From: Hasllibacter halocynthiae | GTDB lineage: Bacteria; Pseudomonadota; Alphaproteobacteria; Rhodobacterales; Rhodobacteraceae | Reading direction: 5' to 3' | Length of the DNA stretch: 64,000 nt | NCBI RefSeq assembly: GCF_003003095.1 | Contig: NZ_PVTT01000002.1 | Location: 372,001-436,000 of the forward strand | Shown: in pieces, positions 1 through 64,000 of the stretch | Position numbering within the stretch: position 1 is the stretch's first letter | Layout of the letters: every line of letters begins with the position of its first letter | Position numbers and translations under genes: made by a program | The notes under the pieces: generated by a model | The model's input: only the letters and a program-made list of their open reading frames with translations | Databases searched by the model: none | What the model was told of the DNA's origin: nothing

Positions 1-627
1 GTCCTGCCGCCGCCCCAGCAGGAGGAGGCGGTCGTCGGCCTCCAGCGTGCAGGGCTCGACGTCCGAGCCGACGTACTCCGTCCCCCGCATCACCCCGAGG
101 CAGCGCAGCTGCCGCCGTTCGAGGTGCAGCGCGCCGACGCCTCGGCCGCGCAGGGCGTCCGGGACAGTGAAGTTCACCACCGTGTAGCCGTTCCCGAGCG
201 AGAGGTAGTCGCGCACGAGGGGGTTGTGCAGCACCTGCGCGAGGTGGCGGCCCACCTCCTCCTCGGGGTGGATGATCCGGTCGACGCCCAGCTTCGAGAG
301 GATCCGGTGATGCGTGCGCGAGGTCGCCTTGGCCCAGACGGTCGGCACCCCGAGCAGGCGGCAGTTGATCGCCGCCATGACCGAGGATTCGAGATCGCTC
401 GCCATACCGATCACGGCGACGTCGGCGTCGGCCACCCCCGCCTCGCGCAGCGCGTCGTCCGACCGGGCGTCCGCGATCACCGCCTGGCTCAGGGCGTCGG
501 CGAGGTCGTTGACCGGCCCCTCCTTCGCGTCGATGCCCGTGACGTGGTTGCCGAATCGGCGCAGCTCGAGCGCGACGGTCCGCCCGAAGGCGCCCAGGCC
601 GATGACGGTGAAGCTGCGGCGGGCCAT
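1..627 (-). CDS. TrkA/KtrA-type NAD-binding potassium channel regulator, 3' end cut by window
   Basis: A cytosolic regulatory subunit of a Trk/Ktr potassium uptake system. It starts at an ATG (complement of 625-627) and reads without a stop for 209 codons to the left window edge, so the extreme C terminus is missing. The N terminus has a Rossmann dinucleotide-binding motif, VIGLGAFGRTVALEL at about residues 8-22, followed by an acidic residue after the second strand (GIDAKE), as in RCK-N domains. The HHRILSKLGVDRIIHPEEE stretch and the C-terminal half match the RCK-N/RCK-C architecture of KtrA/TrkA. A Trk/Ktr membrane subunit would be expected nearby, beyond the edge. The family call is firm; KtrA versus TrkA cannot be settled here. 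Confidence 0.85.
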   Translation of the reverse strand, partial: MARRSFTVIGLGAFGRTVALELRRFGNHVTGIDAKEGPVNDLADALSQAVIADARSDDALREAGVADADVAVIGMASDLESSVMAAINCRLLGVPTVWAKATSRTHHRILSKLGVDRIIHPEEEVGRHLAQVLHNPLVRDYLSLGNGYTVVNFTVPDALRGRGVGALHLERRQLRCLGVMRGTEYVGSDVEPCTLEADDRLLLLGRRQD

Positions 628-738
628 GGCCCCCTTCCGGTGTCCGGGACGCGTGGCGGTTGAACGCCGCCCCCGTGGCGCGGTTCCCAGCCCGCCCGCG
701 CCTTTCGCCGACGCCGCGGGCGGCCTATCTCCGGGGGC

Positions 739-1209
739 ATGGCCAAGTCGAAGAACCCCAACGTGAAGACCATCGCCGAGAACCGGCGCGCGCGCTACGA
801 CTACGCGATCGAGGACGACATCGAGGCGGGGATCGTCCTCGAAGGGTCCGAGGTGAAGTCCCTGCGCCAAGGCGGCACCCAGATCGCGGAGGCCTATGCC
901 GAGGTCGCGGACGGCGAGCTGTGGCTGGTTAACAGCTACATCGCCCCCTACGCACAGGCCAAGACCTTCGGCCACGAGGAGAAGCGGCGCCGCAAGCTCC
1001 TCGTGTCGAGGAAGGAGCTGTCGAACCTCTGGAACGCGACCCAGCGGCAGGGCATGACGATCGTTCCCCTGTCAATGTACTTCAACGGCAAGGGCATCGC
1101 GAAGCTTAGGGTCGGGATCGCGAAGGGCAAGAAGACCCAGGACAAGCGCCAGACCGAGGCCAAGCGCGACTGGCAGCGCCAGAAGGCCCGCCTTCTGCGC
1201 GAGCACTAG
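739..1209 (+). CDS. smpB: SsrA-binding protein SmpB
   Basis: SmpB binds tmRNA and delivers it to stalled ribosomes for trans-translation. The 156-residue product has the usual family length. It shows the N-terminal [19 protein letters not shown] segment, the [12 protein letters not shown] motif, [20 protein letters not shown], and the basic C-terminal tail ([18 protein letters not shown]) that becomes helical in the ribosome. The ATG at 739 gives the expected [20 protein letters not shown] start. It is divergent from the TrkA-type gene, with a 111-bp gap. No tmRNA gene was recognised in the window. Confidence 0.97.
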
Positions 1210-1226
1210 CACGCTGCGCGGGTCCG

Positions 1227-1406
1227 TCAGCGGCGGTGGGGGCCGGTGCGGTGGTCCCAGGGATCGTGGCCGCCGCTCTCGGCGATGCGCAGGACGCGCT
1301 CGCGCTCGGTCGGGGGGTCGGCGGGGCGATGCGCCCGGGACGGCGCGCGGCGGCGCACGGCATGGGCGAGCATGTCGGAGATGATATTCAGCATGACGTC
1401 CTCCAT
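1227..1406 (-). CDS. Small hypothetical protein (59 aa), divergent from LysR gene
   Basis: An open frame of 60 codons including TGA, starting at ATG (complement 1404-1406). Translation begins MEDVMLNIISDMLAHAVRRR and ends GHDPWDHRTGPHRR. A second ATG lies four codons in. I do not recognise the family. The N-terminal third could be an amphipathic helix; the rest is Arg/Pro-rich. It ends 17 bp from the smpB stop (convergent) and starts 82 bp from the LysR start (divergent). A short gene opposite a LysR regulator is a common target arrangement. It could also be a chance frame in GC-rich DNA. Confidence 0.45.
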   Translation of the reverse strand: MEDVMLNIISDMLAHAVRRRAPSRAHRPADPPTERERVLRIAESGGHDPWDHRTGPHRR

Positions 1407-1422
1407 CGGGTGACTGGTCCCG

Positions 1423-1467
1423 GGATACCCGCTATCCTTGGATCGACGCGAGGAAACGAATCCTCGC
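1423..1467. promoter_or_regulatory. Two inverted repeats in the LysR divergent intergenic region (candidate operator)
   Basis: Between the 59-residue ORF and the LysR gene are GGATA-N5-TATCC (1423-1437) and GCGAGGA-N6-TCCTCGC (1448-1467). Dyads of this kind in a LysR divergent promoter are typical binding sites, and LysR proteins usually autoregulate. The second dyad ends 6 bp before the AAGGTGA ribosome-binding sequence (1473-1479) and could alternatively be an RNA hairpin. The symmetry is visible; the operator role is inference. Confidence 0.4.
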
Positions 1468-1488
1468 CGTTGTAAGGTGAGCTACAGG

Positions 1489-2364
1489 ATGGATTGGAAG
1501 CGCGTCCCCTCCCTCGCCGCGCTGCGCGCCTTCGAGGCGGCGGCGCGCACCGGCTCGCTCTCGGCGGCGGCGGGGGCGCTGAACGTGACCCATGCCGCGA
1601 TCTCGCAGCACGTCCGTGCCCTCGAGCGCGAGGTCGGGGCCGAGCTCCTCCACCGCGGCCCGCGCGGCGTCGAGGCGACGGAGACGGGCGCGACGCTGGC
1701 GGCGGCCCTCTCGGACGGCTTCGGGCGCATCGCCGCGGGGGTGGAGGCCGCGCGGCGCGCACGGGGGGTCGGGCCGCTGCGGGTCGCGGTCACGCCGACA
1801 TTCGCGGAGAACTGGCTGATGCCGCGCATCGGCCGCTTCTGGGCCGCCCATCCGGAGGTCGAGGTGGCGCTGCTGCCCTCCACGGCGCTGGCGGACCTCG
1901 CCGCGGGCAAGGCCGACGTCGCGATCCGCTCGGGCAGGGGATGGCCCGGGTCGGAATGCCTCCTCTCCGCGCGCTACGCGGTGGTCGCGGCGCCGGCGCT
2001 GGCGGCCGCGGACCCCGACCCCGCCCGGACGTGCTGGTACATCGAGCCCTATTCCGACGAGATCCGCCGCTTCGCGGAGGCGGCGGGCCTGATCGACGGG
2101 GACAGCTGCGTGCACGAGCAGCCGAGCAACGCGCTGACCCTCGCGGCGGTGCGCGCGGGGCACGGCCTCTCGGCGCAGACGCTGCCCAACGTCGAGGCCG
2201 AGCTGGCCGCCGGCACCCTCGTCGCGATCCGCATACTGGAGGAGACGGGCGCGGGCTATCACCTCGTCCCCGCGCCGGCCCCCCCGCATCCGGGGCTGAA
2301 GCCCTTCGCGGCCTGGCTGCGGCGCGAGGCGAAAGGGGTGGAAAGCGCCGGCGCGGGGGCGTAA
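1489..2364 (+). CDS. LysR-family transcriptional regulator, GcvA-like
   Basis: A 291-residue LysR-type DNA-binding regulator. The ATG at 1489 is preferred over an ATG 51 bp upstream because an AAGGTGA ribosome-binding site lies at 1473-1479 and because MDWKRVPSLAALRAFEAAAR is the standard N terminus. The winged helix-turn-helix occupies about residues 20-42 (GSLSAAAGALNVTHAAISQH). The effector domain begins near residue 90, and AENWLMPRIGRFWAAHPEV is typical of the GcvA/AmpR-like branch. It is divergent from the 59-residue ORF and lies 27 bp upstream of the sulfurtransferase gene, either of which could be a target. The effector cannot be read from the sequence. Confidence 0.9.
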   Translation: MDWKRVPSLAALRAFEAAARTGSLSAAAGALNVTHAAISQHVRALEREVGAELLHRGPRGVEATETGATLAAALSDGFGRIAAGVEAARRARGVGPLRVAVTPTFAENWLMPRIGRFWAAHPEVEVALLPSTALADLAAGKADVAIRSGRGWPGSECLLSARYAVVAAPALAAADPDPARTCWYIEPYSDEIRRFAEAAGLIDGDSCVHEQPSNALTLAAVRAGHGLSAQTLPNVEAELAAGTLVAIRILEETGAGYHLVPAPAPPHPGLKPFAAWLRREAKGVESAGAGA

Positions 2365-2391
2365 CCGCCCCCCGGACCCCGGAGGCGCGAC

Positions 2392-3246
2392 ATGGACGAC
2401 CCGACCACCCTCGTCTCGACCGGCTGGCTGGCTGACCGTCTGGAGGACCCCGACCTCCGGGTGCTCGACGCGTCCTGGCACATGCCGGCCGAGGGGCGGG
2501 ACGCCCGGGCCGAGTTCGACGGGGCCCACATCCCCGGCGCGCGCTTCTTCGACATCGACGCGATCAGCGACCCGCGCTCGGGCCTGCCGCACATGGCGCC
2601 CGAGCCCCGCGAGTTCGGGGCGCAGGCCGCCCGGCTGGGCGTCGGGGAGGCGGACCGGGTCGTGGTCTACGACGCGTCGGGCGTGTTCTCGGCGCCGCGC
2701 GCCTGGTGGCTCTTCCGCCTGATGGGCCATCGCGACGTGGCCGTCCTGGACGGCGGGCTGCCCAAGTGGCTGGCGGAGGGACGCCCCGTGACCGGCGGCG
2801 CGGCGGCGCCTGCGCGCGAGCGGGCCGCCCCCGCACGGCGCCGGGACGGGATCTACGCCGACGCGGCCCGGGTGGCGGACGCGCTGAAGCGGGGCGACCG
2901 GCAGGTGGTCGACGCCCGCGCGCCCGCCCGCTTCCGGGGCGAGAAGGCCGAGCCGCGGCCGGGGCTGCGCGCCGGGCACATGCCGGGCGCGCGCAACGTG
3001 CCCTTCGGCACGCTGCTGAACCCGGACGGCACGATGAAGGATCCCGCGGGCCTGCGCGCGGCCTTCGAGGCGGGGGGCGTGGACCCCGCCCGCCCGGCGA
3101 TCACGACCTGCGGCTCGGGGATCACGGCGGCGGTGCTGTCGCTGGCCTTCGCGCGGCTGGGGAACGAGGACGTGGCGCTCTACGACGGCTCCTGGGCCGA
3201 GTGGGGCATGGAGAGCGGCGGGGACGTCGCCACCGGAGAGGCCTGA
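2392..3246 (+). CDS. sseA: 3-mercaptopyruvate sulfurtransferase
   Basis: A 284-residue two-domain rhodanese-superfamily enzyme that moves the sulfane sulfur of 3-mercaptopyruvate to a thiol, cyanide or thioredoxin. The inactive N-terminal domain (about 1-140) has the VLDASWHMP and DGAHIPGARFFDIDAISD segments. The C-terminal domain carries the active loop CGSGITA with the catalytic Cys near residue 240; CGSG(V/I)TA distinguishes mercaptopyruvate sulfurtransferases from thiosulfate rhodaneses. A ribosome-binding GGAGG precedes the ATG. The stop is followed immediately by the ATG of the aminotransferase gene, so the two are probably translationally coupled. Confidence 0.93.
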   Translation: MDDPTTLVSTGWLADRLEDPDLRVLDASWHMPAEGRDARAEFDGAHIPGARFFDIDAISDPRSGLPHMAPEPREFGAQAARLGVGEADRVVVYDASGVFSAPRAWWLFRLMGHRDVAVLDGGLPKWLAEGRPVTGGAAAPARERAAPARRRDGIYADAARVADALKRGDRQVVDARAPARFRGEKAEPRPGLRAGHMPGARNVPFGTLLNPDGTMKDPAGLRAAFEAGGVDPARPAITTCGSGITAAVLSLAFARLGNEDVALYDGSWAEWGMESGGDVATGEA

Positions 3247-4407
3247 ATGCTGGAGAAACTGCGCCCGCAGCCCGAGGACAAGATCATCGCCCTCTCGGGG
3301 ATGTTCCGCGCCGACGAGCGCCCGGGGAAGGTTGACCTCGGGGTCGGGGTCTACAAGGACGCGGAAGGACGCACGCCGATCTTCCGCGCGATCAAGGCGG
3401 CCGAAGGCCGGGTGCACCGGCGGCAGGACACGAAGGCCTACACGACGCTCGCCGGCGATCCGGCCTTCGCCGACGCGATGATCCGGCTGATCCTGGGCGA
3501 GCGGCCCGGGGGCGCGGCCGCCATCGCCACGCCGGGCGGGACGGGCGCGGTCCACGCCGCGCTGGAGCTGGCCCGGTCGGCCAATCCGGACCTGACCCTC
3601 CGGCTTCCCGCGCCGACATGGCCGAACCACCCCGCGATCGCCCGGCACCTGGGGATCAAGGCGCGGGAGTACCGCTATTTCGACGGCGGCACGGTCGACA
3701 TGGACGGGATGCTCGAGGACATCGCGAAGGCGCGCCCGGGGGACGTCGTCCTGCTGCACGGGTGCTGCCACAACCCCACGGGCGCCAACCCCGCGCGCGA
3801 GGACTGGCCGCGCATCGCCCGGGCGGTGCGCCGGGCGGGCGCGACGGCGATGGTGGACCTGGCCTATCAGGGCTTCGGCGACGGGCTGGAGGAGGACGCG
3901 CTCTTTACCCGGATGCTGGCGGCCGAGCTGCCCGAGCTGCTGATCGCGGCGTCCTGCTCGAAGAACTTCGGCATCTACCGCGAGCGCACGGGCGTGCTGA
4001 TCGCGCTGTCGGGCGACCCCGGGCTGACGCAGGCGAACATGGCCTCGCTGAACCGGCTGAACTTCTCCTTCCCGCCCGACTGGGGCGCGCGGCTGGTGAC
4101 GGAGGTCCTGGACGACGAGGCGCTGCGCGCCGACTGGCAGGCCGAGCTGGAGGGGATGCGCGAGGGCATGCTCGGCCTGCGGCGGGCGCTGGCGGACGCC
4201 TTGCGGGCGCGCACCAACTCGGACCGGTTCGACTTCGTGGCGGGGCACCGGGGCATGTTCTCGCGGCTGGGGCTGACGCCCGAGCAGGTGCGCCGCCTGC
4301 GCGAGGAGCACGCGATCTACATGATCGGAGACAGCCGGATGAACGTGGCGGGGCTGAACGCGCGCACGGTCGACACCCTGGCGGAGGCTGTCGCCAAGGT
4401 CCTGTGA
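3247..4407 (+). CDS. Aromatic/aspartate aminotransferase, class I (TyrB/AspC type)
   Basis: A 386-residue PLP-dependent fold-type I aminotransferase. PLP-binding landmarks: HGCCHNPTGANP, VDLAYQGFGDGLEED and SCSKNFGIYRERTG, with the Schiff-base lysine at about residue 239. The N-terminal MLEKLRPQPEDKIIAL and GVGVYKD segments are typical of the AspC/TyrB subgroup, which transaminates aspartate, tyrosine, phenylalanine and in some cases cysteine. The start codon abuts the sseA stop, and the persulfide dioxygenase gene follows 37 bp later. That context suggests conversion of cysteine to 3-mercaptopyruvate, the SseA substrate, but aromatic specificity is equally compatible. Confidence 0.9.
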   Translation: MLEKLRPQPEDKIIALSGMFRADERPGKVDLGVGVYKDAEGRTPIFRAIKAAEGRVHRRQDTKAYTTLAGDPAFADAMIRLILGERPGGAAAIATPGGTGAVHAALELARSANPDLTLRLPAPTWPNHPAIARHLGIKAREYRYFDGGTVDMDGMLEDIAKARPGDVVLLHGCCHNPTGANPAREDWPRIARAVRRAGATAMVDLAYQGFGDGLEEDALFTRMLAAELPELLIAASCSKNFGIYRERTGVLIALSGDPGLTQANMASLNRLNFSFPPDWGARLVTEVLDDEALRADWQAELEGMREGMLGLRRALADALRARTNSDRFDFVAGHRGMFSRLGLTPEQVRRLREEHAIYMIGDSRMNVAGLNARTVDTLAEAVAKVL

Positions 4408-4444
4408 TCTGCGCTAGCCTCGCCCCGAGCGGAGGAGGCGGGCC

Positions 4445-5341
4445 ATGCGCATCAGCGAGAGCCGCGGCCGGGGAAGCCCCCGCGTGGCGGGCTTCCACGA
4501 GCCCGAGACGGGCAGCGTCCAGTACGTCGCCGCCTGCACCGCGACGGGGCGGTGCATGATCGTGGACCCCGTGCAGGGGTACGACCCGGCCTCGGCCGCC
4601 ACTTCGTTCGAGCTCGTCCGCCCCCTTCTGGACTGGATCCGCGCGGAGGGGCTGGAGGTGGAGTGGGTGCTCGACACCCACCCGCACGCCGACCACCTCT
4701 CGGCCGCGGACTTCGTGCGGGGGCGGACCGGCGCGCGGGCGGGCACGGGTGCGCGGGTGCGGGACGTCGCGGCGATCTGGGGCGGGCTCTACGGCGCGCC
4801 GATGGAGCCGGAGGGCGCCTGGGACCGCCTCTTCGAGGACGGCGAGACGTTCGGGATCGGCGAATGCGAGGTGCGCGTCATGCTGCACCCCGGGCACACG
4901 CTGGCGTCGGTCACGTTCCTGATGGGTGACGCGGCCTTCGTGCACGACACGTTCATGGGCGCGCCCGCGACGGGCATCGCGCGCTGCGACTTTCCCGGCG
5001 GATCGGCCGGGGCGATGTGGGATTCGCTGCGCTCGATCCTCGCGCTGCCGGGGGCGACGCGCCTCTTCGTGGGGCACGACTACCCCTCGGGCCGCGAAGC
5101 CGAATGGGAGAGCGACGTCGCCACGGAGGCCGCGCGCAACCCCCACCTGCAGGAGGGGCGCGAGGCCTTCGTGGCATGGCGCGAGGCGCGGGACCGGACG
5201 CTGCCGCTGCCCGCGCGGATGCTGGCGGCGCTGCAGGTGAACCTTCACGCGGGGCGGCTGCCGCAGGACGGCGTGCTGCGGATCCCGCTGGACCGATTCC
5301 CCGAAGAGGAAGGAGGACCCGATGCGGACCGAGCGGACTGA
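4445..5341 (+). CDS. MBL-fold persulfide dioxygenase-like protein (ETHE1/Blh type)
   Basis: A 298-residue metallo-beta-lactamase-fold protein. The metal-binding signature HPHADH is at residues 79-84 within VLDTHPHADHLSAAD, with later ligands in MLHPGHTLASVTF, FVHDTFMG and FVGHDYPSGR. HPGHT...HDxxxG and GHDYP are characteristic of the ETHE1/Blh persulfide dioxygenase branch, which oxidises glutathione persulfide to sulfite with O2, rather than of hydrolytic lactamases. It overlaps the rhodanese gene by 20 bp, the same pairing seen in other Blh/BigR-type loci. No BigR/ArsR-type repressor gene is adjacent. Family assignment is firm; the substrate is inferred. Confidence 0.85.
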   Translation: MRISESRGRGSPRVAGFHEPETGSVQYVAACTATGRCMIVDPVQGYDPASAATSFELVRPLLDWIRAEGLEVEWVLDTHPHADHLSAADFVRGRTGARAGTGARVRDVAAIWGGLYGAPMEPEGAWDRLFEDGETFGIGECEVRVMLHPGHTLASVTFLMGDAAFVHDTFMGAPATGIARCDFPGGSAGAMWDSLRSILALPGATRLFVGHDYPSGREAEWESDVATEAARNPHLQEGREAFVAWREARDRTLPLPARMLAALQVNLHAGRLPQDGVLRIPLDRFPEEEGGPDADRAD

Positions 5342-5696
5342 GCGCGGCACCCTGGAGACATGGACCCCCGAGGAGGTGCGCGCCGGGATGGAGCGCGGCG
5401 AGGTGGTTCTGGTCGACGTGCGCACCCCGCAGGAATACGCCCTCGAGCACGTTCCGGGCGCCCTCCTGATGCCGATGCAGGAGGTGGGGGAGGCGGTGAT
5501 CCCCGGCGACCCCGATGGGCAGAGGGTCGTGTTCCACTGCGCCGCCGGCGCGCGCTCGGGCAAGGTCGCGGAGGTCGCGCTGGCCCGCGGGCGGGGCGTG
5601 GCGGCGCACATGGAGGGGGGGTTCGGGGCCTGGAAGGGGGCGAAGCTGCCGACGGTGGCCATCGACCCCGCGACGGGCGCCCCGAAGGGCGCCTGA
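5322..5696 (+). CDS. Single-domain rhodanese-like sulfurtransferase
   Basis: A 124-residue protein made of one rhodanese domain: LVDVRTPQEYALEHVPGALLMPM at about 30-52, the catalytic Cys73 in VVFHCAAGARSG, and GGFGAWKGAKLPT near the end. There is no signal peptide, so it is cytoplasmic. The gene overlaps the end of the dioxygenase gene by 20 bp, implying translational coupling. In such pairs the rhodanese can make thiosulfate from sulfite and a persulfide. It is the last gene of the sulfur run and is followed by a strong hairpin. Confidence 0.88.
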   Translation: MRTERTERGTLETWTPEEVRAGMERGEVVLVDVRTPQEYALEHVPGALLMPMQEVGEAVIPGDPDGQRVVFHCAAGARSGKVAEVALARGRGVAAHMEGGFGAWKGAKLPTVAIDPATGAPKGA

Positions 5697-5751
5697 GGGG
5701 CGCCGCGGCCCCGAGGGGTGGCGTCCGCCGAGAGGGTTCGTCGCACGAGAA

Positions 5752-5780
5752 GGCCCCGGGCGCGCACGGCGCCCGGGGCC
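5752..5780. terminator. Perfect 12-bp hairpin between convergent genes (candidate bidirectional terminator)
   Basis: GGCCCCGGGCGC (5752-5763), a 5-base loop GCACG, then GCGCCCGGGGCC (5769-5780): a fully paired 12-bp stem. It lies 56 bp after the rhodanese stop and 55 bp after the convergently read amtB stop. There is no clear T-run on either side, so termination strength is uncertain, but position and symmetry fit a shared terminator. Confidence 0.55.
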
Positions 5781-5834
5781 GGGACGGGGGCGGCGGGGGG
5801 AGGGTCCCGCCGGCTTTCCCCCCGGGGTGCCGCG

Positions 5835-7223
5835 TCAGCCGCGGGCGAACTCGGGATAGGCCTCCATCCCCAGCTCGGCGGTGTCGAGCCCGCTCGCCTC
5901 GGCCTCCTCGGAGACGCGGATCCCGGCGACGGCCTTCAGCACCAGCCAGAGCACCAGAGAGACCGCGAAGACGAAGGCGCCCACCGCGGCGATGCCGATG
6001 GCCTGGGTCGCGAGCTGGGCGCCGAGGGACGCCACCTCGCCCGTCTCCTCGCCGTCCGGGCCGAGGATCGCGGCCCGGGTGTGGACGGCGACGACGAGCG
6101 TGCCCCAGATGCCGGCGAGAAGGTGCACGGGGATCGCGCCCACCACGTCGTCGATCTTGAACCGGTCAAGCATGGGAACGGCCAGCACCACGATCACCCC
6201 GCCCACCGCGCCGATCCAGAGCGCGCCGAAGAGCGTCGGCGCCAGGGGCTCGGCCGTGATGGAGACGAGGCCCGCGAGGGCGCCGTTCAGCACCATGGTC
6301 AGATCGACCTTGCCGTACATCGCCTGCGTCAGCACCAGCGCGGCCACCGCGCCCGCCGAGGCCGCCATGTTGGTGTTGGCGAAGATGCGCGAGACGTCCG
6401 CGACGTCGCCGGCCGACCCCATGGCGAGCTGCGAGCCGCCGTTGAAGCCGAACCAGCCGAGCCAGAGGATGAACATCCCCAACGTCGCCAGCGCGAGGTT
6501 CGAGCCGGGCATCGGGTTCACCCGCCCGCCCGCGTACTTCCCCAGGCGCGGCCCGAGCACGAGCGCGCCGGCGAGCGCGGCCCAGCCCCCGACCGAGTGC
6601 ACCACCGTCGAGCCCGCGAAGTCCTGGAACCCCAGGGCGTCGAGCCAGCCGCCGCCCCATTTCCACGAGGCCTGCAGCGGGTAGATGAAGCCCGTCAGGA
6701 CGACCACGAAGGCGAGGAACGGCCAGAGCTTGATCCGCTCGGCCAGGGCGCCCGAGACGATGGAGGCGGTGGCAGCGCAGAACATGAGCTGGAAGAAGAA
6801 GTCCGAGCCCGTGGAGGCGTAGCCCGGATCGTCCGCGTCCGCGAGCGAGACGCCCACCCCCTCGAGCACCCCGGCGGCGGGGAAGAGGCCGGAGAACCAG
6901 CCGTCGACCGCCCATTCGCCCAAGGGATACATGAGGTTGTAGCCGATCGCCCAGTAGGCGATCGCCGCCAGCGAGAAGAGGCCGACGTTCTTCGTCAGCT
7001 GCATCGCGACGTTCTTCGAGCGCACGAGCCCCGCCTCGAGCATGGCGAAGCCCGCCGCCATGAAGAAGACGAGGAAGCCGCCGATCAGGAAGAGCAGCGT
7101 GTTGAGGATCCAGACCACCTCGTCCGAGACGCCCTGGGCGAGGGTCGCGGTCTCGACCCCCTGGGCGGCGACGGCCCCCGGCGCGAGGGCCAGGGCGGCG
7201 ATGATGAAATGCTTTTTCGTCAT
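5835..7223 (-). CDS. amtB: Ammonium transporter AmtB
   Basis: A 462-residue Amt/Rh-family ammonium channel of the inner membrane. The N terminus MTKKHFIIAALALAPGAVAAQG is a cleavable signal peptide, followed by 11 predicted membrane segments. The conserved first-helix region is visible, and the twin pore histidines fall in VVHSVGGWAALAG and in IPVHLLAGIWG. The frame stays open far upstream of this ATG, but MTKK... directly downstream of glnK is the natural start. The spacing to glnK is 14 bp on the same strand, the standard glnK-amtB operon in which GlnK plugs the channel when ammonium is plentiful. Confidence 0.95.
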   Translation of the reverse strand: MTKKHFIIAALALAPGAVAAQGVETATLAQGVSDEVVWILNTLLFLIGGFLVFFMAAGFAMLEAGLVRSKNVAMQLTKNVGLFSLAAIAYWAIGYNLMYPLGEWAVDGWFSGLFPAAGVLEGVGVSLADADDPGYASTGSDFFFQLMFCAATASIVSGALAERIKLWPFLAFVVVLTGFIYPLQASWKWGGGWLDALGFQDFAGSTVVHSVGGWAALAGALVLGPRLGKYAGGRVNPMPGSNLALATLGMFILWLGWFGFNGGSQLAMGSAGDVADVSRIFANTNMAASAGAVAALVLTQAMYGKVDLTMVLNGALAGLVSITAEPLAPTLFGALWIGAVGGVIVVLAVPMLDRFKIDDVVGAIPVHLLAGIWGTLVVAVHTRAAILGPDGEETGEVASLGAQLATQAIGIAAVGAFVFAVSLVLWLVLKAVAGIRVSEEAEASGLDTAELGMEAYPEFARG

Positions 7224-7237
7224 GGGATTGTCTTTCC

Positions 7238-7576
7238 TCAGATCGCGTCTTCGCCGGTCTCGCCGGTGCGGACGCGAACGGCCGCCTCGACGGGAAGGAC
7301 GAAGATCTTGCCGTCGCCGATCTTGTCGGTGCGGGCGGTGGACTGGATGGTCTCGACGACCTGTTCCGCGAGGGCCGAGGGGACCACGATCTCGAGGCGG
7401 ACCTTCGGCACGAAGTTCACGGCGTATTCGGCGCCGCGGTAGATCTCGGTGTGGCCGGATTGCGAGCCGAAGCCCTTGATCTCGGACACCATCATGCCGC
7501 GCACCCCGATGGCGGTCAGCGCCTCGCGCACCTCCTCGAGCTTGAACGGCTTGATCGCTGCGATGATGAGTCTCAC
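7238..7576 (-). CDS. glnK: Nitrogen regulatory protein P-II (GlnK)
   Basis: A 112-residue PII signal protein that binds ATP/ADP and 2-oxoglutarate and is uridylylated by GlnD, also encoded in this window. The start is a GTG (complement 7574-7576) preceded by an AGGGGGAAGA ribosome-binding sequence. This gives RLIIAAIKPFKLEEVREAL, the usual PII N terminus, and the usual family length. The T-loop carries the modifiable Tyr51 in YRGAEYAVNF, and GDGKIFVLPVEAAVRVRTGE is the PII C-terminal signature. An upstream ATG at 7645 would add an atypical Gly/Pro-rich extension and is rejected. The partnership with amtB downstream favours GlnK over GlnB. Confidence 0.95.
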   Translation of the reverse strand: MRLIIAAIKPFKLEEVREALTAIGVRGMMVSEIKGFGSQSGHTEIYRGAEYAVNFVPKVRLEIVVPSALAEQVVETIQSTARTDKIGDGKIFVLPVEAAVRVRTGETGEDAI

Positions 7577-7880
7577 GTCTTCCCCCTGCCGGGCGTGGCC
7601 GGATCGGCGCCCCGCCGAAGGGGGGCCGGGGCCCGCGCTTTTCACGGAAGGGAGAAGGCCCGCCGCCGGGGCCGCGCGGCAACGGCCGGGCGGGGCGGAC
7701 GGGGCCGGGAGCGCGGTACGTTGACGGAATATTAGGCAATCGCGCGCGATTGCCCGTTTTCAGGGCGGTGCGCGAACGCACGGTGCCGTTACGGCCCGTT
7801 AACCCCGGCCTGACATTATGGGCCGCGAGCGGTAGAATCATCCTTCGGGACATCGGGCGGGAAGCGGGGCGGGAAGCGGC
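7577..7880. promoter_or_regulatory. 304-bp divergent promoter region between glnK and the PBP gene, with a perfect 20-bp palindrome
   Basis: This non-coding gap must contain the promoters for glnK-amtB (leftward) and the penicillin-binding protein (rightward). Its outstanding element is a perfect palindrome at 7735-7754 made of GGCAATCGCG and its reverse complement CGCGATTGCC, about 160 bp upstream of the glnK start. The local sequence (7721-7751) is AT-richer than its surroundings. I found no convincing sigma-54 element (TGGCAC-N5-TTGC type) on the minus strand. The palindrome is a candidate site for NtrC or another dimeric regulator, but no exact consensus match is claimed. Confidence 0.5.
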
Positions 7881-10072
7881 ATGGCGACATCGGGAGGAGG
7901 AGGCGGGCGGCGCCTGCGCGCCGAGCGGCGGACGCCCCCCAAGGGGCGCGGGCGGCCCGCGAAGGCCGCGCCGAAGCGCAAGGCGCGCAGGCCGCGGCGC
8001 AGCCGCTCGCTGCTGAGGCGCGCGATCACCCTTCCTTTCCGGGCCCTCTGGGCCTTCGCGTGGCGGCTGTCGCTCGTCGGCGCGGCGGTGCTGGCGGCGA
8101 TGGTCGCCTGGACGGCGATCCGGCTTCCGCCCGCGGCGGAGATGTTCGACGGGCGCGCGCGCGGCTCGGTCACGCTGCTCGACCGCCATGGTGAGCCCTT
8201 CGCCTGGAGGGGCGACCAGTACAGCCCGGTGACGGTCGATTCCGTCTCGCCGCTGCTGCGCGACGCGGTGGTGGCGACGGAGGATCGGCGGTTCTTCTCG
8301 CATCTCGGCGTCTCTCCGCGCGGCGTCGCGGGCGCGATGCGGATCAACATGCGCGAGGGGCGCGGCCCGCTGCAGGGGCACGGCGGCAGCACGATCACGC
8401 AGCAGACGGCCAAGCTGCTGTGCCTCGGCACCCCCTACGACCCCGCCGAATGGGAGAGCGAGGCCGCCTACGAGGCCGACTGCCGCCGCACCACGCTGGC
8501 CCGCAAGGCCTTCGAGGCGATCTACGCGATGGCGATGGAGCTGCGCTACTCCAAGGAGGAGATCCTGACGATCTACCTCAACCGGGCCTATCTCGGCGCC
8601 GGCGCGCGGGGGTTCGAGGCCGCGTCCCAGCGCTATTTCGGGCACGGCGCGGAGCAGGTCGGCGCGGCGGAGGCCGCGATGCTCGCGGGGCTCCTCGTGG
8701 CGCCCAGCCGCTACGATCCCACCCGCAACCTCGAGCGCTCGCGCGAGCGGGCCGAGACCGTGCTGCGGCTGATGCACGAGCAGGGCTACCTCTCGCAGGC
8801 CGAGCACGACGCGGCGCGCGCCGACCCGGCCACCCTCGCGCCGCGGGCGCGCCAGTCGACGGGGGGCTACTTCGCGGACTGGGTCATGGCCTCGGGCCCC
8901 GAGTTCTTCATGGAGGACACCACCGCCGACGTGATGGCGCGCACGACCTTCGACCCGGCGATCCAGGCCGCCGCCGAGCGGGCCGTCGAGACCGTGTTCG
9001 CCGAGCAGGTGCGCGAGGGCTCGGAGGCGGAGGCGGCGGTGGTGGTCATGTCCGCCGACGGCGCGGTGCGCGCCATGGTGGGGGGGCGCGACCTCGACGC
9101 GACGGGGGCGTTCAACCGCGCGACCATGGCCCGGCGCCAGCCCGGTTCGGCCTTCAAGCCCTTCGTCTACGCCGCGGCCCTCGACCTCGGCTATCCGGCG
9201 AACTCGACGGTGGTGGACGAGCCGATCACCATCCGGGTCCCCGGCTCGGGCGCCTACACGCCGCGCAACTACGACGGACGCTTCCACGGACGCGTCACGC
9301 TGACCGAGGCCCTCGCGCGGAGCTACAACATCCCCGCGGTGCGCGTCTTCGAGGAGGTGGGCCGCGAGGCGGTCGCGCAGATCGCGAACGATTTCGGCCT
9401 CGACACCGACCTGGCGCAGGGCCCCGCCGTGGCGCTGGGGGCGTCCGAGACGACGCTGATCTCGATCACGGGGGCCTATGCCGGCATCCTGAACGGCGGC
9501 CGGTCGGTGACGCCCTACGGCCTCGTCACGCTGAGCACCCGCGCCGACGGCACCGTGATGGAGCAGACCGGCGGCATGGGCGAGCGGGTGATCTCGATGG
9601 ACGCGGCCGAGCAGCTGGTCTGGATGATGTCCCGCGTCGTCGAGGACGGGACCGGTGCGCGCGCCGCCCTGCCCGGCGGGCAGCCCGTGGCCGGCAAGAC
9701 CGGCACCACCCAGGAGGGGCGCGACGCCTGGTTCGTCGGCTTCTCGGCCGACTACGCGGCGGGCGTCTGGATGGGCTACGACGACAACCGCCCGCTGACG
9801 GGCGTGACGGGCGGCGGGCTGCCGGCGGACATCTTCCGCGAGGCGATGGCGGGGGTCCATGCGGGCGATCCGCCCCGCGCGCTGCCCATGCGCACGCCCG
9901 AGGCGGCGCGCGCGCCCGGCCCCGTGCCCGGCACCGCGCCGACCCCCGTGCCCGGCCTCGCCTCGCAGCCGCTGCCGGTCCCGCAGCCGGACCGGACGGT
10001 CGCCCGCTCGCCCGAGGGGGGGAACGCGGTGGAGCGGGCGCTGATCGAGGTCTTGGGCGAGATCCTGGGGGA

Positions 10073-10076
<4 letters not shown>
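7881..10076 (+). CDS. Class A penicillin-binding protein (transglycosylase/transpeptidase)
   Basis: A 731-residue bifunctional peptidoglycan synthase. A basic cytoplasmic tail (1-55, rich in Arg/Lys/Pro) precedes one membrane helix at about 58-80. The GT51 domain has the catalytic Glu in VATEDRRFFSH (about residue 134) and GHGGSTITQQTAK. The transpeptidase domain has the SxxK serine at about 423 (GSAFKPF), SYN, and KTGTT at about 606. The last 60 residues are rich in Pro/Ala/Val and probably disordered. The PBP1C-type and MtgA families are excluded by domain order and length. The stop overlaps the PrtD ATG by ATGA, an unexpected operon partner. Confidence 0.92.
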
Positions 10077-11880
<1,804 letters not shown>

Positions 11881-11884
<4 letters not shown>

Positions 11885-13170
11885 GCGGCGCGAAGGGACC
11901 CCTGGCGCTGGGCGCGGTCGCCCTCCTGATCCTTCTGGGGGGGTTCGGGGTCTGGGCCGCGACGACCGACATCGCCGGCGCGGTGGTCGCGCCCGGCCGG
12001 ATCGAGGTGGCGAGCAACCGCCAGGTCGTCGAGCATCCCGACGGCGGCGTGGTCGAATCGCTCGCGGTCCGCGAGGGCGAGCGGGTCGAGGCGGGCGACG
12101 TCCTGATCGTCCTGGAGGCGGACGCGCTCGACGCGCAGATCGCCGTGGCCCGCGACGAGCTGCTCGAGCAGGAAGCCCGCGCCGCACGCCTGCGGGCCGA
12201 GCGCGACGGCGCGGAGGAGATCGAGTTCTCGGACGCGCTGCTGGAGGCGGCGCGAAGCGACCCGCGCGCCGCCGACCTCGTCGAGGGGCAGCGCAACCTC
12301 TTCGAGGCGCGCCGCGAGACCCGCGAGGGCGAGCGCGCGCGCTACCTGCGCCAGACCGAGCAGATCGCCCGGCAGATCGACGGGATCGACGCCCAGGGCG
12401 CGTCCCTCGAGCGGCAGGGCGAGCTGATCGACGAGGAGCTGACCGCGCAGGAAACCCTGCTGGAGCGGGGGCTGGCGCAGACGCCGCGCGTCCTCGCCCT
12501 GCGGCGCGAGGCGGCCGGGCTGCTCGGCCGGCGGGGCGAGCTGACCGCCCGCCGCGCCCAGGCCGAGGAGCGGACCGCCGAGATCGAGCTGGCGATCATC
12601 GGCCTCGACGGGCAGCTGCGGGAGACCGCCATCGGCGAGCTGCGCGACGTCGAGGCCCGGATCCGCACCCTGCGCGAGGAGCTGACCGCCGCCCTCGACC
12701 GCCGCGGCCGACTGGAGATCACCGCGCCGGTGACGGGGCGGGTCTACGACCTCGCGGTGTTCGGGCCGGCCTCCGTCGTCGCGGCGGGCGAGCCGCTGCT
12801 CTACATCGTGCCCGAGGGGGACGCGCTGCGGATCGAGGTGCGGGTCGATCCGATCCATGTCGACGAGGTCTATCCCGGGCAGCCCGCGCGGGTCCGCCTG
12901 CCGGCCTTCGACGCCCGCGCCACGCCCGAGCTTCTCGCGGTGATCGCGGACGTGAGCGCGGACGCCTTCGCCGACGAGCGCACGGGCGCGGCCTTCTACC
13001 GCGCGACCATCGCCCTCGCCGACGGCGAGCAGGCCCGCCTCAGCGGCGGCCAGGCCCTGGTCCCCGGCATGCCGGTCGAGGCTTTCATCCGCACGGGCGA
13101 CCGCACCCCCCTGGCCTACCTCCTCTCGCCGCTCACCGACTACTTCGCCCGCGCCTTCCGCGAAGGGTGA
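11881..13170 (+). CDS. Type I secretion periplasmic adaptor (HlyD/PrtE family)
   Basis: A 429-residue membrane fusion protein linking the PrtD ATPase to an outer-membrane TolC-like channel. It has a short cytoplasmic tail, one membrane helix at about 8-26 (GAVALLILLGGFGVWAATT), the biotinyl-lipoyl half motif VVAPGRIEVASNRQVVEHP, and a long Glu/Arg/Ala-rich coiled-coil hairpin at about 80-270. The C-terminal beta-barrel region has RIEVRVDPIHVDEVYPGQPARVRL. The ATG overlaps the PrtD stop by ATGA. No TolC homologue is encoded in the window, so the channel must be elsewhere. Confidence 0.92.
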
Positions 13171-13321
13171 GGAACGATCCGCGCCCCGCGGGGCGATCGG
13201 TCCGGGGGACCGATCGGGTTCCGAACGGGCGAGAGCCCCGGAGGAGGAACGATCCGCGCCCCGCGCGGCGATCGGTCCGGGGGACCGACCGGGTTCCGAA
13301 CGGGCGAGAGCCCCCGGAGGA
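13171..13321. repeat. 75-bp direct tandem repeat (two copies) with internal hairpins, just after the secretion genes
   Basis: Copy 1 (13171-13245) begins directly after the adaptor stop codon; copy 2 (13246-13321) follows with no gap. They differ by a G/C change near the 20th base, a T/C change in the stem and one extra C. Each contains CGATCGGTCC-GGG-GGACCGATCG (perfect stem at 13194-13216 in copy 1; one imperfect pair in copy 2). The element also contains GAACGGGCGAGAGCC. There is no T-run. It could terminate the operon by hairpin formation, or be a locally duplicated intergenic repeat unit. It is not seen again in this window. Confidence 0.85.
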
Positions 13322-13413
13322 GGAAGGGCCCGCCGGGGGCGCGCGGGCCGGGCTGGCGCACGGGCGGCGGGGGGCCTAGCCTCCGCGGCGACGCGAACGC
13401 CCGGAGGACCCCC

Positions 13414-13881
13414 ATGAGCCACGACATCGACGCCGCCCTCGCCGAGCGCGGGCTTAGCCTGCCGGACGCGCCCGCCCCGGCGGCGAACTACGTGCCCGCC
13501 GTGCGCACGGGCGACCATCTCCACGTCTCGGGGCAGATCAGCCAGGGGGCGGACGGCGCCCTCATCACCGGCAAGGTCGGCGCCGACCTTTCGGTCGAGG
13601 ACGGGGCCCGGGCGGCCGAGCGGTGCGCGCTGGCGATCCTGGCGCAGGCGAGGAAGGCGCTGGACGGGGACCTCGGGCGGCTGCGGCGCGTGGTGAAGCT
13701 GGTGGGGTTCGTGAACTCCGCGCCCGACTTCGAGGACCAGCCCAAGGTGATCAACGGGGCCTCGGACCTTCTCGTCGCCCTTCTGGGCGAGCGGGGGCGC
13801 CATGCGCGCAGCGCGGTCTCCGCCGGGGCGCTTCCCTTCGGCGTCGCGGTCGAGATCGAGGCGGTGCTGGAGGTCGGGTGA
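13414..13881 (+). CDS. RidA family protein (YjgF/YER057c/UK114)
   Basis: A 155-residue small trimeric enzyme-family protein. Many RidA members deaminate reactive enamine/imine intermediates from PLP enzymes. Family features: LPDAPAPAANYVPAVRTGDHLHVSGQIS near the N terminus, and the C-terminal HARSAVSAGALPFGVAVEIEAVLE containing the RSAV arginine that binds the substrate carboxylate. At 155 residues it is longer than archetypal RidA (about 128) and matches the RidA_YjgF-like subgroup with an N-terminal extension, for which deaminase activity is less certain. It is the first gene of a four-gene unit. Confidence 0.88.
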   Translation: MSHDIDAALAERGLSLPDAPAPAANYVPAVRTGDHLHVSGQISQGADGALITGKVGADLSVEDGARAAERCALAILAQARKALDGDLGRLRRVVKLVGFVNSAPDFEDQPKVINGASDLLVALLGERGRHARSAVSAGALPFGVAVEIEAVLEVG

Positions 13882-14648
13882 GCCTGCCCGGCGGTTTCCT
13901 CGCCCGGCCCTTCGCGCACCGCGCCCTGCACGGCGAGGGGGCGGCCGAGAACTCGGACCGCGCGATCGAGGCCGCCGCCCGGGCGGGCTGGGGGATCGAG
14001 ATCGACATCCAGCTGACCGCCGACGGCCGCGCGGCGGTCTTCCACGACTACGACCTCCGCCGCCTGACGGGGCGCGAGGGGGTCGCGCGGACTATCTCGA
14101 TGGAGGCGCTGGCGGGGACGCCCCTTCGCGGCGGCGGCTTCCCCCTGGCGCTGGAGGACGCGCTCGCGCGGGTCGCGGGGCGCGTGCCGGTCCTCGTCGA
14201 GGTGAAGGACCAGAGCGGCGACATGGGGCCGGACGGCGGCGCCCTGGAGGATGCGGTGGCCGCCGCCGCGAAGGGCTATGGCGGCCCGCTCGCCGCGATG
14301 TCCTTCAACCCCCATTCGGCGGCGCGGCTGAAGGACGCGGGCCTGGCGGCGGGGCTCGTCACCTGCGCCTGGTCAGCCGAGGACTGGCCGCACCTGCCGG
14401 AGGAGCGGCGCCGGGCGCTGCGCCTCATGCCGGGGCTCGGGGGGGCGGACTTCGTCTCGCACGACCGGGCGGACCTCGCCTCCGCGCGGGCGGGACGGGC
14501 GCGGGCGGCGGGGCTGCCGGTGCTCTGCTGGACGATCCGGTCCGAGGCCGAGGCGGCCGAGGCGCTGCGGCACGCCGACCAGATCACGTTCGAGGGCTAC
14601 CGCCCCGCCCATCGCCGGAACGCGCGTGGGGCGCCCTTCCCCGGTTGA
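13878..14648 (+). CDS. Glycerophosphodiester phosphodiesterase family protein
   Basis: A 256-residue TIM-barrel phosphodiesterase that hydrolyses glycerophosphodiesters to an alcohol and glycerol 3-phosphate. The GTG start (13878) overlaps the ridA stop by GTGA. Catalytic landmarks: the His/Arg pair in FAHRALHG, ENSDRAIEAAARAGWGIEIDIQLT with the metal-binding acidic residues, VFHDYDLRRLTG, and VEVKDQSG later in the barrel. There is no signal peptide, so it is cytoplasmic, unlike periplasmic GlpQ. A longer frame upstream in the ridA region is a shadow. Confidence 0.9.
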   Translation: MSLPGGFLARPFAHRALHGEGAAENSDRAIEAAARAGWGIEIDIQLTADGRAAVFHDYDLRRLTGREGVARTISMEALAGTPLRGGGFPLALEDALARVAGRVPVLVEVKDQSGDMGPDGGALEDAVAAAAKGYGGPLAAMSFNPHSAARLKDAGLAAGLVTCAWSAEDWPHLPEERRRALRLMPGLGGADFVSHDRADLASARAGRARAAGLPVLCWTIRSEAEAAEALRHADQITFEGYRPAHRRNARGAPFPG

Positions 14649-14679
14649 ACCCGCGCGCGGAGGGGCCATCTGGCGCAGC

Positions 14680-15870
14680 ATGGACGGGACGCCCCAGATC
14701 ACGGTCGAGGCCCTGGGCGGCGTCGGCGAGATCGACGCCGCCGAATGGGATGCCTGCGCCTGCCCGGAGGCCGCGGACGGGGGCCGCCCCGTCGATCCGT
14801 TCACCACGCACCGCTTCCTCGCCGCGCTGGAGGCGTCGGGCAGCGTCGGGCCGGGCACGGGCTGGCAGCCCCGCCCCCTGCGCGTGCGCCGCGGCGGGGA
14901 GACGATCGCGGTCGCCCCGCTCTACGTGAAGGGGCACAGCCAGGGCGAGTACGTGTTCGACCACAACTGGGCCCACGCCTGGGAGCGGGCGGGCGGCGAC
15001 TACTACCCCAAGCTGCAGATCGCCGTGCCCTTCACCCCCGCGACGGGCCGCCGCTTCCTGTCGCGGCCCGGCGAGGAGGCGACCGGGATGCCCGCCCTCG
15101 TGCAGGGCGCGGTCCAGATCGCCGCGGACAACGACCTGTCGGGCGTCCACGCCACCTTCTGCACCGAAGGAGAGGCCCTGGCCGGCGAGCGGATGGGCCT
15201 TCTGCACCGCACCCACCAGCAGTTCCACTGGGAGGATCGGGGCTATGGCGACTGGGAGGGGTTCCTCGCCTCGCTGTCCTCGCGCAAGCGCAAGGACCTT
15301 CGCAAGGAGCGCGAGAGGGCGAACGCCTTCGGGGGCGAGATCCTCTCCTTCGCGGGCGATGCCATCGAGCCCGCGCACTGGGACGCGTTCTGGCGCTTCT
15401 ACCAGGACACGGGTGCGCGCAAATGGGGCAGCCCCTACCTGACCCGCCGCTTCTTCGACGTCGCGCAGGAGACCCTGCGAGGCGACATGGTCCTGATCCT
15501 CGCCCGCCGGGAAGGCCGTTGGATCGCCGGGGCGCTGAACTTCGCGGGGCGCGAGACGCTCTTCGGGCGCTATTGGGGCTGCACGGAGGATCACCCGATG
15601 CTCCACTTCGAGCTCTGCTACTACCGCGCGATCGACTGGGCGCTCGAGCATGGGCTGAAGCGGGTCGAGGCGGGCGCCCAGGGCGAGCACAAGCTCGCCC
15701 GCGGCTACCTGCCGAGCCGGACCCATTCCCTGCATTGGCTGGCCGACGAGGGCTTCCGCGAGGCCGTCCGGCAGTTCTGCGAGGCCGAGGGACGGCAGGT
15801 CGACCACGAGGCCCGGATCCTGACGAGCTACGGCCCCTTCCGCCGCGGCACGCCGGAGGACCGGCAGTGA
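14680..15870 (+). CDS. GNAT/FemAB-like acyltransferase, DUF482 (peptidogalycan biosynthesis-like)
   Basis: A 396-residue protein of the DUF482 family, which has a FemAB/GNAT-like fold. Recognisable segments are DPFTTHRFLAALEASGSVG near the N terminus, YVFDHNWAHAWER, YYPKLQIAVPFTPATG, LSSRKRKDLRKERERA, and the C-terminal EAGAQGEHKLARGYLPSRTHS. I chose ATG 14680 because the upstream ATG at 14626 lies inside the phosphodiesterase gene; an AGGGG is 14 bp upstream, which is loose. The four-gene unit ridA-GDPD-DUF482-phhB continues with a GTGA overlap. The acyl donor and acceptor are unknown. Confidence 0.85.
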   Translation: MDGTPQITVEALGGVGEIDAAEWDACACPEAADGGRPVDPFTTHRFLAALEASGSVGPGTGWQPRPLRVRRGGETIAVAPLYVKGHSQGEYVFDHNWAHAWERAGGDYYPKLQIAVPFTPATGRRFLSRPGEEATGMPALVQGAVQIAADNDLSGVHATFCTEGEALAGERMGLLHRTHQQFHWEDRGYGDWEGFLASLSSRKRKDLRKERERANAFGGEILSFAGDAIEPAHWDAFWRFYQDTGARKWGSPYLTRRFFDVAQETLRGDMVLILARREGRWIAGALNFAGRETLFGRYWGCTEDHPMLHFELCYYRAIDWALEHGLKRVEAGAQGEHKLARGYLPSRTHSLHWLADEGFREAVRQFCEAEGRQVDHEARILTSYGPFRRGTPEDRQ

Positions 15871-16154
15871 GCCGTCCGCGCCGCCTCTCGCCCGGCGAGG
15901 TCGAGGAGGCCCTGGCCTCGCTTCCCGAATGGCGGCAGGCCGACGGCGCGCTCCGCCGCCGCTACCGCTTCGCCGATTTCGGCGAGGCCTGGGCGTTCAT
16001 GACCCGCTGCGCGCTGCTGGCCGAGAAGGTCGACCATCACCCCGACTGGCGCAACGTCTGGTCGCGCGTCGACGTCGCCCTGACCACCCACGACGCCGGC
16101 GGGGTCACGCAGCTCGACGTCGAGATGGCCCGCGCGATGGACGCCCTCGCCTGA
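15867..16154 (+). CDS. phhB: 4a-hydroxytetrahydrobiopterin dehydratase
   Basis: A 95-residue pterin-4a-carbinolamine dehydratase, recycling the pterin cofactor after aromatic amino acid hydroxylation. The diagnostic motif is EKVDHHPDWRNVWSRVDVAL at about residues 52-71, with the catalytic histidines, followed by TTHDAGGVTQLD. GTG start 15867 overlaps the preceding stop by GTGA. No phenylalanine hydroxylase is encoded in the window. Members also occur without one, with a possible role in molybdopterin or pterin metabolism. Confidence 0.93.
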   Translation: MSRPRRLSPGEVEEALASLPEWRQADGALRRRYRFADFGEAWAFMTRCALLAEKVDHHPDWRNVWSRVDVALTTHDAGGVTQLDVEMARAMDALA

Positions 16155-16269
16155 CCGGGCCCGGCCGGCGGGCCGCAGCCCGGCCGGGGCGCCCCCCGGA
16201 GGCAAGGGGGGCGAGGCGCCCCCATCCGCCCGGCGGGCGCGCGGGGCCGCCAGCCGGGCGCGGCGTCCC

Positions 16270-16761
16270 TCAGATCACCTCGAGGAGCGACTCGCCCCCT
16301 GAGATGTCGCACTCGCCCGGGCTCGATTCCTCGCGCAGCTCCTTCACCATGCCGTCCTCCACGAGCATCGCGTAGCGCTTGGACCGGTTCAGCAGGCCCG
16401 CGGGGGGTGCGTCGAACTCCATCCCGATGGCCTGGGTGAACGCGCCCTCGGGGTCCGCCAGCACGGTGATGCCGGCGTCCTGCGCCCCCGTCGCCATGGC
16501 CCAGGCGCGCAGGACGAAGGGGTCGTTCACGGCGACGCAGACGATCTCGTCCACGCCCTTCTCCGCGAAGCGGTCCTTCGTGCGGATGAAGCTGGGCATG
16601 TGGGCGCTGTGGCAGGTCGGCGTGAACGCCCCCGGCACGGCGAAGAGGACGATCCTGCGCCCGTCCATCAGGTCGTTCAGGCGCACGGGCTCGGGCCCGT
16701 CCTCGCCGATGCGGATGAAGGTCGCGCCGGGCAGCTTCTGCCCTTCTTCGATGATCGGCAT
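16270..16761 (-). CDS. Peroxiredoxin, Prx5/redoxin type
   Basis: A 163-residue thiol peroxidase. The peroxidatic Cys50 lies in VPGAFTPTCHSAHMPSF, the PxxxTxxC active site of the Prx5 branch. GVDEIVCVAVNDPFVLRAWAMA follows, with GMEFDAP further on and a second cysteine near the C terminus (SPGECDISGGESLLEVI). There is no signal peptide, so it is cytoplasmic. ATG at complement 16759-16761 gives the typical MPIIEEGQKLP start. It is divergent from the FAD reductase, whose promoter lies in the 66-bp gap. The likely reductant is glutathione/glutaredoxin or thioredoxin. Confidence 0.92.
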   Translation of the reverse strand: MPIIEEGQKLPGATFIRIGEDGPEPVRLNDLMDGRRIVLFAVPGAFTPTCHSAHMPSFIRTKDRFAEKGVDEIVCVAVNDPFVLRAWAMATGAQDAGITVLADPEGAFTQAIGMEFDAPPAGLLNRSKRYAMLVEDGMVKELREESSPGECDISGGESLLEVI

Positions 16762-16771
16762 GGGGGGTCCT

Positions 16772-16800
16772 TTGCTCTGTCGGTTCGCCGCGCATATAGC
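16772..16800 (+). promoter_or_regulatory. Candidate sigma-70-type promoter for the FAD reductase gene
   Basis: TTGCTC (16772-16777), a 17-base spacer, then TATAGC (16795-16800). Start of transcription would be near 16807, about 20 bp before the ATG at 16828. The spacing is ideal and the -10 stands out in GC-rich sequence; no experimental support is available. Confidence 0.45.
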
Positions 16801-16827
16801 CCGGGGGCAAAGCGGGGGGGAGAGCGG

Positions 16828-18024
16828 ATGTCCACACTGATCGTCGGCGCCGGCCAGGCCGGCCTCGCCCTCGCCGCGCGGCTGCGCGCGGGCGGCGAGA
16901 CCGGGCCGATCACCCTCGTCGGCGAGGAAGGCGATCCGCCCTACCAGCGCCCGCCCCTCTCGAAGGCCTACCTGACCGGCGCCACGACGCGCGAGCGGCT
17001 CTGGCTGCGGCCGCGCGAATGGTACGCCGGGAACGGCATCGACCTGCGGCTGGGCACGCGCGTCACGGCCGTCTCGCCCGCCGAGCGGACGGTGACGGCG
17101 GGGGGCGAGCACCTCGGCTGGGACCGCCTCGCCCTCTGCACGGGGGCGATCCCCCGGCGGCTTCCGGCGAACCGGGGCGGCGATCTCGAAGGGGTGTTCA
17201 CCCTGCGGACCCTCGCGGACGCGGACGCGATGCGGCCCTTCGTGCGCGAGGGGGGGCACGCGGTCGTGGTCGGCGGCGGCTATATCGGCCTCGAGGCGGC
17301 GGCGGTCTGCCGGCAGGCGGGGATGAAGGTCACGGTGCTGGAGGCGGCGGCGCGCATCCTCGGCCGCGTGGCCGCGCCGGAGACGGCAGACTGGTTCCGC
17401 GCCCTGCACCGCGCCAACGGCGTGACCGTCCGCGAGGGGACGGCGCTGGACCGCCTCGAGGGGGAGGGCGCCGTGTCGGGCGCGGTGCTGGCGGACGGGA
17501 CCGAGATTCCCGCGACGCTCGTGGTCTGCGGGATCGGCATCGTGCCGGACGCCGCCCTCGCCGCGACGGCGGGGCTGATGACCGAGGACGGGATCGACGT
17601 GGACGCGCGCGGCCGCACCGCGCTGGAGGGCGTCTGGGCGGCGGGGGACTGCGCGCGCCTGCCCTGGCGCGGGCGGCGGGTCCGGCTGGAATCGGTGCAG
17701 AACGCGATCGACCAGGCCGAGGCCGTCGCCGGCGACATGCTGGGGATCGGCGCGGACTACGACCCCGTGCCGTGGTTCTGGTCGGACCAGTACGATGCGA
17801 AGCTGCAGATCGCGGGCCTCTCTGCCGGGCACGACGCGGTCCACGTGCGGCAGGCCGGGGGCGCGCGCTCGCACTGGTACTACCGGGATGGCGTGCTGAT
17901 CGCGGTGGACGCGATGAACGCGCCCCGGGACTACATGATCGGCAAGCGCCTTCTCGAGGCCGGGCGCTCGCCCGGGCCGGAGGCGCTCGGGGCCGAGGAT
18001 CTCAAGCCCCTCCTCGGGGCGTGA
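16828..18024 (+). CDS. NAD(P)/FAD-dependent ferredoxin reductase-type oxidoreductase
   Basis: A 398-residue pyridine nucleotide-disulfide oxidoreductase-fold flavoprotein. FAD-binding IVGAGQAGLALAARL is at 5-19, with PYQRPPLSKAYL as in putidaredoxin/rubredoxin reductases. The NAD-binding VVVGGGYIGLEAAAV is at about 146-160 and the second FAD motif GVWAAGDCA at about 268. The C-terminal FWSDQYDAKLQIAGL is the hallmark of the ferredoxin reductase subgroup serving Rieske dioxygenases or cytochrome P450s. No oxygenase or ferredoxin gene is adjacent, so the electron acceptor is unknown. A GGGGGGAGAG ribosome-binding sequence precedes the ATG. Confidence 0.9.
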   Translation: MSTLIVGAGQAGLALAARLRAGGETGPITLVGEEGDPPYQRPPLSKAYLTGATTRERLWLRPREWYAGNGIDLRLGTRVTAVSPAERTVTAGGEHLGWDRLALCTGAIPRRLPANRGGDLEGVFTLRTLADADAMRPFVREGGHAVVVGGGYIGLEAAAVCRQAGMKVTVLEAAARILGRVAAPETADWFRALHRANGVTVREGTALDRLEGEGAVSGAVLADGTEIPATLVVCGIGIVPDAALAATAGLMTEDGIDVDARGRTALEGVWAAGDCARLPWRGRRVRLESVQNAIDQAEAVAGDMLGIGADYDPVPWFWSDQYDAKLQIAGLSAGHDAVHVRQAGGARSHWYYRDGVLIAVDAMNAPRDYMIGKRLLEAGRSPGPEALGAEDLKPLLGA

Positions 18025-18575
18025 GGATAACGGGCGGCACGGCGCGCGGCCGCGCACTCGCGCCGCTCGGCAGGGGCGACGAGGCGGCGCGGCTGCGCCC
18101 CACCCCCGACCGGGTGCGCGAGGCGCTGTTCTCGATCCTCGCCTCCCGCGGCGCGGTGGAGGGGGCGCGCGTCCTCGACCTCTTCGCGGGCACGGGCGCG
18201 CTGGGCCTCGAGGCGCTGTCGCGGGGCGCCGCGGCGGCGGTGCTGGTGGACGACGGGCGCGCGGCGGCCCGCCTGATCGCCGCCAACGTCGAGAGGACGG
18301 GCCTTCCGGCGCGCCACCTGCGCCGCGACGCCACCCGCCTGCCCCCGAACCCGGACGCGCCGTTCGGGCTGATCCTCCTCGATCCGCCCTATGGCCGGGG
18401 CCTGGGCGAGCGGGCCCTCGCCGCCGCCCGGAGGGGCGGCTGGGTCGCCCCCGGCGCCCTCGCCCTCTGGGAGGAGGGCGCCCCCATGGCCCCGCCCGCG
18501 GGCTTCCGCCCGCTGGACGCGCGCCGCTACGGCGCGACCTTCCTCACGCTGCTGGAGGCGGAGGAAGGCGCCTGA
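18021..18575 (+). CDS. rsmD: 16S rRNA (guanine966-N2)-methyltransferase RsmD
   Basis: A 184-residue SAM-dependent methyltransferase acting on the 30S subunit. The start is GTG 18021, overlapping the reductase stop by GTGA. The N terminus is RITGGTARGRALAP, with RPTPDRVREALFSIL, the SAM motif VLDLFAGTGALGLEALSRGA at about 52-71, and the catalytic DPPYGRG at about 119-125. The frame continues open far upstream inside the reductase gene but the RITGG start is the conserved one. Confidence 0.93.
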   Translation: MRITGGTARGRALAPLGRGDEAARLRPTPDRVREALFSILASRGAVEGARVLDLFAGTGALGLEALSRGAAAAVLVDDGRAAARLIAANVERTGLPARHLRRDATRLPPNPDAPFGLILLDPPYGRGLGERALAAARRGGWVAPGALALWEEGAPMAPPAGFRPLDARRYGATFLTLLEAEEGA

Positions 18576-18582
18576 CGTCACC

Positions 18583-18630
18583 CTGGCCGCCCCCTGGCCG
18601 CCCCCTTGGCCGCCCCCTGGCCGCCCCCTG
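18583..18630. repeat. Short tandem repeat, 11-12 bp unit CTGGCCGCCCC
   Basis: About four and a half consecutive copies of CTGGCCGCCCC begin 8 bp after the rsmD stop (units at 18583, 18594, about 18605 with one extra base, 18617 and a partial at 18628). Shortly after, GGCCCCCC/GGGGGG-CC (18656-18672) forms a near-perfect palindrome against the convergent map stop. Slippage-prone repeat or terminator region; no coding potential. Confidence 0.8.
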
Positions 18631-18672
18631 CCCTTCCGGTCCGAAGGTCGCCGCGGGCCCCCCGGGGGGGCC

Positions 18673-19476
18673 TCAGCCCCAGGTCGGGTGGAAGCGGTCC
18701 GAGGGGGTGAAGATCTCGGCCCCCGTCGCGGTCACGCCGACCGAATGCTCGAACTGCGCGGAGAGGGACTTGTCCCGCGTCACCGCCGTCCAGTCGTCGG
18801 ACAGCACCTTCGTCTCGGGGCGGCCGAGGTTCACCATGGGCTCGATGGTGAAGAACATCCCCTCCTCCAGCACGGGCCCGGTGCCGGGGCGGCCGTAGTG
18901 CAGGACGTTGGGCGGCGCGTGGAACACCCGCCCGAGGCCGTGCCCGCAGAAGTCGCGCACCACGGACATGCGGTGCCCCTCGACGAAGGACTGGATGGCG
19001 TGGCCGACGTCGCCGAACGTGTTGCCGGGGCGGACGGCCGCGATCCCCTTCATCAGCGCGTCGTGGGTCACGTCCATAAGGCGCCGCGCCTTCACCGAAG
19101 GGCTGCCGGCCACGTACATGCGGCTGGTGTCCCCGAACCAGCCGTCCACGATCACCGTGACGTCGATGTTGAGGACGTCGCCGTCCTTCAGGACCTTGTC
19201 GCCGGGGATGCCGTGGCAGACGACGTGGTTCACGGAGATGCAGGTCGCGTGGCGGTAGCCCTTGTAGCCGATGGTCGCCGACTGGGCGCCCGCCTCCTCG
19301 ACCCACCTCGTCACCAGCGCATCGAGCGCGCCGGTCGTCCGGCCGGGGCGGACGTGCTCCGCGATCCGGTCCAGGATGCCGCTCGCCAGCGCGCCGGCGC
19401 GGCGCATGCCCGCGAAATCCGCGTCCTCGTGGATGCGGATGCCGTCGCGCGTGAGGCGCCCCCTGATCTCGTCCAT
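18673..19476 (-). CDS. map: Type I methionine aminopeptidase
   Basis: A 267-residue metalloprotease removing N-terminal methionine. The metal-ligand segments are in order: SVNHVVCHGIPGDKVLKDGD, NIDVTVIVDGWFGDTSRMY, FCGHGLGRVFHAPPNV, FFTIEPMVNLG and QFEHSVGVTATG. Length and motifs match bacterial type Ia enzymes. ATG at complement 19474-19476 gives MDEIRGRLTRDGIRIHEDADF. Convergent with rsmD, divergent from the molybdopterin-binding-domain gene. Confidence 0.95.
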   Translation of the reverse strand: MDEIRGRLTRDGIRIHEDADFAGMRRAGALASGILDRIAEHVRPGRTTGALDALVTRWVEEAGAQSATIGYKGYRHATCISVNHVVCHGIPGDKVLKDGDVLNIDVTVIVDGWFGDTSRMYVAGSPSVKARRLMDVTHDALMKGIAAVRPGNTFGDVGHAIQSFVEGHRMSVVRDFCGHGLGRVFHAPPNVLHYGRPGTGPVLEEGMFFTIEPMVNLGRPETKVLSDDWTAVTRDKSLSAQFEHSVGVTATGAEIFTPSDRFHPTWG

Positions 19477-19560
19477 GCCGTCTCTCCGCGATTGCGGCGC
19501 GAGATAGTCCCGCCCGCTGCGGATTGCCAGCCGGGCGCGCGCCGCATAGCGGTCGGCGCC

Positions 19561-20292
19561 ATGCAGCAGACCACCTCCGCCATGATCGTCGTCGGGGACG
19601 AGATCCTCTCCGGCCGGACCCGCGACAGCAACATGCACCACCTCGCCGGCCTCCTGACCGCGAAGGGCATCCCCCTGCGCGAGGTGCGCGTGGTCGCGGA
19701 CGCGCCCGCGGCCATCGTCGCGGCCGTCCGCGCGCTCTCGCCGGCGCACGGGCACGTCTTCACCTCCGGCGGGATAGGCCCCACGCACGACGACCGCACG
19801 GCGGACGCCGTGGCCGAGGCGATGGGCGCCCCCATCGACGTGCGCGAGGACGCGCGCGCCCTCCTCCAGGCCCATTACGACCGGCAGGGCATCGCGATGA
19901 ACGAGGCGCGGCTGCGCATGGCCCGCATCCCCGAGGGCGCGGTGCTGATCGACAACCCCGTCTCGGCCGCGCCGGGCTTCTCGCTGGGCAACGTCCACGT
20001 CATGGCCGGCGTGCCGAAGATCTTCGCCGCGATGTGCGAGGGCCTGCTGCCGCGCCTGACGGGGGGCGCGCCCATCCTCTCCGAGAGCGTCCCCGCCGAG
20101 CGGGGCGAGGGCGACGTCGCCGCCCTCCTCGCCGGGCTGCAGGACGCGCATCCCGCGCTCGACTTCGGCTCCTACCCGTTCCAGCGCCCGGACGGGCGCT
20201 ACGGCACGAACCTAGTGATCCGCGGCACGGACGCCGCGGCCCTGGCACGGGCGCGGGCCGAGCTGGAGGCGGCGCTCGCCGCGCTGCCGTGA
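19561..20292 (+). CDS. Molybdopterin-binding domain protein (CinA N-terminal/MoaB-Mog type)
   Basis: A 243-residue MoCF_biosynth-domain protein. The N terminus MIVVGDEILSGRTRDSNMHHLAGLL and the loop FTSGGIGPTHDD at about 66-77 are diagnostic of the CinA-N/COG1058 family; AGVPKIFAAM lies in the C-terminal half. The PncC nicotinamide-nucleotide deamidase domain of full CinA is absent, so this is the short stand-alone form. Function may be in pyridine nucleotide repair or be unknown; it is not a dedicated Moco gene on context. It overlaps the next GNAT gene by GTGA. Confidence 0.88.
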   Translation: MQQTTSAMIVVGDEILSGRTRDSNMHHLAGLLTAKGIPLREVRVVADAPAAIVAAVRALSPAHGHVFTSGGIGPTHDDRTADAVAEAMGAPIDVREDARALLQAHYDRQGIAMNEARLRMARIPEGAVLIDNPVSAAPGFSLGNVHVMAGVPKIFAAMCEGLLPRLTGGAPILSESVPAERGEGDVAALLAGLQDAHPALDFGSYPFQRPDGRYGTNLVIRGTDAAALARARAELEAALAALP

Positions 20293-20999
20293 CCGCGCCG
20301 GACGCCGCGCGGGTCATGGCGGCCGTCCGGGCGACGTGGCCGCCGGCCGGGCTGGACCGGATCGGGGCGTTCGACCTGCCCCGCGACCGCGAGGGGTCGG
20401 GCCGCGCGACCTCGGCGCGGGTCCTGTCGCCGCCCGCGCCCGCGGACGTGGACGCCCTCCTGGCCGCCCGGCCCGGGGTGGCGGTCTGCGTGGTCGAGGG
20501 CGTGGACCATCCCGGCGCGCTCGGCGCGCGCGGCTTCGCGCCGGGGCCGGCGACCTTGCTGATGGCGGGGCCTGCGGCGCCGCTCGCCGAGGGGGAGGCG
20601 CCGCCGCCGGGCTCCGGCCGGGCGCACTGGCCGCCCCTCGCCGCGCTGGGCGCGCTCTGGGACGCGACCGGCAACCCCGCCATCCGCCGCGCCCCCGCCC
20701 ACCGCGCGCCCGGGCCGAAGGCCGCCATCCTCCTGCGGGTGGGGGACCGGGTGGCGGGGGGCCTCTTCGCGGGGGTCGACGGGGGGTGCGCCGCGCTCCA
20801 CATGGTGGTGACGAGGCCTGGGATGCGGAGGCGCGGGGTGGGGATGCTGGGGATGCGGCACGCGGCGGACTTCGCGCGCGGGCACGGCGCGGAATGGCTG
20901 GTGCTGCCGGTGGACGCCGCGAACGCCCCCGCGCTCGCGCTCTATCGCGGGGCGGGGCTGCGCGAGGTGGGCCGCTACCGCTACTGGGGCCGGGCGTGA
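20289..20999 (+). CDS. GNAT family N-acetyltransferase
   Basis: A 236-residue predicted acetyltransferase starting at GTG in a GTGA overlap with the preceding stop. The C-terminal half carries the acetyl-CoA fold: RVGDRVAGGLFAGVDGGCAALHMVV, then RPGMRRRGVGMLGMRHA (pyrophosphate-binding loop at about 176-190) and LPVDAANAPALALYRGAGLREVGRYRYWGR. The N-terminal 130 residues are Ala/Pro/Gly-rich and less conserved. Substrate unknown. It is the middle gene of a three-gene chain with the CinA-like and second GNAT genes. Confidence 0.85.
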   Translation: MTAPDAARVMAAVRATWPPAGLDRIGAFDLPRDREGSGRATSARVLSPPAPADVDALLAARPGVAVCVVEGVDHPGALGARGFAPGPATLLMAGPAAPLAEGEAPPPGSGRAHWPPLAALGALWDATGNPAIRRAPAHRAPGPKAAILLRVGDRVAGGLFAGVDGGCAALHMVVTRPGMRRRGVGMLGMRHAADFARGHGAEWLVLPVDAANAPALALYRGAGLREVGRYRYWGRA

Positions 21000-21517
21000 G
21001 CGTTCGGCGCGCCCGGCCCGGCGACGCGGACGCGGTAGCGCGGGTCCACGTGCAGGCCTGGCGCGAGGCCTATCTCGACCTCCTGCCCCACGACGTGATC
21101 GCCTCCCGCACGCTGGAGGCGCGGCGCGCCCTCTGGCGGGCGGTGATCGAGACCCAAGACGAGGACACCCCCGTCTTCGTGGGCGAGGCCGAGGGCGAGG
21201 TGGCGGCCTTCGGCAAGGCCGGCCCCCAGCGGACGGAGGCGCTGCGCACCATGGGCCACACGGGCGAAATCTGGTCGCTCTACGCCCTGCGGGCCGCGCA
21301 CGGGCGGGGGCTGGGGCGCGCGCTGATGGAGGCGATGCTGGACGCCTTGGCGGCGCGGGGCCACGCCTCGGCGGCGCTATGGGTGCTCGCCTCCAGCCCC
21401 TCGCGGGGCTTCTACCGGCATCTGGGCGGGACCGAGGTGCTGGAGGGCGAGGACGCGCCCGGCGGCGCGAAGGAGGTCGCGCTGGCCTTCGACCTCGGCG
21501 CGCGCTCGGCGGACTAG
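20996..21517 (+). CDS. GNAT family N-acetyltransferase
   Basis: A 173-residue acetyltransferase starting at GTG in a GTGA overlap with the gene before. VRRARPGDADAVARVHVQAWREAYLDLLP is a typical GNAT N terminus. The acetyl-CoA loop AAHGRGLGRALMEAML is at about 101-116 and LWVLASSPSRGFYRHLGGTEV near the end. It belongs to the widespread RimI-like small-molecule/protein group; the substrate cannot be predicted. Convergent with the LysR gene 73 bp away. Confidence 0.88.
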   Translation: MSVRRARPGDADAVARVHVQAWREAYLDLLPHDVIASRTLEARRALWRAVIETQDEDTPVFVGEAEGEVAAFGKAGPQRTEALRTMGHTGEIWSLYALRAAHGRGLGRALMEAMLDALAARGHASAALWVLASSPSRGFYRHLGGTEVLEGEDAPGGAKEVALAFDLGARSAD

Positions 21518-21590
21518 TCGCCCGGCCTAGCCGCCCGGCCGCGCGCGGGGCCCGGGGGGGATGGGCCGGGCGCCGCCGGGGGCCGGGCGC

Positions 21591-22547
21591 TCAGCCCACC
21601 CCGCGCAGGACGGCGACGTTGGTCTCCTCCGGCTCGGGCTCGGTCCAGTCGTGGGGGCCGCGATCGGCGAACATCCCCACGAGGAAGTTGATGAAGGCGC
21701 GCACCTTGGGCTGGGTGAACCGGCCCGGCGGATAGACCGCGTAGATGCCCTGGGTGTCCACGGGAAGGTCTGGCAGCGCCTCCTCCACGAGGCCCTGAGA
21801 CAGCGCTTCGGCCGTCAGGAAGGTCGGCAGGTAGGCGATGCCGAGGCCCGAGATGGCGGCGTTCAGCAGCGACTGCCCGTCGTTCACCGTCAGCCAGCCG
21901 GCGGTGCGGACCTGCCGCTTCTCGCCCGAGGGGGCGGTGATACGCCAGACGGCCCCGCGCGCGTCGTTCGAGTAGTGCAGCAGCTTGTGCGCGTTCAGGT
22001 CGTCGATCCGCCCGGGGCGGCCGTACTGGGCGAAGTAGGCGGGGCTCGCGATCATGCGGCGCGCCGTCTCGGCCAGCTTGCGCGCGCGAAGCGAGCTGTC
22101 CTCGAGCTCGCCGATGCGGATGGCCATGTCGAACCCTTCGGAGATCAGCTCCACGAACCGGTTGTTCAGCACCATGTTGACGGTGATGTCGGGGTACTCC
22201 TTCAGGAAGTCCCCCAGCACGGGCGAGAGGTGGTTCACCCCGAAATCCGTCGCGACGGAGATCCGCAGCATCCCCGAGGGCGCCGACTGCATCGAGGCGA
22301 CGAGGGCGTCGGCCTCGCCCGCGTCGTTCAGAACCCGGCGCGCGCGGTCGTAATAGGCCAGCCCGATCTCGGTCGGGGAGACGCGGCGCGTGGTGCGGTT
22401 CAGCAGGCGCGCGCCCAGCCGCGCCTCGAGCGAGGAGACGTGCTTGGAGACCGCCGACTTCGAGATGCCGAGCTTGCGCGCCGCGTCGGTGAACCCGCCC
22501 TGATCCACCACCGTGGCGAACGCCTCCATCTCGCTCAGTCTGTCCAT
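21591..22547 (-). CDS. LysR-family transcriptional regulator, CrgA/AaeR-like branch
   Basis: A 318-residue LysR regulator. I start it at ATG (complement 22545-22547), MDRLSEMEAFATVVDQGGFT, the conserved N terminus; an ATG 135 bp upstream would add an atypical basic leader. The helix-turn-helix is at about 18-38 (FTDAARKLGISKSAVSKHVS). Effector-domain segments such as PSGMLRISVATDFGVNHLSPVL and FDMAIRIGELEDSSL are typical of the CrgA-like branch. It is divergent from the PcaB-like lyase, which with the MFS exporter is its likely target. Inducer unknown. Confidence 0.9.
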   Translation of the reverse strand: MDRLSEMEAFATVVDQGGFTDAARKLGISKSAVSKHVSSLEARLGARLLNRTTRRVSPTEIGLAYYDRARRVLNDAGEADALVASMQSAPSGMLRISVATDFGVNHLSPVLGDFLKEYPDITVNMVLNNRFVELISEGFDMAIRIGELEDSSLRARKLAETARRMIASPAYFAQYGRPGRIDDLNAHKLLHYSNDARGAVWRITAPSGEKRQVRTAGWLTVNDGQSLLNAAISGLGIAYLPTFLTAEALSQGLVEEALPDLPVDTQGIYAVYPPGRFTQPKVRAFINFLVGMFADRGPHDWTEPEPEETNVAVLRGVG

Positions 22548-22599
22548 GGGCAAGGTCCTCGGGTGCGGTGCTCGTCGACGACGTGTCGCGGGGGATTGT

Positions 22600-22624
22600 G
22601 GCGCGAGGATGCGCCGATTGGCGC
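22600..22624. promoter_or_regulatory. Three alternating GGCGC/GCGCC arms in the LysR-lyase divergent region
   Basis: GGCGC (22600-22604), N6, GCGCC (22611-22615), N4, GGCGC (22620-22624). The middle arm can pair with either neighbour. It lies 53 bp upstream of the LysR start and 88 bp upstream of the lyase start, where a LysR operator is expected. Short GC-only arms arise easily by chance in this genome, so confidence is low. Confidence 0.3.
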
Positions 22625-22711
22625 GGACGCGCGGCCATTGCGGGACGGGGCGGGCGATCGTTGCCGGCAGGCGTCTTGCCAACGCCCGCGCGGGGCGTCA
22701 CCCCCGCGGGG

Positions 22712-24025
22712 ATGCCGGCCTCGCCCTTCTCCTCGCGCCTCCACGGGGGCCTCTTCGCGCCCGGCGCGCTCGCCCCCCTCCTGACGGACGGGGCCGAGGT
22801 CCGGTCGATGCTGCTGGTCTGGCGGGCGCTGGCCGCCGCGCAGGCCGCCGAGGGGCTGATCCCCGAGACCGCCGCCCGCGCCATCGGCCGCGCCGCCCTC
22901 GAGGCCGAGATCGACCCTGCCGCGCTGGCGGAGGGCACCGCCCGCAGCGCCGTGCCGGTGCCGGCCCTCCTCGCCGCCTTCCGGGAAGCGGTCGGCGCGC
23001 CCGAGCCCGCGGGCTGGGTGCACTGGGGCGCGACCTCGCAGGACGTGATGGACACCGCGCTGGCGCTGCGGCTGCGCCAGGCCCTCCTCGTGATGGAGGA
23101 CGGGCTGGACGGCGCGATCCGCGCCCTCGCCGCCTTGGCCGGCGGCGAGGCCGCGACCCCCCTGGCCGCCCGCACCTGGGCGGTGCCCGCGGTGCCCACG
23201 ACGCTGGGCGCGGTGGCGGCCGAATGGGGCCGGCCCCTCCTCGCGGCGAGGGCGGCGCTGGGGGCGGTGCGGGCGGACGCCCTGCGGGTCTCGCTCTCCG
23301 GGGCGGCGGGCACGCTCTCGGCGATGGGGCCGGAGGGGCCCGCCGTGCGCGCCCGGATGGCCGGGGCGCTGGGCCTTCTCGACCCCGGCGCGTCGATCCA
23401 TGCCGACCGGCAGGGGGTGGCCGGCCTCTCGGCCTGGTGCACGCGCGCGGCGGGCGCCTCGGCGAAGGCGGCCGAGGACGTGATCGCGATGGTCGCCGCG
23501 GGCGAGGCCCGGCTGGAGGGGGCGGGCGCCTCCTCGACCATGCCGCAGAAGGCGAACCCCGTGCTGCCCTCGCTCGTGGTGGCGCTGGCGCGCGCGCAGG
23601 TCGGCCTCGACGCCGCGCTCCAGGGCGCGCGGATCCACCGGGGCCAGCGCGACGGCGCGGCCTGGATGACCGAATGGCTCCTCCTGCCGCAGGTCCTCCT
23701 CGGGACGAACCGGGCGCTGACGGCCCTTCGCGAGACGCTGGAGGCGCTGCGCCCCGACCGTGCGGCGATGGCCGCGATGGGCGGCGACGTCCTGGGGCTG
23801 ATCCACGCGGAGGCGATCTCCCTCGCGCTGACGGGGCCCCTGCCCCGCGCGGAGGCGCAGGCCGAGACGCAGCGCCTCGCGGCGCGGGCGCGGGCGCAGG
23901 GCACGCCCCTGCCCGCCCTCGCCGCGCGGGCCCATCCGGACGTCGCCTTCCCCCCCGCCGGGACCGGCACCGCGGAGGCGGACGCCCGCGCCTTCGCCGC
24001 CCGGGCGCGCGAGGCGCTGGGATGA
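22712..24025 (+). CDS. Fumarase/aspartase-superfamily lyase, 3-carboxy-cis,cis-muconate cycloisomerase (PcaB)-like
   Basis: A 437-residue member of the aspartase/fumarase superfamily. The superfamily signature is visible as GASSTMPQKANPVLPS at about 272-287; GWVHWGATSQDVMDTA is the substrate-binding stretch found in PcaB and adenylosuccinate lyase. Overall similarity to PcaB (FSSRLHGGLFAPG at the start, HRGQRDGAAWMTEWLLLP) is stronger than to PurB. I start it at ATG 22712 (MPASPFSSRLHGG); an ATG at 22568 would add 48 atypical residues. No other beta-ketoadipate genes are adjacent, so the pathway role is tentative. It overlaps the MFS gene by ATGA. Confidence 0.82.
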   Translation: MPASPFSSRLHGGLFAPGALAPLLTDGAEVRSMLLVWRALAAAQAAEGLIPETAARAIGRAALEAEIDPAALAEGTARSAVPVPALLAAFREAVGAPEPAGWVHWGATSQDVMDTALALRLRQALLVMEDGLDGAIRALAALAGGEAATPLAARTWAVPAVPTTLGAVAAEWGRPLLAARAALGAVRADALRVSLSGAAGTLSAMGPEGPAVRARMAGALGLLDPGASIHADRQGVAGLSAWCTRAAGASAKAAEDVIAMVAAGEARLEGAGASSTMPQKANPVLPSLVVALARAQVGLDAALQGARIHRGQRDGAAWMTEWLLLPQVLLGTNRALTALRETLEALRPDRAAMAAMGGDVLGLIHAEAISLALTGPLPRAEAQAETQRLAARARAQGTPLPALAARAHPDVAFPPAGTGTAEADARAFAARAREALG

Positions 24026-25281
24026 CGCGGCGGGCGGCGGGCGGGCGGCTGCCCATCGCCTTCGTCCTCCTCTGCCTGACGCTCGACGCGATGGGGATCG
24101 GGCTGATCCTGCCCGTCATGCCCGCCCTCATCGAGGAGCTGACCGGCGGCGGCATCGGCGAGGCGGCCCTTTGGGGCGGAGTGCTGTCGGCCGCGTTCGC
24201 GGTGATGCAGTTCCTCTTCGGCCCGCTCCTCGGCAGCCTCTCGGACCGGTGGGGGCGGCGGCCGGTCCTCCTCGTCTCGCTCGCGGTGATGACGGCGGAC
24301 TACGTGGTCATGGCGCTGGCCGGGTCGATCTGGCTGCTGCTGCTGACGCGCGTGGTCGGCGGGATCACCGCCGCGACCATGTCCACCGCCAACGCCTTCA
24401 TCGCCGACATCTCGGACCCGGAGGAGAAGGCCGCGCGCTTCGGCCTCGCGGGGGCGGCCTTCGGGGTGGGCTTCGTCCTCGGACCCGCGATCGGCGGCGT
24501 GCTGGGCGAGCTCGGCACCCGCGCGCCCTTCTGGGCGGCCGCGGCCCTCGGGGCGGCGAACCTCGCGCTCGGCCTCCTCGTGATGCCCGAGACCGTGCGC
24601 CGGCCCAGGCCCTTCTCGCTGCGCGGGGCGAACCCGCTCGGCGCGCTCGCCGCGCTCGGCGGGGGCGGGGGCGGGGGCCGAAGCGGGGGCGAAGGGGTGC
24701 GCCTCTTCCTCGGGATCGTCTTCCTCTACGAGTTCGCGTTCATCGTCTATCCCGCCACCTGGGCCTATTTCGGCCCCGCGGCCTTCGGCTGGACGCCCGG
24801 CACGGTGGGGCTGTCGCTGACGCTCTTCGGCGTCTCGCTGGCGGTTGTGCAGGGCGGGCTGATCCGCGTCGCCCTGTGCCACCTGGGCGAGCGGGGGACG
24901 GTGCTCTGGGGGCTCGTCTTCAACGCGGGCATCTTCGCGGTCCTCGGCGTCCTCGGCGTGGGGTGGATCGCCCTCGCGCTGACGCCGGTGACGGGCCTCG
25001 GGGCGGTGGTGACGCCGGCGCTGCAGGGGCTGATGTCGCGGCGGATGGCGGAGGACCGGCAGGGCGAGCTGCAGGGCGCGATCACCTCCGCGCGGGCGCT
25101 GGCGGCGGTGTTCTCGCCCTTCGCGATGACGGCCCTCTTCTGGTGGGGCGAGGCGCGGGGCCTGCCGGGGCTGGCCTTCCTCCTCTCCTCGGCGCTGATC
25201 GCCGTCTGCCTCCTCCTGTGGACCGGCCGGCGGCGCGCCGCGGCGGCGCGGCCGGACGGCGAGGGGCGTGGCGGGGCGTGA
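24022..25281 (+). CDS. MFS transporter, TetA/TCR-like family
   Basis: A 419-residue inner-membrane proton-driven exporter with 12 predicted helices. The N terminus LLCLTLDAMGIGLILPVMP and motif A GSLSDRWGRRPVLL (about 70-84), then DYVVMALAGSIWLLLLTRVVGGITAATM, are typical of the TetA group. The central cytoplasmic loop contains a glycine run (about 213-224). Many such proteins are general drug/metabolite exporters, so tetracycline resistance should not be assumed. The start overlaps the lyase stop (ATGA). The last 13 bases overlap the 3' end of a tRNA gene on the other strand. Confidence 0.88.
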   Translation: MTRRAAGGRLPIAFVLLCLTLDAMGIGLILPVMPALIEELTGGGIGEAALWGGVLSAAFAVMQFLFGPLLGSLSDRWGRRPVLLVSLAVMTADYVVMALAGSIWLLLLTRVVGGITAATMSTANAFIADISDPEEKAARFGLAGAAFGVGFVLGPAIGGVLGELGTRAPFWAAAALGAANLALGLLVMPETVRRPRPFSLRGANPLGALAALGGGGGGGRSGGEGVRLFLGIVFLYEFAFIVYPATWAYFGPAAFGWTPGTVGLSLTLFGVSLAVVQGGLIRVALCHLGERGTVLWGLVFNAGIFAVLGVLGVGWIALALTPVTGLGAVVTPALQGLMSRRMAEDRQGELQGAITSARALAAVFSPFAMTALFWWGEARGLPGLAFLLSSALIAVCLLLWTGRRRAAAARPDGEGRGGA

Positions 25282-25345
25282 AGGATTCGAACCCTCGACC
25301 GTCCGATTAGAAGTCGGATGCTCTATCCAGCTGAGCTAACGCCCC
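25269..25345 (-). tRNA. tRNA-Arg (anticodon TCT)
   Basis: Read on the minus strand from 25345: acceptor GGGGCGT pairing with ACGCCCC (25273-25279), D-arm TAGCTCAGCTGGATAGAGC, anticodon stem TCCGA/TCGGA enclosing CTTCTAA with anticodon TCT at 25309-25311, and T-arm GGTTCGAATCC. The discriminator base is G (25272) and CCA is encoded at 25269-25271. The anticodon reads AGA/AGG codons, which are rare in this GC-rich genome. The 3' end overlaps the MFS coding region by 13 bases. Confidence 0.97.
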
Positions 25346-25354
25346 ACGGGCCCC

Positions 25355-25891
25355 TCATTGCCCCGGCGCGGGGGCCCCGTCCAGTTCCCCGTCCTGCACG
25401 CCGTCCCGCACGGCGCCCAGCTCCAGGGTCATGAAGACGCTCTCGGGGTCGGGCGCGTAGCCCTCGAACGCCCCGCATTCCCGGAAGCCGAAGCGTCCGT
25501 ACATCCGGCGGGCGGGAAGGAAGTCGTCCCAGCCGCCCGTCTCCAGCGAGACCCGGGACGCGCCCATCGCGCGGGCCTCGGCGATCAGCCGCGCCAGCAG
25601 GGCCCGGCCCACGCCCCGGCCTCGCGCCGCCGCGGCCGTGTGCATCGACTTGATCTCGGCATGGCCGTCGCGGATCGCCTTGACCGCCCCGATGCCGAGA
25701 AGCGTCGCCCCCTGCGCAGCCAGCCCCCGCGCCGCGAAGAGGCGGGCGCCCGCCGCCTCCAGCGCGCCGGGATCCATCACGTGGCACGACCCGGGCGGGG
25801 AAATGCGGACCATCAGCGCGTGGTGCGCCTCGATCAGCGCCCGGACGTCCGCCTCCGAAGCGGAGGCCCGCCCGACCCTCAATGCGTCCAC
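25355..25891 (-). CDS. GNAT family N-acetyltransferase (YsnE/PaiA-like)
   Basis: A predicted acetyltransferase of about 178 residues. RALIEAHHALMVRISPPGSCHVMDP is the family N-terminal pattern; the acetyl-CoA loop AAAARGRGVGRALLARLI and SLETGGWDDFLPARRMYGRFGF complete the fold. There is no ATG at the right place: a GTG (complement 25889-25891, preceded by GGCGGGG) or a TTG (25880-25882, overlapping the upstream gene's TGA) are the candidates, and I give the GTG. Either overlaps the NDUFS4-like gene. The next gene downstream on this strand is the tRNA-Arg gene, 9 bp away. Confidence 0.8.
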   Translation of the reverse strand: MDALRVGRASASEADVRALIEAHHALMVRISPPGSCHVMDPGALEAAGARLFAARGLAAQGATLLGIGAVKAIRDGHAEIKSMHTAAAARGRGVGRALLARLIAEARAMGASRVSLETGGWDDFLPARRMYGRFGFRECGAFEGYAPDPESVFMTLELGAVRDGVQDGELDGAPAPGQ

Positions 25892-26190
25892 GAACCCCGC
25901 CGGCCGGTGGCGAAGTTCTCGCCGTAGCCGCCCGCGCGCACGTTCGGCGCGCGCCTGCGAGGGTCCTTCGCGACCAGCTCGACCCCGTGCGCCTCCGCGT
26001 AGCCTTCGGCGGCCTCGCGGGTGTCGAAGCTCATGCGGACCTGCGCCTGGGTGTCGCGGGACGAGGTCCAGCCCATCAGGGGGTCCACCTCGCGCGCGGT
26101 CTGGGGCACGAACTCCAGCACCCAGCCGCGAGTGCGCGCCTGCCCGGAGGACATCGCCGTCTTGGCCGGCTGGTAGAGTCGCGCGCGCAT
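25879..26190 (-). CDS. ETC complex I subunit, NDUFS4-like
   Basis: A 103-residue homologue of the mitochondrial complex I accessory subunit NDUFS4 (AQDQ, 18 kDa), found in alphaproteobacterial NADH:quinone oxidoreductase. The N terminus [25 protein letters not shown] and [31 protein letters not shown], with a C-terminal [20 protein letters not shown], match the family closely. It stands alone away from any nuo operon and is divergent from uvrB across a 133-bp gap. Start at complement 26188-26190 gives the conserved [10 protein letters not shown]; an upstream ATG gives a Cys/Arg-rich leader and is rejected. Confidence 0.92.
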
Positions 26191-26323
26191 CGGGCCCTCC
26201 GCGGTGGAACGGCATCGATATGCCCCTCCCCGCCCCGCCGCGCAAGCGCCGCGCCGGCGCCGCGCCCCCTTGCATTGCGCCCCCCGGACCGTAGGTCGAA
26301 GGGGAACGCAGGGGGAACCTCGC

Positions 26324-28561
26324 ATGGCCTACGCCCATTCCGACAAGCTGCCCGAACGGCGGGGCGCCGCCCCCGCCGCCGACATGCCCATGACCATGCG
26401 CCGCCCCGAGCAGCGCGAGAAGCTGGAAGGGGGCATCCGCTTCCGGATGGAGACGCCGTTCCGGCCCGCGGGCGACCAGCCCACCGCGATCGCCGAGCTG
26501 GCCGGCGGGGTGCGCGACGGCGAGCGGGACCAAGTCCTCCTCGGGGCGACGGGCACGGGCAAGACCTTCACCATGGCCAAGATCATCGAGGAGACGCAGC
26601 GCCCCGCGATCATCCTCGCCCCGAACAAGACCCTCGCGGCCCAGCTCTACGGCGAGTTCAAGGGATTCTTCCCCGACAACGCCGTCGAGTACTTCGTCTC
26701 CTACTACGACTACTACCAGCCCGAGGCCTACGTCCCCCGCTCCGACACGTTCATCGAGAAGGAGAGCCAGATCAACGAGCAGATCGACCGGATGCGCCAC
26801 TCGGCCACCCGCGCCCTGCTCGAGCGGGACGACGTCATCATCGTCGCCTCCGTCTCCTGCATCTACGGCATCGGCTCGGTCGAGACCTACTCGGCCATGA
26901 CCCAGGACCTCCATGTCGGGAACCAGTACGACCAGCGCGCGGTGATGGCCGACCTCGTCGCGCAGGCCTATCGCCGCAACGACGCCGCCTTCCAGCGCGG
27001 CTCCTTCCGGGTGCGCGGCGACGTGCTCGAGGTGCATCCCGCGCACCTGGAGGACCGCGCCTGGCGCCTCTCCTTCTTCGGCGAGGAGCTGGAGTCCATC
27101 GACGAGTTCGACCCCCTCACCGGCAAGAAGACGGCCGAGCTGGACCGCGTCCGCATCTACGCCAACTCGCACTACGTGACCCCGAAGCCCACGATGAGGC
27201 AGGCCATCGGCGGCATCAAGAAGGAGCTGGCCGTCCGCCTGAAGCAGCTGGAGGAGGAGGGAAAGCTCCTCGAGGCCCAGCGGCTGGAGCAGCGCACCAA
27301 CTTCGACCTCGAGATGCTCGAGGCGACGGGCGTCTGCAACGGGATCGAGAACTACTCCCGCTACCTGACGGGCCGCGCCCCGGGCGAGCCGCCCCCGACC
27401 CTCTTCGAGTTCATCCCCGACAACGCCATCGTCTTCGCGGACGAGAGCCACGTCTCGGTCCCGCAGATCGGCGCGATGTACAAGGGCGACTACCGCCGCA
27501 AGTTCACCCTGGCCGAGCACGGCTTCCGCCTGCCCTCCTGCATGGACAACCGCCCCCTCAAGTTCGAGGAGTGGGACGCCATGCGCCCCCAGTCGGTCTT
27601 CGTCTCCGCCACCCCCGCCGCGTGGGAGCTGGAGCAGGCCGGCGGCGTCTTCGCCGAGCAGGTGATCCGCCCCACCGGCCTTCTCGACCCGGAGGTCGAG
27701 ATCAGGCCCGTCTCCATGCAGGTCGACGACCTCCTGGACGAGATCCGGAAGGTCTCGCAGAAGGGGATGCGGACCCTGGTGACCACCCTCACCAAGCGCA
27801 TGGCCGAGGACCTGACCGAGTACCTGCACGAGCAGGGCATCAAGGTCCGCTACATGCATTCGGACATCGACACGATCGAGCGGATCGAGATCCTGCGCGA
27901 CCTGCGCCTCGGGGCCTTCGACGTGCTCGTGGGGATCAACCTGCTGCGCGAGGGGCTCGACATCCCCGAATGCGGGCTGGTGGCGATCCTCGACGCGGAC
28001 AAGGAGGGGTTCCTGCGGTCCGAGACCTCGCTCATCCAGACCATCGGCCGGGCGGCGCGCAACGCGGACGGGCGCGTCATCATGTACGCCGATTCCATCA
28101 CCGGCTCGATGGAGCGGGCCCTCTCCGAGACGAACCGCCGGCGCGAGAAGCAGATCGCCTACAACGAGGCGCACGGCATCACCCCCGAGACGGTGAAGAA
28201 GAACGTCGAGGACGTGCTCGCCGGCCTCTACCAGGGCGACGTCGACATGAGCCGCGTCACCGCCAAGGTCGACAAGCCCATGGTCGGCGCCAACCTCCAG
28301 GCCCATCTCGACGGCCTGCGCGAGCAGATGAGGAAGGCCGCCGAGAACCTCGAGTTCGAGGAGGCCGCGCGCCTGCGCGACGAGGTCAAGCGCCTCGAGG
28401 CCGTGGACCTCGCCGTCGGAGGCGACCCGATGGTCCAGCAATCGGCCGTCGAGCAGGCGGTGGAGGACGCCCGGGCGGCGGAGGGGCGGTCGACGGCCGG
28501 GAGGCCGGGACAACGAGGGGGGAACGTGAAGCGGAAGGGGAAGCGGGGGCGTTCTTCCTAG
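26324..28561 (+). CDS. uvrB: Excinuclease ABC subunit B
   Basis: A 745-residue DNA damage-recognition helicase of nucleotide excision repair. Walker [11 protein letters not shown] is at about 75-84; the [12 protein letters not shown] beta-hairpin region, which inserts between DNA strands, follows; [36 protein letters not shown] and QTIGRAARN are helicase motifs. The UVR motif that binds UvrC ([18 protein letters not shown]) is near residue 675, followed by a poorly conserved tail of about 55 residues. ATG 26324 has a GGGGGAAC ribosome-binding sequence. An upstream in-frame ATG at 26204 is rejected. The stop codon is immediately followed by the ATG of the AT-rich orphan gene. Confidence 0.97.
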
Positions 28562-28909
28562 ATGGCCGCGACTGTAGAGATACTCGCTGCAATATTTGCG
28601 GGTTCGGCATTCGGCTCGTTCCTTGGTCCGCTTCTTCTCGAAGAGGTCCGAAAGCGGTTTCATAATCGAAGATGGGTCGAACCAAGGAAACGAATGCTAA
28701 AGCGAATTTTTCAGGCTACCGAAATGCTAATAATCGATATTCATGGATTATCGATTGCTGTCGGTTCCTCCGAAGAAGAAGTCCGGGAGATGCTAGTGTC
28801 TCTGGGTGGTGAAGGGCGGATAATGACGACCGGCGAAGAAGGCTGGACCCTCAAACCAGATCAAGTGCCAATACAGTTCCGCAATGTCGATCAACCAGCG
28901 GACGTATGA
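28562..28909 (+). CDS. Orphan 115-aa protein: one TM segment plus possible winged helix, AT-rich gene
   Basis: The ATG directly follows the uvrB TAG stop. Residues 7-26 (ILAAIFAGSAFGSFLGPLLL) form a probable membrane helix. A basic stretch KRFHNRRWVEPRKRMLKR comes next. Residues about 45-98 (LSIAVGSSEEEVREMLVSLG, EGRIMTTGEEGWTLK) look like a winged helix-turn-helix. I do not recognise the family. Codon use is strikingly different from every neighbour: many A/T third positions (AAT, ATA, GAA, CTA). This indicates recent acquisition or relaxed selection. It could be a membrane-tethered DNA-binding regulator; that is inference from pattern only. Confidence 0.7.
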   Translation: MAATVEILAAIFAGSAFGSFLGPLLLEEVRKRFHNRRWVEPRKRMLKRIFQATEMLIIDIHGLSIAVGSSEEEVREMLVSLGGEGRIMTTGEEGWTLKPDQVPIQFRNVDQPADV

Positions 28910-28948
28910 CTCGTGCCATTGGTATGAACGGCAGTGCATTTCGTTGAT

Positions 28949-29004
28949 CGTAGGTCGGGCTTCAGCCCGACGCCCCCGCGCGGCGGGCTGAAGCGCGACC
29001 TACG
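28949..29004. repeat. REP/BIME-like inverted repeat, GTAGGTCGGGCTTCAGCCC type
   Basis: Left arm 28949-28968 (CGTAGGTCGGGCTTCAGCCC) and right arm 28985-29004 are inverted copies with one mismatch, separated by 16 bases. The left arm also folds on itself (GTCGGGCT/AGCCCGAC). Elements of this GTAGGTCGGGCTTCAGCCCGAC kind are widespread intergenic REPs mobilised by RAYT transposases in other bacteria. No RAYT gene is seen here. It separates the AT-rich orphan from the toxin-antitoxin-like pair. Confidence 0.75.
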
Positions 29005-29035
29005 CTGGCTCGGCGCGGTCGCATGGCTTCCACCC

Positions 29036-29130
29036 TAGGGCGGCGTTCACTCCGCCGCAGCGGAACGGGTTCCGCCCTCTGGGTCCGGTGCGATGGTCCC
29101 GGCGTCGGTCGCCCCGAACCCCGCCCTACG
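29036..29130. repeat. Second REP-like inverted pair, TAGGGCGGCGTTC type
   Basis: TAGGGCGGCGTTCACTCCGCC (positions 29036-29056) faces the inverse arm CCCCGAACCCCGCCCTACG (29112-29130). Read inward, TAGGGCGGCGTTC and TAGGGCGGGGTTC differ at one base. The right arm contains the stop codon of the DUF2442 gene. It is similar in plan to, but different in sequence from, the element 32 bp upstream. Confidence 0.55.
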
Positions 29131-29374
29131 CCGCCTCTGGCCCCCGCGCCGTCCGGTCGCCGTGGCCCGCCAGGAGGCCCTGGACCGAGACGTCCTCGTC
29201 CAGCGCCTCCCAGTGCAACCCGTAGGCGCCGATCTCGACGGCCTCCCGCTCCGCCGGGCTCGCGGCCATCAGCCGGGGGAACCAGGCCAGCGGCACGCCG
29301 ACCGTGCGTCCATCCGACAGCCCAACCCACATCTGGTCGGCGTCGAACCGTACCTCAGTCGCCGAAATGCTCAT
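29126..29374 (-). CDS. DUF2442 protein, probable antitoxin-like partner
   Basis: An 82-residue protein with the DUF2442 pattern: VRFDADQMWVGLSDGRTVGVPLAWFPRLMAASPAEREAVEI, then GLHWEALDEDVSVQGLLAG. ATG at complement 29372-29374 is chosen over one 57 bp upstream because MSISATEVRFDAD matches the family start. It overlaps the DUF4160 gene by 20 bp, with DUF4160 upstream. This pairing recurs across bacteria and is generally predicted to be a toxin-antitoxin module; I know of no firm biochemical role. Its stop lies inside a REP-like arm. Confidence 0.88.
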   Translation of the reverse strand: MSISATEVRFDADQMWVGLSDGRTVGVPLAWFPRLMAASPAEREAVEIGAYGLHWEALDEDVSVQGLLAGHGDRTARGPEAA

Positions 29375-29600
29375 GCCAGGCCGCCTCGATCTCCGCCCGC
29401 CGGTCGCGGACCAGACGCACGATAGCAGCAAGCTCGCGCGCCGCGAACCCCGTCGAGCGCGCGACGGTCGGCCACGGCTCGAGCCACAGCTTCACTTCGG
29501 CGGACCCCCTCCGGACGTGGATGTGGATCGGCTCACGCGGGTCACCTTCATTGGAATAGAAGAAGGCGCGAAGTTTCGCTTCTCGGAAGACGGTCGGCAT
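29355..29600 (-). CDS. DUF4160 protein, probable toxin-like partner
   Basis: An 81-residue protein matching DUF4160: MPTVFREAKLRAFFYSNEGDPREPIHIHVRRGSAEVKLWLEP, with the EPIHIHV histidine pair that is the family hallmark, and AAWHEHFGD at the end. It is the upstream gene of an overlapping pair with DUF2442. The HIH motif and the aromatic YSNEG are candidates for an active site, but the activity is unknown. Codon use is ordinary for the window. Confidence 0.88.
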   Translation of the reverse strand: MPTVFREAKLRAFFYSNEGDPREPIHIHVRRGSAEVKLWLEPWPTVARSTGFAARELAAIVRLVRDRRAEIEAAWHEHFGD

Positions 29601-29667
29601 GACCGGATCATCGGCGATCGGCCCACTGATTCGGAACCGGCAAGGTTCCTCCGACCGCCGAACGGCC

Positions 29668-29940
29668 CTACCGCCGCAGCAGGGCCGTCACCGCGCCGAC
29701 GATCACCGCCGCGACCAGCGCGCCCACCAAGGCCACCACCAGCAGCCCCGCCCCGACGAGCACGGTCGTGCCCAGCAGCGTCAGCACGAAGGGCGCGAAC
29801 ACCGCCGCCAGCGCCCCCAGCACCGCGCCGAGGAACCCGTTCCCCCCCATCGCCCGCGCGAGGCCGTAGCCCACCACCGCGCCCACCAGGGCCAGCACCA
29901 CCACCGCGGCGATCCCGAGGCCGCCCAGAAACTCTTCCAT
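29668..29940 (-). CDS. Small glycine/alanine-rich membrane protein (90 aa)
   Basis: A very hydrophobic 90-residue protein with two or three membrane helices (LGGLGIAAVVVLALVGAVVG, GAVLGALAAVFAPFVLTLLG, VLVGAGLLVVALVGALVAAV). The start is the ATG at complement 29938-29940, MEEFLGG, since a GGAGG lies 6 bases upstream; an ATG two codons earlier would touch the GGAGG. I do not recognise the family. Its alternating small residues resemble channel-like or scaffold microproteins, but no function can be assigned. Confidence 0.7.
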   Translation of the reverse strand: MEEFLGGLGIAAVVVLALVGAVVGYGLARAMGGNGFLGAVLGALAAVFAPFVLTLLGTTVLVGAGLLVVALVGALVAAVIVGAVTALLRR

Positions 29941-30032
29941 CCGCATCCTCCGCTCTTCGGGGGGCATCTAGCGCGGCCGGGCGCCGCGTCCCGCGCTGGC
30001 CCGCGGGCGCGCGCCGTGGCACCCTCGCGCGC

Positions 30033-30539
30033 ATGGCCGATCCCGTCCAGCCCGCCGACGACCCGGCCCGCGCCCTGGCCCGCGCCATCCTGCGGGACGC
30101 GCGGCACGGCGCGCTCGCCACGCTCGACCCGCAGACGGGCGGGCCCCTCGCCTCGCGCGTGGCCTGCGCGCTCGACGGGGCGGACCTCCTCCTCCTCGTC
30201 TCGGACCTCTCGCAGCACGCGGCGGCGCTGCGGGCCGACCCGCGCTGCGCCCTCCTCCTGGGCGAGGCGGGGCCGAAGGGCGACCCCCTGGCCCATCCAC
30301 GCCTCTCGCTGAACGCCGTGGCGGTGCCGGAGGGCAAGCCCGCCCGCCGGGGCGCCTGGCTGCGCGCCCATCCCAAGGCCGCCCTCTACGTCGACTTCGC
30401 CGACTTCCGGATGCTGCGCCTCGCGCCTCGCCCCTCCTTCCTGAACGGCGGCTTCGGCCGGGCCCACCGGATGACGCCCGATGACCTCGGCCTGCGCGGG
30501 GACCAGGCCGCGCGGCGCCCGCCGTTAACCTGCCGTTAA
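30033..30539 (+). CDS. HugZ-like pyridoxamine 5'-phosphate oxidase-fold protein
   Basis: A 168-residue split-barrel protein of the PNPOx/HugZ family. LARAILRDARHGALATLDPQTGGPLASRVACALDGADLLLLVSDLSQHAAALRADPRCALLLGE is the family N-terminal barrel, and LRAHPKAALYVDFADFRMLRLAPRPSFLNGGFGRAHRM the C-terminal HugZ signature. Members bind FMN or heme; HugZ degrades heme for iron. No heme uptake genes are near. The C-terminal DUF2470 domain of longer members is absent. Confidence 0.85.
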   Translation: MADPVQPADDPARALARAILRDARHGALATLDPQTGGPLASRVACALDGADLLLLVSDLSQHAAALRADPRCALLLGEAGPKGDPLAHPRLSLNAVAVPEGKPARRGAWLRAHPKAALYVDFADFRMLRLAPRPSFLNGGFGRAHRMTPDDLGLRGDQAARRPPLTCR

Positions 30540-30563
30540 CCGCCCCCCGGGCAGCTTGCGCCG

Positions 30564-31217
30564 ATGCGCGTCCCGGCCCTCCTCCTCGCCCTCCTCCTCC
30601 TCCTCGGTCCCGGGCCGGCCGCCGCCGGGCCATGGGTGCGCGCGGAGGGGACCTATCTCGCCCTCTCGGCCGACGGGCGGGGGCCCGGCGCCTGGGCCGG
30701 CCTCTGGGCCGAGCGGGCCGCCGCGCCCGGCCTCTCCCTCGGGGCGGTGGCGGGCCGCGGCGGGCGCGACGCGCGCCTCGTGGCCTTCGCGCAGCGCGCG
30801 GTGCTCGCGCCCGGCGGGACGGGCGGCGCGCTGGACTCGGCACGGGCGGCGGGCATGCTCGCCTCGCTGCGCCTCGGCCTCGGCGTCCTGCGCGAGGGGG
30901 AGGCGCGCGGCGCCGTCCTCCTCGGCGCCTCGCTGGGCCGTTCCTTCGACGAGGGCATCGGCCCCGGCTGGGTCGCGCTCGACCTCGACCTCCTCGGGGC
31001 GGGCCCGCTGTCGGAGGCCAAGCTCGACGGGATCTTCGGGCTGCACCGGGGGCGCTGGACCTTCAGCCTGGGGGTGCAGACCCGCCTCGACGCGCAGGGC
31101 CTGCACGCCGCCGTGGTGCCCGCCGCCAGCCGCGCCTTCGAATGGGGCGGCGTGCAGGTCGGGCTGCGCGCCGGCGACGCGCCCGGGCTGCGCCTCGCCC
31201 TCGTGCGCGAGTTCTAG
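30564..31217 (+). CDS. Secreted hypothetical protein, possible outer-membrane beta-strand protein
   Basis: A 217-residue protein with a clear signal peptide (MRVPALLLALLLLLGPGPAAA, cleavage near 21/22). The mature part shows alternating hydrophobic/polar strands (LSLGAVAGRGG, GAVLLGASLGRSF, GRWTFSLGVQTRL, GGVQVGLRAG) and ends in a terminal phenylalanine (LALVREF), which is the outer-membrane assembly signal of beta-barrel proteins. Family not recognised. It begins 24 bp after the HugZ-like gene and converges on the AhpD-like gene, their stops overlapping by 4 bp. Confidence 0.7.
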   Translation: MRVPALLLALLLLLGPGPAAAGPWVRAEGTYLALSADGRGPGAWAGLWAERAAAPGLSLGAVAGRGGRDARLVAFAQRAVLAPGGTGGALDSARAAGMLASLRLGLGVLREGEARGAVLLGASLGRSFDEGIGPGWVALDLDLLGAGPLSEAKLDGIFGLHRGRWTFSLGVQTRLDAQGLHAAVVPAASRAFEWGGVQVGLRAGDAPGLRLALVREF

Positions 31218-31810
31218 CCGTGCTTGCCCACGGCCCATCCCGTGGCCTCGCTCAGCCGCCCCTCCCCGCGCGATCGGGGCAGGTCCTCCAGCGCGGTGCC
31301 CATGGAATCGTTCCACCGGTTCAGCCATCCGAAGAGGGCGACGACGGCCATGATCTCGACCCTGGCCCCCTCGTCCCAGTGCTCGCGCAGCCGCGCCTCC
31401 AGCGCCGGCGTCACGGCGTTCGGCACCGCCGACGCCGCCCGCGCGAAGGCCAGCGCGGCCTTCTCGGCCCCGTCGAAGGCGTCCGAGCCCTCGAAGTCGA
31501 ACACCCCGGCCAGCCGCTCTTCCGACGCCCCGAACCGCTCGGAGGCCAGGATCATGTGCGCCTGGCAGTACATGCAGCCCGATGCGAAGCTCGACGCGTA
31601 GCCGATCAGCCGCTTCAGCTCCGGCGTGACGGACCCGGTGCCTCGCATCACCGCGACGTTGAGCGCGGTGAACGCCTGCGCGACCTCCGGCCGGTGGGCC
31701 ATGGTCCGCACGCTGCCCGGAATCACCCCGAGCGGGCCCTTGAAGAACTGGACCTCCTCGCGCAGCGCGGGGTCCATCTCGTCCTCGTCCAGCGGCCTCG
31801 CGATCGCCAT
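31214..31810 (-). CDS. Peroxidase-related enzyme, carboxymuconolactone decarboxylase/AhpD family
   Basis: A 198-residue AhpD-fold protein. The redox motif CMYCQAH, with Cys79, Cys82 and His85, follows LKRLIGYASSFASG, matching the alkylhydroperoxidase-type CxxC-H. FDFEGSDAFDGAEKAALAFARAAS and VEIMAVVALFGWLNRWNDSMGT are family C-terminal features of the uncharacterised peroxidase-related (SCO4506-like) group. It probably reduces peroxides. Convergent overlap of 4 bp with the secreted protein. Confidence 0.88.
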   Translation of the reverse strand: MAIARPLDEDEMDPALREEVQFFKGPLGVIPGSVRTMAHRPEVAQAFTALNVAVMRGTGSVTPELKRLIGYASSFASGCMYCQAHMILASERFGASEERLAGVFDFEGSDAFDGAEKAALAFARAASAVPNAVTPALEARLREHWDEGARVEIMAVVALFGWLNRWNDSMGTALEDLPRSRGEGRLSEATGWAVGKHG

Positions 31811-31859
31811 GATGCGTCCCTCCCTTTCGGCGCGGACACTAGGGGCAGGGGCCCCGGCC

Positions 31860-32327
31860 CTACCAGCCCTCCGTGCCCGGCCCGCCCTTCACGACGCCCC
31901 GGAGGTTCGGCGTCACCCAGCCGCCGTAGAAGTCGCCCGGCTGGGGGATGACGTCCATGTCGCCGACCCGGGCCTCCAGCGGGCCGGCGTAGAAGGCGAC
32001 CGCCCCCGCGAGCGCCTCGAAGCCCCGCGCCGGGGCCTCGTAGCTCCAGGCGGCGCGCCGCGCGACCCGGCCCCCCGCATGAACGTCGAAATAGCGCGCA
32101 CGGCCCTTCCACTCGCAGAGGGATCCGCCCCCCGCGGGGCGCAGCGCCCCTTCGGCCACGTCCTCGCGCGGCAGGTAGTAGGTCGGCGCATGGTGCGTCT
32201 CCAGCACCCGCCAGCCCCGCACCGTCTCCGCGACGACCGCGCCGCCCAGGGCCACGCGCAGCGGCGCGCCCGCCGGCTCGAGGCGCGGCGGGCGCGGGTA
32301 GTCCTGGACGTCCTCGGGGGCCACCAT
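31860..32327 (-). CDS. DUF427 domain protein
   Basis: A 155-residue protein of the DUF427 family: VRGWRVLETHHAPTYYLPREDV, SLCEWKGRARYFDVHAGG, AWSYEAP, then FYAGPLEARVGDMDVIPQPGDFYGGWVTPNL. The SLCEWKG and VIPQPGDFYGGW segments are diagnostic. The biochemical function of the family is unknown. It lies 18 bp after the beta-helix gene on the same strand. Confidence 0.88.
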   Translation of the reverse strand: MVAPEDVQDYPRPPRLEPAGAPLRVALGGAVVAETVRGWRVLETHHAPTYYLPREDVAEGALRPAGGGSLCEWKGRARYFDVHAGGRVARRAAWSYEAPARGFEALAGAVAFYAGPLEARVGDMDVIPQPGDFYGGWVTPNLRGVVKGGPGTEGW

Positions 32328-32345
32328 GCCCCCCGAGGTGGCCCG

Positions 32346-34637
32346 TCAGAGCGGGTTGTCCATCCGCGCCCGCACCGCGACGCGCCCCGACACGGGCTCG
32401 GGCCACTTCACGTGCAGGCTCTGCCCGGCGGCGCCGCGGCCCATCAGCACGTGCGGCTGCGCCCAGACCGTGCCGCGCGCGCCCTGCACCGGCCCGACGG
32501 GGACCAGCCCCTCGACCGCCCGCACCTTGCCACCGAAGGGCAGCTGCGGGCCGAAGTCGATGTCCCAGGTCGCCCCGCGCGAGCCCTCGACATGGTCGCG
32601 ATAGACCGGGTTCGCCGTCTCGTTTTCGACGAGGACGTAGGCGTTGCCCTCCCAGGTGACGTTGCGCGCCCGCATGGGGTTCAGCGCCGCGAAGGTGGTG
32701 TCCACCTCCTCGACCCGCTCGAGCCGCGCGTGGATGGGCCGGAACGCGTTGCCCGTGACGACCATCCCGTTGACGAAGTGCCCGGTGCCGTAGGGCTTGA
32801 TCCGGATGAACCGGAAGCTCGGCGCGACGGCGATCGCGGTGAACACGTTGTCGGTGATCGACACCCCCCCGAACGAGAACTGGTCGGCGAAGTCCGGCTC
32901 GTGCTCGTGCTCGTTGGTCAGCTCGATCGTGGTGTTGTCGACGTAGTTGCCCGTGATCGTGGTCTTCGAGTTGGGCTCGGTCAGCACGAGGCCCGCCTGG
33001 CGCACGCCCAGCGGCTCGTCGTCGCCGTGGAACCAGTGGTTGCCCAGGATCAGGTGCCCCGAGCCGTGCATCACCCCGAAGGCGCCGAACAACATGCAGC
33101 GGTTGTCCCGCACCTTCGCGTCGTTCGCATTGACGTTGAAGACGAGGCTCGTGCGGTCCTGCGCGCGCTTGCGCGTCTCGTCCGACTCGAAGTTGTTGCC
33201 GGTGATCTCCAGCCCCTGGCAGGCCCGCCCGGGCGAGGTGATCGCCCGGTCCTTCGGCTTGAAGAACCCGTTCTGCCGGATCTGGTTGGCGATCCCCTCG
33301 GGCGCCAGCAGCACGGCCGAGGCGTGCCCGTTGCAGAAGACGCTGTTGCGCTCGATGCACTGCTTGGACATCTGCCGGAAGCCCGAGAAGTCCAGGACGT
33401 ACTGGTGGCGCCGGAACTCGTAGCTCTGGCGGCCCCGCGCGCCCCAGAGGCGGGCCGACAGCACCAGCCGGCCGGCCGCGGCGTCGACCTCGCGCACGTA
33501 GACCTCGCGGCCGACGCCGGGGGCGGAGAGGCGCGCGCCCACGGGGATCGCGGCCGCGTTCGGCAGGCCGACCAGCGCGCGCGGGTCGGCGTCGGGGTCG
33601 TAGGTCGCCGCCTGCACGACCACCACGTCCTCCCATGCGGGCGAGGGCTGCGCCTCGAACGCGCCGCCCGTGATGGTGCGCGCGATGTTGAACGTCTCGC
33701 GGTTGCCGACGATGGCGGCGACGTCCAGCGGGCGGTCCAGCGCGATCCGCCGGCCCTTCAGGTCCAGCGTCCAATGGTCCGAGAAGTTGTAGAGCACGGC
33801 GATCATCTGCTCGAGCGCGAGGCGCTCGTCGCCCCCGAAGGCCGAGACGTAGGTGTCGAAGTCCCAGTCCTTCACCAGCGTCAGCCGCGCCCCCGGCGCC
33901 ATCGCGACGCGGCCCTCGAAGCGCACCGGGCTGGACAAGGTGACGCCGCGCCCGCAGCGGAAGACCCCTTCGGGCACCAGGACCGCGCGGCCCGCCGCCG
34001 CCGCGTCCGCCGCGTCCAGCGCGTCCGCGTCGTCCGCCACCCCGTCGCCCCGCGCGCCGAAGTCGCGCACGTCGACCACGCCCATCATCTCGCCGTGCCA
34101 GGCGGCGGTCACGTCCTCGACCCGGATGTCGTCGATCCGCACGATCCCGCCCGACGCGCCGACGAGGTCCAGCCCGACATGCCCGTGATCCGCCCCGGTC
34201 CAGGTCATGTCGACGCCCGGCCGCCGCCCGGTGCCCAGGATCGCGCTGACCTCGACCACCTCGCCATAGGCCGCGAGGCGCACCTCCGGCCCGTGGGCGT
34301 CCGCCCCGGGCGCCGCGCCGCCCTGCGCCGTCGCCGCGAAGCCGGCGATCCGCACCCGCGGCAGGTTGCCCGAGACGGCCTTCACCCGCGCCGTGACCTT
34401 CAGGTAGGTGCCGGGGAACAACGGCATGCGGTCGAAGGCCCGCAGCTTCTGCACCCCTTGCGTCTTCAGCATCTCCAGGCAGCCGTTGAAGTCGGCGTCC
34501 GACGGCACGAAGGCCGCGTTCGCCGCGCCGTCGTAGCTGTCCTGCCCCGGCAGCCCGTCCTGGCTGGACCACCGCCCGAGGCCGGCCACGAAGGCCGGCG
34601 GATCGAAATGGACCCCGTCCGTGATCGTCTTGTTCAT
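32346..34637 (-). CDS. Right-handed parallel beta-helix protein with pectate-lyase-3-like domain (glycosyl hydrolase 28-related)
   Basis: A 763-residue protein with no signal peptide or membrane helix. Residues about 1-180 form a separate beta-rich region (FDPPAFVAGLGRWSSQDGLPG, YLKVTARVKAVSGNLPRVRI). The pectate-lyase-3 start, VDVRDFGARGDGVADDADAL, is at about 188-207. Many irregular strands with NxF/NxW turns follow (ITGNNFESD, ILGNHWFHGD, ITGNYVDNTTI, VTGNAFRP, WEGNAYVLV), typical of a beta-helix. A C-terminal domain of about 90 residues follows. This plan resembles phage tail-spikes and surface glycan-binding proteins. A conserved protein of this kind occurs in many Rhodobacterales (from memory). 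Function unknown. Confidence 0.85.
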   Translation of the reverse strand: MNKTITDGVHFDPPAFVAGLGRWSSQDGLPGQDSYDGAANAAFVPSDADFNGCLEMLKTQGVQKLRAFDRMPLFPGTYLKVTARVKAVSGNLPRVRIAGFAATAQGGAAPGADAHGPEVRLAAYGEVVEVSAILGTGRRPGVDMTWTGADHGHVGLDLVGASGGIVRIDDIRVEDVTAAWHGEMMGVVDVRDFGARGDGVADDADALDAADAAAAGRAVLVPEGVFRCGRGVTLSSPVRFEGRVAMAPGARLTLVKDWDFDTYVSAFGGDERLALEQMIAVLYNFSDHWTLDLKGRRIALDRPLDVAAIVGNRETFNIARTITGGAFEAQPSPAWEDVVVVQAATYDPDADPRALVGLPNAAAIPVGARLSAPGVGREVYVREVDAAAGRLVLSARLWGARGRQSYEFRRHQYVLDFSGFRQMSKQCIERNSVFCNGHASAVLLAPEGIANQIRQNGFFKPKDRAITSPGRACQGLEITGNNFESDETRKRAQDRTSLVFNVNANDAKVRDNRCMLFGAFGVMHGSGHLILGNHWFHGDDEPLGVRQAGLVLTEPNSKTTITGNYVDNTTIELTNEHEHEPDFADQFSFGGVSITDNVFTAIAVAPSFRFIRIKPYGTGHFVNGMVVTGNAFRPIHARLERVEEVDTTFAALNPMRARNVTWEGNAYVLVENETANPVYRDHVEGSRGATWDIDFGPQLPFGGKVRAVEGLVPVGPVQGARGTVWAQPHVLMGRGAAGQSLHVKWPEPVSGRVAVRARMDNPL

Positions 34638-34940
34638 GCCGCGCGTCCCCCCTTCGTGCCCGGCGGCCGGCCTGGCGGCCCGGACCCCCCCCCGGGGCCC
34701 GGGCCGCCGCCCGCCGCACGGCCCGCGCCCCGTCCCCCCCGTCCGGGGACCGCGTGCCGTGGGAAGAAGGATGCCCCCGAAGGATTACCAGTCCGTTGGG
34801 GCGGCGCGCGGTGCCCCCCGCGCGGGCGCGGGCGTTGACGAAGCGGGGGGAATCGGCGCGCGGCACGATCAGCCTAAGCCTTCGTGAACGCCGCGCGCGG
34901 CCCCGCAGGCGGCCCGAATCGCCGCCGGATCACGCCCGGA
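34638..34940. other. 303-bp intergenic region upstream of the beta-helix gene
   Basis: No credible gene. It has long C and G runs (for example the C run near 34685-34695) and an AAGCCTTCGTGAACG stretch at its right end. I see no clear promoter or strong dyad. The promoter of the beta-helix gene should lie here. Confidence 0.6.
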
Positions 34941-35342
34941 TCAGACGGAGTTCTCCATCGGGTCGAGGATCCTGACGCCCTCGATGACCCATCCGCCCGC
35001 CACGGGGCGCATCCGGTAGTCCAGCTCGTGATAGGCCCCGTCCGGCCCGACGACGCCGATGCGCTGGACGACGCCGCCTGGCACGTCCTCGGCGCCCAGC
35101 ATCCGCAGCTCCTCCGGGCGCCAGACCATCGGATAGCCGTCCATCACCATCATCCCGAACCGCTCTAGCGTGCGGAAGATCCCCTGCAGGGCGGGCGAGG
35201 CGTATTCGAAGGCCGCCGCGAAGTCGTCGCGTCCGAACGCCTCGATCTGCGCCCGGATCGTCGCCTCGGGGGTCTCCTGCGCCGCCGCGCCGAATCCCGC
35301 GCCCGCCATCGTAATCGCCAGTGCCAGAACCGTTCCGCGCAT
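34941..35342 (-). CDS. DUF4864 domain protein, exported
   Basis: A 133-residue protein with a signal peptide (MRGTVLALAITMAGAGFGAAA) and a small SnoaL/NTF2-like fold typical of DUF4864: ETPEATIRAQIEAFGRDDFAAAFEYASPALQGIF, then RTLERFGMMVMDGYPMVWRP and DYRMRPVAGGWVIEGVRIL. Periplasmic. Function of the family is unknown. The start is the ATG at complement 35340-35342, directly before the signal peptide; an ATG 24 bp upstream is less likely. Confidence 0.88.
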   Translation of the reverse strand: MRGTVLALAITMAGAGFGAAAQETPEATIRAQIEAFGRDDFAAAFEYASPALQGIFRTLERFGMMVMDGYPMVWRPEELRMLGAEDVPGGVVQRIGVVGPDGAYHELDYRMRPVAGGWVIEGVRILDPMENSV

Positions 35343-35433
35343 GGGCTCGCCCTCCGGTCGCCCCACGAAGGTTAGCGCGGCGCGCGCGCCTGGCCAGCGC
35401 CCGGACGCCGCGCGCCGCGCCCGCCGGGGGCCC

Positions 35434-37449
35434 TCACGCCGCCAGCCCGCGCCCGCGCAGCATCGCCTCGGGTCCCGGCATCCGCCCCCGGAACCGCCGG
35501 TAGAGGTCCGCCGCCTCCGCCGAGCCGCCGACCGAGAGGATGTTCTCCTCCAGGGCCTCGGCGACGTCCGCGTCGAAGGGCCCGCCCGCCTCCTCGAAGG
35601 CGGCGAAGGCGTCGGCGTCCATCACCTCGGACCACATGTAGGAGTAGTATCCGGCCGAATAGCCGTCCCCCGCGAAGACGTGGGCGAAATGCGGCGTGGC
35701 GTGGCGCATCGGGATCGCGCGGGGCATGCCGATCTCCTGCAGCACGGCGCGCTGGCGCTCCATCGGGTCCTCCGGCACGTCCGGCCCGTGGAAGGCCAGG
35801 TCCACCAGCGCGCTCGCCACGTACTCGACCGTCGCGAAGCCCTGGTCGTAGGTCCCCGCGCCCAGCAGCCGCTCGCGCAGCGCGGGCGGCATCGGCTCGC
35901 CCGTCTCGACGTGCCGCGCGTGCCGCTCCAGGACCTCGGGCACCTCCAGCCAGTGCTCGAAGAGCTGGCTCGGCAGCTCGACGAAGTCGCGCGCCACGCT
36001 CGTGCCGCTGACGCTCTCGTAGCGCACGTCCGACAGCATCTGGTGCAGCGCGTGCCCGAACTCGTGGAACAGGGTCCGCGCGTCGTCCCAGCCCAGCAGC
36101 GCCGGATCGCCCTTCGAGAAGTTGCAGACGTTGACGACGAGCGGGCGCACTTCGCCGTCCATCGCCGACTGCGACCGCATCGCCGTGCACCACGCCCCCG
36201 ACCGCTTGGACGGGCGGGCGAACCAGTCCCCGAAGAAGACCGCCATGTGCCTGCCTTCGCGCGAGACCTCCCAGACGCGCACGTCGGGATGCCAGCGCGG
36301 GGCGTCGGGCAGCTCGCGGAACTCCAGCCCGAAGAGGCGGCTCGCGGTCTCGAACGCCGCCTCGCGCATCGCGTCGAGCGCGAGGTAGGGCTTGATCTCG
36401 GCCTCGTCGAGGTCGTGCAGCGCCCGCCGCCGCCGCTCGGAGTAGAAACGCCAGTCCCAGGGCTCGAGGGGTCCGTTCACCCCGTCCCCTGCGGCCATGG
36501 CCTGCAGGGCGGCCTGATCCTCCAGCGCCCTGGCCCTGGCGGGCTCCCACACGGTCGTCAGGAGGTCGGCGACCGCCTCGGGCGTTCCGGCCATCTCCGT
36601 CTCCAGCTTGAACTCGGCGAAGCTTCCGTATCCCAGAAGCGCCGCCCGCTCCTTGCGAAGCGCCAGGATCTCGGCGGCGAGGCGGCGGTTGTCGGTCCCG
36701 CCCCCGTTCGCCCCGCGCGAGGTCCAGGCCCGCCAGGCCTTCTCGCGCAGGTCCCGCCGCTCCGAGAACTGCAGGAACGGCACGACGAGGCTGCGCGAGA
36801 GGGTCAGGACCGGCCCCTCCGCCCCCCGCTCCTCGCCCGCGGCGCGGGCGGCGTCGCGCACGAACTCCGGCAGCCCCGCCATGTCCTCGCCGGAAAGGGG
36901 CATGGACCATCCCGCCTCGTCCTCCAGCAGGTTCTGGGCGAACCGGGTGCCCAGCTCGCTGAGGCGCACCTTGATCGCGCCCAGCCGCTCGCGCTCGGCG
37001 CCCTCCAGCAGCGCGCCCTGCCGCACGAAGCCCCGGCGCGTCAGCATCAGCACCCGCTCCTGCTCGGCGCTCAGCCCCAGCGCGTCCCGTCGCGCCCAGA
37101 GGGCGTCGATGCGTTCGAAGAGCGCGCGGTTCATCGCCACCTCGTTGCCGTAGGCGGCCAGTTCGGGTGCGAATTTCCGCGCCAGCGCCTGCCGGTCGCG
37201 GTTCGTGTCCGCCCCGTTCAGGACGTAGAACGGCCCCAGCACCCTCGAGAGCGGCGCGTCCGCCCGCTCCAGCGCCTCGACCGTGTTCTCGAAGGTCGGC
37301 GGCGCCGGGTCGTCCGCGATTCCCGCGACGCGCGCCCGGGCCTCCTCCAGGGCGGCCTCCACGGCGGGCGCCCAGTCGTCGTCCGAGATCGCCCCGAAGG
37401 GCGGGATGGCGAAGGGCGTGTCCCAGTCGGCGAGAAGCGGGTCGGTCAT
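35434..37449 (-). CDS. M3 family zinc metallopeptidase (oligopeptidase A/Dcp type)
   Basis: A 671-residue cytoplasmic oligopeptidase that degrades short peptides. The zinc motif HEFGH is at residues 462-466 (TLFHEFGHALHQ), with the third ligand in the downstream EDFVELPSQ-type segment (here RDFVELPSQLFEHW). PPTFENTVEALERADAPLSRV at the N terminus and YDQGFATVEYVASALVDLAFH, AGYYSYMWSEVMDADAF near the C terminus are typical of Dcp/PrlC. No signal peptide. It is 33 bp downstream of the ABC permease on the same strand, a plausible peptide/amino acid link. Confidence 0.93.
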   Translation of the reverse strand: MTDPLLADWDTPFAIPPFGAISDDDWAPAVEAALEEARARVAGIADDPAPPTFENTVEALERADAPLSRVLGPFYVLNGADTNRDRQALARKFAPELAAYGNEVAMNRALFERIDALWARRDALGLSAEQERVLMLTRRGFVRQGALLEGAERERLGAIKVRLSELGTRFAQNLLEDEAGWSMPLSGEDMAGLPEFVRDAARAAGEERGAEGPVLTLSRSLVVPFLQFSERRDLREKAWRAWTSRGANGGGTDNRRLAAEILALRKERAALLGYGSFAEFKLETEMAGTPEAVADLLTTVWEPARARALEDQAALQAMAAGDGVNGPLEPWDWRFYSERRRRALHDLDEAEIKPYLALDAMREAAFETASRLFGLEFRELPDAPRWHPDVRVWEVSREGRHMAVFFGDWFARPSKRSGAWCTAMRSQSAMDGEVRPLVVNVCNFSKGDPALLGWDDARTLFHEFGHALHQMLSDVRYESVSGTSVARDFVELPSQLFEHWLEVPEVLERHARHVETGEPMPPALRERLLGAGTYDQGFATVEYVASALVDLAFHGPDVPEDPMERQRAVLQEIGMPRAIPMRHATPHFAHVFAGDGYSAGYYSYMWSEVMDADAFAAFEEAGGPFDADVAEALEENILSVGGSAEAADLYRRFRGRMPGPEAMLRGRGLAA

Positions 37450-37482
37450 GGCGGGGGCCTCCTTTTCGGGCGCCGCCCGGAT

Positions 37483-38289
37483 CTAGGGTCCCGCGCCGCC
37501 CCGCGCCACCTTGCGGCGCAGCCGCCCCTCCAGCCGGCGCAGCAGGATCGAGAGGGTGATCGTCAGCGTCAGGTAGATCAGCGCGACCATGTTGTAGGTC
37601 TCGAGATAGCGGAAGTTGCTGACGGCCGTGACCTTCCCCAGCTGCGTCACGTCCAGCACCCCCAGCACGCTGACGAGGGAGGAATCCTTCACCAGCGCCA
37701 CGAAGTCGTTGCCCAGGGGCGGCAGCACCGTTCGGACCGCCTGCGGCAGCACCACGTGGCGGAAGCGCTGCCCGGGGCGCAGCCCCAGCGCCTTCGCCGC
37801 CTCGATCTGCCCCCCCTCGACCGAGAGGATGCCGGCGCGGAACACCTCCGACAGGAAGGCGGCGTAGCCGATGGCCAGCGCCAGGATCGCGCGCCAGATC
37901 AAGGGGAAGTCGCGGTTGCGCGCGGTCCCGAGGCCAAGGGGCTCGGCCACCCAGTTCCAAGCCGCGACCAGGGCCGGCGCGCCGACGAAGGCCACGTAGA
38001 GCAGCAGGACCAGCACCGGCACGCCGCGCACGATCTCGACGTAGAACCGTGCGACCTGCCGCACGGCCACCCAACGCGACAGGCTCATCAGCGCGAGGCC
38101 CATCCCCGCGAGGCAGGAGAGCACGAAGGCCGCCCCCGTCACCCCCAGCGTCACCCACACCCCCCGCAGGAGCGTCCGCGCGAGGTCGACGTAGAACGGA
38201 TCGCCCCAGACGGAGACCACGTAGGCCCCGAGCAGCCCCGCCGCGGCGAGCAGCCACCAGGGGAAGTCGCGGCCGGGCGCGGGGCTCAT
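37483..38289 (-). CDS. Polar amino acid ABC transporter permease
   Basis: A 268-residue inner-membrane permease of the His/Glu/Gln/Arg/opine uptake family (HEQRO). The first helix is WWLLAAAGLLGAYVVSVWG and the family start RTLLRGVWVTLGVTGAAFVLS is clear. The EAA loop that contacts the ATPase is EAAKALGLRPGQRFRHVVLPQAVRTVLPPLGNDFV. The start is ATG at complement 38287-38289. A binding protein is encoded 0.8 kb upstream on the same strand but an EF-hand gene on the other strand lies between. No ATP-binding subunit gene is in the window. Confidence 0.9.
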   Translation of the reverse strand: MSPAPGRDFPWWLLAAAGLLGAYVVSVWGDPFYVDLARTLLRGVWVTLGVTGAAFVLSCLAGMGLALMSLSRWVAVRQVARFYVEIVRGVPVLVLLLYVAFVGAPALVAAWNWVAEPLGLGTARNRDFPLIWRAILALAIGYAAFLSEVFRAGILSVEGGQIEAAKALGLRPGQRFRHVVLPQAVRTVLPPLGNDFVALVKDSSLVSVLGVLDVTQLGKVTAVSNFRYLETYNMVALIYLTLTITLSILLRRLEGRLRRKVARGGAGP

Positions 38290-38420
38290 GCGGCCCGTCG
38301 CCCATGGGCCGGGAAAGGCCCGGGGGGGATCGGAACCGTCCCTCCCCCCTCGCCGTTCTCCTTGCAGACCCTGGCGGGGACGTCCCGCCGGGCCGACACG
38401 CACGCAAGCCGGAGGATCAC

Positions 38421-38996
38421 ATGACCTTCAAGAAGCTCTTCGCCACGACCGCCGCAGCCGCGCTGGTGGCCACCGCCGCCGCCGCCGACGTCCGCCTCTC
38501 CGACACGATCGGGACGGATTTCGACCGCGACACGTTCAACACCGGGTTCGCCGACACGGGCTACTTCGACGCGCTCGACCGCGACCGCGACACGATGCTC
38601 GACGAGAACGAGTATGCGACCGGCCTTTACGCGGACTACGACACCGACAACGACGTGCTGATCTCGCAGGACGAGTTCGACACCGCGAACGTCCGTTACT
38701 ACGGCGACGCCTACCAGGGCGGCGCGTTCGCCGACTACGACGCGAACGCCGACGGCATGCTCGACCAAGGCGAGTTCGGCGGCTTCTACGGCACGGACGT
38801 CGCGCCCCGCTTCGCCGAGTACGACGCCGACCAGGACGGGTTCCTGAACTCGGACGAGTATGCGAGCGACCTCTACGACACGGCCGACGTCAACCGCGAC
38901 GCCGTGGTGACGATCGAGGAGGAAGGTTTCTTCGAAGGCTGGTTCGACGGCGACGACATCGAAGCCGAGGTTCAGACCGTCGGCGACGTGATGTAG
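38421..38996 (+). CDS. Exported EF-hand calcium-binding protein
   Basis: A 191-residue acidic protein with a signal peptide (MTFKKLFATTAAAALVATAAAA). It contains five EF-hand loops at about 53-64 (DRDRDTMLDENE), 74-85 (DTDNDVLISQDE), 107-118 (DANADGMLDQGE), 135-146 (DADQDGFLNSDE) and 156-167 (DVNRDAVVTIEE). The last departs from the Gly-at-6 rule. GGAGG at 38411 is a good ribosome-binding site. Role: periplasmic calcium buffer or sensor. It sits between the permease and the binding protein genes on the opposite strand, and has its own terminator. Confidence 0.9.
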   Translation: MTFKKLFATTAAAALVATAAAADVRLSDTIGTDFDRDTFNTGFADTGYFDALDRDRDTMLDENEYATGLYADYDTDNDVLISQDEFDTANVRYYGDAYQGGAFADYDANADGMLDQGEFGGFYGTDVAPRFAEYDADQDGFLNSDEYASDLYDTADVNRDAVVTIEEEGFFEGWFDGDDIEAEVQTVGDVM

Positions 38997-39021
38997 GCCG
39001 GACGGCCAGGACGAAGGAACG

Positions 39022-39047
39022 GGCCCCGCGCATCGCGCGGGGCCTTT
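39022..39047 (+). terminator. Rho-independent terminator of the EF-hand gene
   Basis: GGCCCCGCGC (39022-39031), loop ATC, GCGCGGGGCC (39035-39044), then TTT. A perfect 10-bp stem 26 bp after the stop codon, followed by a short T run. Confidence 0.85.
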
Positions 39048-39082
39048 CCCGTCCTGGGGCCGACCGTTCGCGGTCAACTCCG

Positions 39083-39862
39083 CTATTGCCCCAGCTCGGT
39101 CTCGACGAACCAGCGCCGGTTCAGCTCGTCGAGCGTGCCGTCCGCCTCCATCGCCTCGATGGCCGCGTCGATGGGCGCGACGAGGTCCGACCCCTTGGGG
39201 AAGATGAAGCCGAACTGCTCGGTTCCCAGGGGCTCGCCGACGATCTTCAGCGCCCCCTCGGACGCGCCGACATAGCCTTGCGCGGCCGTCGAATCCGACA
39301 GCACCAAGTCCACGTCCCCCGTCCGCAGCGCCTGGACGCCCGCTCCGAAGGTCTCGAACGTGACGATGCGGGGGTTGGCCTCGTCGCCGTCGAGCACCTC
39401 GTAGACGCCGACATAGAAGGGCGTCGTCCCCGGCTGGGCGGCCATCAGCAGGTCAGGATCGGCGGCGAACCCCTCGGCGTCGTCGAACCGGTCCTCGTCC
39501 GCGCGCACGAGCATCAGCATCTCGCTCGTCATGTAGGGCGCGGAGAAGTCCACCGCCTCGCGGCGGTCGTCGCGGATGGTGATGCCCGTCATGCCCATGT
39601 CGTACTGCCCGTCCGAGACCGCGGGGATCATAGCGTCCCAGGATATGTTCTCGTAGGAGACCTCCGCGTTCAGCCGCTCGGCGATGTCGGCCATCGCGTC
39701 GTACTCCCATCCGACCGGCTCGCCATCCCGGATGTACTGGAGGGGCGGATAGGCGTTCTCCGTGGCGACGACGATCTCGCGCCCCCCGAGGTCGGGCAGG
39801 TCTGCGAGGGCGGGCCCCGCCGCGAGGGCGGCGAGGGCGAGGGCTTCGGGAACGCGGCGCAT
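39083..39862 (-). CDS. Amino acid ABC transporter periplasmic substrate-binding protein
   Basis: A 259-residue family 3 solute-binding protein with a signal peptide ([20 protein letters not shown]). [36 protein letters not shown] is the standard N-terminal lobe; [22 protein letters not shown] carries the ligand-binding Arg/Asp; and [35 protein letters not shown] closes the C terminus. Ligand is probably a polar amino acid. Start at complement 39860-39862 excludes a longer N-terminal extension. It is the last gene of the rpoH-led minus-strand run, 75 bp after the ThiF gene. Confidence 0.92.
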
Positions 39863-39937
39863 GGGTTTCTCTCCTTGCTGGGACGGCGGACGGATGCCGG
39901 CCCGATCATGGCGCGTCACGCGGGGGACGCAACGCCC

Positions 39938-40978
39938 CTACCCGGCGGCCGCGATCCGTCCGCAGACGGCGCAGTCGGGATCGCGCCGCACGGCGATGAC
40001 GCGGGTCTCGGCGGTGAGCCCGTCGAAGAGGAGGAGGCGCCCCCCGAGGGTCTCGCCCGCACCGGCGAGGTGCTTGACCGCCTCCAGCGCCATCATCGAG
40101 CCGATCACCCCCGGCAAAGGGCCCGCCACGCCGCCCTCCGCGCAGGAAGGGGCGAGGCCGGAGGCCGGCTCCTCGGGGAAGACGCAGCGCGCGCAGGGCA
40201 GCCCCGCCGCCGGATGGAAGAGCGAGAGCTGCCCTTCCCATTGCGCGATCGCGCCCGAGATCAGGGGAACGCCCGCCGCCGCGCAGGCCCCGTTCACCGC
40301 CTCGCGCACCGCCCAGTCGTCGGTGCCGTCGAGGACGAGGTCGTAGTCCTCCACGAGGTCGCGCCCGATCTCGGGGGTGAAGGGCCGGCGATAGGGCCGC
40401 ACCACCGCCTGCGGGGCCAGCGCCTTGACCGCGCGCAGGGCGCTGGCGACCTTCGGGGCGCCCACGTCCGCCTCGCGATGGATGACCTGCCGCTGAAGGT
40501 TCGAGACGTCGACCACGTCCGGGTCGATCACCCCGATCGTGCCCACCCCCGCCCCCGCGAGGTAGAGCAGCGCCGGCGAGCCGAGGCCGCCGGCCCCCAC
40601 CACCAGCACCTTCGCCTCCCAGAGGCGCCGCTGCCCGGGGCCGCCGATCTCGCGCAGGACGATGTGCCGCGCATGCCGCCCGAGCCGGTCGTCGGGGGTC
40701 TCGGAGGGCAGCACCTCCATCTCCGGCGCCTTGCCGCGCAGGCCGTTCAGCCACCGGCCGTAGTAGAAGATCGCCACGCCGAGAAGGCCGAAGAAGGCCC
40801 ATATGACCGGCTCGCCGCCCACGGCCTCGCGCAGCGCGCTGCCCTCGGGCAACGCGATCTGGAGCATCAGGAAAGCCACCCAGACCAGCGCGACGAGAAG
40901 CCAGCGCGCCTGCCGGGGCTGCCGCAGCAGCGCGCCCAGGATCCAGATCGCCGCTGCCACGACGAGGAAAAGCAGCAT
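39938..40978 (-). CDS. Membrane-anchored ThiF/MoeB/HesA-type adenylyltransferase
   Basis: A 346-residue protein with two or three N-terminal membrane helices (residues about 2-19, 27-44 and 58-74), then a full E1-like domain: DRLGRHARHIVLREIGGPGQ, VLVVGAGGLGSPALLYLAGAGVG, DVVDVSNLQRQVIHREADVG and DLVLDGTDDWAVREAVN. Zinc-binding CxxC pairs appear as CARC and CAVC near the end. MoeB/ThiF enzymes adenylate the C terminus of MoaD/ThiS sulfur-carrier proteins. The membrane anchor is unusual compared with soluble E. coli MoeB. No carrier protein gene is adjacent. Confidence 0.88.
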   Translation of the reverse strand: MLLFLVVAAAIWILGALLRQPRQARWLLVALVWVAFLMLQIALPEGSALREAVGGEPVIWAFFGLLGVAIFYYGRWLNGLRGKAPEMEVLPSETPDDRLGRHARHIVLREIGGPGQRRLWEAKVLVVGAGGLGSPALLYLAGAGVGTIGVIDPDVVDVSNLQRQVIHREADVGAPKVASALRAVKALAPQAVVRPYRRPFTPEIGRDLVEDYDLVLDGTDDWAVREAVNGACAAAGVPLISGAIAQWEGQLSLFHPAAGLPCARCVFPEEPASGLAPSCAEGGVAGPLPGVIGSMMALEAVKHLAGAGETLGGRLLLFDGLTAETRVIAVRRDPDCAVCGRIAAAG

Positions 40979-40993
40979 CCGTCGGCCCCCGCG

Positions 40994-41461
40994 TCAGTCC
41001 GTCCCGGTCGATCCGAAGCCCCCCGGCCCGCGCGCCGTCCCCCCGAGGACCTCGACCTCCCGGAAGATGGGGCGGGGGACGCGTGCGACCACCATCTGCG
41101 CGACGCGCGTCCCGTGACGAAGGCGCACCGCCTCCTGGCCGAGGTTGACGAGGATCACCGAGACCGGCCCACGGTAGTCCGCGTCGATCGTGCCCGGCGC
41201 GTTCACGATGGCCAGCCCCTCGCGCAGCGCGAGGCCCGAGCGCGCCCTGATCTGCGCCTCCCACCTGTCCGGGATCGCCATCGCGAAGCCCAGCGGGACC
41301 TGCGCCCGCGCCCCCGGATCGAGGTTCAGCCCGTGCCGCCGGTCCGGCGCCAGGAGGTTGGCGCGCAGGTCGGCGGCCGCCGCGCCCTCGGACGCGTAGG
41401 CGGGCAGGGGAACGTCGCGGTCGAAGCCCGGAAGGCGCTGGAAGCGGATCGTCGGCGGCAT
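40994..41461 (-). CDS. dut: Deoxyuridine 5'-triphosphate nucleotidohydrolase
   Basis: A 155-residue trimeric dUTPase that keeps uracil out of DNA and supplies dUMP. Family motifs in order: ASEGAAAADLRA (motif 1), RARSGLALREGLAIVNAPGTIDADYRGPV (motifs 2-3), RLRHGTRVAQMVV (motif 4) and RGPGGFGSTG (motif 5). It lies 9 bp after coaBC on the same strand, a conserved coaBC-dut pair. Confidence 0.96.
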   Translation of the reverse strand: MPPTIRFQRLPGFDRDVPLPAYASEGAAAADLRANLLAPDRRHGLNLDPGARAQVPLGFAMAIPDRWEAQIRARSGLALREGLAIVNAPGTIDADYRGPVSVILVNLGQEAVRLRHGTRVAQMVVARVPRPIFREVEVLGGTARGPGGFGSTGTD

Positions 41462-41470
41462 GGGGGGGGC

Positions 41471-42688
41471 CTACTCGGCGGCCTCGGCCCCCCGCAAGGG
41501 GCGGCCCAGGGCAGCGGCCATCCTCTCGGCGAGGCGCCGCGCGACCTCTCCCTTGGGCATGCGCGGCCAGTCCTCCGCCCCCTCGGCGGTGACCAGCCGC
41601 ACGGCGTTCTCGGCCCCGCCCATGATCCCCGTCGCGGGCGAGACGTCGTTCGCCACGATCCAGTCGCAGCCCTTGCGAAGGCGCTTGGCCTCCGCGTTCG
41701 CGGCGAGGTCGTCGGTCTCGGCCGCGAAGCCCACCACGAGGCCGGGCCGGTCCGCCCCGGAGGCGACGGCGCGCAGGATGTCGGGGTTCTCGGCGAAGCG
41801 CAGGGGGGGCATCGCGCCCCTCTCCTTCTTCAGCTTTCGGCCCGCCGCGTTCTCCACGTGCCAGTCGGCGACGGCGGCCGCGCCCACGAAGAGATCGGCG
41901 GGCAGCGCCTGCCGCACGGCCGCCATCATCTCGCGCGCGGTCTCGACCCGGCGGACCTCCACGCCCGAGGGCGGGGGCACGGCGGCCGGGCCGGTGACGA
42001 AGACCACGGTCGCCCCGAGGTCCCGCAGCGCCGCCGCGAGGGCCGCGCCCTGCGCCCCCGAGGAGCGGTTGGCCACGTAGCGGACGGGGTCGATGGGCTC
42101 GTGCGTGGGGCCCGAGGTCACGACCGCGCGAACGCCCCGCAGCGGCCCGTCCCCCAGCGCCGCCTCGGCAGCCGCCAGGATCGCGGGCACCTCGGCCATG
42201 CGCCCCGCCCCGAACTCGCCGCAGGCCATCGGCCCCTCGTCCGGGCCGACGAAGAGGACCCCGTCGTGCCGCAGCAGCGCCTCGTTCCGGCGGGTGGCGG
42301 GATGCTCCCACATGCGCACGTTCATCGCCGGCGCCAGGAGGACGCGCTTGTCCGTCGCCAGAAGGAGGGTCGAGGCCAGGTCGTCCGCGAGGCCCTGCGC
42401 CATCTTGCCCATCAGGTTCGCGGTCGCGGGGGCGACCACCACGAGGTCGGCGCTGCGCGACAGCTCGATATGGCCCATCTCGGCCTCGTCCGTGAGGTCG
42501 AAGAGGTCGCGGTGGACCTTGTGGGCGGCCAGGGCCGACACGCTGAGGGGGGTCACGAACTCCTCGGCGGCGCGGGTCAGCACGGGCACGACCTCGGCGC
42601 CGCGCTCGCGCAGGCGGCGGACGAGGTCCAGCGCCTTGAACGCGGCGATGCCGCCGCCGATCACCAGAAGGATGCGCCTGCCCTGCAT
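41471..42688 (-). CDS. coaBC: Bifunctional phosphopantothenoylcysteine decarboxylase/synthetase
   Basis: A 405-residue two-domain coenzyme A biosynthesis enzyme. The N-terminal CoaC flavoprotein domain has RRILLVIGGGIAAFKALDLVRRLRERG and VVAPATANLMGKMAQGLADDL with MNVRMWEHPATRRN; the C-terminal CoaB domain has VVTSGPTHEPIDPVRYVANRSSGAQG and the NDVSPATGIMGGAENAVRLV segment. Length is normal. It lies 27 bp after chaN. Confidence 0.96.
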   Translation of the reverse strand: MQGRRILLVIGGGIAAFKALDLVRRLRERGAEVVPVLTRAAEEFVTPLSVSALAAHKVHRDLFDLTDEAEMGHIELSRSADLVVVAPATANLMGKMAQGLADDLASTLLLATDKRVLLAPAMNVRMWEHPATRRNEALLRHDGVLFVGPDEGPMACGEFGAGRMAEVPAILAAAEAALGDGPLRGVRAVVTSGPTHEPIDPVRYVANRSSGAQGAALAAALRDLGATVVFVTGPAAVPPPSGVEVRRVETAREMMAAVRQALPADLFVGAAAVADWHVENAAGRKLKKERGAMPPLRFAENPDILRAVASGADRPGLVVGFAAETDDLAANAEAKRLRKGCDWIVANDVSPATGIMGGAENAVRLVTAEGAEDWPRMPKGEVARRLAERMAAALGRPLRGAEAAE

Positions 42689-42715
42689 AGGGACGACCCT
42701 ATCCGATCCGCGCGC

Positions 42716-43513
42716 CTACTGGAACGCCTCGCAAGGATCGTCCCGGCCGGGGGCGTCCGTGAGGATCCAGCGGTCGAAGGGCGGCGCCTCCTCCGGCTCC
42801 GCCTCGAGCTGGCCCACCGTCCGCACGACGATCTCCGGGTCCGCGCGCAGGATCGCCTCCGGGACCGCGCCGAACTCCGCATGGCCGTTGCCAGCGATCA
42901 CCAGGACAGGGGGGCCGTGCCGGTCGAGCGCGTCGATCGCCGCGCGGGCCAGCGCCGCGTCGCGCAGGCGCTGGACCTCGACCATGCCGGGCAGAAGGTC
43001 CTCCGGCAGCGCGCCACAATGGGCGGCGGCCTGGCGGGCGACCTCGCGGGCCTGCCGCGCGGGCGCGAACGGGTCCGCGAGGCCGAAGCGCCGGGCGCCC
43101 TCGCCGAAGACGGGGGCGGCCCCTTCGGCCGCGGCGCGCCGGACGTCCGCCGGCGGCACCCCTCCGGGGCGCTGCGGCACGGCCCGCGCCGCCTCGAGGA
43201 TGGGCGCGTAGCCCGCGACGTCGGGCCAGCCCGCCCCGGACCATCCCAGCGCCGCGTCGAGCGCGGCGAGGTCGCCCAGAAGGGCCGGGTCCCAGCCCGC
43301 CGCCATGTCGGGGGTCAGCATCTCCCACACCACCGCCGAGGCATGGGCGGCCGCCCGCGCCTGGTTCAGATGGTGCGCCGGATTGTCGTGCGCCTCGCCC
43401 ACGATCAGGACGTCGACCTCCGGGGCCGCGTCCAGCGCCGCCGGCCCGATCCGCTCGGCCAGGGCGGGGGCGGCCAGGAGGGCCGCCGCCGCCAGCGCCG
43501 TCAGGCGAGGAAT
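42716..43513 (-). CDS. ChaN family protein, exported, with non-canonical start
   Basis: A ChaN-domain (DUF399) protein of about 265 residues, a heme/iron-associated periplasmic family: DVLIVGEAHDNPAHHLNQARAA, VWEMLTPDMA and GPPVLVIAGNGHAEFG. No ATG, GTG or TTG lies at the expected N terminus. An ATT (complement 43511-43513) with GAGGT six bases upstream would give PRLTALAAAALLAAPALAE, a good signal peptide; a CTG (43502-43504) overlaps the rpoH TGA as CTGA. I give the ATT position. Either way it overlaps or abuts rpoH and is probably translationally coupled. Confidence 0.8.
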   Translation of the reverse strand: MPRLTALAAAALLAAPALAERIGPAALDAAPEVDVLIVGEAHDNPAHHLNQARAAAHASAVVWEMLTPDMAAGWDPALLGDLAALDAALGWSGAGWPDVAGYAPILEAARAVPQRPGGVPPADVRRAAAEGAAPVFGEGARRFGLADPFAPARQAREVARQAAAHCGALPEDLLPGMVEVQRLRDAALARAAIDALDRHGPPVLVIAGNGHAEFGAVPEAILRADPEIVVRTVGQLEAEPEEAPPFDRWILTDAPGRDDPCEAFQ

Positions 43514-44382
43514 TCGTGCACCTCGCGCGACTGCGCCTCCAGGGCCTTGCGCATCTTCCCGAAGGCCGCGGCCTCCAGCTGGCGCACCCGCTCCTTCGAG
43601 AGGCCGAGCTCGTTGCCCAGGGATTCCAGCGTCCGGGGCTCCTCGCGCATCTTGCGCTCGCGCACGATGAACTGCTCGCGCGCGTTCAGGCCGCACAGCG
43701 CCGTGACCAGCCAGCTTCGCAGGACGTCCGTGTCCTTCTCGGCCGTGACGGTGACGTCGGCCTGCTCGCGCTCGTCCTCGAGGGCGTCGATCCATTCGCG
43801 CCCCTCGTCCTCGGCCGATTGCGTCGCGTTGAGCGAGAAGTCGGACCCGGCCAGGCGCCCTTCCATCATCTCCACGTCGTGGAGCGGCACGCCCACCTCC
43901 GTGGCGATCATCTGGCGCAGCTGGTGCCGGTCGAGGTTCTCGCCCGCCTTCAGGGCCTCCCGCTCGATCCGGGCCTGCACGCGCCGCATGTTGAAGAACA
44001 GCGACTTCTGAGAGGAGGTCGAGCCCGTGCGCACCATCGACCAGTTGCGCATCACGTGGTCCTGGATCGAGGCCTTGATCCACCAGACCGCATAGGTCGA
44101 GAAGCGCACGCCGCGGTCCGGGTCGAACTTGTCGGCGGCCTTCATCAGGCCCAGCGACGCCTCCTGGATCAGGTCGTTCATGGGCGCGCCGTAGCGCTTG
44201 AACTTCGCCGCCATGGAGATCGCGAGGCGCATGTAGGCGGTCACGAGGCGGTGCAGCGCCTTCTCGTCCCGCCGGTCGCGCCAGGCATAGGCCAGCTCGA
44301 GCTCGGTCTCGGCGTCCAGAAGCTCCGCCTGCATCGCGCGGCGGGAGAGGGACTGATCCCCGGAATATCCATCGAAAGCCAT
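43501..44382 (-). CDS. rpoH: RNA polymerase sigma factor RpoH (sigma-32)
   Basis: A 293-residue alternative sigma factor for heat-shock and stress genes. Region 2 is RLVTAYMRLAISMAAKFKRYG to FSTYAVWWIKASIQDHVMRNWSMV. The RpoH box QKSLFFNMRRVQ, unique to sigma-32, follows. Region 4 is ERKMREEPRTLESLGNELGLSKERVRQLEAAAFGKM. Length is normal. It heads the minus-strand run with chaN, coaBC, dut and the ThiF-like gene. Alphaproteobacteria often have two rpoH paralogues; this window shows one. Confidence 0.96.
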   Translation of the reverse strand: MAFDGYSGDQSLSRRAMQAELLDAETELELAYAWRDRRDEKALHRLVTAYMRLAISMAAKFKRYGAPMNDLIQEASLGLMKAADKFDPDRGVRFSTYAVWWIKASIQDHVMRNWSMVRTGSTSSQKSLFFNMRRVQARIEREALKAGENLDRHQLRQMIATEVGVPLHDVEMMEGRLAGSDFSLNATQSAEDEGREWIDALEDEREQADVTVTAEKDTDVLRSWLVTALCGLNAREQFIVRERKMREEPRTLESLGNELGLSKERVRQLEAAAFGKMRKALEAQSREVHEFLA

Positions 44383-44697
44383 GTGAAACCCCCCGTGGTC
44401 TGACCTTCGCGTCGTTGCCGCAGGCGTGTGTCCGACTCGTACCGATCGACCGGCCTACGGATCAGCAACTGCTTCGGAACGCGGTTGGTTTCCGTCTTTG
44501 TGGCTGGCGGCGGCCTTGACGGTGCCGCCCCGCCGCACATCTTGCTTTCCGCGCTTGCGTACGCGGCACCGAATATCCTTTGGCACAAGGGCGATATATC
44601 GCGGGGCAGCGGCCATCCACACCCCCGGCGAAGGGCGATATTTTTTGCGCGCCGCACGGGGGATGACCGGGCCGGACGCACACGCTAGGGGTGCCCC
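44383..44697. promoter_or_regulatory. 315-bp divergent region between rpoH and the GST gene
   Basis: An AT-richer non-coding stretch that should contain the rpoH promoter (leftward) and GST promoter (rightward). It includes a 12-bp palindrome GCGATATATCGC (44591-44602), two direct copies of AAGGGCGATAT (44587-44597 and 44631-44641) 44 bp apart, and a T6 run at 44641-44646. Several frames of 85-150 codons cross it, but they resemble no family and are not called. I could not assign a sigma consensus with confidence. Confidence 0.5.
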
Positions 44698-45390
44698 ATG
44701 CCCTACGACCTCGCCATAGGCGATCGCGCCTATTCGTCCTGGAGCCTGCGTGGATGGCTCCTCCTCGCGGCCTTCGGCCTTCCCGTCCGCGTCCGCCGCG
44801 CCCAGCTGCGCACGGACGAGCTTCCCGTCCTCCTCGAACGCTTCGCCCCCGCCCGGACGGTGCCGGCGATGCGCTGCCCGGACGGCGCGATCGCGACCGA
44901 CAGCCTCGCCATCGCCGAGGAGCTGGCGAGCCGGCACCCCGGTGCCGGCCACTGGCCGGGCGATCCGGCGGCGCGCGCCCTGGCCCGCTCCCTCGTGGCG
45001 GAGATGCATTCGGGCTTCGCGGCCCTGCGCGCCGCCTGCCCGATGAACCTGCGCCAGGGATGGGCCATGACCCCCGGCGATGCGGTGCGCGCCGACCTCG
45101 CCCGGCTGGAGGCGCTGTGGGCGCTGGCACGCGAGCGCGCGGAAGGCGGCCCCTGGCTCTCCGGCCCCTACGGCGCGGCGGACGCGTTCTTCGCCCCGGT
45201 CGCCATGCGGATCGCAGGCTACGACCTGCCGGTGGGAGAGGCCGCGCGCGCCTACGTGGACGCCCACCTAGGGCATGGCCCGCTCCTCGAATGGCGGGAT
45301 CTCGCGATGGAGGACGGGCCCGACCAGACCGTCTACGAGCAGGACCTGCCCCGCCGCCCCTTCCCCTGGCCGGACGGCGAGGGGCGTTAA
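44698..45390 (+). CDS. Glutathione S-transferase
   Basis: A 230-residue GST-fold protein. The thioredoxin-like N-terminal domain has IGDRAYSSWSLRGWLLLAAFGLPV, with the Ser of YSSWSLR as the likely glutathione-activating residue, and AIATDSLAIAEELASRH, the SNAIL/TRAIL-type gamma-glutamyl-binding motif. The C-terminal helical domain has GPYGAADAFFAPVAMRIAGYDLPV. Similar to the YfcF/zeta-like group. Substrate unknown. gshB, which makes glutathione, is 1.5 kb downstream. Confidence 0.9.
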   Translation: MPYDLAIGDRAYSSWSLRGWLLLAAFGLPVRVRRAQLRTDELPVLLERFAPARTVPAMRCPDGAIATDSLAIAEELASRHPGAGHWPGDPAARALARSLVAEMHSGFAALRAACPMNLRQGWAMTPGDAVRADLARLEALWALARERAEGGPWLSGPYGAADAFFAPVAMRIAGYDLPVGEAARAYVDAHLGHGPLLEWRDLAMEDGPDQTVYEQDLPRRPFPWPDGEGR

Positions 45391-45446
45391 CGATTTCCTA
45401 ACCGCCCTGCGCGAAGCCCTTCCCGAACCAGAGGAAGGCCGAGCCG

Positions 45447-46952
45447 TTGCACGCCACCACCCGCACCGTCGCCTTCGAGGGCGTCGAGGCCCGCATCGTC
45501 GAGGTCCAGTGCTCGGTCCTGCCGGGCGCGCCGGGCTTCGCCGTCGTGGGCCTGCCCGACAAGGCCGTGCAGGAGGCGCGCGAGCGCGTGCGCGCCGCCA
45601 TGACCGCCCTTTCCATCGCGGCCCCCGCCCGGCGCATCGTGGTGAACCTCTCGCCCGCGGACCTGCCGAAGGAAGGCTCGCATTTCGACCTGCCGATCGT
45701 CCTGGCGCTCCTTGCGGCGATTGACGTGGTGCCCGCCCAGCGTGTCGAGGACCTCGTCGCCATGGGCGAGCTCTCCCTCGACGGCGGCCTCGTCCCGGTC
45801 AGCGGCGCCCTGCCCGCCGCCATGACCGCCGCCGCGGAGGCGCGCGCGCTGATGGTTCCCGCGCCCTGCGCGCCCGAGGGAGCCTGGGTCGCCGCCGCGA
45901 CCGTGCTGGGGCCGAAGGACCTCGCCGCCGCCATCGCCCATTTGACGGACGCCGCCCCGCTGGAGCCCGCCGTCCCGGGCGAGGTCGGGCGCGCGCGCCC
46001 CGCCCGCGACCTCGCGGAGGTGCGGGGCCAGGAGAAGGCGCGCCGCGCGCTGGAGATCGCCGCCGCCGGGCGCCACCACCTCCTGATGGTGGGCCCGCCC
46101 GGGGCCGGCAAGTCGATGCTGGCCGCCTGCCTGCCCGGCATCCTGCCCCCCATGACCCCCGCCGAGACGCTGGAGACCACGATGGTCCACTCCGTCGCCG
46201 GCCTGATCGAGGGGGGAGCCGTCTCGCGCGCGCGGCCCTGCATGACGCCGCACCACACCGCGTCCACGGCCGCCATCATCGGCGGCGGCAAGGGCGCGGG
46301 CCCGGGCGAGGTCTCCCTCGCGCATAACGGCGTCCTCTTCATGGACGAGTTCCCCGAGTTCCCGCGCCAGGTGCTCGAGACCCTGCGCCAGCCCGTCGAG
46401 ACCGGCGAGATCACCGTCTCCCGCGCGAACGCGCATGTGAAGTATCCCTGCCGCTTCCTCCTCGTGGCCGCCGCGAACCCCTGCCGCTGCGGGCACCTCG
46501 CGGACCCGTCCCGCGCCTGCCCGAAGGCGCCCAGCTGCGGGGGCGACTACCTCGGGCGCATCTCCGGGCCGCTGATGGACCGCTTCGACCTGCGGCTGGA
46601 GGTGCCCGCCGTGCCCTGGACCGACATGGACGGCCCCGCGGCGGGCGAAGGGACGGCGGCGGTCGCCGAACGCGTCGCCGCCGCGCGCGGGCGGCAGGCC
46701 GCGCGCGGCGTGGAGGGGGCCGCGACCAACGCCGACCTCTCCGCCGGGCAGCTGGAGGCCGTCGCGCGGCCGGACGGCGAGGGGCGCGCCCTGATCGAGC
46801 GGTTCGCCGCCCGCCGGGGCCTCTCCGCGCGGGGCTACCACCGGGTGCTGCGGGTGGCGCGCACCGTCGCCGACCTCGCGGGGGCCGAACGGGTCGAAGC
46901 GCCCCACGTGGCCGAGGCGCTGGGCTTCCGCCTCTACGGCGAGGCGCTCTGA
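45447..46952 (+). CDS. comM: YifB/ComM-family Mg-chelatase-like AAA+ ATPase
   Basis: A 501-residue helicase-like AAA+ protein; ComM promotes branch migration during natural transformation. The N-terminal Lon-like domain ([37 protein letters not shown]) precedes the AAA+ domain with Walker [12 protein letters not shown] (Lys about 222), Walker [11 protein letters not shown], and [21 protein letters not shown], a cysteine cluster. The start is TTG (45447-45449), supported by AGAGGAAGG at 45430-45438. The 3' end overlaps gshB convergently by 19 bp. Confidence 0.93.
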
Positions 46953-47896
46953 AGCCGGCGCTCCACCGCGTCCCAGATCAGGCCGGCGACATCGGTGCCA
47001 TCGAACCGCTCCAGCTCCTGCACGCCAGTGGGCGAGGTCACGTTGATCTCCGTCAGCCAGCCGCCGATCACGTCGATCCCCACCAGCAACTGCCCCTTCT
47101 CGCGCAGCAGGGGGCCGATCCGGGCGCAGATCTCCCGCTCCCGCTCGGTCAGGACGGAGGCTTCCGCGCGCCCGCCCACATGCATGTTCGACCGGGTCTC
47201 GCCCTTCGCGGGCACCCGGTTGATCGCGCCGACCGGCTCGCCGTCGACGAGAAGGACGCGCTTGTCGCCCGCCGTCACGTCGGGAAGGAACTTCTGCACG
47301 ATCAGGGGCTCGCGGCTCATGGAGGTGAAGAGCTCGTGCAGCGAGGCGAGGTTGCCGTCCCCCGGCGCCAGCTTGAACACGCCCGCGCCCCCGTTGCCGT
47401 AGAGCGGCTTGAGGATGACGTCGCCGTGCCGTTCGCGGAAGGCGCGGATGGTGCCGAGGTCGCGCGTGACGGCGGTGGGGGGCGTCAGGTCCGGAAAGTC
47501 GAGGACGAGCAGCTTCTCGGGGTGGTTGCGGACCCAGAACGGGTCGTTGACCACCAGCGTCCGGCCCGCCAGCCGATCCAGGATGTGCGTCGTGGTGATG
47601 TAGCCCATGTCGAAGGGCGGGTCCTGGCGCAGCCAGACGACGTCGGCCTCCTCGGCGAGGTCGCGCTCTTCCCAGGGGCCGAAGCGGGCGTGCCCGCCCC
47701 TGCGCCGCGAGACGGTGACGACGCGCCCCGTCGCCAGGACCCGCCCCTCCACGTAGGCCAGCCGGTCCGGCGTGTAGACGAACACGGGCCAACCCTTGCC
47801 TTGCGCCGACTCGATGAGCCGGAACGTGGTGTCGGCGTCGATGTCGACGGCCTCCAGGGGGTCCATCTGGACCGCGACGCGGGGGTGATCTGTCAC
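46934..47896 (-). CDS. gshB: Glutathione synthetase
   Basis: A 320-residue ATP-grasp ligase joining gamma-glutamylcysteine to glycine. Recognised by [92 protein letters not shown] and [19 protein letters not shown]. It is the third gene of the minus-strand run rsmI-yraN-gshB, 73 bp after yraN. Confidence 0.97.
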
Positions 47897-47969
47897 GGGC
47901 GCTCCTCCGGCTTCGGGCCTGGGATGCCGCCCGCGCGCCGCCCGCGCAATCCCCGCGCGGGGATCGCCG

Positions 47970-48338
47970 TTAGATCACCGCGTTCTCGACCAGCTCGATC
48001 CGGCCCAGGGCGTCCACATAGGCCAGGTCGACGCGCGCCAGGGTCAGGAGGCCCTTCGGCATGGTGCCGAGATACTCCTCCGCGGCGGCGTGGAGGCGCG
48101 CCATCAGGCGCGGGGTGATCCGCTGGGCGGCCGCGGCGTGGTCGCGGCCCTTCTTCACCTCGACGAAGACGACGCCCTCGCCGTCCTGGAGCACGAGGTC
48201 GATCTCCATCCCTGACCCGCGCCAGCGGCGGTCCCGCAGGGAGAGGCCGCGGCGGGCGTAGTGGCGGGCGACGGCCTCCTCGGCGGCCATGCCATCAGCG
48301 TGGTTCCTGCGCCCCCTCCGGGTCCCCGCCGTCTCCAT
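47970..48338 (-). CDS. YraN family protein (UPF0102), nuclease-like fold
   Basis: A 122-residue protein of the YraN family, related to Holliday junction resolvase-type PD-(D/E)xK folds: [49 protein letters not shown], with the EIDLV...VEVK catalytic-like pattern intact. Function unproven. The ATG at complement 48336-48338 overlaps the rsmI end by 44 bp; a second ATG at 48290 is possible but would remove part of the conserved start. Confidence 0.9.
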
Positions 48339-49194
48339 CCCCGCGCTCCATCTCCAGGGCGAGGCGGTAGACCTCGCGCCGCTTGCATCCCGTCGCCGCC
48401 GCCACGCGGTCCACCGCGTCGCGAAGGGAGGCCCCCTCCAGCGCCTCGGCGAGAAGGGCCGGAAGGTCCTCCGCCGCGCCTCCGCCCCCTCCGGGGCCGG
48501 CCATCACGACGACCTCGCCCTTCAGCTCGCGCCCGTGGGTCGCCTCGGCCACCTCGGCGAGGGTGCCGCGGATCACCTCCTCGAAGCGCTTCGTCACCTC
48601 GCGGGCCAGCGCCGCGGCGCGGCCGTCCCCGAAGCTCTCGCGCATCTCCGTTAACAGGCGGTGAACACGGCGCGGGCTCTCGTAGAGGATCACGGTCGCC
48701 CCGGCGCCCGCCAGCCCCTCCAGCCAGCGCCGCCGCGCGCCCGCGCCGGGCGGCGGGAAGCCCGCGAAGAGGAACCGGTCGGTCGGCAGGCCCGAAAGGG
48801 TCAGCGCCGCCACCGCCGCCACGGGACCGGGCGCGGCCGTCACGGGGATTCCGGCCGAGACGGCCTCGCGCGCGAGCTTGAGGCCCGGATCGGCGATCAT
48901 GGGCGTTCCGGCCTCGGACGCGTAGGCGACCGAGCGACCCTCCCCCAGCGCGTGCATCAGGGCGGGGCGGGCGCGGGCGCCGTTGGCGTCGTGATAGGGC
49001 CGGATGCGGCGCCCGTTCAAAGGGATGCCGTGGATGTCCATCAGGCGGCGCAGGGACCGCGTGTCCTCCGCCGCCAGCACCTCGGCGCCCCGCAGGACGT
49101 CGAGGGCGCGCAGGGTCACGTCGCGGGCGTTCCCGATCGGCACGGAGACGAGGGTGAGGCCGGGGGGGATGGAAGGGGGGTCGCTCTCGCTCAT
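48295..49194 (-). CDS. rsmI: 16S rRNA (cytidine1402-2'-O)-methyltransferase RsmI
   Basis: A 299-residue SAM-dependent tetrapyrrole-methylase-fold enzyme acting on 16S rRNA. Landmarks: GLTLVSVPIGNARDVTLRALDVL, EDTRSLRRLMDIHGI, YASEAGTPMIADPGLKLAREAV, TAAPGPVAAVAALTLSGLPTDRFLFAGFPP, and ILYESPRRVHRLL. The ATG at complement 49192-49194 is conserved; the frame stays open further upstream but that region is the divergent promoter. Divergent from the LpoA-like lipoprotein gene, as in other Rhodobacteraceae. Confidence 0.95.
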   Translation of the reverse strand: MSESDPPSIPPGLTLVSVPIGNARDVTLRALDVLRGAEVLAAEDTRSLRRLMDIHGIPLNGRRIRPYHDANGARARPALMHALGEGRSVAYASEAGTPMIADPGLKLAREAVSAGIPVTAAPGPVAAVAALTLSGLPTDRFLFAGFPPPGAGARRRWLEGLAGAGATVILYESPRRVHRLLTEMRESFGDGRAAALAREVTKRFEEVIRGTLAEVAEATHGRELKGEVVVMAGPGGGGGAAEDLPALLAEALEGASLRDAVDRVAAATGCKRREVYRLALEMERGDGDGGDPEGAQEPR

Positions 49195-49318
49195 GGGTCT
49201 CTCCGCGCCTTCCCGCCCGCGCGGCCCGGGCGGAGGCGCGAGGCGTTTGCCAGCCCCGCGACCCGGCGCTATCGAAGGCCGGGGCGACCGCGACGGATCC
49301 GCCCGAGGGGAGAGCCGC

Positions 49319-50503
49319 ATGATCGCCGTCAACACCGCCGCCCGCAAGGCGTCCTTTCCGACCCGCGCGCGCCGCGCGCTCGCGCTTCTCGCGCTGCCGC
49401 TGGCGCTGGCGGCCTGCGGCGGGCCCGTCGGCCTCGCCGGGCCGGCGCGCGACGCCGGACCGGTCGCGCCGGCCACCGTCGCCCTCCTCCTGCCCGGGGG
49501 CGGCGGGAACGAGGGGCAGCTCTCCACCGACCTCGAGCGGGCGGCCCGCCTCGCCCTGTCCGAGGCCGGGGCGGACGCCGTCACCCTCGAGGTGTTCGAG
49601 ACCGGCGGGACGGCGGCGGGCGCCCGGCAGGCGGCGCAGGCGGCGGTCGCCGCGGGCACGCCGGTGATCCTCGGGCCGCTCTTCGCGCAGGCGGCCAACG
49701 CCGCGGGCGTCGCCGCGGCGCCGGCGGGCGTGAACGTCCTGGCGCTGTCCAACAACGCCGCCATCGCGGGCGGGAACGTCTTCATCCTGGGGCAGACCTT
49801 CGACGACACGGCCCGGCGGCTGGTGTCCTACGGGGTCTCGCAGGGGCGTGACGACATCCTCGTGGTGGCGCCGGACAACGCCGTCGGGCGGGCCGGCAGG
49901 CAGGCGGTGACCACGGCTGCCAGCCAGGCCGGCGCGCGGATCGCCGGGGTCGAGACCTTCGAGTTCACCCAAGGCGGCGTCGTCGAGGCGGCGCCCCGGA
50001 TCGCGCAGGCCGCGGGCGGCGCGGACACCGTCTTCCTGACCACCGACACCGCGGGCGCCCTGCCCCTGCTGGTCGAGCTGCTGCCCCAGAACGGCATCGC
50101 GCCGCCCGCCCAGCAATATGTCGGCCTGACGCGCTGGGACATCCCGCCCGCGACGCTGGCGCTGCCGGGCGTCGAGGGCGGCTGGTTCGCGCTTCCCGAT
50201 CCCGGGCGCGACGCCGCCTTCCGCAGCCGCTTCGCCGCCGCCTACGGCAGCGAGCCGCACCCGCTGGCCTCCGTGGCCTACGACGGGATGCGGGCGATCG
50301 TCGCCGGCCTCGCCTCCGGCAGGGGCGACGCGCTGTCGGCGGGGACGCTGACGCGCGGCCAGGGCTTCGAGGGGGCGACCGGCCCGTTCCGCATCCGCCC
50401 CGACGGCACCGCCGAGCGGGCGCTGGCGGTGGCCACGGTCCGGGGCGGGCAGGTCGCCGTCGTCGATCCCGCCCCCGCCCGCCTCGGCGGCGGCTTCTTC
50501 TGA
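49319..50503 (+). CDS. Penicillin-binding protein activator, LpoA-like lipoprotein
   Basis: A 394-residue lipoprotein with a periplasmic-binding (leucine-binding-like) fold related to the C-terminal domain of LpoA. The signal peptide ends in a lipobox, LALAACG, with lipidated Cys33. VALLLPGGGGNEGQLSTDLERAARLALSEAG, PVILGPLFAQAANAAG, VLALSNNAAIAGGNVFILGQTFDDTARRLVSYGVSQG and YDGMRAIVAGLASGRG are typical. It would sit in the outer or inner membrane and stimulate a class A PBP, possibly the one encoded at 7.9-10 kb. Confidence 0.88.
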   Translation: MIAVNTAARKASFPTRARRALALLALPLALAACGGPVGLAGPARDAGPVAPATVALLLPGGGGNEGQLSTDLERAARLALSEAGADAVTLEVFETGGTAAGARQAAQAAVAAGTPVILGPLFAQAANAAGVAAAPAGVNVLALSNNAAIAGGNVFILGQTFDDTARRLVSYGVSQGRDDILVVAPDNAVGRAGRQAVTTAASQAGARIAGVETFEFTQGGVVEAAPRIAQAAGGADTVFLTTDTAGALPLLVELLPQNGIAPPAQQYVGLTRWDIPPATLALPGVEGGWFALPDPGRDAAFRSRFAAAYGSEPHPLASVAYDGMRAIVAGLASGRGDALSAGTLTRGQGFEGATGPFRIRPDGTAERALAVATVRGGQVAVVDPAPARLGGGFF

Positions 50504-50673
50504 TCCCGGACGGCCGGGGCGCCGCGCCGGAGGCGCCACTCGCGGAGCGCATCGCTGCCCTTCCCCCCGAGGAGGCCGCCGCAGAGGCGCGCCGCCTCCT
50601 CGGCAAGGCGCTGGAACAGGGCCGGGCCGCGCTGGCCGCGCGCCTCGCCGGGGCGCCGTGCGATTCGCGCCCC

Positions 50674-53211
50674 GTGATCGAGGGGCAGGCCGCACTGACC
50701 GACGTCGTGGTCCGCGCCGCCTTCGCCCATGCCCTCGCGCTCCATCCCAACGGCGTGCCCTCCGAGGGCGAGCGCCTCACGATCCTCGCGGTGGGCGGCT
50801 ACGGCCGGGGCGAGATGGCCCCCTTCAGCGACGTGGACCTTCTGTTCCTCGTGCCGTGGAAGGTGACGGGGTGGCAGGAACGGGTGATCGAGACGGTCCT
50901 CTACCTCCTCTGGGACCTCAAGCTGAAGGTCGGGCACGCGACGCGCACGGTTGCGGACTGCCTGCGCCTCGGGCGCGAGGACTTCACCATCCGCACCTCC
51001 CTGCTCGAGCAGCGGGCCGTGGCGGGGGACGCCGCGCTGGCGGACGAGCTCGGGCTGCGGCTGCGGCGCGACCTCTTCTCCGGGAGCGAGAAGGCCTTCG
51101 TCGACGCCAAGCTCGCCGAGCGGGCGCTGCGCCTCGAGCGGCAGGGCAACCAGCGCTACCGGGTCGAGCCCAACGTCAAGGAGGGCAAGGGCGGGCTGCG
51201 GGACCTCCAGTCGCTCTACTGGATGGCGAAATACGTCCACGACGCCCCCGACGGGGACGCCCTCGTGGCGCGTGGCGCGTTCCGCCCTTCCGAGCAGCTC
51301 CTCTTCGAGCGGGCGCACGCCTTCCTCTGGGCGGTGCGCTGCCACATGCACCTCGCCGCCGGGCGCGCGGCCGAGACCCTGACCTTCGACCTGCAGATCG
51401 AGGTCGCCGAGCGCATGGGTTACGAGGACCGTCCCGGCCGGCGCGGCGTCGAGCGGCTGATGCAGGACTTCTTCCGCCATGCCACCGACGTCGGCGAGCT
51501 GACGCGCATCGTCCTGCAGGCCCTCGAGGCGGAGGAGTTCAAGTCGGAGCCCCTGCTCCAGCGCCTGCTGCCCCGCCGGCGCCGCGTCCGCGCGCCTTTC
51601 GGGGTCCGCTACGGGCGCCTTTCGGTCGCCGACCCCGCCGCCTACCTCTCCGAGCCGCTGAACATCCTGCGCCTCTTCGAGGAGGCGCTGCGCACGGGGC
51701 TGCTGATCGACGCCGACGCGCTGAGGCTGACGAAGGACAACCTCGCCCTCGTCGCCGGCCTGCGCGAGGATCGCGCCGCCCAGCGGGTCTTCCTCGACAC
51801 GATCCTCAAGCACGGAAACCCCGAGCGCGCGCTGCGCCGCATGAACGAGATCGGCGTCCTCGCCGCCTTCCTGCCCGAGTTCGAGCACGTCGCCTGCCTG
51901 ATGCAGTACAACATGTACCATTCCTACACGGTGGACGAGCACACGATCCAGGCCGTGGCCACCCTCGCGATGATCGAGAAGGGCGAGATGCTCGAGGAGC
52001 TGCCCGTCGCGAGCGGCATCCTGGAGGCCGGGGTCGAGCGCCGGGCGCTCTACCTCGCGACGCTGCTGCACGACATCGGCAAGGGCCGCGAGGAGGACCA
52101 TTCGGTCCTCGGCGCCCGCATCGCGCGGAGCGCCTGCCAGCGCCTCGGCCTCTCCAGGGGGGAGGTCGAGACCGTCGAATGGCTGGTGCGCCACCACCTG
52201 CTGATGTCGGACGTGGCCCAGAAGCGCGATCTCTCCGAGGCGCGCACCATCGCCGCCTTCGCCAAGCAGGTGGGCACGCGGGGGCGCCTGGACCTGCTGA
52301 CCGTGCTGACCGTCTGCGACATCCGCGCCGTGGGGCCGGACACGTGGAACAACTGGAAGGCGCAGCTCCTCCGCCGCCTGCACCGGGAGGCGGCGGCCGT
52401 GCTGGACGGCCGCCCACCCGCCGCGCGCGCCCCCCGGGAGGCCGAGGCCAAGCGCGCCTTGCGCGAGGCCCTCGCGGACTGGCCCGCCGCCGCCCTGCGC
52501 GCCGAGACGGCGCGACACTACGGGCCCTACTGGCTGAGCCTGCCGGTCGCCGCCCATGTCGGGTTCGCCCGGATGCTGCGCGATCTCGCGCCGGACGGGA
52601 TGCGGATGGAGCTGCGCGCCGACGCCGATCGCGACGCCACCCGCATCGCCTTCGCGATGGCCGACCATCCGGGCCTCTTCTCGCGTCTGGCCGGGGCGCT
52701 GGCGCTGGCCGGGGCCGAGGTGGTCGACGCGACCACCTTCACCTCGAAGGACGGCTTCGCGACGGCGGTGTTTTGGCTGCAGGACGGCAACGGGGCCGCC
52801 TATGACGAGGCGCGGCTGCCGCGCCTGCGGCAGGCGATCGGCCGCTGCCTCAAGGGCGACGTGGTGACGCGCGACGCGCTGGCGCCGAAGGACCAGATCC
52901 GCAAGCGCGAGCGCGGCTTCCGGGTGCCCACGGTGATCGCCTTCGACAACGAGGCGTCCGATCTCTACACGCTGGTCGAAGTCGATACCCGCGATCGTCC
53001 GGGCCTTCTCCACGACCTGACGCGCACCCTCGCCGACGCGGGGCTGACGATCGCCTCGGCGGTCGTCGCCACCTATGGCGAGCAGGCGGTCGACACGTTC
53101 TACGTCAAGGACCTGTTCGGCCTGAAGCTGCACGACGAGCGGCGGCGCAAGTCCCTGGAGAAGCACCTGCGCGAGGCCATCGCGACCGGCGCGGCCCGGG
53201 CGCGCAGCTAG
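50674..53211 (+). CDS. glnD: Bifunctional [PII] uridylyltransferase/uridylyl-removing enzyme GlnD
   Basis: GlnD modifies GlnK/GlnB according to glutamine level. From the GTG at 50674 it has 845 residues. The nucleotidyltransferase motif GGYGRGEMAPFSDVDLLF is at 41-58, the HD-domain motif LHDIGKGREEDH near 465-476, and two ACT domains near 660-735 and 770-845. GlnD proteins usually begin 50-90 residues earlier. The in-frame sequence upstream back to 50503 (LAERIAALPPEEAAAEARRL, ALEQGRAALAARLAG) looks like genuine GlnD N terminus, but no ATG, GTG or TTG exists there. An ATC overlaps the preceding stop as TGATC (50503-50505) and would give 902 residues. Confidence 0.93.
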   Translation: MIEGQAALTDVVVRAAFAHALALHPNGVPSEGERLTILAVGGYGRGEMAPFSDVDLLFLVPWKVTGWQERVIETVLYLLWDLKLKVGHATRTVADCLRLGREDFTIRTSLLEQRAVAGDAALADELGLRLRRDLFSGSEKAFVDAKLAERALRLERQGNQRYRVEPNVKEGKGGLRDLQSLYWMAKYVHDAPDGDALVARGAFRPSEQLLFERAHAFLWAVRCHMHLAAGRAAETLTFDLQIEVAERMGYEDRPGRRGVERLMQDFFRHATDVGELTRIVLQALEAEEFKSEPLLQRLLPRRRRVRAPFGVRYGRLSVADPAAYLSEPLNILRLFEEALRTGLLIDADALRLTKDNLALVAGLREDRAAQRVFLDTILKHGNPERALRRMNEIGVLAAFLPEFEHVACLMQYNMYHSYTVDEHTIQAVATLAMIEKGEMLEELPVASGILEAGVERRALYLATLLHDIGKGREEDHSVLGARIARSACQRLGLSRGEVETVEWLVRHHLLMSDVAQKRDLSEARTIAAFAKQVGTRGRLDLLTVLTVCDIRAVGPDTWNNWKAQLLRRLHREAAAVLDGRPPAARAPREAEAKRALREALADWPAAALRAETARHYGPYWLSLPVAAHVGFARMLRDLAPDGMRMELRADADRDATRIAFAMADHPGLFSRLAGALALAGAEVVDATTFTSKDGFATAVFWLQDGNGAAYDEARLPRLRQAIGRCLKGDVVTRDALAPKDQIRKRERGFRVPTVIAFDNEASDLYTLVEVDTRDRPGLLHDLTRTLADAGLTIASAVVATYGEQAVDTFYVKDLFGLKLHDERRRKSLEKHLREAIATGAARARS

Positions 53212-53328
53212 CCGGGCGCGGGCGGGGGGAGGGCACCCCGGGTTCGGCCGCGGCGTCCGCGCCGCGCCGGAAGCCTTCCGTCCGGGGGGCAAATTGCCAT
53301 CGCGCGCCGGGGGGGCCATGACCGCTGC

Positions 53329-54870
53329 ATGGCCCCCCGTCCCGCCCCCCGCCTCGCCCGCGCCTTCGCCACCGTCGGCGTCTGGACCATGCTGTCGCGG
53401 GTGCTGGGCTTCGTGCGCGACGTCGCCTTCGCGGCCGTCCTCGGCGCCGGCCCCGTCTTCGACGCCTTCATCGTCGCGTTCTCGCTTCCGAACCTCTTCC
53501 GGCGGCTCTTCGCGGAAGGGGCGTTCAACATGGCCTTCGTGCCCATGTTCTCGAAGAAGGTGGAGAAGGGGGACGGGGCCCTTCCCTTCGCGCGCGACGC
53601 GGCGATGGGGCTCGCGACGATCCTGATCGTCCTCACCGTGATCGCGACGGCGGCGATGCCGCTCCTCGTGCTCGCGATGGCCTCGGGCTTCGCGGGGGAC
53701 GAGCGGTTCGACCTCGCGGTGCTCTACGGCCGGATCGCGTTCCCCTACATCCTCTTCATCTCGCTCGCCGCGCTCCTCTCGGGGGTTCTCAACGCCACGG
53801 GGCGCTTCGTGGCGGCCGCTGCGGCCCCAGCCCTCCTCAACGTCCTCTTCGTGGCCGCCGTCGCGCTGGCCCTCCATTCCGGCCTCGACGTCGGCCTCGT
53901 GCTGGCCTGGACCGTTCCTATCGCAGGGGCCGCACAGCTCGCGCTGGTCTGGTGGGCGGCGGCGCGCGCCGGCTACCGGCTGGTCCCCGGCCGCCCCCGC
54001 ATCACGCCCGAACTGAAGCGCCTCGCGGTGATCGCCGCGCCCGCGGCGCTCGCCGGGGGGGTGGTGCAGGTCAACCTTCTCGTCGGGCGGCAGGTCGCCT
54101 CGCGGACCGAAGGGGCCATCACGTGGCTGTCGCTGGCCGACCGCCTCTACCAGCTTCCCCTCGGCGTGGTGGGCATCGCGGTGGGCGTGGTCCTCCTGCC
54201 CGAGCTGTCCCGCCGCCTCTCGGACGGGGACGCGGCGGCGGGCCGGCGCTCGCTCTCGCGCGCGGCCGAGTTCGCGCTGGCCCTGACGGTGCCGGCGGCC
54301 GTCGCTCTCCTCGTGGTGCCGCTGCCGCTGGTCTCCGCGCTCTTCCAGCGGGGGGCGTTCGGGCCCGACGACACCGCCGCCACCGCCGTCGCCGTCGCGA
54401 TCTACGGCCTCGGGCTGCCGGCCTTCGTCCTCCAGAAGGTCTGGCAGCCCGTCTTCTTCGCGCGCGAGGACACGCGGACCCCGTTCCGCATCGCCGTCGC
54501 GGCGATGGTGGTGAACGCCGCCCTCGCCTTCGGCCTGATGCCGGCCATCGGCTTCGCCGCCGCCGCCGTCGCCACGACCGTGGCTGGGTGGGCGACCTTC
54601 CTCCTCCTCGCCCGGGCGGCGCGCCGCCATGGCGAGGACGTGCGCCTGCTGCCCGACGCGAAGGCCCGCATCTGGCGGATCGTCCTGGCGAGCCTCGCCA
54701 TGGGCGTGGTGGTCTGGGGGGCCAACCTCGCGCTCCTGCCGGTGTTCGGCACGTCGCGCACGCTGGGCATCGTCGCCCTCGTGGCGGTCGGCATCCTGTC
54801 CTACGGGCTTCTGGGGCAGCTCTTCGGGGCGTTCCGCCTGCGCGACCTCGTGAATTCGGCCCGTCGCTAG
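53329..54870 (+). CDS. murJ: Lipid II flippase MurJ (MviN)
   Basis: A 513-residue inner-membrane flippase for the peptidoglycan precursor, of the MOP superfamily, with 14 predicted helices. The N terminus [66 protein letters not shown] is highly diagnostic and contains the conserved arginines of the substrate cavity. [11 protein letters not shown] and [14 protein letters not shown] are further MurJ signatures. It follows glnD with a 117-bp gap, a common alphaproteobacterial order (glnD-murJ). Convergent overlap of 4 bp with the rhomboid-like gene. Confidence 0.95.
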
Positions 54871-55547
54871 CGCGAGCGTATCCTCTCGAGGAAGACGCGC
54901 GCACGGCCCGGCGCGGCCACGAAGGATATCGCGAACCCGAAGAGGAAGCCCGCCATCTCGCCCATCCACCAGTCCGCCGCGCCGAAGAGCAGCGAGAAGG
55001 CCAGCTGGATCGCCATGAGGAACCCGATCAGCCGGAACGCCGCAAGCCGCGATCCGCCGGCCGCCCCCGCGCGCGTGAAGAGGACGAAGGTGAAGGCGCC
55101 GATCAGCCCGTAGGCCGGCACGTAGGCCCCCGCGAGCGGCGCCGACGCGCCGCCCAGAGCCCACCAGAGGAGCGCGCCGAAGATCGCCGCCCCGAAGAAC
55201 ACCGCCAAGGTGGCGAGCGTGCCCATCGCCTCGGCGACGAACTTGCCGAGCGCGAGGACGAACACCACCCCGAAGAGCATGTCCGCGAAGCCCCGGTGGA
55301 CGAACGGGAAGGTCGCGAGGCGCCAGGGCTCGGCGGCGATGACGTCGCCCCGCGCGGCCCCGAGGTCGAGGAGCCGGGGGAACACGCCCAACGCCTTCAA
55401 CGCCTCGATCCGCCAGCCCGCGGCGCCCGCGCCGAGGAGCCCCCGGTCCGCCGCCGACAGCGCCAGCTCGGGCAAGGCGACGGCGAGGGCCAGCGCGACC
55501 ACCACGGGCGGCAGGGCCTGGAAAGGGGATTCGTCGTAGCCCTGCAC
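54867..55547 (-). CDS. Rhomboid-like membrane protein lacking catalytic residues
   Basis: A 226-residue polytopic membrane protein of the rhomboid fold: [60 protein letters not shown] and [18 protein letters not shown]. In active rhomboids the third block reads GxSGxxxG and the last carries a catalytic His (HxxGxxxG). Here the Ser position is Tyr (AYGLIG) and the His position is not His (GEMAGFLFG). It therefore looks like a pseudoprotease. Similar proteins from related genera share this (from memory). Divergent from trpS by 75 bp. Confidence 0.82.
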
Positions 55548-55622
55548 CGGCCGGCCTCCTTGCGCGATCGTCCGGCCGGGGCTACCCCGCGCCCTTCACG
55601 GACGCCAGCCGAAGGCACCCCA

Positions 55623-56636
55623 ATGGCCGACTTCACGCCCCGGATCTTCTCCGGCATCCAGCCCTCGGGCGACCTCCATCTCGGGAACTATCTCGGCGCG
55701 CTGCGCCGCTTCGTCGAGATGCAGGACGAGGGTACCTACGAGACCGTCTACTGCGTGGTCGACCTTCACGCGATCACCGTCCCCCAGGACCCCGAGCGCC
55801 TCTGCCGGATGACGCGTGAGGTGGCGGCCGGCTTCCTCGCCGCCGGGGTCGACCCCGAGCGGTCGATCCTGATCAACCAGTCCCGCGTGCCCGAGCACGC
55901 GCAGCTCGCCTGGGTGTTCAACTGCGTGGCGCGCATGGGCTGGATGGGACGCATGACCCAGTGGAAGGACAAGGCAGGCAAGAACGCCGAGGCCGCGTCC
56001 CTCGGCCTCTTCGCGTATCCGGCCCTGATGGCGGCCGACATCATGATCTACCACGCAACCCACGTTCCCGTGGGCGACGACCAGAAGCAGCACCTCGAGC
56101 TGACCCGCGACATCGCGGCGAAGTTCAACCACGACCACGGCGTGGACTTCTTCCCTGAGGTCACGCCCGTCATCGAGGGCACCGCGACCCGCGTCATGTC
56201 CCTGCGCGACGGGACGCGGAAGATGTCCTCCTCCGACCCGTCCGACGCCAGCCGGATCAACATGCTCGACGATGCGGAGACCATCGCCCGCAAGCTCCGC
56301 AAGGCCCGGACAGATCCCGACGCCCTGCCATCCGACGCGGCCGGCCTCGCGGGGCGGGAGGGCGCGCGGAACCTCGTGAACCTCTACGCCGCCCTGTCGG
56401 ACACGACCGTCGACGCCGTACTCGCGGAGCATGGCGGGAAGGGTTGGGCCGAGTTCAAGCCCGCGCTGGCCGACCTCGCGGTCGGGAGGCTCGCCCCGAT
56501 TGGCGAGGAGATGAGGCGCCTGCTGGGCGACCCGGCCGAGATCGACGCCACCCTCGCCCGCGGAGCCGAGCGGGCGCGGGCGATCACGGTCCCCATCCTC
56601 GAGCGGACCTACGACATCCTCGGGATGGTCCGTTAG
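55623..56636 (+). CDS. trpS: Tryptophanyl-tRNA synthetase
   Basis: A 337-residue class I aminoacyl-tRNA synthetase. [23 protein letters not shown] contains the HIGH-equivalent [17 protein letters not shown] at about 200-212 is the KMSKS-equivalent. Also [22 protein letters not shown] and [20 protein letters not shown]. The ATG at 55623 is the conserved start; the frame is open much further upstream through murJ but that is a shadow. Confidence 0.97.
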
Positions 56637-56723
56637 CGCAGGGCCGCGGGGCGGGGCGCCATGTCATTGCCTGACGGCCGCGCATGGCGCACCTTTCCCG
56701 CGACCCACCCCTGCGGAGCCGTC

Positions 56724-58337
56724 ATGCGCCATCTCCTCGTCGTCGCCCTCCTGCCCCTTCCGGTTCTCGCCGAGGACGTGACCCTTCCCACCGTGCCCGA
56801 GGCCGTGACCCTCTACGGCACGGGCGCACGGATCGTCCGCTCCGCCGAGACCGCCGAGCTGCCGGCGGGCACGCACCGCATCTTGCTGCCGCTGCCGCAG
56901 ATCGCCTCCTTCCTCGACGAGCCGCGCCTCGCCGTCGGCTCGGCCACCCTCGTCGGCCTGGAGCGGCGCGACGCCCTGCCGGTCGAGCCCGCGGCGCCGA
57001 CCCCGCCGGAGCGCGAGGTCGAGACCCGGGCCGAGGCCGTCGCCCTGCGCCGGGACGAGCTGGCCCGGATCGAAGGGCAGATCGAGGGCTTGGAGGCCCG
57101 CATCGCCTTCGCCCGCTCGCTGGAGGGCGACGCGCTCGAGGGCGCGGAGGAGCCGGCCGGACAGGCCGCCGGCCTGATCGACGTCATCGGGCGCGAGATC
57201 GCCGACGCCCGGGCCGGCATCGCCGAGCTCGAGGAGGAGCGGCGCCCCCTGGAGGACGCCCTGGAGGAAGCCCAGGCCGACCTGCGCCGGGCGCAGCTCC
57301 TTCTGCAGGCCGCCCCGCCGCCGGCGGAGATCCCGGGTGGGCTGATCGCGACGGTCACGCTGGACGCGCCGGCGGCGATCCCGGTCGAGATCGCCTATCT
57401 CTCCGGTGCGGCGGGCTGGACGCCCGACTACGAGCTGCGCCTCGACACGGAAGCCGCGAGCCTCGCGCTGACCCGGCGAGCCGCGATCCGGCAGGCGACG
57501 GGCGAGGCCTGGGAGGACGTCTCGCTGACCCTCTCCACCGCAGATCCCCGGCGGGCCCTCGCGCCGGCCGAGCCCGGCCCCTCCATCGCGGTGATCGGCG
57601 ATGACCGGCCCGCCCCCGGCATCGCCATGCAGGAGGATGCGGCAAGCTTCGCCGGCGCCGCGCCCCGCGTCCTCGAGATGGCCGCCCCTGCCCGGGCGAC
57701 CGCCGTCGCGCGCGGGCTCTCGCTGCGCTACGAATACGACGAGCCGGTGACGCTCGCCCCGACGGGGCACCCGGCGCAGATCGTGCTCGAAACGCTGGAC
57801 CTGCCCTCCGAGGTCGGCGCCCGCGCCGTTCCGCGCGTGGACGAGACCGCGTTCCTGATCGTCCGGGCGACCAATGACAGCGGCGAGACGCTCGTGCCGG
57901 GGCCGGCCGCTTTCTACCGCGACGGCGACTTCATCGGCGGCACGTCCCTGCCCCTCTGGGCCGCCGGCGCCGAGGAGGAGCTGCCTTTCGGCCCGCTCGA
58001 CGAGATGCGCCTCGACTTCGCGGTTCTCGGGAACGAGAGGGGCGACACCGGCGTCGTCACGACGGCGCTCACCCGGGAGGTCCGCGCCCGCTTCACCGTC
58101 GAGAACACTGGGAACGAGGCGCGGGACGTGCGCGCCCTCTACGCCCTGCCCATCTCCGAGCAGGAGAACCTGGAGGTCGAGGTCGCCGCCGACCCCCGGC
58201 CGGACGAGGAGGACGTGGATGGCGTCCGCGGCGTCGCCGCCTGGGACCTCTCGATCGGGGCGGGCGAGACGGCGGAGGTAGACCTGACCTTCACGCTGGA
58301 ATGGCCGGAGGGACGGACCCTGTTCTGGCAGCCCTGA
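56724..58337 (+). CDS. DUF4139 domain protein, exported (mucoidy inhibitor MuiA-like)
   Basis: A 537-residue protein with a signal peptide (MRHLLVVALLPLPVLA). An N-terminal DUF4140 domain begins VTLPTVPEAVTLYGTGARIVRSAE. A coiled-coil of about 100 residues (about 100-215, Glu/Arg/Ala/Leu-rich) follows. The C-terminal DUF4139 beta-rich domain has VEIAYLSGAAGWTPDYELRLD, YEYDEPVTLAPTGHPAQIVLE and VENTGNEARDVRALYALPISEQENLEV. Homologues include a yeast-to-bacteria uncharacterised family; no enzymatic role is known. Start 56724 excludes an N-terminal 21-residue extension. Confidence 0.88.
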   Translation: MRHLLVVALLPLPVLAEDVTLPTVPEAVTLYGTGARIVRSAETAELPAGTHRILLPLPQIASFLDEPRLAVGSATLVGLERRDALPVEPAAPTPPEREVETRAEAVALRRDELARIEGQIEGLEARIAFARSLEGDALEGAEEPAGQAAGLIDVIGREIADARAGIAELEEERRPLEDALEEAQADLRRAQLLLQAAPPPAEIPGGLIATVTLDAPAAIPVEIAYLSGAAGWTPDYELRLDTEAASLALTRRAAIRQATGEAWEDVSLTLSTADPRRALAPAEPGPSIAVIGDDRPAPGIAMQEDAASFAGAAPRVLEMAAPARATAVARGLSLRYEYDEPVTLAPTGHPAQIVLETLDLPSEVGARAVPRVDETAFLIVRATNDSGETLVPGPAAFYRDGDFIGGTSLPLWAAGAEEELPFGPLDEMRLDFAVLGNERGDTGVVTTALTREVRARFTVENTGNEARDVRALYALPISEQENLEVEVAADPRPDEEDVDGVRGVAAWDLSIGAGETAEVDLTFTLEWPEGRTLFWQP

Positions 58338-58378
58338 AGGCCCTCGCCCCCGCGCCCCGATCCTGCGAGGGTCGCGGC

Positions 58379-59635
58379 GTGATCCGCCTCGACAACCCTC
58401 CCGCCGCCGCACCGCGCGGCTTGTGCACCGATTGCGGCCTGTCGCGGACGGCGCTCGCGGGGGCCTGCGGCACGGCCTGCCAGTTCATCCGGCCCGACTA
58501 TCCCGCGCGCGAGCGCGCGGTCCACGGCCGCGAGGCCGCCCGCGGGGGCGACGAGGGATTCTTCGGCGTCGTCCTCTCCATGCATCGGGCGACGATGACG
58601 CCCCCCGCCGAGGGCGCCCAGTGGACCGGCATCACCACCGCGCTCGCGGCGCGCGCGCTCCGCTCGGGTGGGGTGGACGCGGTGCTGACGATGGTGGCGG
58701 ACCCGGACGACCGATGGCGACCCGTGCCGGCGCTGATCACCGATCCCGTCGACCTGGCGCAGGCGCGGGGGATGCGGATGGGTTACGCGCCGCTCCTTGC
58801 GCTGCTCGAGACGGCGGCTTCCGCTGGCCATCGGCGCCTCGCGGTGGTGGGCATTCCCTGCCAGGTCCACGCCCTGCGCGCGGTCGAGGCACGGCTGGGC
58901 CTCGAGGCGCTCGTCGTGATCGGGACGCCCTGTTCGGACAACACCACGACGGAGAACTTCCACCGATTCCTCGGCCGGCTCACGAGCCGCCCGGAGGAGG
59001 TCAGCTACCTCGAGTTCAGGGCCGACTACCGGGTCGAGCTGCGGTTCCGCGACGGCGCCGTCCGCACCATCCCCTTCCTGAAGCTGCCGCTGTCGGACCT
59101 GCCGGACGACTTCTTCCCGCTGACCTGCCGGACCTGCGTCGACTACGCCAACCGCTTGTCGGACGTCACGGTCGGCTACATGGGCGGCGATGGCGAGCAG
59201 TGGTTGATCGTCCGGAACGAGCGGGGGCGCGCCCTGGTCGAAGGGCTGGAGGGGCTGCGCCTGTCGCCGCCGACGACCCGGGGGCGGCGCGGCCGGGCGG
59301 TCGCGGGGTTCGTGGCGAACACCGAAGCGGCGGCGGGCGGCCTGCCGGTGCGCCGGATGCCGGGTTGGGCCCGGCCCCTGGCAGCCTTCCTCCAGCCCCG
59401 GATCGGGCCGAGAGGCCTCGAGTTCGCGCGGGCGCGGATCGAGATGAAGGCCGTCGAATCCATCCTCCATCTCCGGCGACGGCTTCCGGCCCGGATGAGG
59501 TGGATGATCCCGGAGCACGTCTGGCGCCAGGCGGAGCCCTACGGCCTGCGATCCGCCGAGGGCGAGCGGCGCCACTCCTCCGAAGCCCCCTGCGGCACGG
59601 TCAACCCGGAGCCGCCACCACCTTCTGGTCTATGA
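58379..59635 (+). CDS. Coenzyme F420 hydrogenase beta subunit-like protein, BciB (8-vinyl reductase)-like
   Basis: A 418-residue flavin/iron-sulfur protein of the FrhB_FdhB family. GTG start 58379 is supported by GAGGG at 58368-58372; an ATG at 58301 is possible but overlaps the previous gene. Cysteines: GLCTDCGLSRTALAGACGTAC near the N terminus and TCRTCVDYANRLSDVTVGYMGG later, ligands for [4Fe-4S] clusters. EGAQWTGI, VVGIPCQVHALRAVEARLGLEALVVIGTPCSDN and VRNERG closely resemble BciB, the ferredoxin-dependent 3,8-divinyl chlorophyllide 8-vinyl reductase. No photosynthesis genes are nearby. Its 3' end overlaps the FAH gene convergently by 35 bp. Confidence 0.82.
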   Translation: MIRLDNPPAAAPRGLCTDCGLSRTALAGACGTACQFIRPDYPARERAVHGREAARGGDEGFFGVVLSMHRATMTPPAEGAQWTGITTALAARALRSGGVDAVLTMVADPDDRWRPVPALITDPVDLAQARGMRMGYAPLLALLETAASAGHRRLAVVGIPCQVHALRAVEARLGLEALVVIGTPCSDNTTTENFHRFLGRLTSRPEEVSYLEFRADYRVELRFRDGAVRTIPFLKLPLSDLPDDFFPLTCRTCVDYANRLSDVTVGYMGGDGEQWLIVRNERGRALVEGLEGLRLSPPTTRGRRGRAVAGFVANTEAAAGGLPVRRMPGWARPLAAFLQPRIGPRGLEFARARIEMKAVESILHLRRRLPARMRWMIPEHVWRQAEPYGLRSAEGERRHSSEAPCGTVNPEPPPPSGL

Positions 59636-60560
59636 CGCCGAAGGGCGGGGCCACCTCGTCGCCCATCCAGATCCGCACCCGGTCGCCGACTTCGAGGAAC
59701 GGGGTCCGGGCCTCGCCCCCCAGGATCGTCTCGACCATCCGCTGCTCGGCGATGCAGGAGTAGCCGCGCCCCCCGTCTGCCACCGGACGTCCCGGCCCGT
59801 CCGGGTCCCGGTTCGACACCGTGCCCGAGCCGATCACCGTCCCGGCCGGCAGGGCGCGCGTCCTCGCCGCGTGGGCGATCAGCGCGGGAAAGCCGAAGGT
59901 CATGTCGTGGCCTGCGTCCGCCCGGCCGAGCGCAAGGCCGTTCACCTCGACATGCATCGTGCCGTGCAGGCGTGCGCCGTCCCATCCTGGCAGCGCGTCC
60001 GGCGTCACCGCCACGGGGGCGAGGGCGGAAGGCGGCTTCGACTGGACGAAACCGAACCCCTTTCCCAGCTCGTCGGGGACGAGGTTCCGCAAGGAGACGT
60101 CGTTCAAGATGGTGACCAGACGGATGGCATGGGCGGCCTCGGCCTCGTCCGCACCCATCGGCACGGGGCCCGTGATCACCGCCACCTCCGCCTCGCAGTC
60201 GATCCCCCAGGTCGCGTCCCCCTCGATGGGCGCGTTGGGGGAGAGGAACGTCGAGCAGCCCTGGTACATGAGCGGGTCGGTCCAGAACCTTTCGGGCATC
60301 TCGGCCCCCCTGGCACGGCGCACGAGCTCGACGTGGTTCACGTAGGCCGATCCGTCTAGGAACTGGAACGCCCTCGGCAACACCGCGCCCAGGCGGCCGG
60401 CGGGCTTGTCGGGGACCAGATGGCGCAGCTTCGGCTCCCATCTGTCCCAATCGTCGAGCGCATGCTGCAGGGTCGTTCCCGCGCGCGCCATCCGGCGCCC
60501 GTCGGCGGAAAGCTTCACCAGCGGGCCGTCCGGCCCTTCCCGAAGGCTCGCCAGCCTCAT
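59601..60560 (-). CDS. Fumarylacetoacetate hydrolase family protein
   Basis: A 319-residue FAH-fold hydrolase, likely the last step of tyrosine/homogentisate breakdown (fumarylacetoacetate to fumarate and acetoacetate) given hmgA upstream. Landmarks: MRLASLREGPDGPLVKLSADG, YQGCSTFLSPNAPIEGDATWGIDCEAEVAVI with the metal-binding Glu residues, LNDVSLRNLVPDELGKGFGFVQSKPP and TVIGSGTVSNRDPDG. The start is the ATG at complement 60558-60560, which overlaps the stop of a 34-residue microprotein as ATGA. A longer start at 60602 is rejected. No maleylacetoacetate isomerase gene is adjacent. Confidence 0.92.
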   Translation of the reverse strand: MRLASLREGPDGPLVKLSADGRRMARAGTTLQHALDDWDRWEPKLRHLVPDKPAGRLGAVLPRAFQFLDGSAYVNHVELVRRARGAEMPERFWTDPLMYQGCSTFLSPNAPIEGDATWGIDCEAEVAVITGPVPMGADEAEAAHAIRLVTILNDVSLRNLVPDELGKGFGFVQSKPPSALAPVAVTPDALPGWDGARLHGTMHVEVNGLALGRADAGHDMTFGFPALIAHAARTRALPAGTVIGSGTVSNRDPDGPGRPVADGGRGYSCIAEQRMVETILGGEARTPFLEVGDRVRIWMGDEVAPPFGVIDQKVVAAPG

Positions 60561-60661
60561 CTGCGCCACCACCGGCCGTGGCTGAGCCGCCAGCGCAGCC
60601 ACGCCGTGCCGAGCACGACGCCGAGGAAGAGAAGGACGAGGAAGGCCCCCTTCGCCGTCAT
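60557..60661 (-). CDS. Microprotein, 34 aa, single TM segment, overlapping the FAH start
   Basis: ATG (complement 60659-60661) to TGA (60557-60559), translation MTAKGAFLVLLFLGVVLGTA then WLRWRLSHGRWWRR. Residues 6-20 are a hydrophobic helix and the tail is basic and Trp/Arg-rich, so the C terminus should face the cytoplasm. The TGA overlaps the FAH ATG as ATGA, the same coupling used by real genes in this window. No family recognised. The coupling and clean membrane-plus-basic pattern argue for translation. Confidence 0.6.
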   Translation of the reverse strand: MTAKGAFLVLLFLGVVLGTAWLRWRLSHGRWWRR

Positions 60662-60903
60662 CGACGCGCCTCCGGCCAGACCTGATGGACCCGGACGCCG
60701 CCGAACGTCGCGCGGCAATGCGGTCCGGGGGGGCATCGCTCCCTCAGGAAGATGCGGCAACGCGATGTGCGGCATGCAACCGAGGCGGGCGTCGCCGCCC
60801 CGAACCGCGCGCCATACTCGAAGGAGGCGGCGGCAGACGGAAGGTGCCCTCCGATGCCGGGAGGACTGCAGCCGTCAGCCACATGTCCCCCCGGAGCGGA
60901 GCG

Positions 60904-61023
60904 TCAGCGATCGCGACGGCGTACGCCGCCGTCGTGGTCCCTGGCGCCCTTGGACGCCATGACCAGCCCGACGATGGGAATGAGGAGCAGGATGCCCCAG
61001 GCTATCAATGCCGTCAGTTCCAT
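60904..61023 (-). CDS. Microprotein, 39 aa, single TM segment, in the homogentisate operon
   Basis: ATG (complement 61021-61023) to TGA (60904-60906), beginning MELTALIAWGILLLIPIVGL and ending in a charged tail, KGARDHDGGVRRRDR. A strong GGAGGAG ribosome-binding site lies 6-7 bases upstream. One membrane helix at about 4-22, then a basic/acidic cytoplasmic tail. The gene sits 41 bp after the 43-residue ORF and 242 bp before the 34-residue one, on the same strand as hmgA. Unknown family. Confidence 0.65.
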   Translation of the reverse strand: MELTALIAWGILLLIPIVGLVMASKGARDHDGGVRRRDR

Positions 61024-61064
61024 TGGCTTCTCCTCCACTCAGATCCGCTCGCGGCCTCAATCCC

Positions 61065-61196
61065 CTACTGCCCGTCACGGTTCCGGTTCCCCCTGCGCGC
61101 CTCCCGGCGATAGCGGCCGGTCGCACCCCAGGCGATGGCCCCGGCCAGCCCGATGGCGCCGAAGAGGACGGCGATGGTCCAGAGAACCTCGCTCAC
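61065..61196 (-). CDS. Microprotein, 43 aa, single TM segment, overlapping the hmgA stop
   Basis: GTG start (complement 61194-61196) overlapping the hmgA TGA as GTGA, to TAG (61065-61067). Translation begins (V/M)[19 protein letters not shown] and continues [23 protein letters not shown]. Residues 4-24 form a membrane helix; the remainder is a basic cytoplasmic tail. The GTGA overlap is the coupling mode used by at least five other genes in this window, which supports translation. Unknown family. Confidence 0.65.
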
Positions 61197-62557
61197 CAGT
61201 CACCCTCCGGCGTGCCGTCGAAGCGCTTGCGCAGGGCCGCCCAGCATTCGACATAGTCGTCCTGCAGCGGTGCCTCCTCGGCGGCGAAGCGGGTGAGGTG
61301 CTGGGGAAAGCGCGTCTCGAACATGAATGCCATCGTGTCCTCGAGTTTCGAGGGCGCGAGATCGGCGAGCGACGCGGCGCGGAACGCATCCTCGTCGGGC
61401 CCGTGGGGCAGCATCATGTTGTGCAGCGACATGCCGCCGGGGACGAATCCCTGCGGCTTGGCGTCGTAGACGCCGTGGATGTTGCCCATCAGCTCGGACA
61501 TGACGTTCTTGTGGTACCAAGGCGGGCGGAACGTGCCCTCGGCGACATTCCAGCGGTCGCGGAAGAGGACGAAGTCGATATTCGCCGTCCCGGGCACGCC
61601 CGAAGGCGCGGTGAGGACGGTGAAGATCGACGGATCCGGATGGTCGAAGAGGATCGCGCCGACCGGGCTGAACGTCTTCAGGTCGTACTTCACTGGCGCG
61701 TAGTTGCCGTGCCAGGCGATGACGTCGAGCGGCGAGTGGTCGATCCGGCTCTCGTGGAAGGCGCCGCACCACTTCACGACCATCCGGGCCTCGCAGTCAC
61801 GATCCTCGAAGCAGGCGACGGGGGCTAGGAAGTCGCGCGGGTTCGCCAGGCAGTTGGCACCGATCGGGCCGCGGTCGGGCAGGTCGAACTTCTGGCCGTA
61901 GTTCTCGCACACGAAGCCGCGGGCGGGCCCTTCGAGCAGGTCGACGCGATAGACCATGCCGCGGGGGATGACGGCGACCTCCTGCGGGGCGAGGTCGATC
62001 ACCCCCAGCTCGGTCGCGAAGCGCAGCCGCCCCTCCTGCGGGACGACGAGAAGCTCGCTGTCGGCCGAGTAGAAGTAGGTGTCGCCCATCCCTTCGGTGA
62101 CGAGGTAGACATGCGCGGCCATGCCGACCTGGGTGTTCACATCGCCGGCGGTGGTCATGGTCCGCATGCCCGTCAGCCAGGTCAGCGCCTCGCCCGCATG
62201 GGGGACGGGGTCCCAGCGGTACTGGCCGAGCGAGGTGACCTCGGGATCGACGTGCGGTGCGGACTTCCAATAGGGCAGGTCGATCCGCGACATCCGGCCC
62301 ATGTGCTTCACCGAAGGCCGGATGCGATAGCACCAGGTCCGCTCGTTCTGGCCGCGCGGCGCGGTGAAGGGGGTGCCGGAGAGCTGCTCGGCATACAGCC
62401 CGTAGGCGCAGCGCTGGGGCGAGTTCATCCCCCGCGGCAGCGCCCCGGGCAGCGCCTCGGTCTCGAAGTCGTTGCCGAAGCCCGGGGCGTAGCCGCCCGA
62501 CAGGCTGGGCGCCCCGGTCATCCCCTCGGGCAGGGGTTCGGATACGGTGTCGCGCAT
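61193..62557 (-). CDS. hmgA: Homogentisate 1,2-dioxygenase
   Basis: A 454-residue non-heme Fe(II) ring-cleaving dioxygenase converting homogentisate to maleylacetoacetate. [48 protein letters not shown] is the diagnostic N terminus. The iron-ligand region is [18 protein letters not shown] (His and Glu) and [17 protein letters not shown] (second His). Length is normal. A GGGAGG ribosome-binding site precedes the ATG. It lies 51 bp after the phosphoglucomutase gene on the same strand and overlaps the 43-residue ORF. Confidence 0.97.
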
Positions 62558-62608
62558 GTCTGACCTCCCGGGCGGGATGGTGGAGCGGCGCAGGCGCCGC
62601 GTCCAGCC

Positions 62609-64000
<1,392 letters not shown>

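Follow-up and report, generated by a model that had tools for sequence, protein, structure and literature searches.

The window analysed here, a 64,000-nucleotide stretch of the Hasllibacter halocynthiae genome, carries on its minus strand the gene for homogentisate 1,2-dioxygenase (hmgA) followed by a gene for a FAH-family hydrolase, with three very short open reading frames between the two on the same strand. An earlier note on this DNA had proposed these frames (ORF1, ORF2 and ORF3; 43, 39 and 34 codons), and we found them where it had placed them. The features of the locus, in minus-strand order, are:

62557-61193, minus strand: hmgA (homogentisate 1,2-dioxygenase), 454 aa; PF20510, PF04209 and the NCBIfam equivalog TIGR01015, above cutoff
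61196-61065, minus strand: ORF1, GTG start, 43 aa, single TM helix, basic tail; GTGA overlap with the hmgA stop
61023-60904, minus strand: ORF2, ATG start, 39 aa, single TM helix, basic tail
60662-60903, minus strand: 242-nt stretch from ORF2 to ORF3, apparently non-coding; GC-rich hairpin predicted directly after ORF2
60661-60557, minus strand: ORF3, ATG start, 34 aa, single TM helix, basic tail; ATGA overlap with the FAH start
60560-59601, minus strand: FAH-family hydrolase, 319 aa; PF01557 and PF18288, above cutoff

Neither Pfam nor NCBIfam returned anything above cutoff for ORF1-3, and no NCBIfam equivalog scored above cutoff for the 319-aa FAH-family hydrolase. The gaps between the microORFs measure 41 nt (ORF1 to ORF2) and 242 nt (ORF2 to ORF3); a 46-aa frame within the longer gap shows no gene-like GC periodicity, and folding of this gap gave z = -1.92, with 9 of 200 shuffles equally stable. 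The hairpin predicted just 3' of ORF2 spans 60849-60901 and has no U-run, and it could separate ORF3 and FAH from the upstream message. A search for known RNA families across 59000-63000 yielded only two sub-threshold matches, both within hmgA; no intrinsic terminator and no consensus promoter were found in 59400-62800 by a scan limited to the sigma-70 type, and 60400-61300 is free of direct repeats. The GGAGG preceding ORF1 sits in the terminal codons of hmgA (61193-61215), and at two loci elsewhere (L145 and L283) an hmgA with a similar tail directly overlaps FAH and MaiA, respectively, instead.

The hydrophobic helices and basic C-terminal tails that had been claimed for the three peptides are both present. 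The best 19-residue Kyte-Doolittle means are 2.23 (ORF1), 2.60 (ORF2) and 1.99 (ORF3), compared with 1.09 for HmgA and 0.85 for FAH by the same measure, and the net charges of the tails are +5, +3 and +5; in size and hydropathy all three thus fall among the small single-TM membrane proteins (fewer than about 50 aa, one helix). The start/stop overlaps also proved to be as described, with hmgA ending at 61193 within the GTGA it shares with ORF1 and FAH starting at 60560 within the ATGA it shares with ORF3. The GGAGGAG Shine-Dalgarno sequence singled out for ORF2 exists, but ORF1 and ORF3 have a GGAGG too; the motif lies 7-8 nt upstream of all three starts, and in the shuffled spacer only 4.5% of random ATG/GTG starts had a Shine-Dalgarno match of at least five bases. 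The argument that such a set is unlikely to arise by chance held up: when the spacer was dinucleotide-shuffled 5,000 times, 4,980 of the products contained no TM-ORF, 20 contained one and none contained two or more. The real hmgA-FAH spacer (71% GC) holds three TM-ORFs on the sense strand and none on the opposite strand. Third-position GC is gene-like (0.90, 0.82 and 0.94 for ORF1, ORF2 and ORF3). Codon-usage scores of the three frames are weak and do not prove coding, and ORF2 has a negative synonymous codon score, lower than the 5th percentile for genuine 40-codon pieces. In 324 kb of the same genome (a 260-kb sample plus the window) a crude gene finder delimited 83 co-directional spacers of 60-3000 nt, among which four others held a same-strand TM-ORF, one of these being the end of a long ORF; none of the 83 apart from hmgA-FAH held more than one.

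Convincing relatives of ORF1-3 were not recovered. The tblastn-type check proposed earlier gave no convincing homologous frame for ORF1, ORF2 or ORF3 in 295, 195 and 198 genomes, respectively, a set in which the genus of the window is represented by one genome. ORF1 had numerous weak matches in the 295 family genomes, which we read as noise (best E 0.0036 besides itself), many of those listed being frames well over 100 aa or containing internal stops; ORF2, in 195 genomes, matched itself and, weakly (E 0.07), the inside of a 961-aa frame; and ORF3 was weakly matched eight times besides itself among the 198 family genomes (best E 0.004). ORF1 matches at E up to 1 occurred in 213 of 295 genomes, its own included, and were discounted as noise for a query of 43 aa. 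The three peptides show no detectable relatedness to one another, the nearest hmgA relatives examined lack ORF1-3 (the highest HmgA identity seen in relatives is 82-83%), and searches of the open-access literature on homogentisate/hmgA operons and small (membrane) proteins yielded nothing on these frames. At the level of sequence comparison, missing homologues would fit a young or fast-diverging gene equally as well as no gene at all.

The position itself was compared among genera. Of 394 family genomes, each from a different genus, 270 contain HmgA, and we examined 150 hmgA junctions from 149 genomes and as many genera (the window plus 149 others, with G345 contributing two copies); these represent the better-scoring HmgA part of the list and not a random draw from the 270. 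By a rule of 25-90 aa and a helix score of at least 1.9, a TM microORF occurs in 17 of the 150 junctions, or 16 without L198, which is counted although it was judged doubtful by eye; this result supersedes an earlier pass with a lower cut (15/110, including the spurious-looking L184 and L198). Hydropathy counts miss cases such as L239, a member of the sequence group A described below that lies at hmgA with a helix score of 1.45, under the cut. In ten of the 17 junction microORFs the start lies no more than 4 nt from the stop of hmgA, and at L096 and L202 the same holds for an inner start of the same frame. The gene following hmgA encodes the 418-aa FAH in 98 of the 150 junctions, a MaiA-like protein in 20, the 319-aa FAH in 11, and is other or undetermined in 21; among the 17 carriers the figures are 11, 2 for MaiA, 2 for the 319-aa FAH and 2 for others. 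The junction microORFs fall into several sequence groups plus singletons, and none of ten from other genera scored above cutoff in Pfam or NCBIfam. Two of them (L040 and L129), grouped by eye, have a WDxYKPARFR stretch in common; the singletons L151 and L096 come from genera with one genome each. In one other genus an hmgA-linked microORF is common to two of seven genomes, at 93% identity and with a length change that is in frame; the other five genomes, whose hmgA junctions lie outside this comparison, gave no strong match to it. The tail ends of four hmgA-junction microORFs (L040, L129, L151 and L277) are Gly/Asp-rich (GGGD or GGGA) and not basic. That about one in ten of the related genera surveyed has another tiny membrane gene in this slot hints at a shared role.

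The enrichment was compared with several controls. Under one rule, TM microORFs were found at 16 of 150 first junctions and at 0 of 108 second junctions of the same operon (p=0.00013), spacer length not being matched in this comparison. Random co-directional junctions of at most 700 nt, taken with a crude gene finder from 20 stretches of 20 genera, gave 4/205 against 16/150 at hmgA (p=0.0007); one of these four random TM-ORFs resembles SecE, and the controls thus take in ordinary small genes as well. When both sets were restricted to spacers of 60-700 nt, the figures were 16/84 at hmgA and 4/71 at random (p=0.016). For spacers of 130-700 nt, a cut set after seeing the hmgA gaps, they were 16/28 and 4/35 (p=0.00014). 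The comparison was borderline (16/97 versus 4/71, p=0.051) when all spacers from 60 nt upwards were admitted, longer hmgA gaps than 700 nt included, while controls ended at 700 nt. A tighter rule, applied to the 28 hmgA spacers measuring 130-700 nt, found a TM-ORF on the sense strand in 15 and on the antisense strand in none, and 100 shuffles of the same spacers gave a mean of 0.07 TM-ORF and a maximum of 1; with the cut lowered to 1.6 the sense count stayed at 15, the antisense count was 1 and the shuffled mean 0.38. TM-ORFs are absent from 12 of these 28 spacers, from 10 of 25 hmgA gaps of 130-350 nt, and from all 109 hmgA junctions with a gap below 130 nt. If ORF1-3 were untranslated frames that happen to stay open, the weak codon scores and the lack of convincing homologues would be explained, but the shuffles, the Shine-Dalgarno sites and the recurrence at hmgA junctions speak so strongly against this that we regard it as barely credible. 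The same lines of evidence, with the overlaps, support the proposal that ORF1-3 are genes easily missed for their size, and we consider that they are probably real.

A cis-acting role would require no particular peptide: translation of the ORFs might relay ribosomes to FAH or tune its expression, whatever the peptide sequence. The GTGA and ATGA overlaps fit such a role, as do the mere four bases of FAH's own Shine-Dalgarno match and the fact that in many relatives hmgA directly overlaps the gene that follows it. A relay would nevertheless be broken by the gaps of 41 and 242 nt, it has no use for three hydrophobic helices, and elsewhere direct overlap already suffices; we judge this explanation improbable.

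Two of the recurring groups could be followed beyond hmgA. Group A (motif DLxFWI...RWLQ) resembles ORF1-3 in having a single helix and a basic tail, but no convincing sequence similarity connects them: the best z-scores among 39 compared were 2.8 for ORF2 and 2.3 for ORF3. A profile aligned from six members matched 22 of 394 genera, the weakest match (L240, E 6.8e-4) being doubtful; it gave no match at E 0.001 in the window genome (G000), and the group A consensus gave none at E 1 in plasmids. Seven of the 22 lie in an hmgA junction, where L239 precedes the 319-aa type of FAH as in the window, and the other 15 have no hmgA within a 1.5-kb flank on each side. Over 20 core codons in 22 members (the matches without the unrelated-looking L240, with L047 added), mean nonsynonymous difference was 0.26 and mean synonymous difference 0.68, and nonsynonymous was below synonymous in 228 of 231 pairs, figures that are somewhat overstated because members were found via protein similarity, which favours low nonsynonymous values, and pairs are non-independent; no such bias is seen in either of the two remaining frames. 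By this measure group A shows purifying selection, and it offers a conserved family that can be tested at once. Group C (GWL...P..IR) has six matches in 394 genera, three of them at hmgA and one of the non-hmgA matches apparently unrelated, and its profile likewise found no match at E 0.001 in the window genome. The linkage of the microORF groups to hmgA is not exclusive. At four loci (L225, L227, L233 and L228) group A adjoins membrane enzymes of the FA_desaturase type, following an AlkB-like gene in three genera and preceding a desaturase in one; PF00487 was confirmed for two of the four, one AlkB-like protein and the desaturase, and the name AlkB is our assumption from motifs. A convergent DUF2585 gene adjoins group A in two genera, and in a third such a gene lies past FAH at the hmgA locus (L226, L236 and L239), the L236 protein being confirmed by Pfam and the other two assigned by eye.

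Group A, with the majority of its matches outside hmgA junctions, also speaks against the original proposal that the three peptides may serve the homogentisate pathway as membrane adaptors or as subunits of a transporter. Position, topology and recurrence at hmgA are in its favor, but the adjoining genes are hmgA and the FAH-family gene, with no transporter among them, and both neighbouring enzymes, HmgA and FAH, are soluble. We rate an anchor or transporter role as a slim prospect, no better than cis action.

The history of the slot was traced in a FastTree tree of 115 HmgA proteins, in which carriers are over-represented, some sequences having been included on account of their microORFs, and L239 was scored a carrier by hand. 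The 17 carriers need 13 changes, and well-supported branches force at least four of these; some clustering of carriers is evident, since only 2 of 500 shuffles needed as few changes. The smallest supported HmgA set to which the window belongs has 18 rows, and no other row in it has microORFs; ORF1-3 thus look like gains specific to this lineage, or like descendants altered past recognition, as far as the tree and the searches can suggest. Such a distribution, with the 13 changes and the absence of convincing homologues, would also be expected of translated proto-genes, hydrophobic ORFs that arose downstream of hmgA and are expressed by coupling but have as yet no selected peptide function. In a study of Enterobacteriaceae, regions downstream of genes appear as a possible hotspot of gene birth, and the intergenic microproteins described there are mainly hydrophobic and mostly lineage-specific, part of them starting or stopping within 10 nt of a neighbour gene (PMC11188072); in these respects they resemble ORF1-3. 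The same study links microprotein hydrophobicity to AT-rich intergenic DNA, whereas the spacer here has 71% GC and one junction carries microORFs in many genera (PMC11188072). Purifying selection on group A and the empty second operon junction (0/108) also weigh against proto-genes, which we hold to be a serious alternative, though at well below even odds.

The reading we prefer, at a probability of roughly 45%, is that ORF1-3 are real, translated, lineage-specific small membrane proteins of the hmgA-FAH operon with an accessory or regulatory role. Selected membrane proteins are the most likely explanation, with unselected proto-genes nearly as likely for ORF1-3, and a selected peptide function of the accessory or regulatory kind is put forward only tentatively. 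Under the preferred reading, each ORF would form one inner-membrane helix, the basic C-terminus facing the cytoplasm by the positive-inside rule; translation of hmgA would feed ORF1, and that of ORF3 would feed FAH, through the start/stop overlaps, which are present in the sequence and from which coupling may be predicted. ORF1-3 would then fill the post-hmgA slot that other single-helix microproteins use in some genera of the family, and would act as small partners of a larger membrane protein important during homogentisate breakdown; the topology of the helix would count above exact sequence.

Among known systems, CydX of cytochrome bd oxidase and ORF1-3 are alike in being short and having one helix, but CydX is a needed component of a membrane enzyme, whereas the neighbours of ORF1-3 encode soluble enzymes. 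ORF1-3 matched no CydX/FixQ-type subunit profile above cutoff in Pfam or NCBIfam, and they lie beside hmgA and a FAH-family gene, not beside the oxidase genes typical of such subunits. The E. coli protein has 37 aa (PMC4325964), and CydX tolerates much sequence change (PMC6005532), so positional equivalents could drift beyond recognition.

More broadly, and with considerable doubt, the hmgA 3' slot in Rhodobacteraceae (in the broad sense) may have been refilled repeatedly by single-helix microproteins, non-homologous or beyond recognition, with a common function in the breakdown of aromatic amino acids, topology and coupled expression being selected and not sequence; the lineage of the window would have three of them. 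Were the slot functional, a single operon position would be taken again and again by genes of different sequence, a membrane component of a soluble catabolic pathway would have been overlooked, and GC-rich genomes would contain a recurring class of very short genes. One further hydrophobic ORF was observed at L208 (16116-16571), in a 1.5-kb gap between called genes, with a codon usage very unusual for the window genome.
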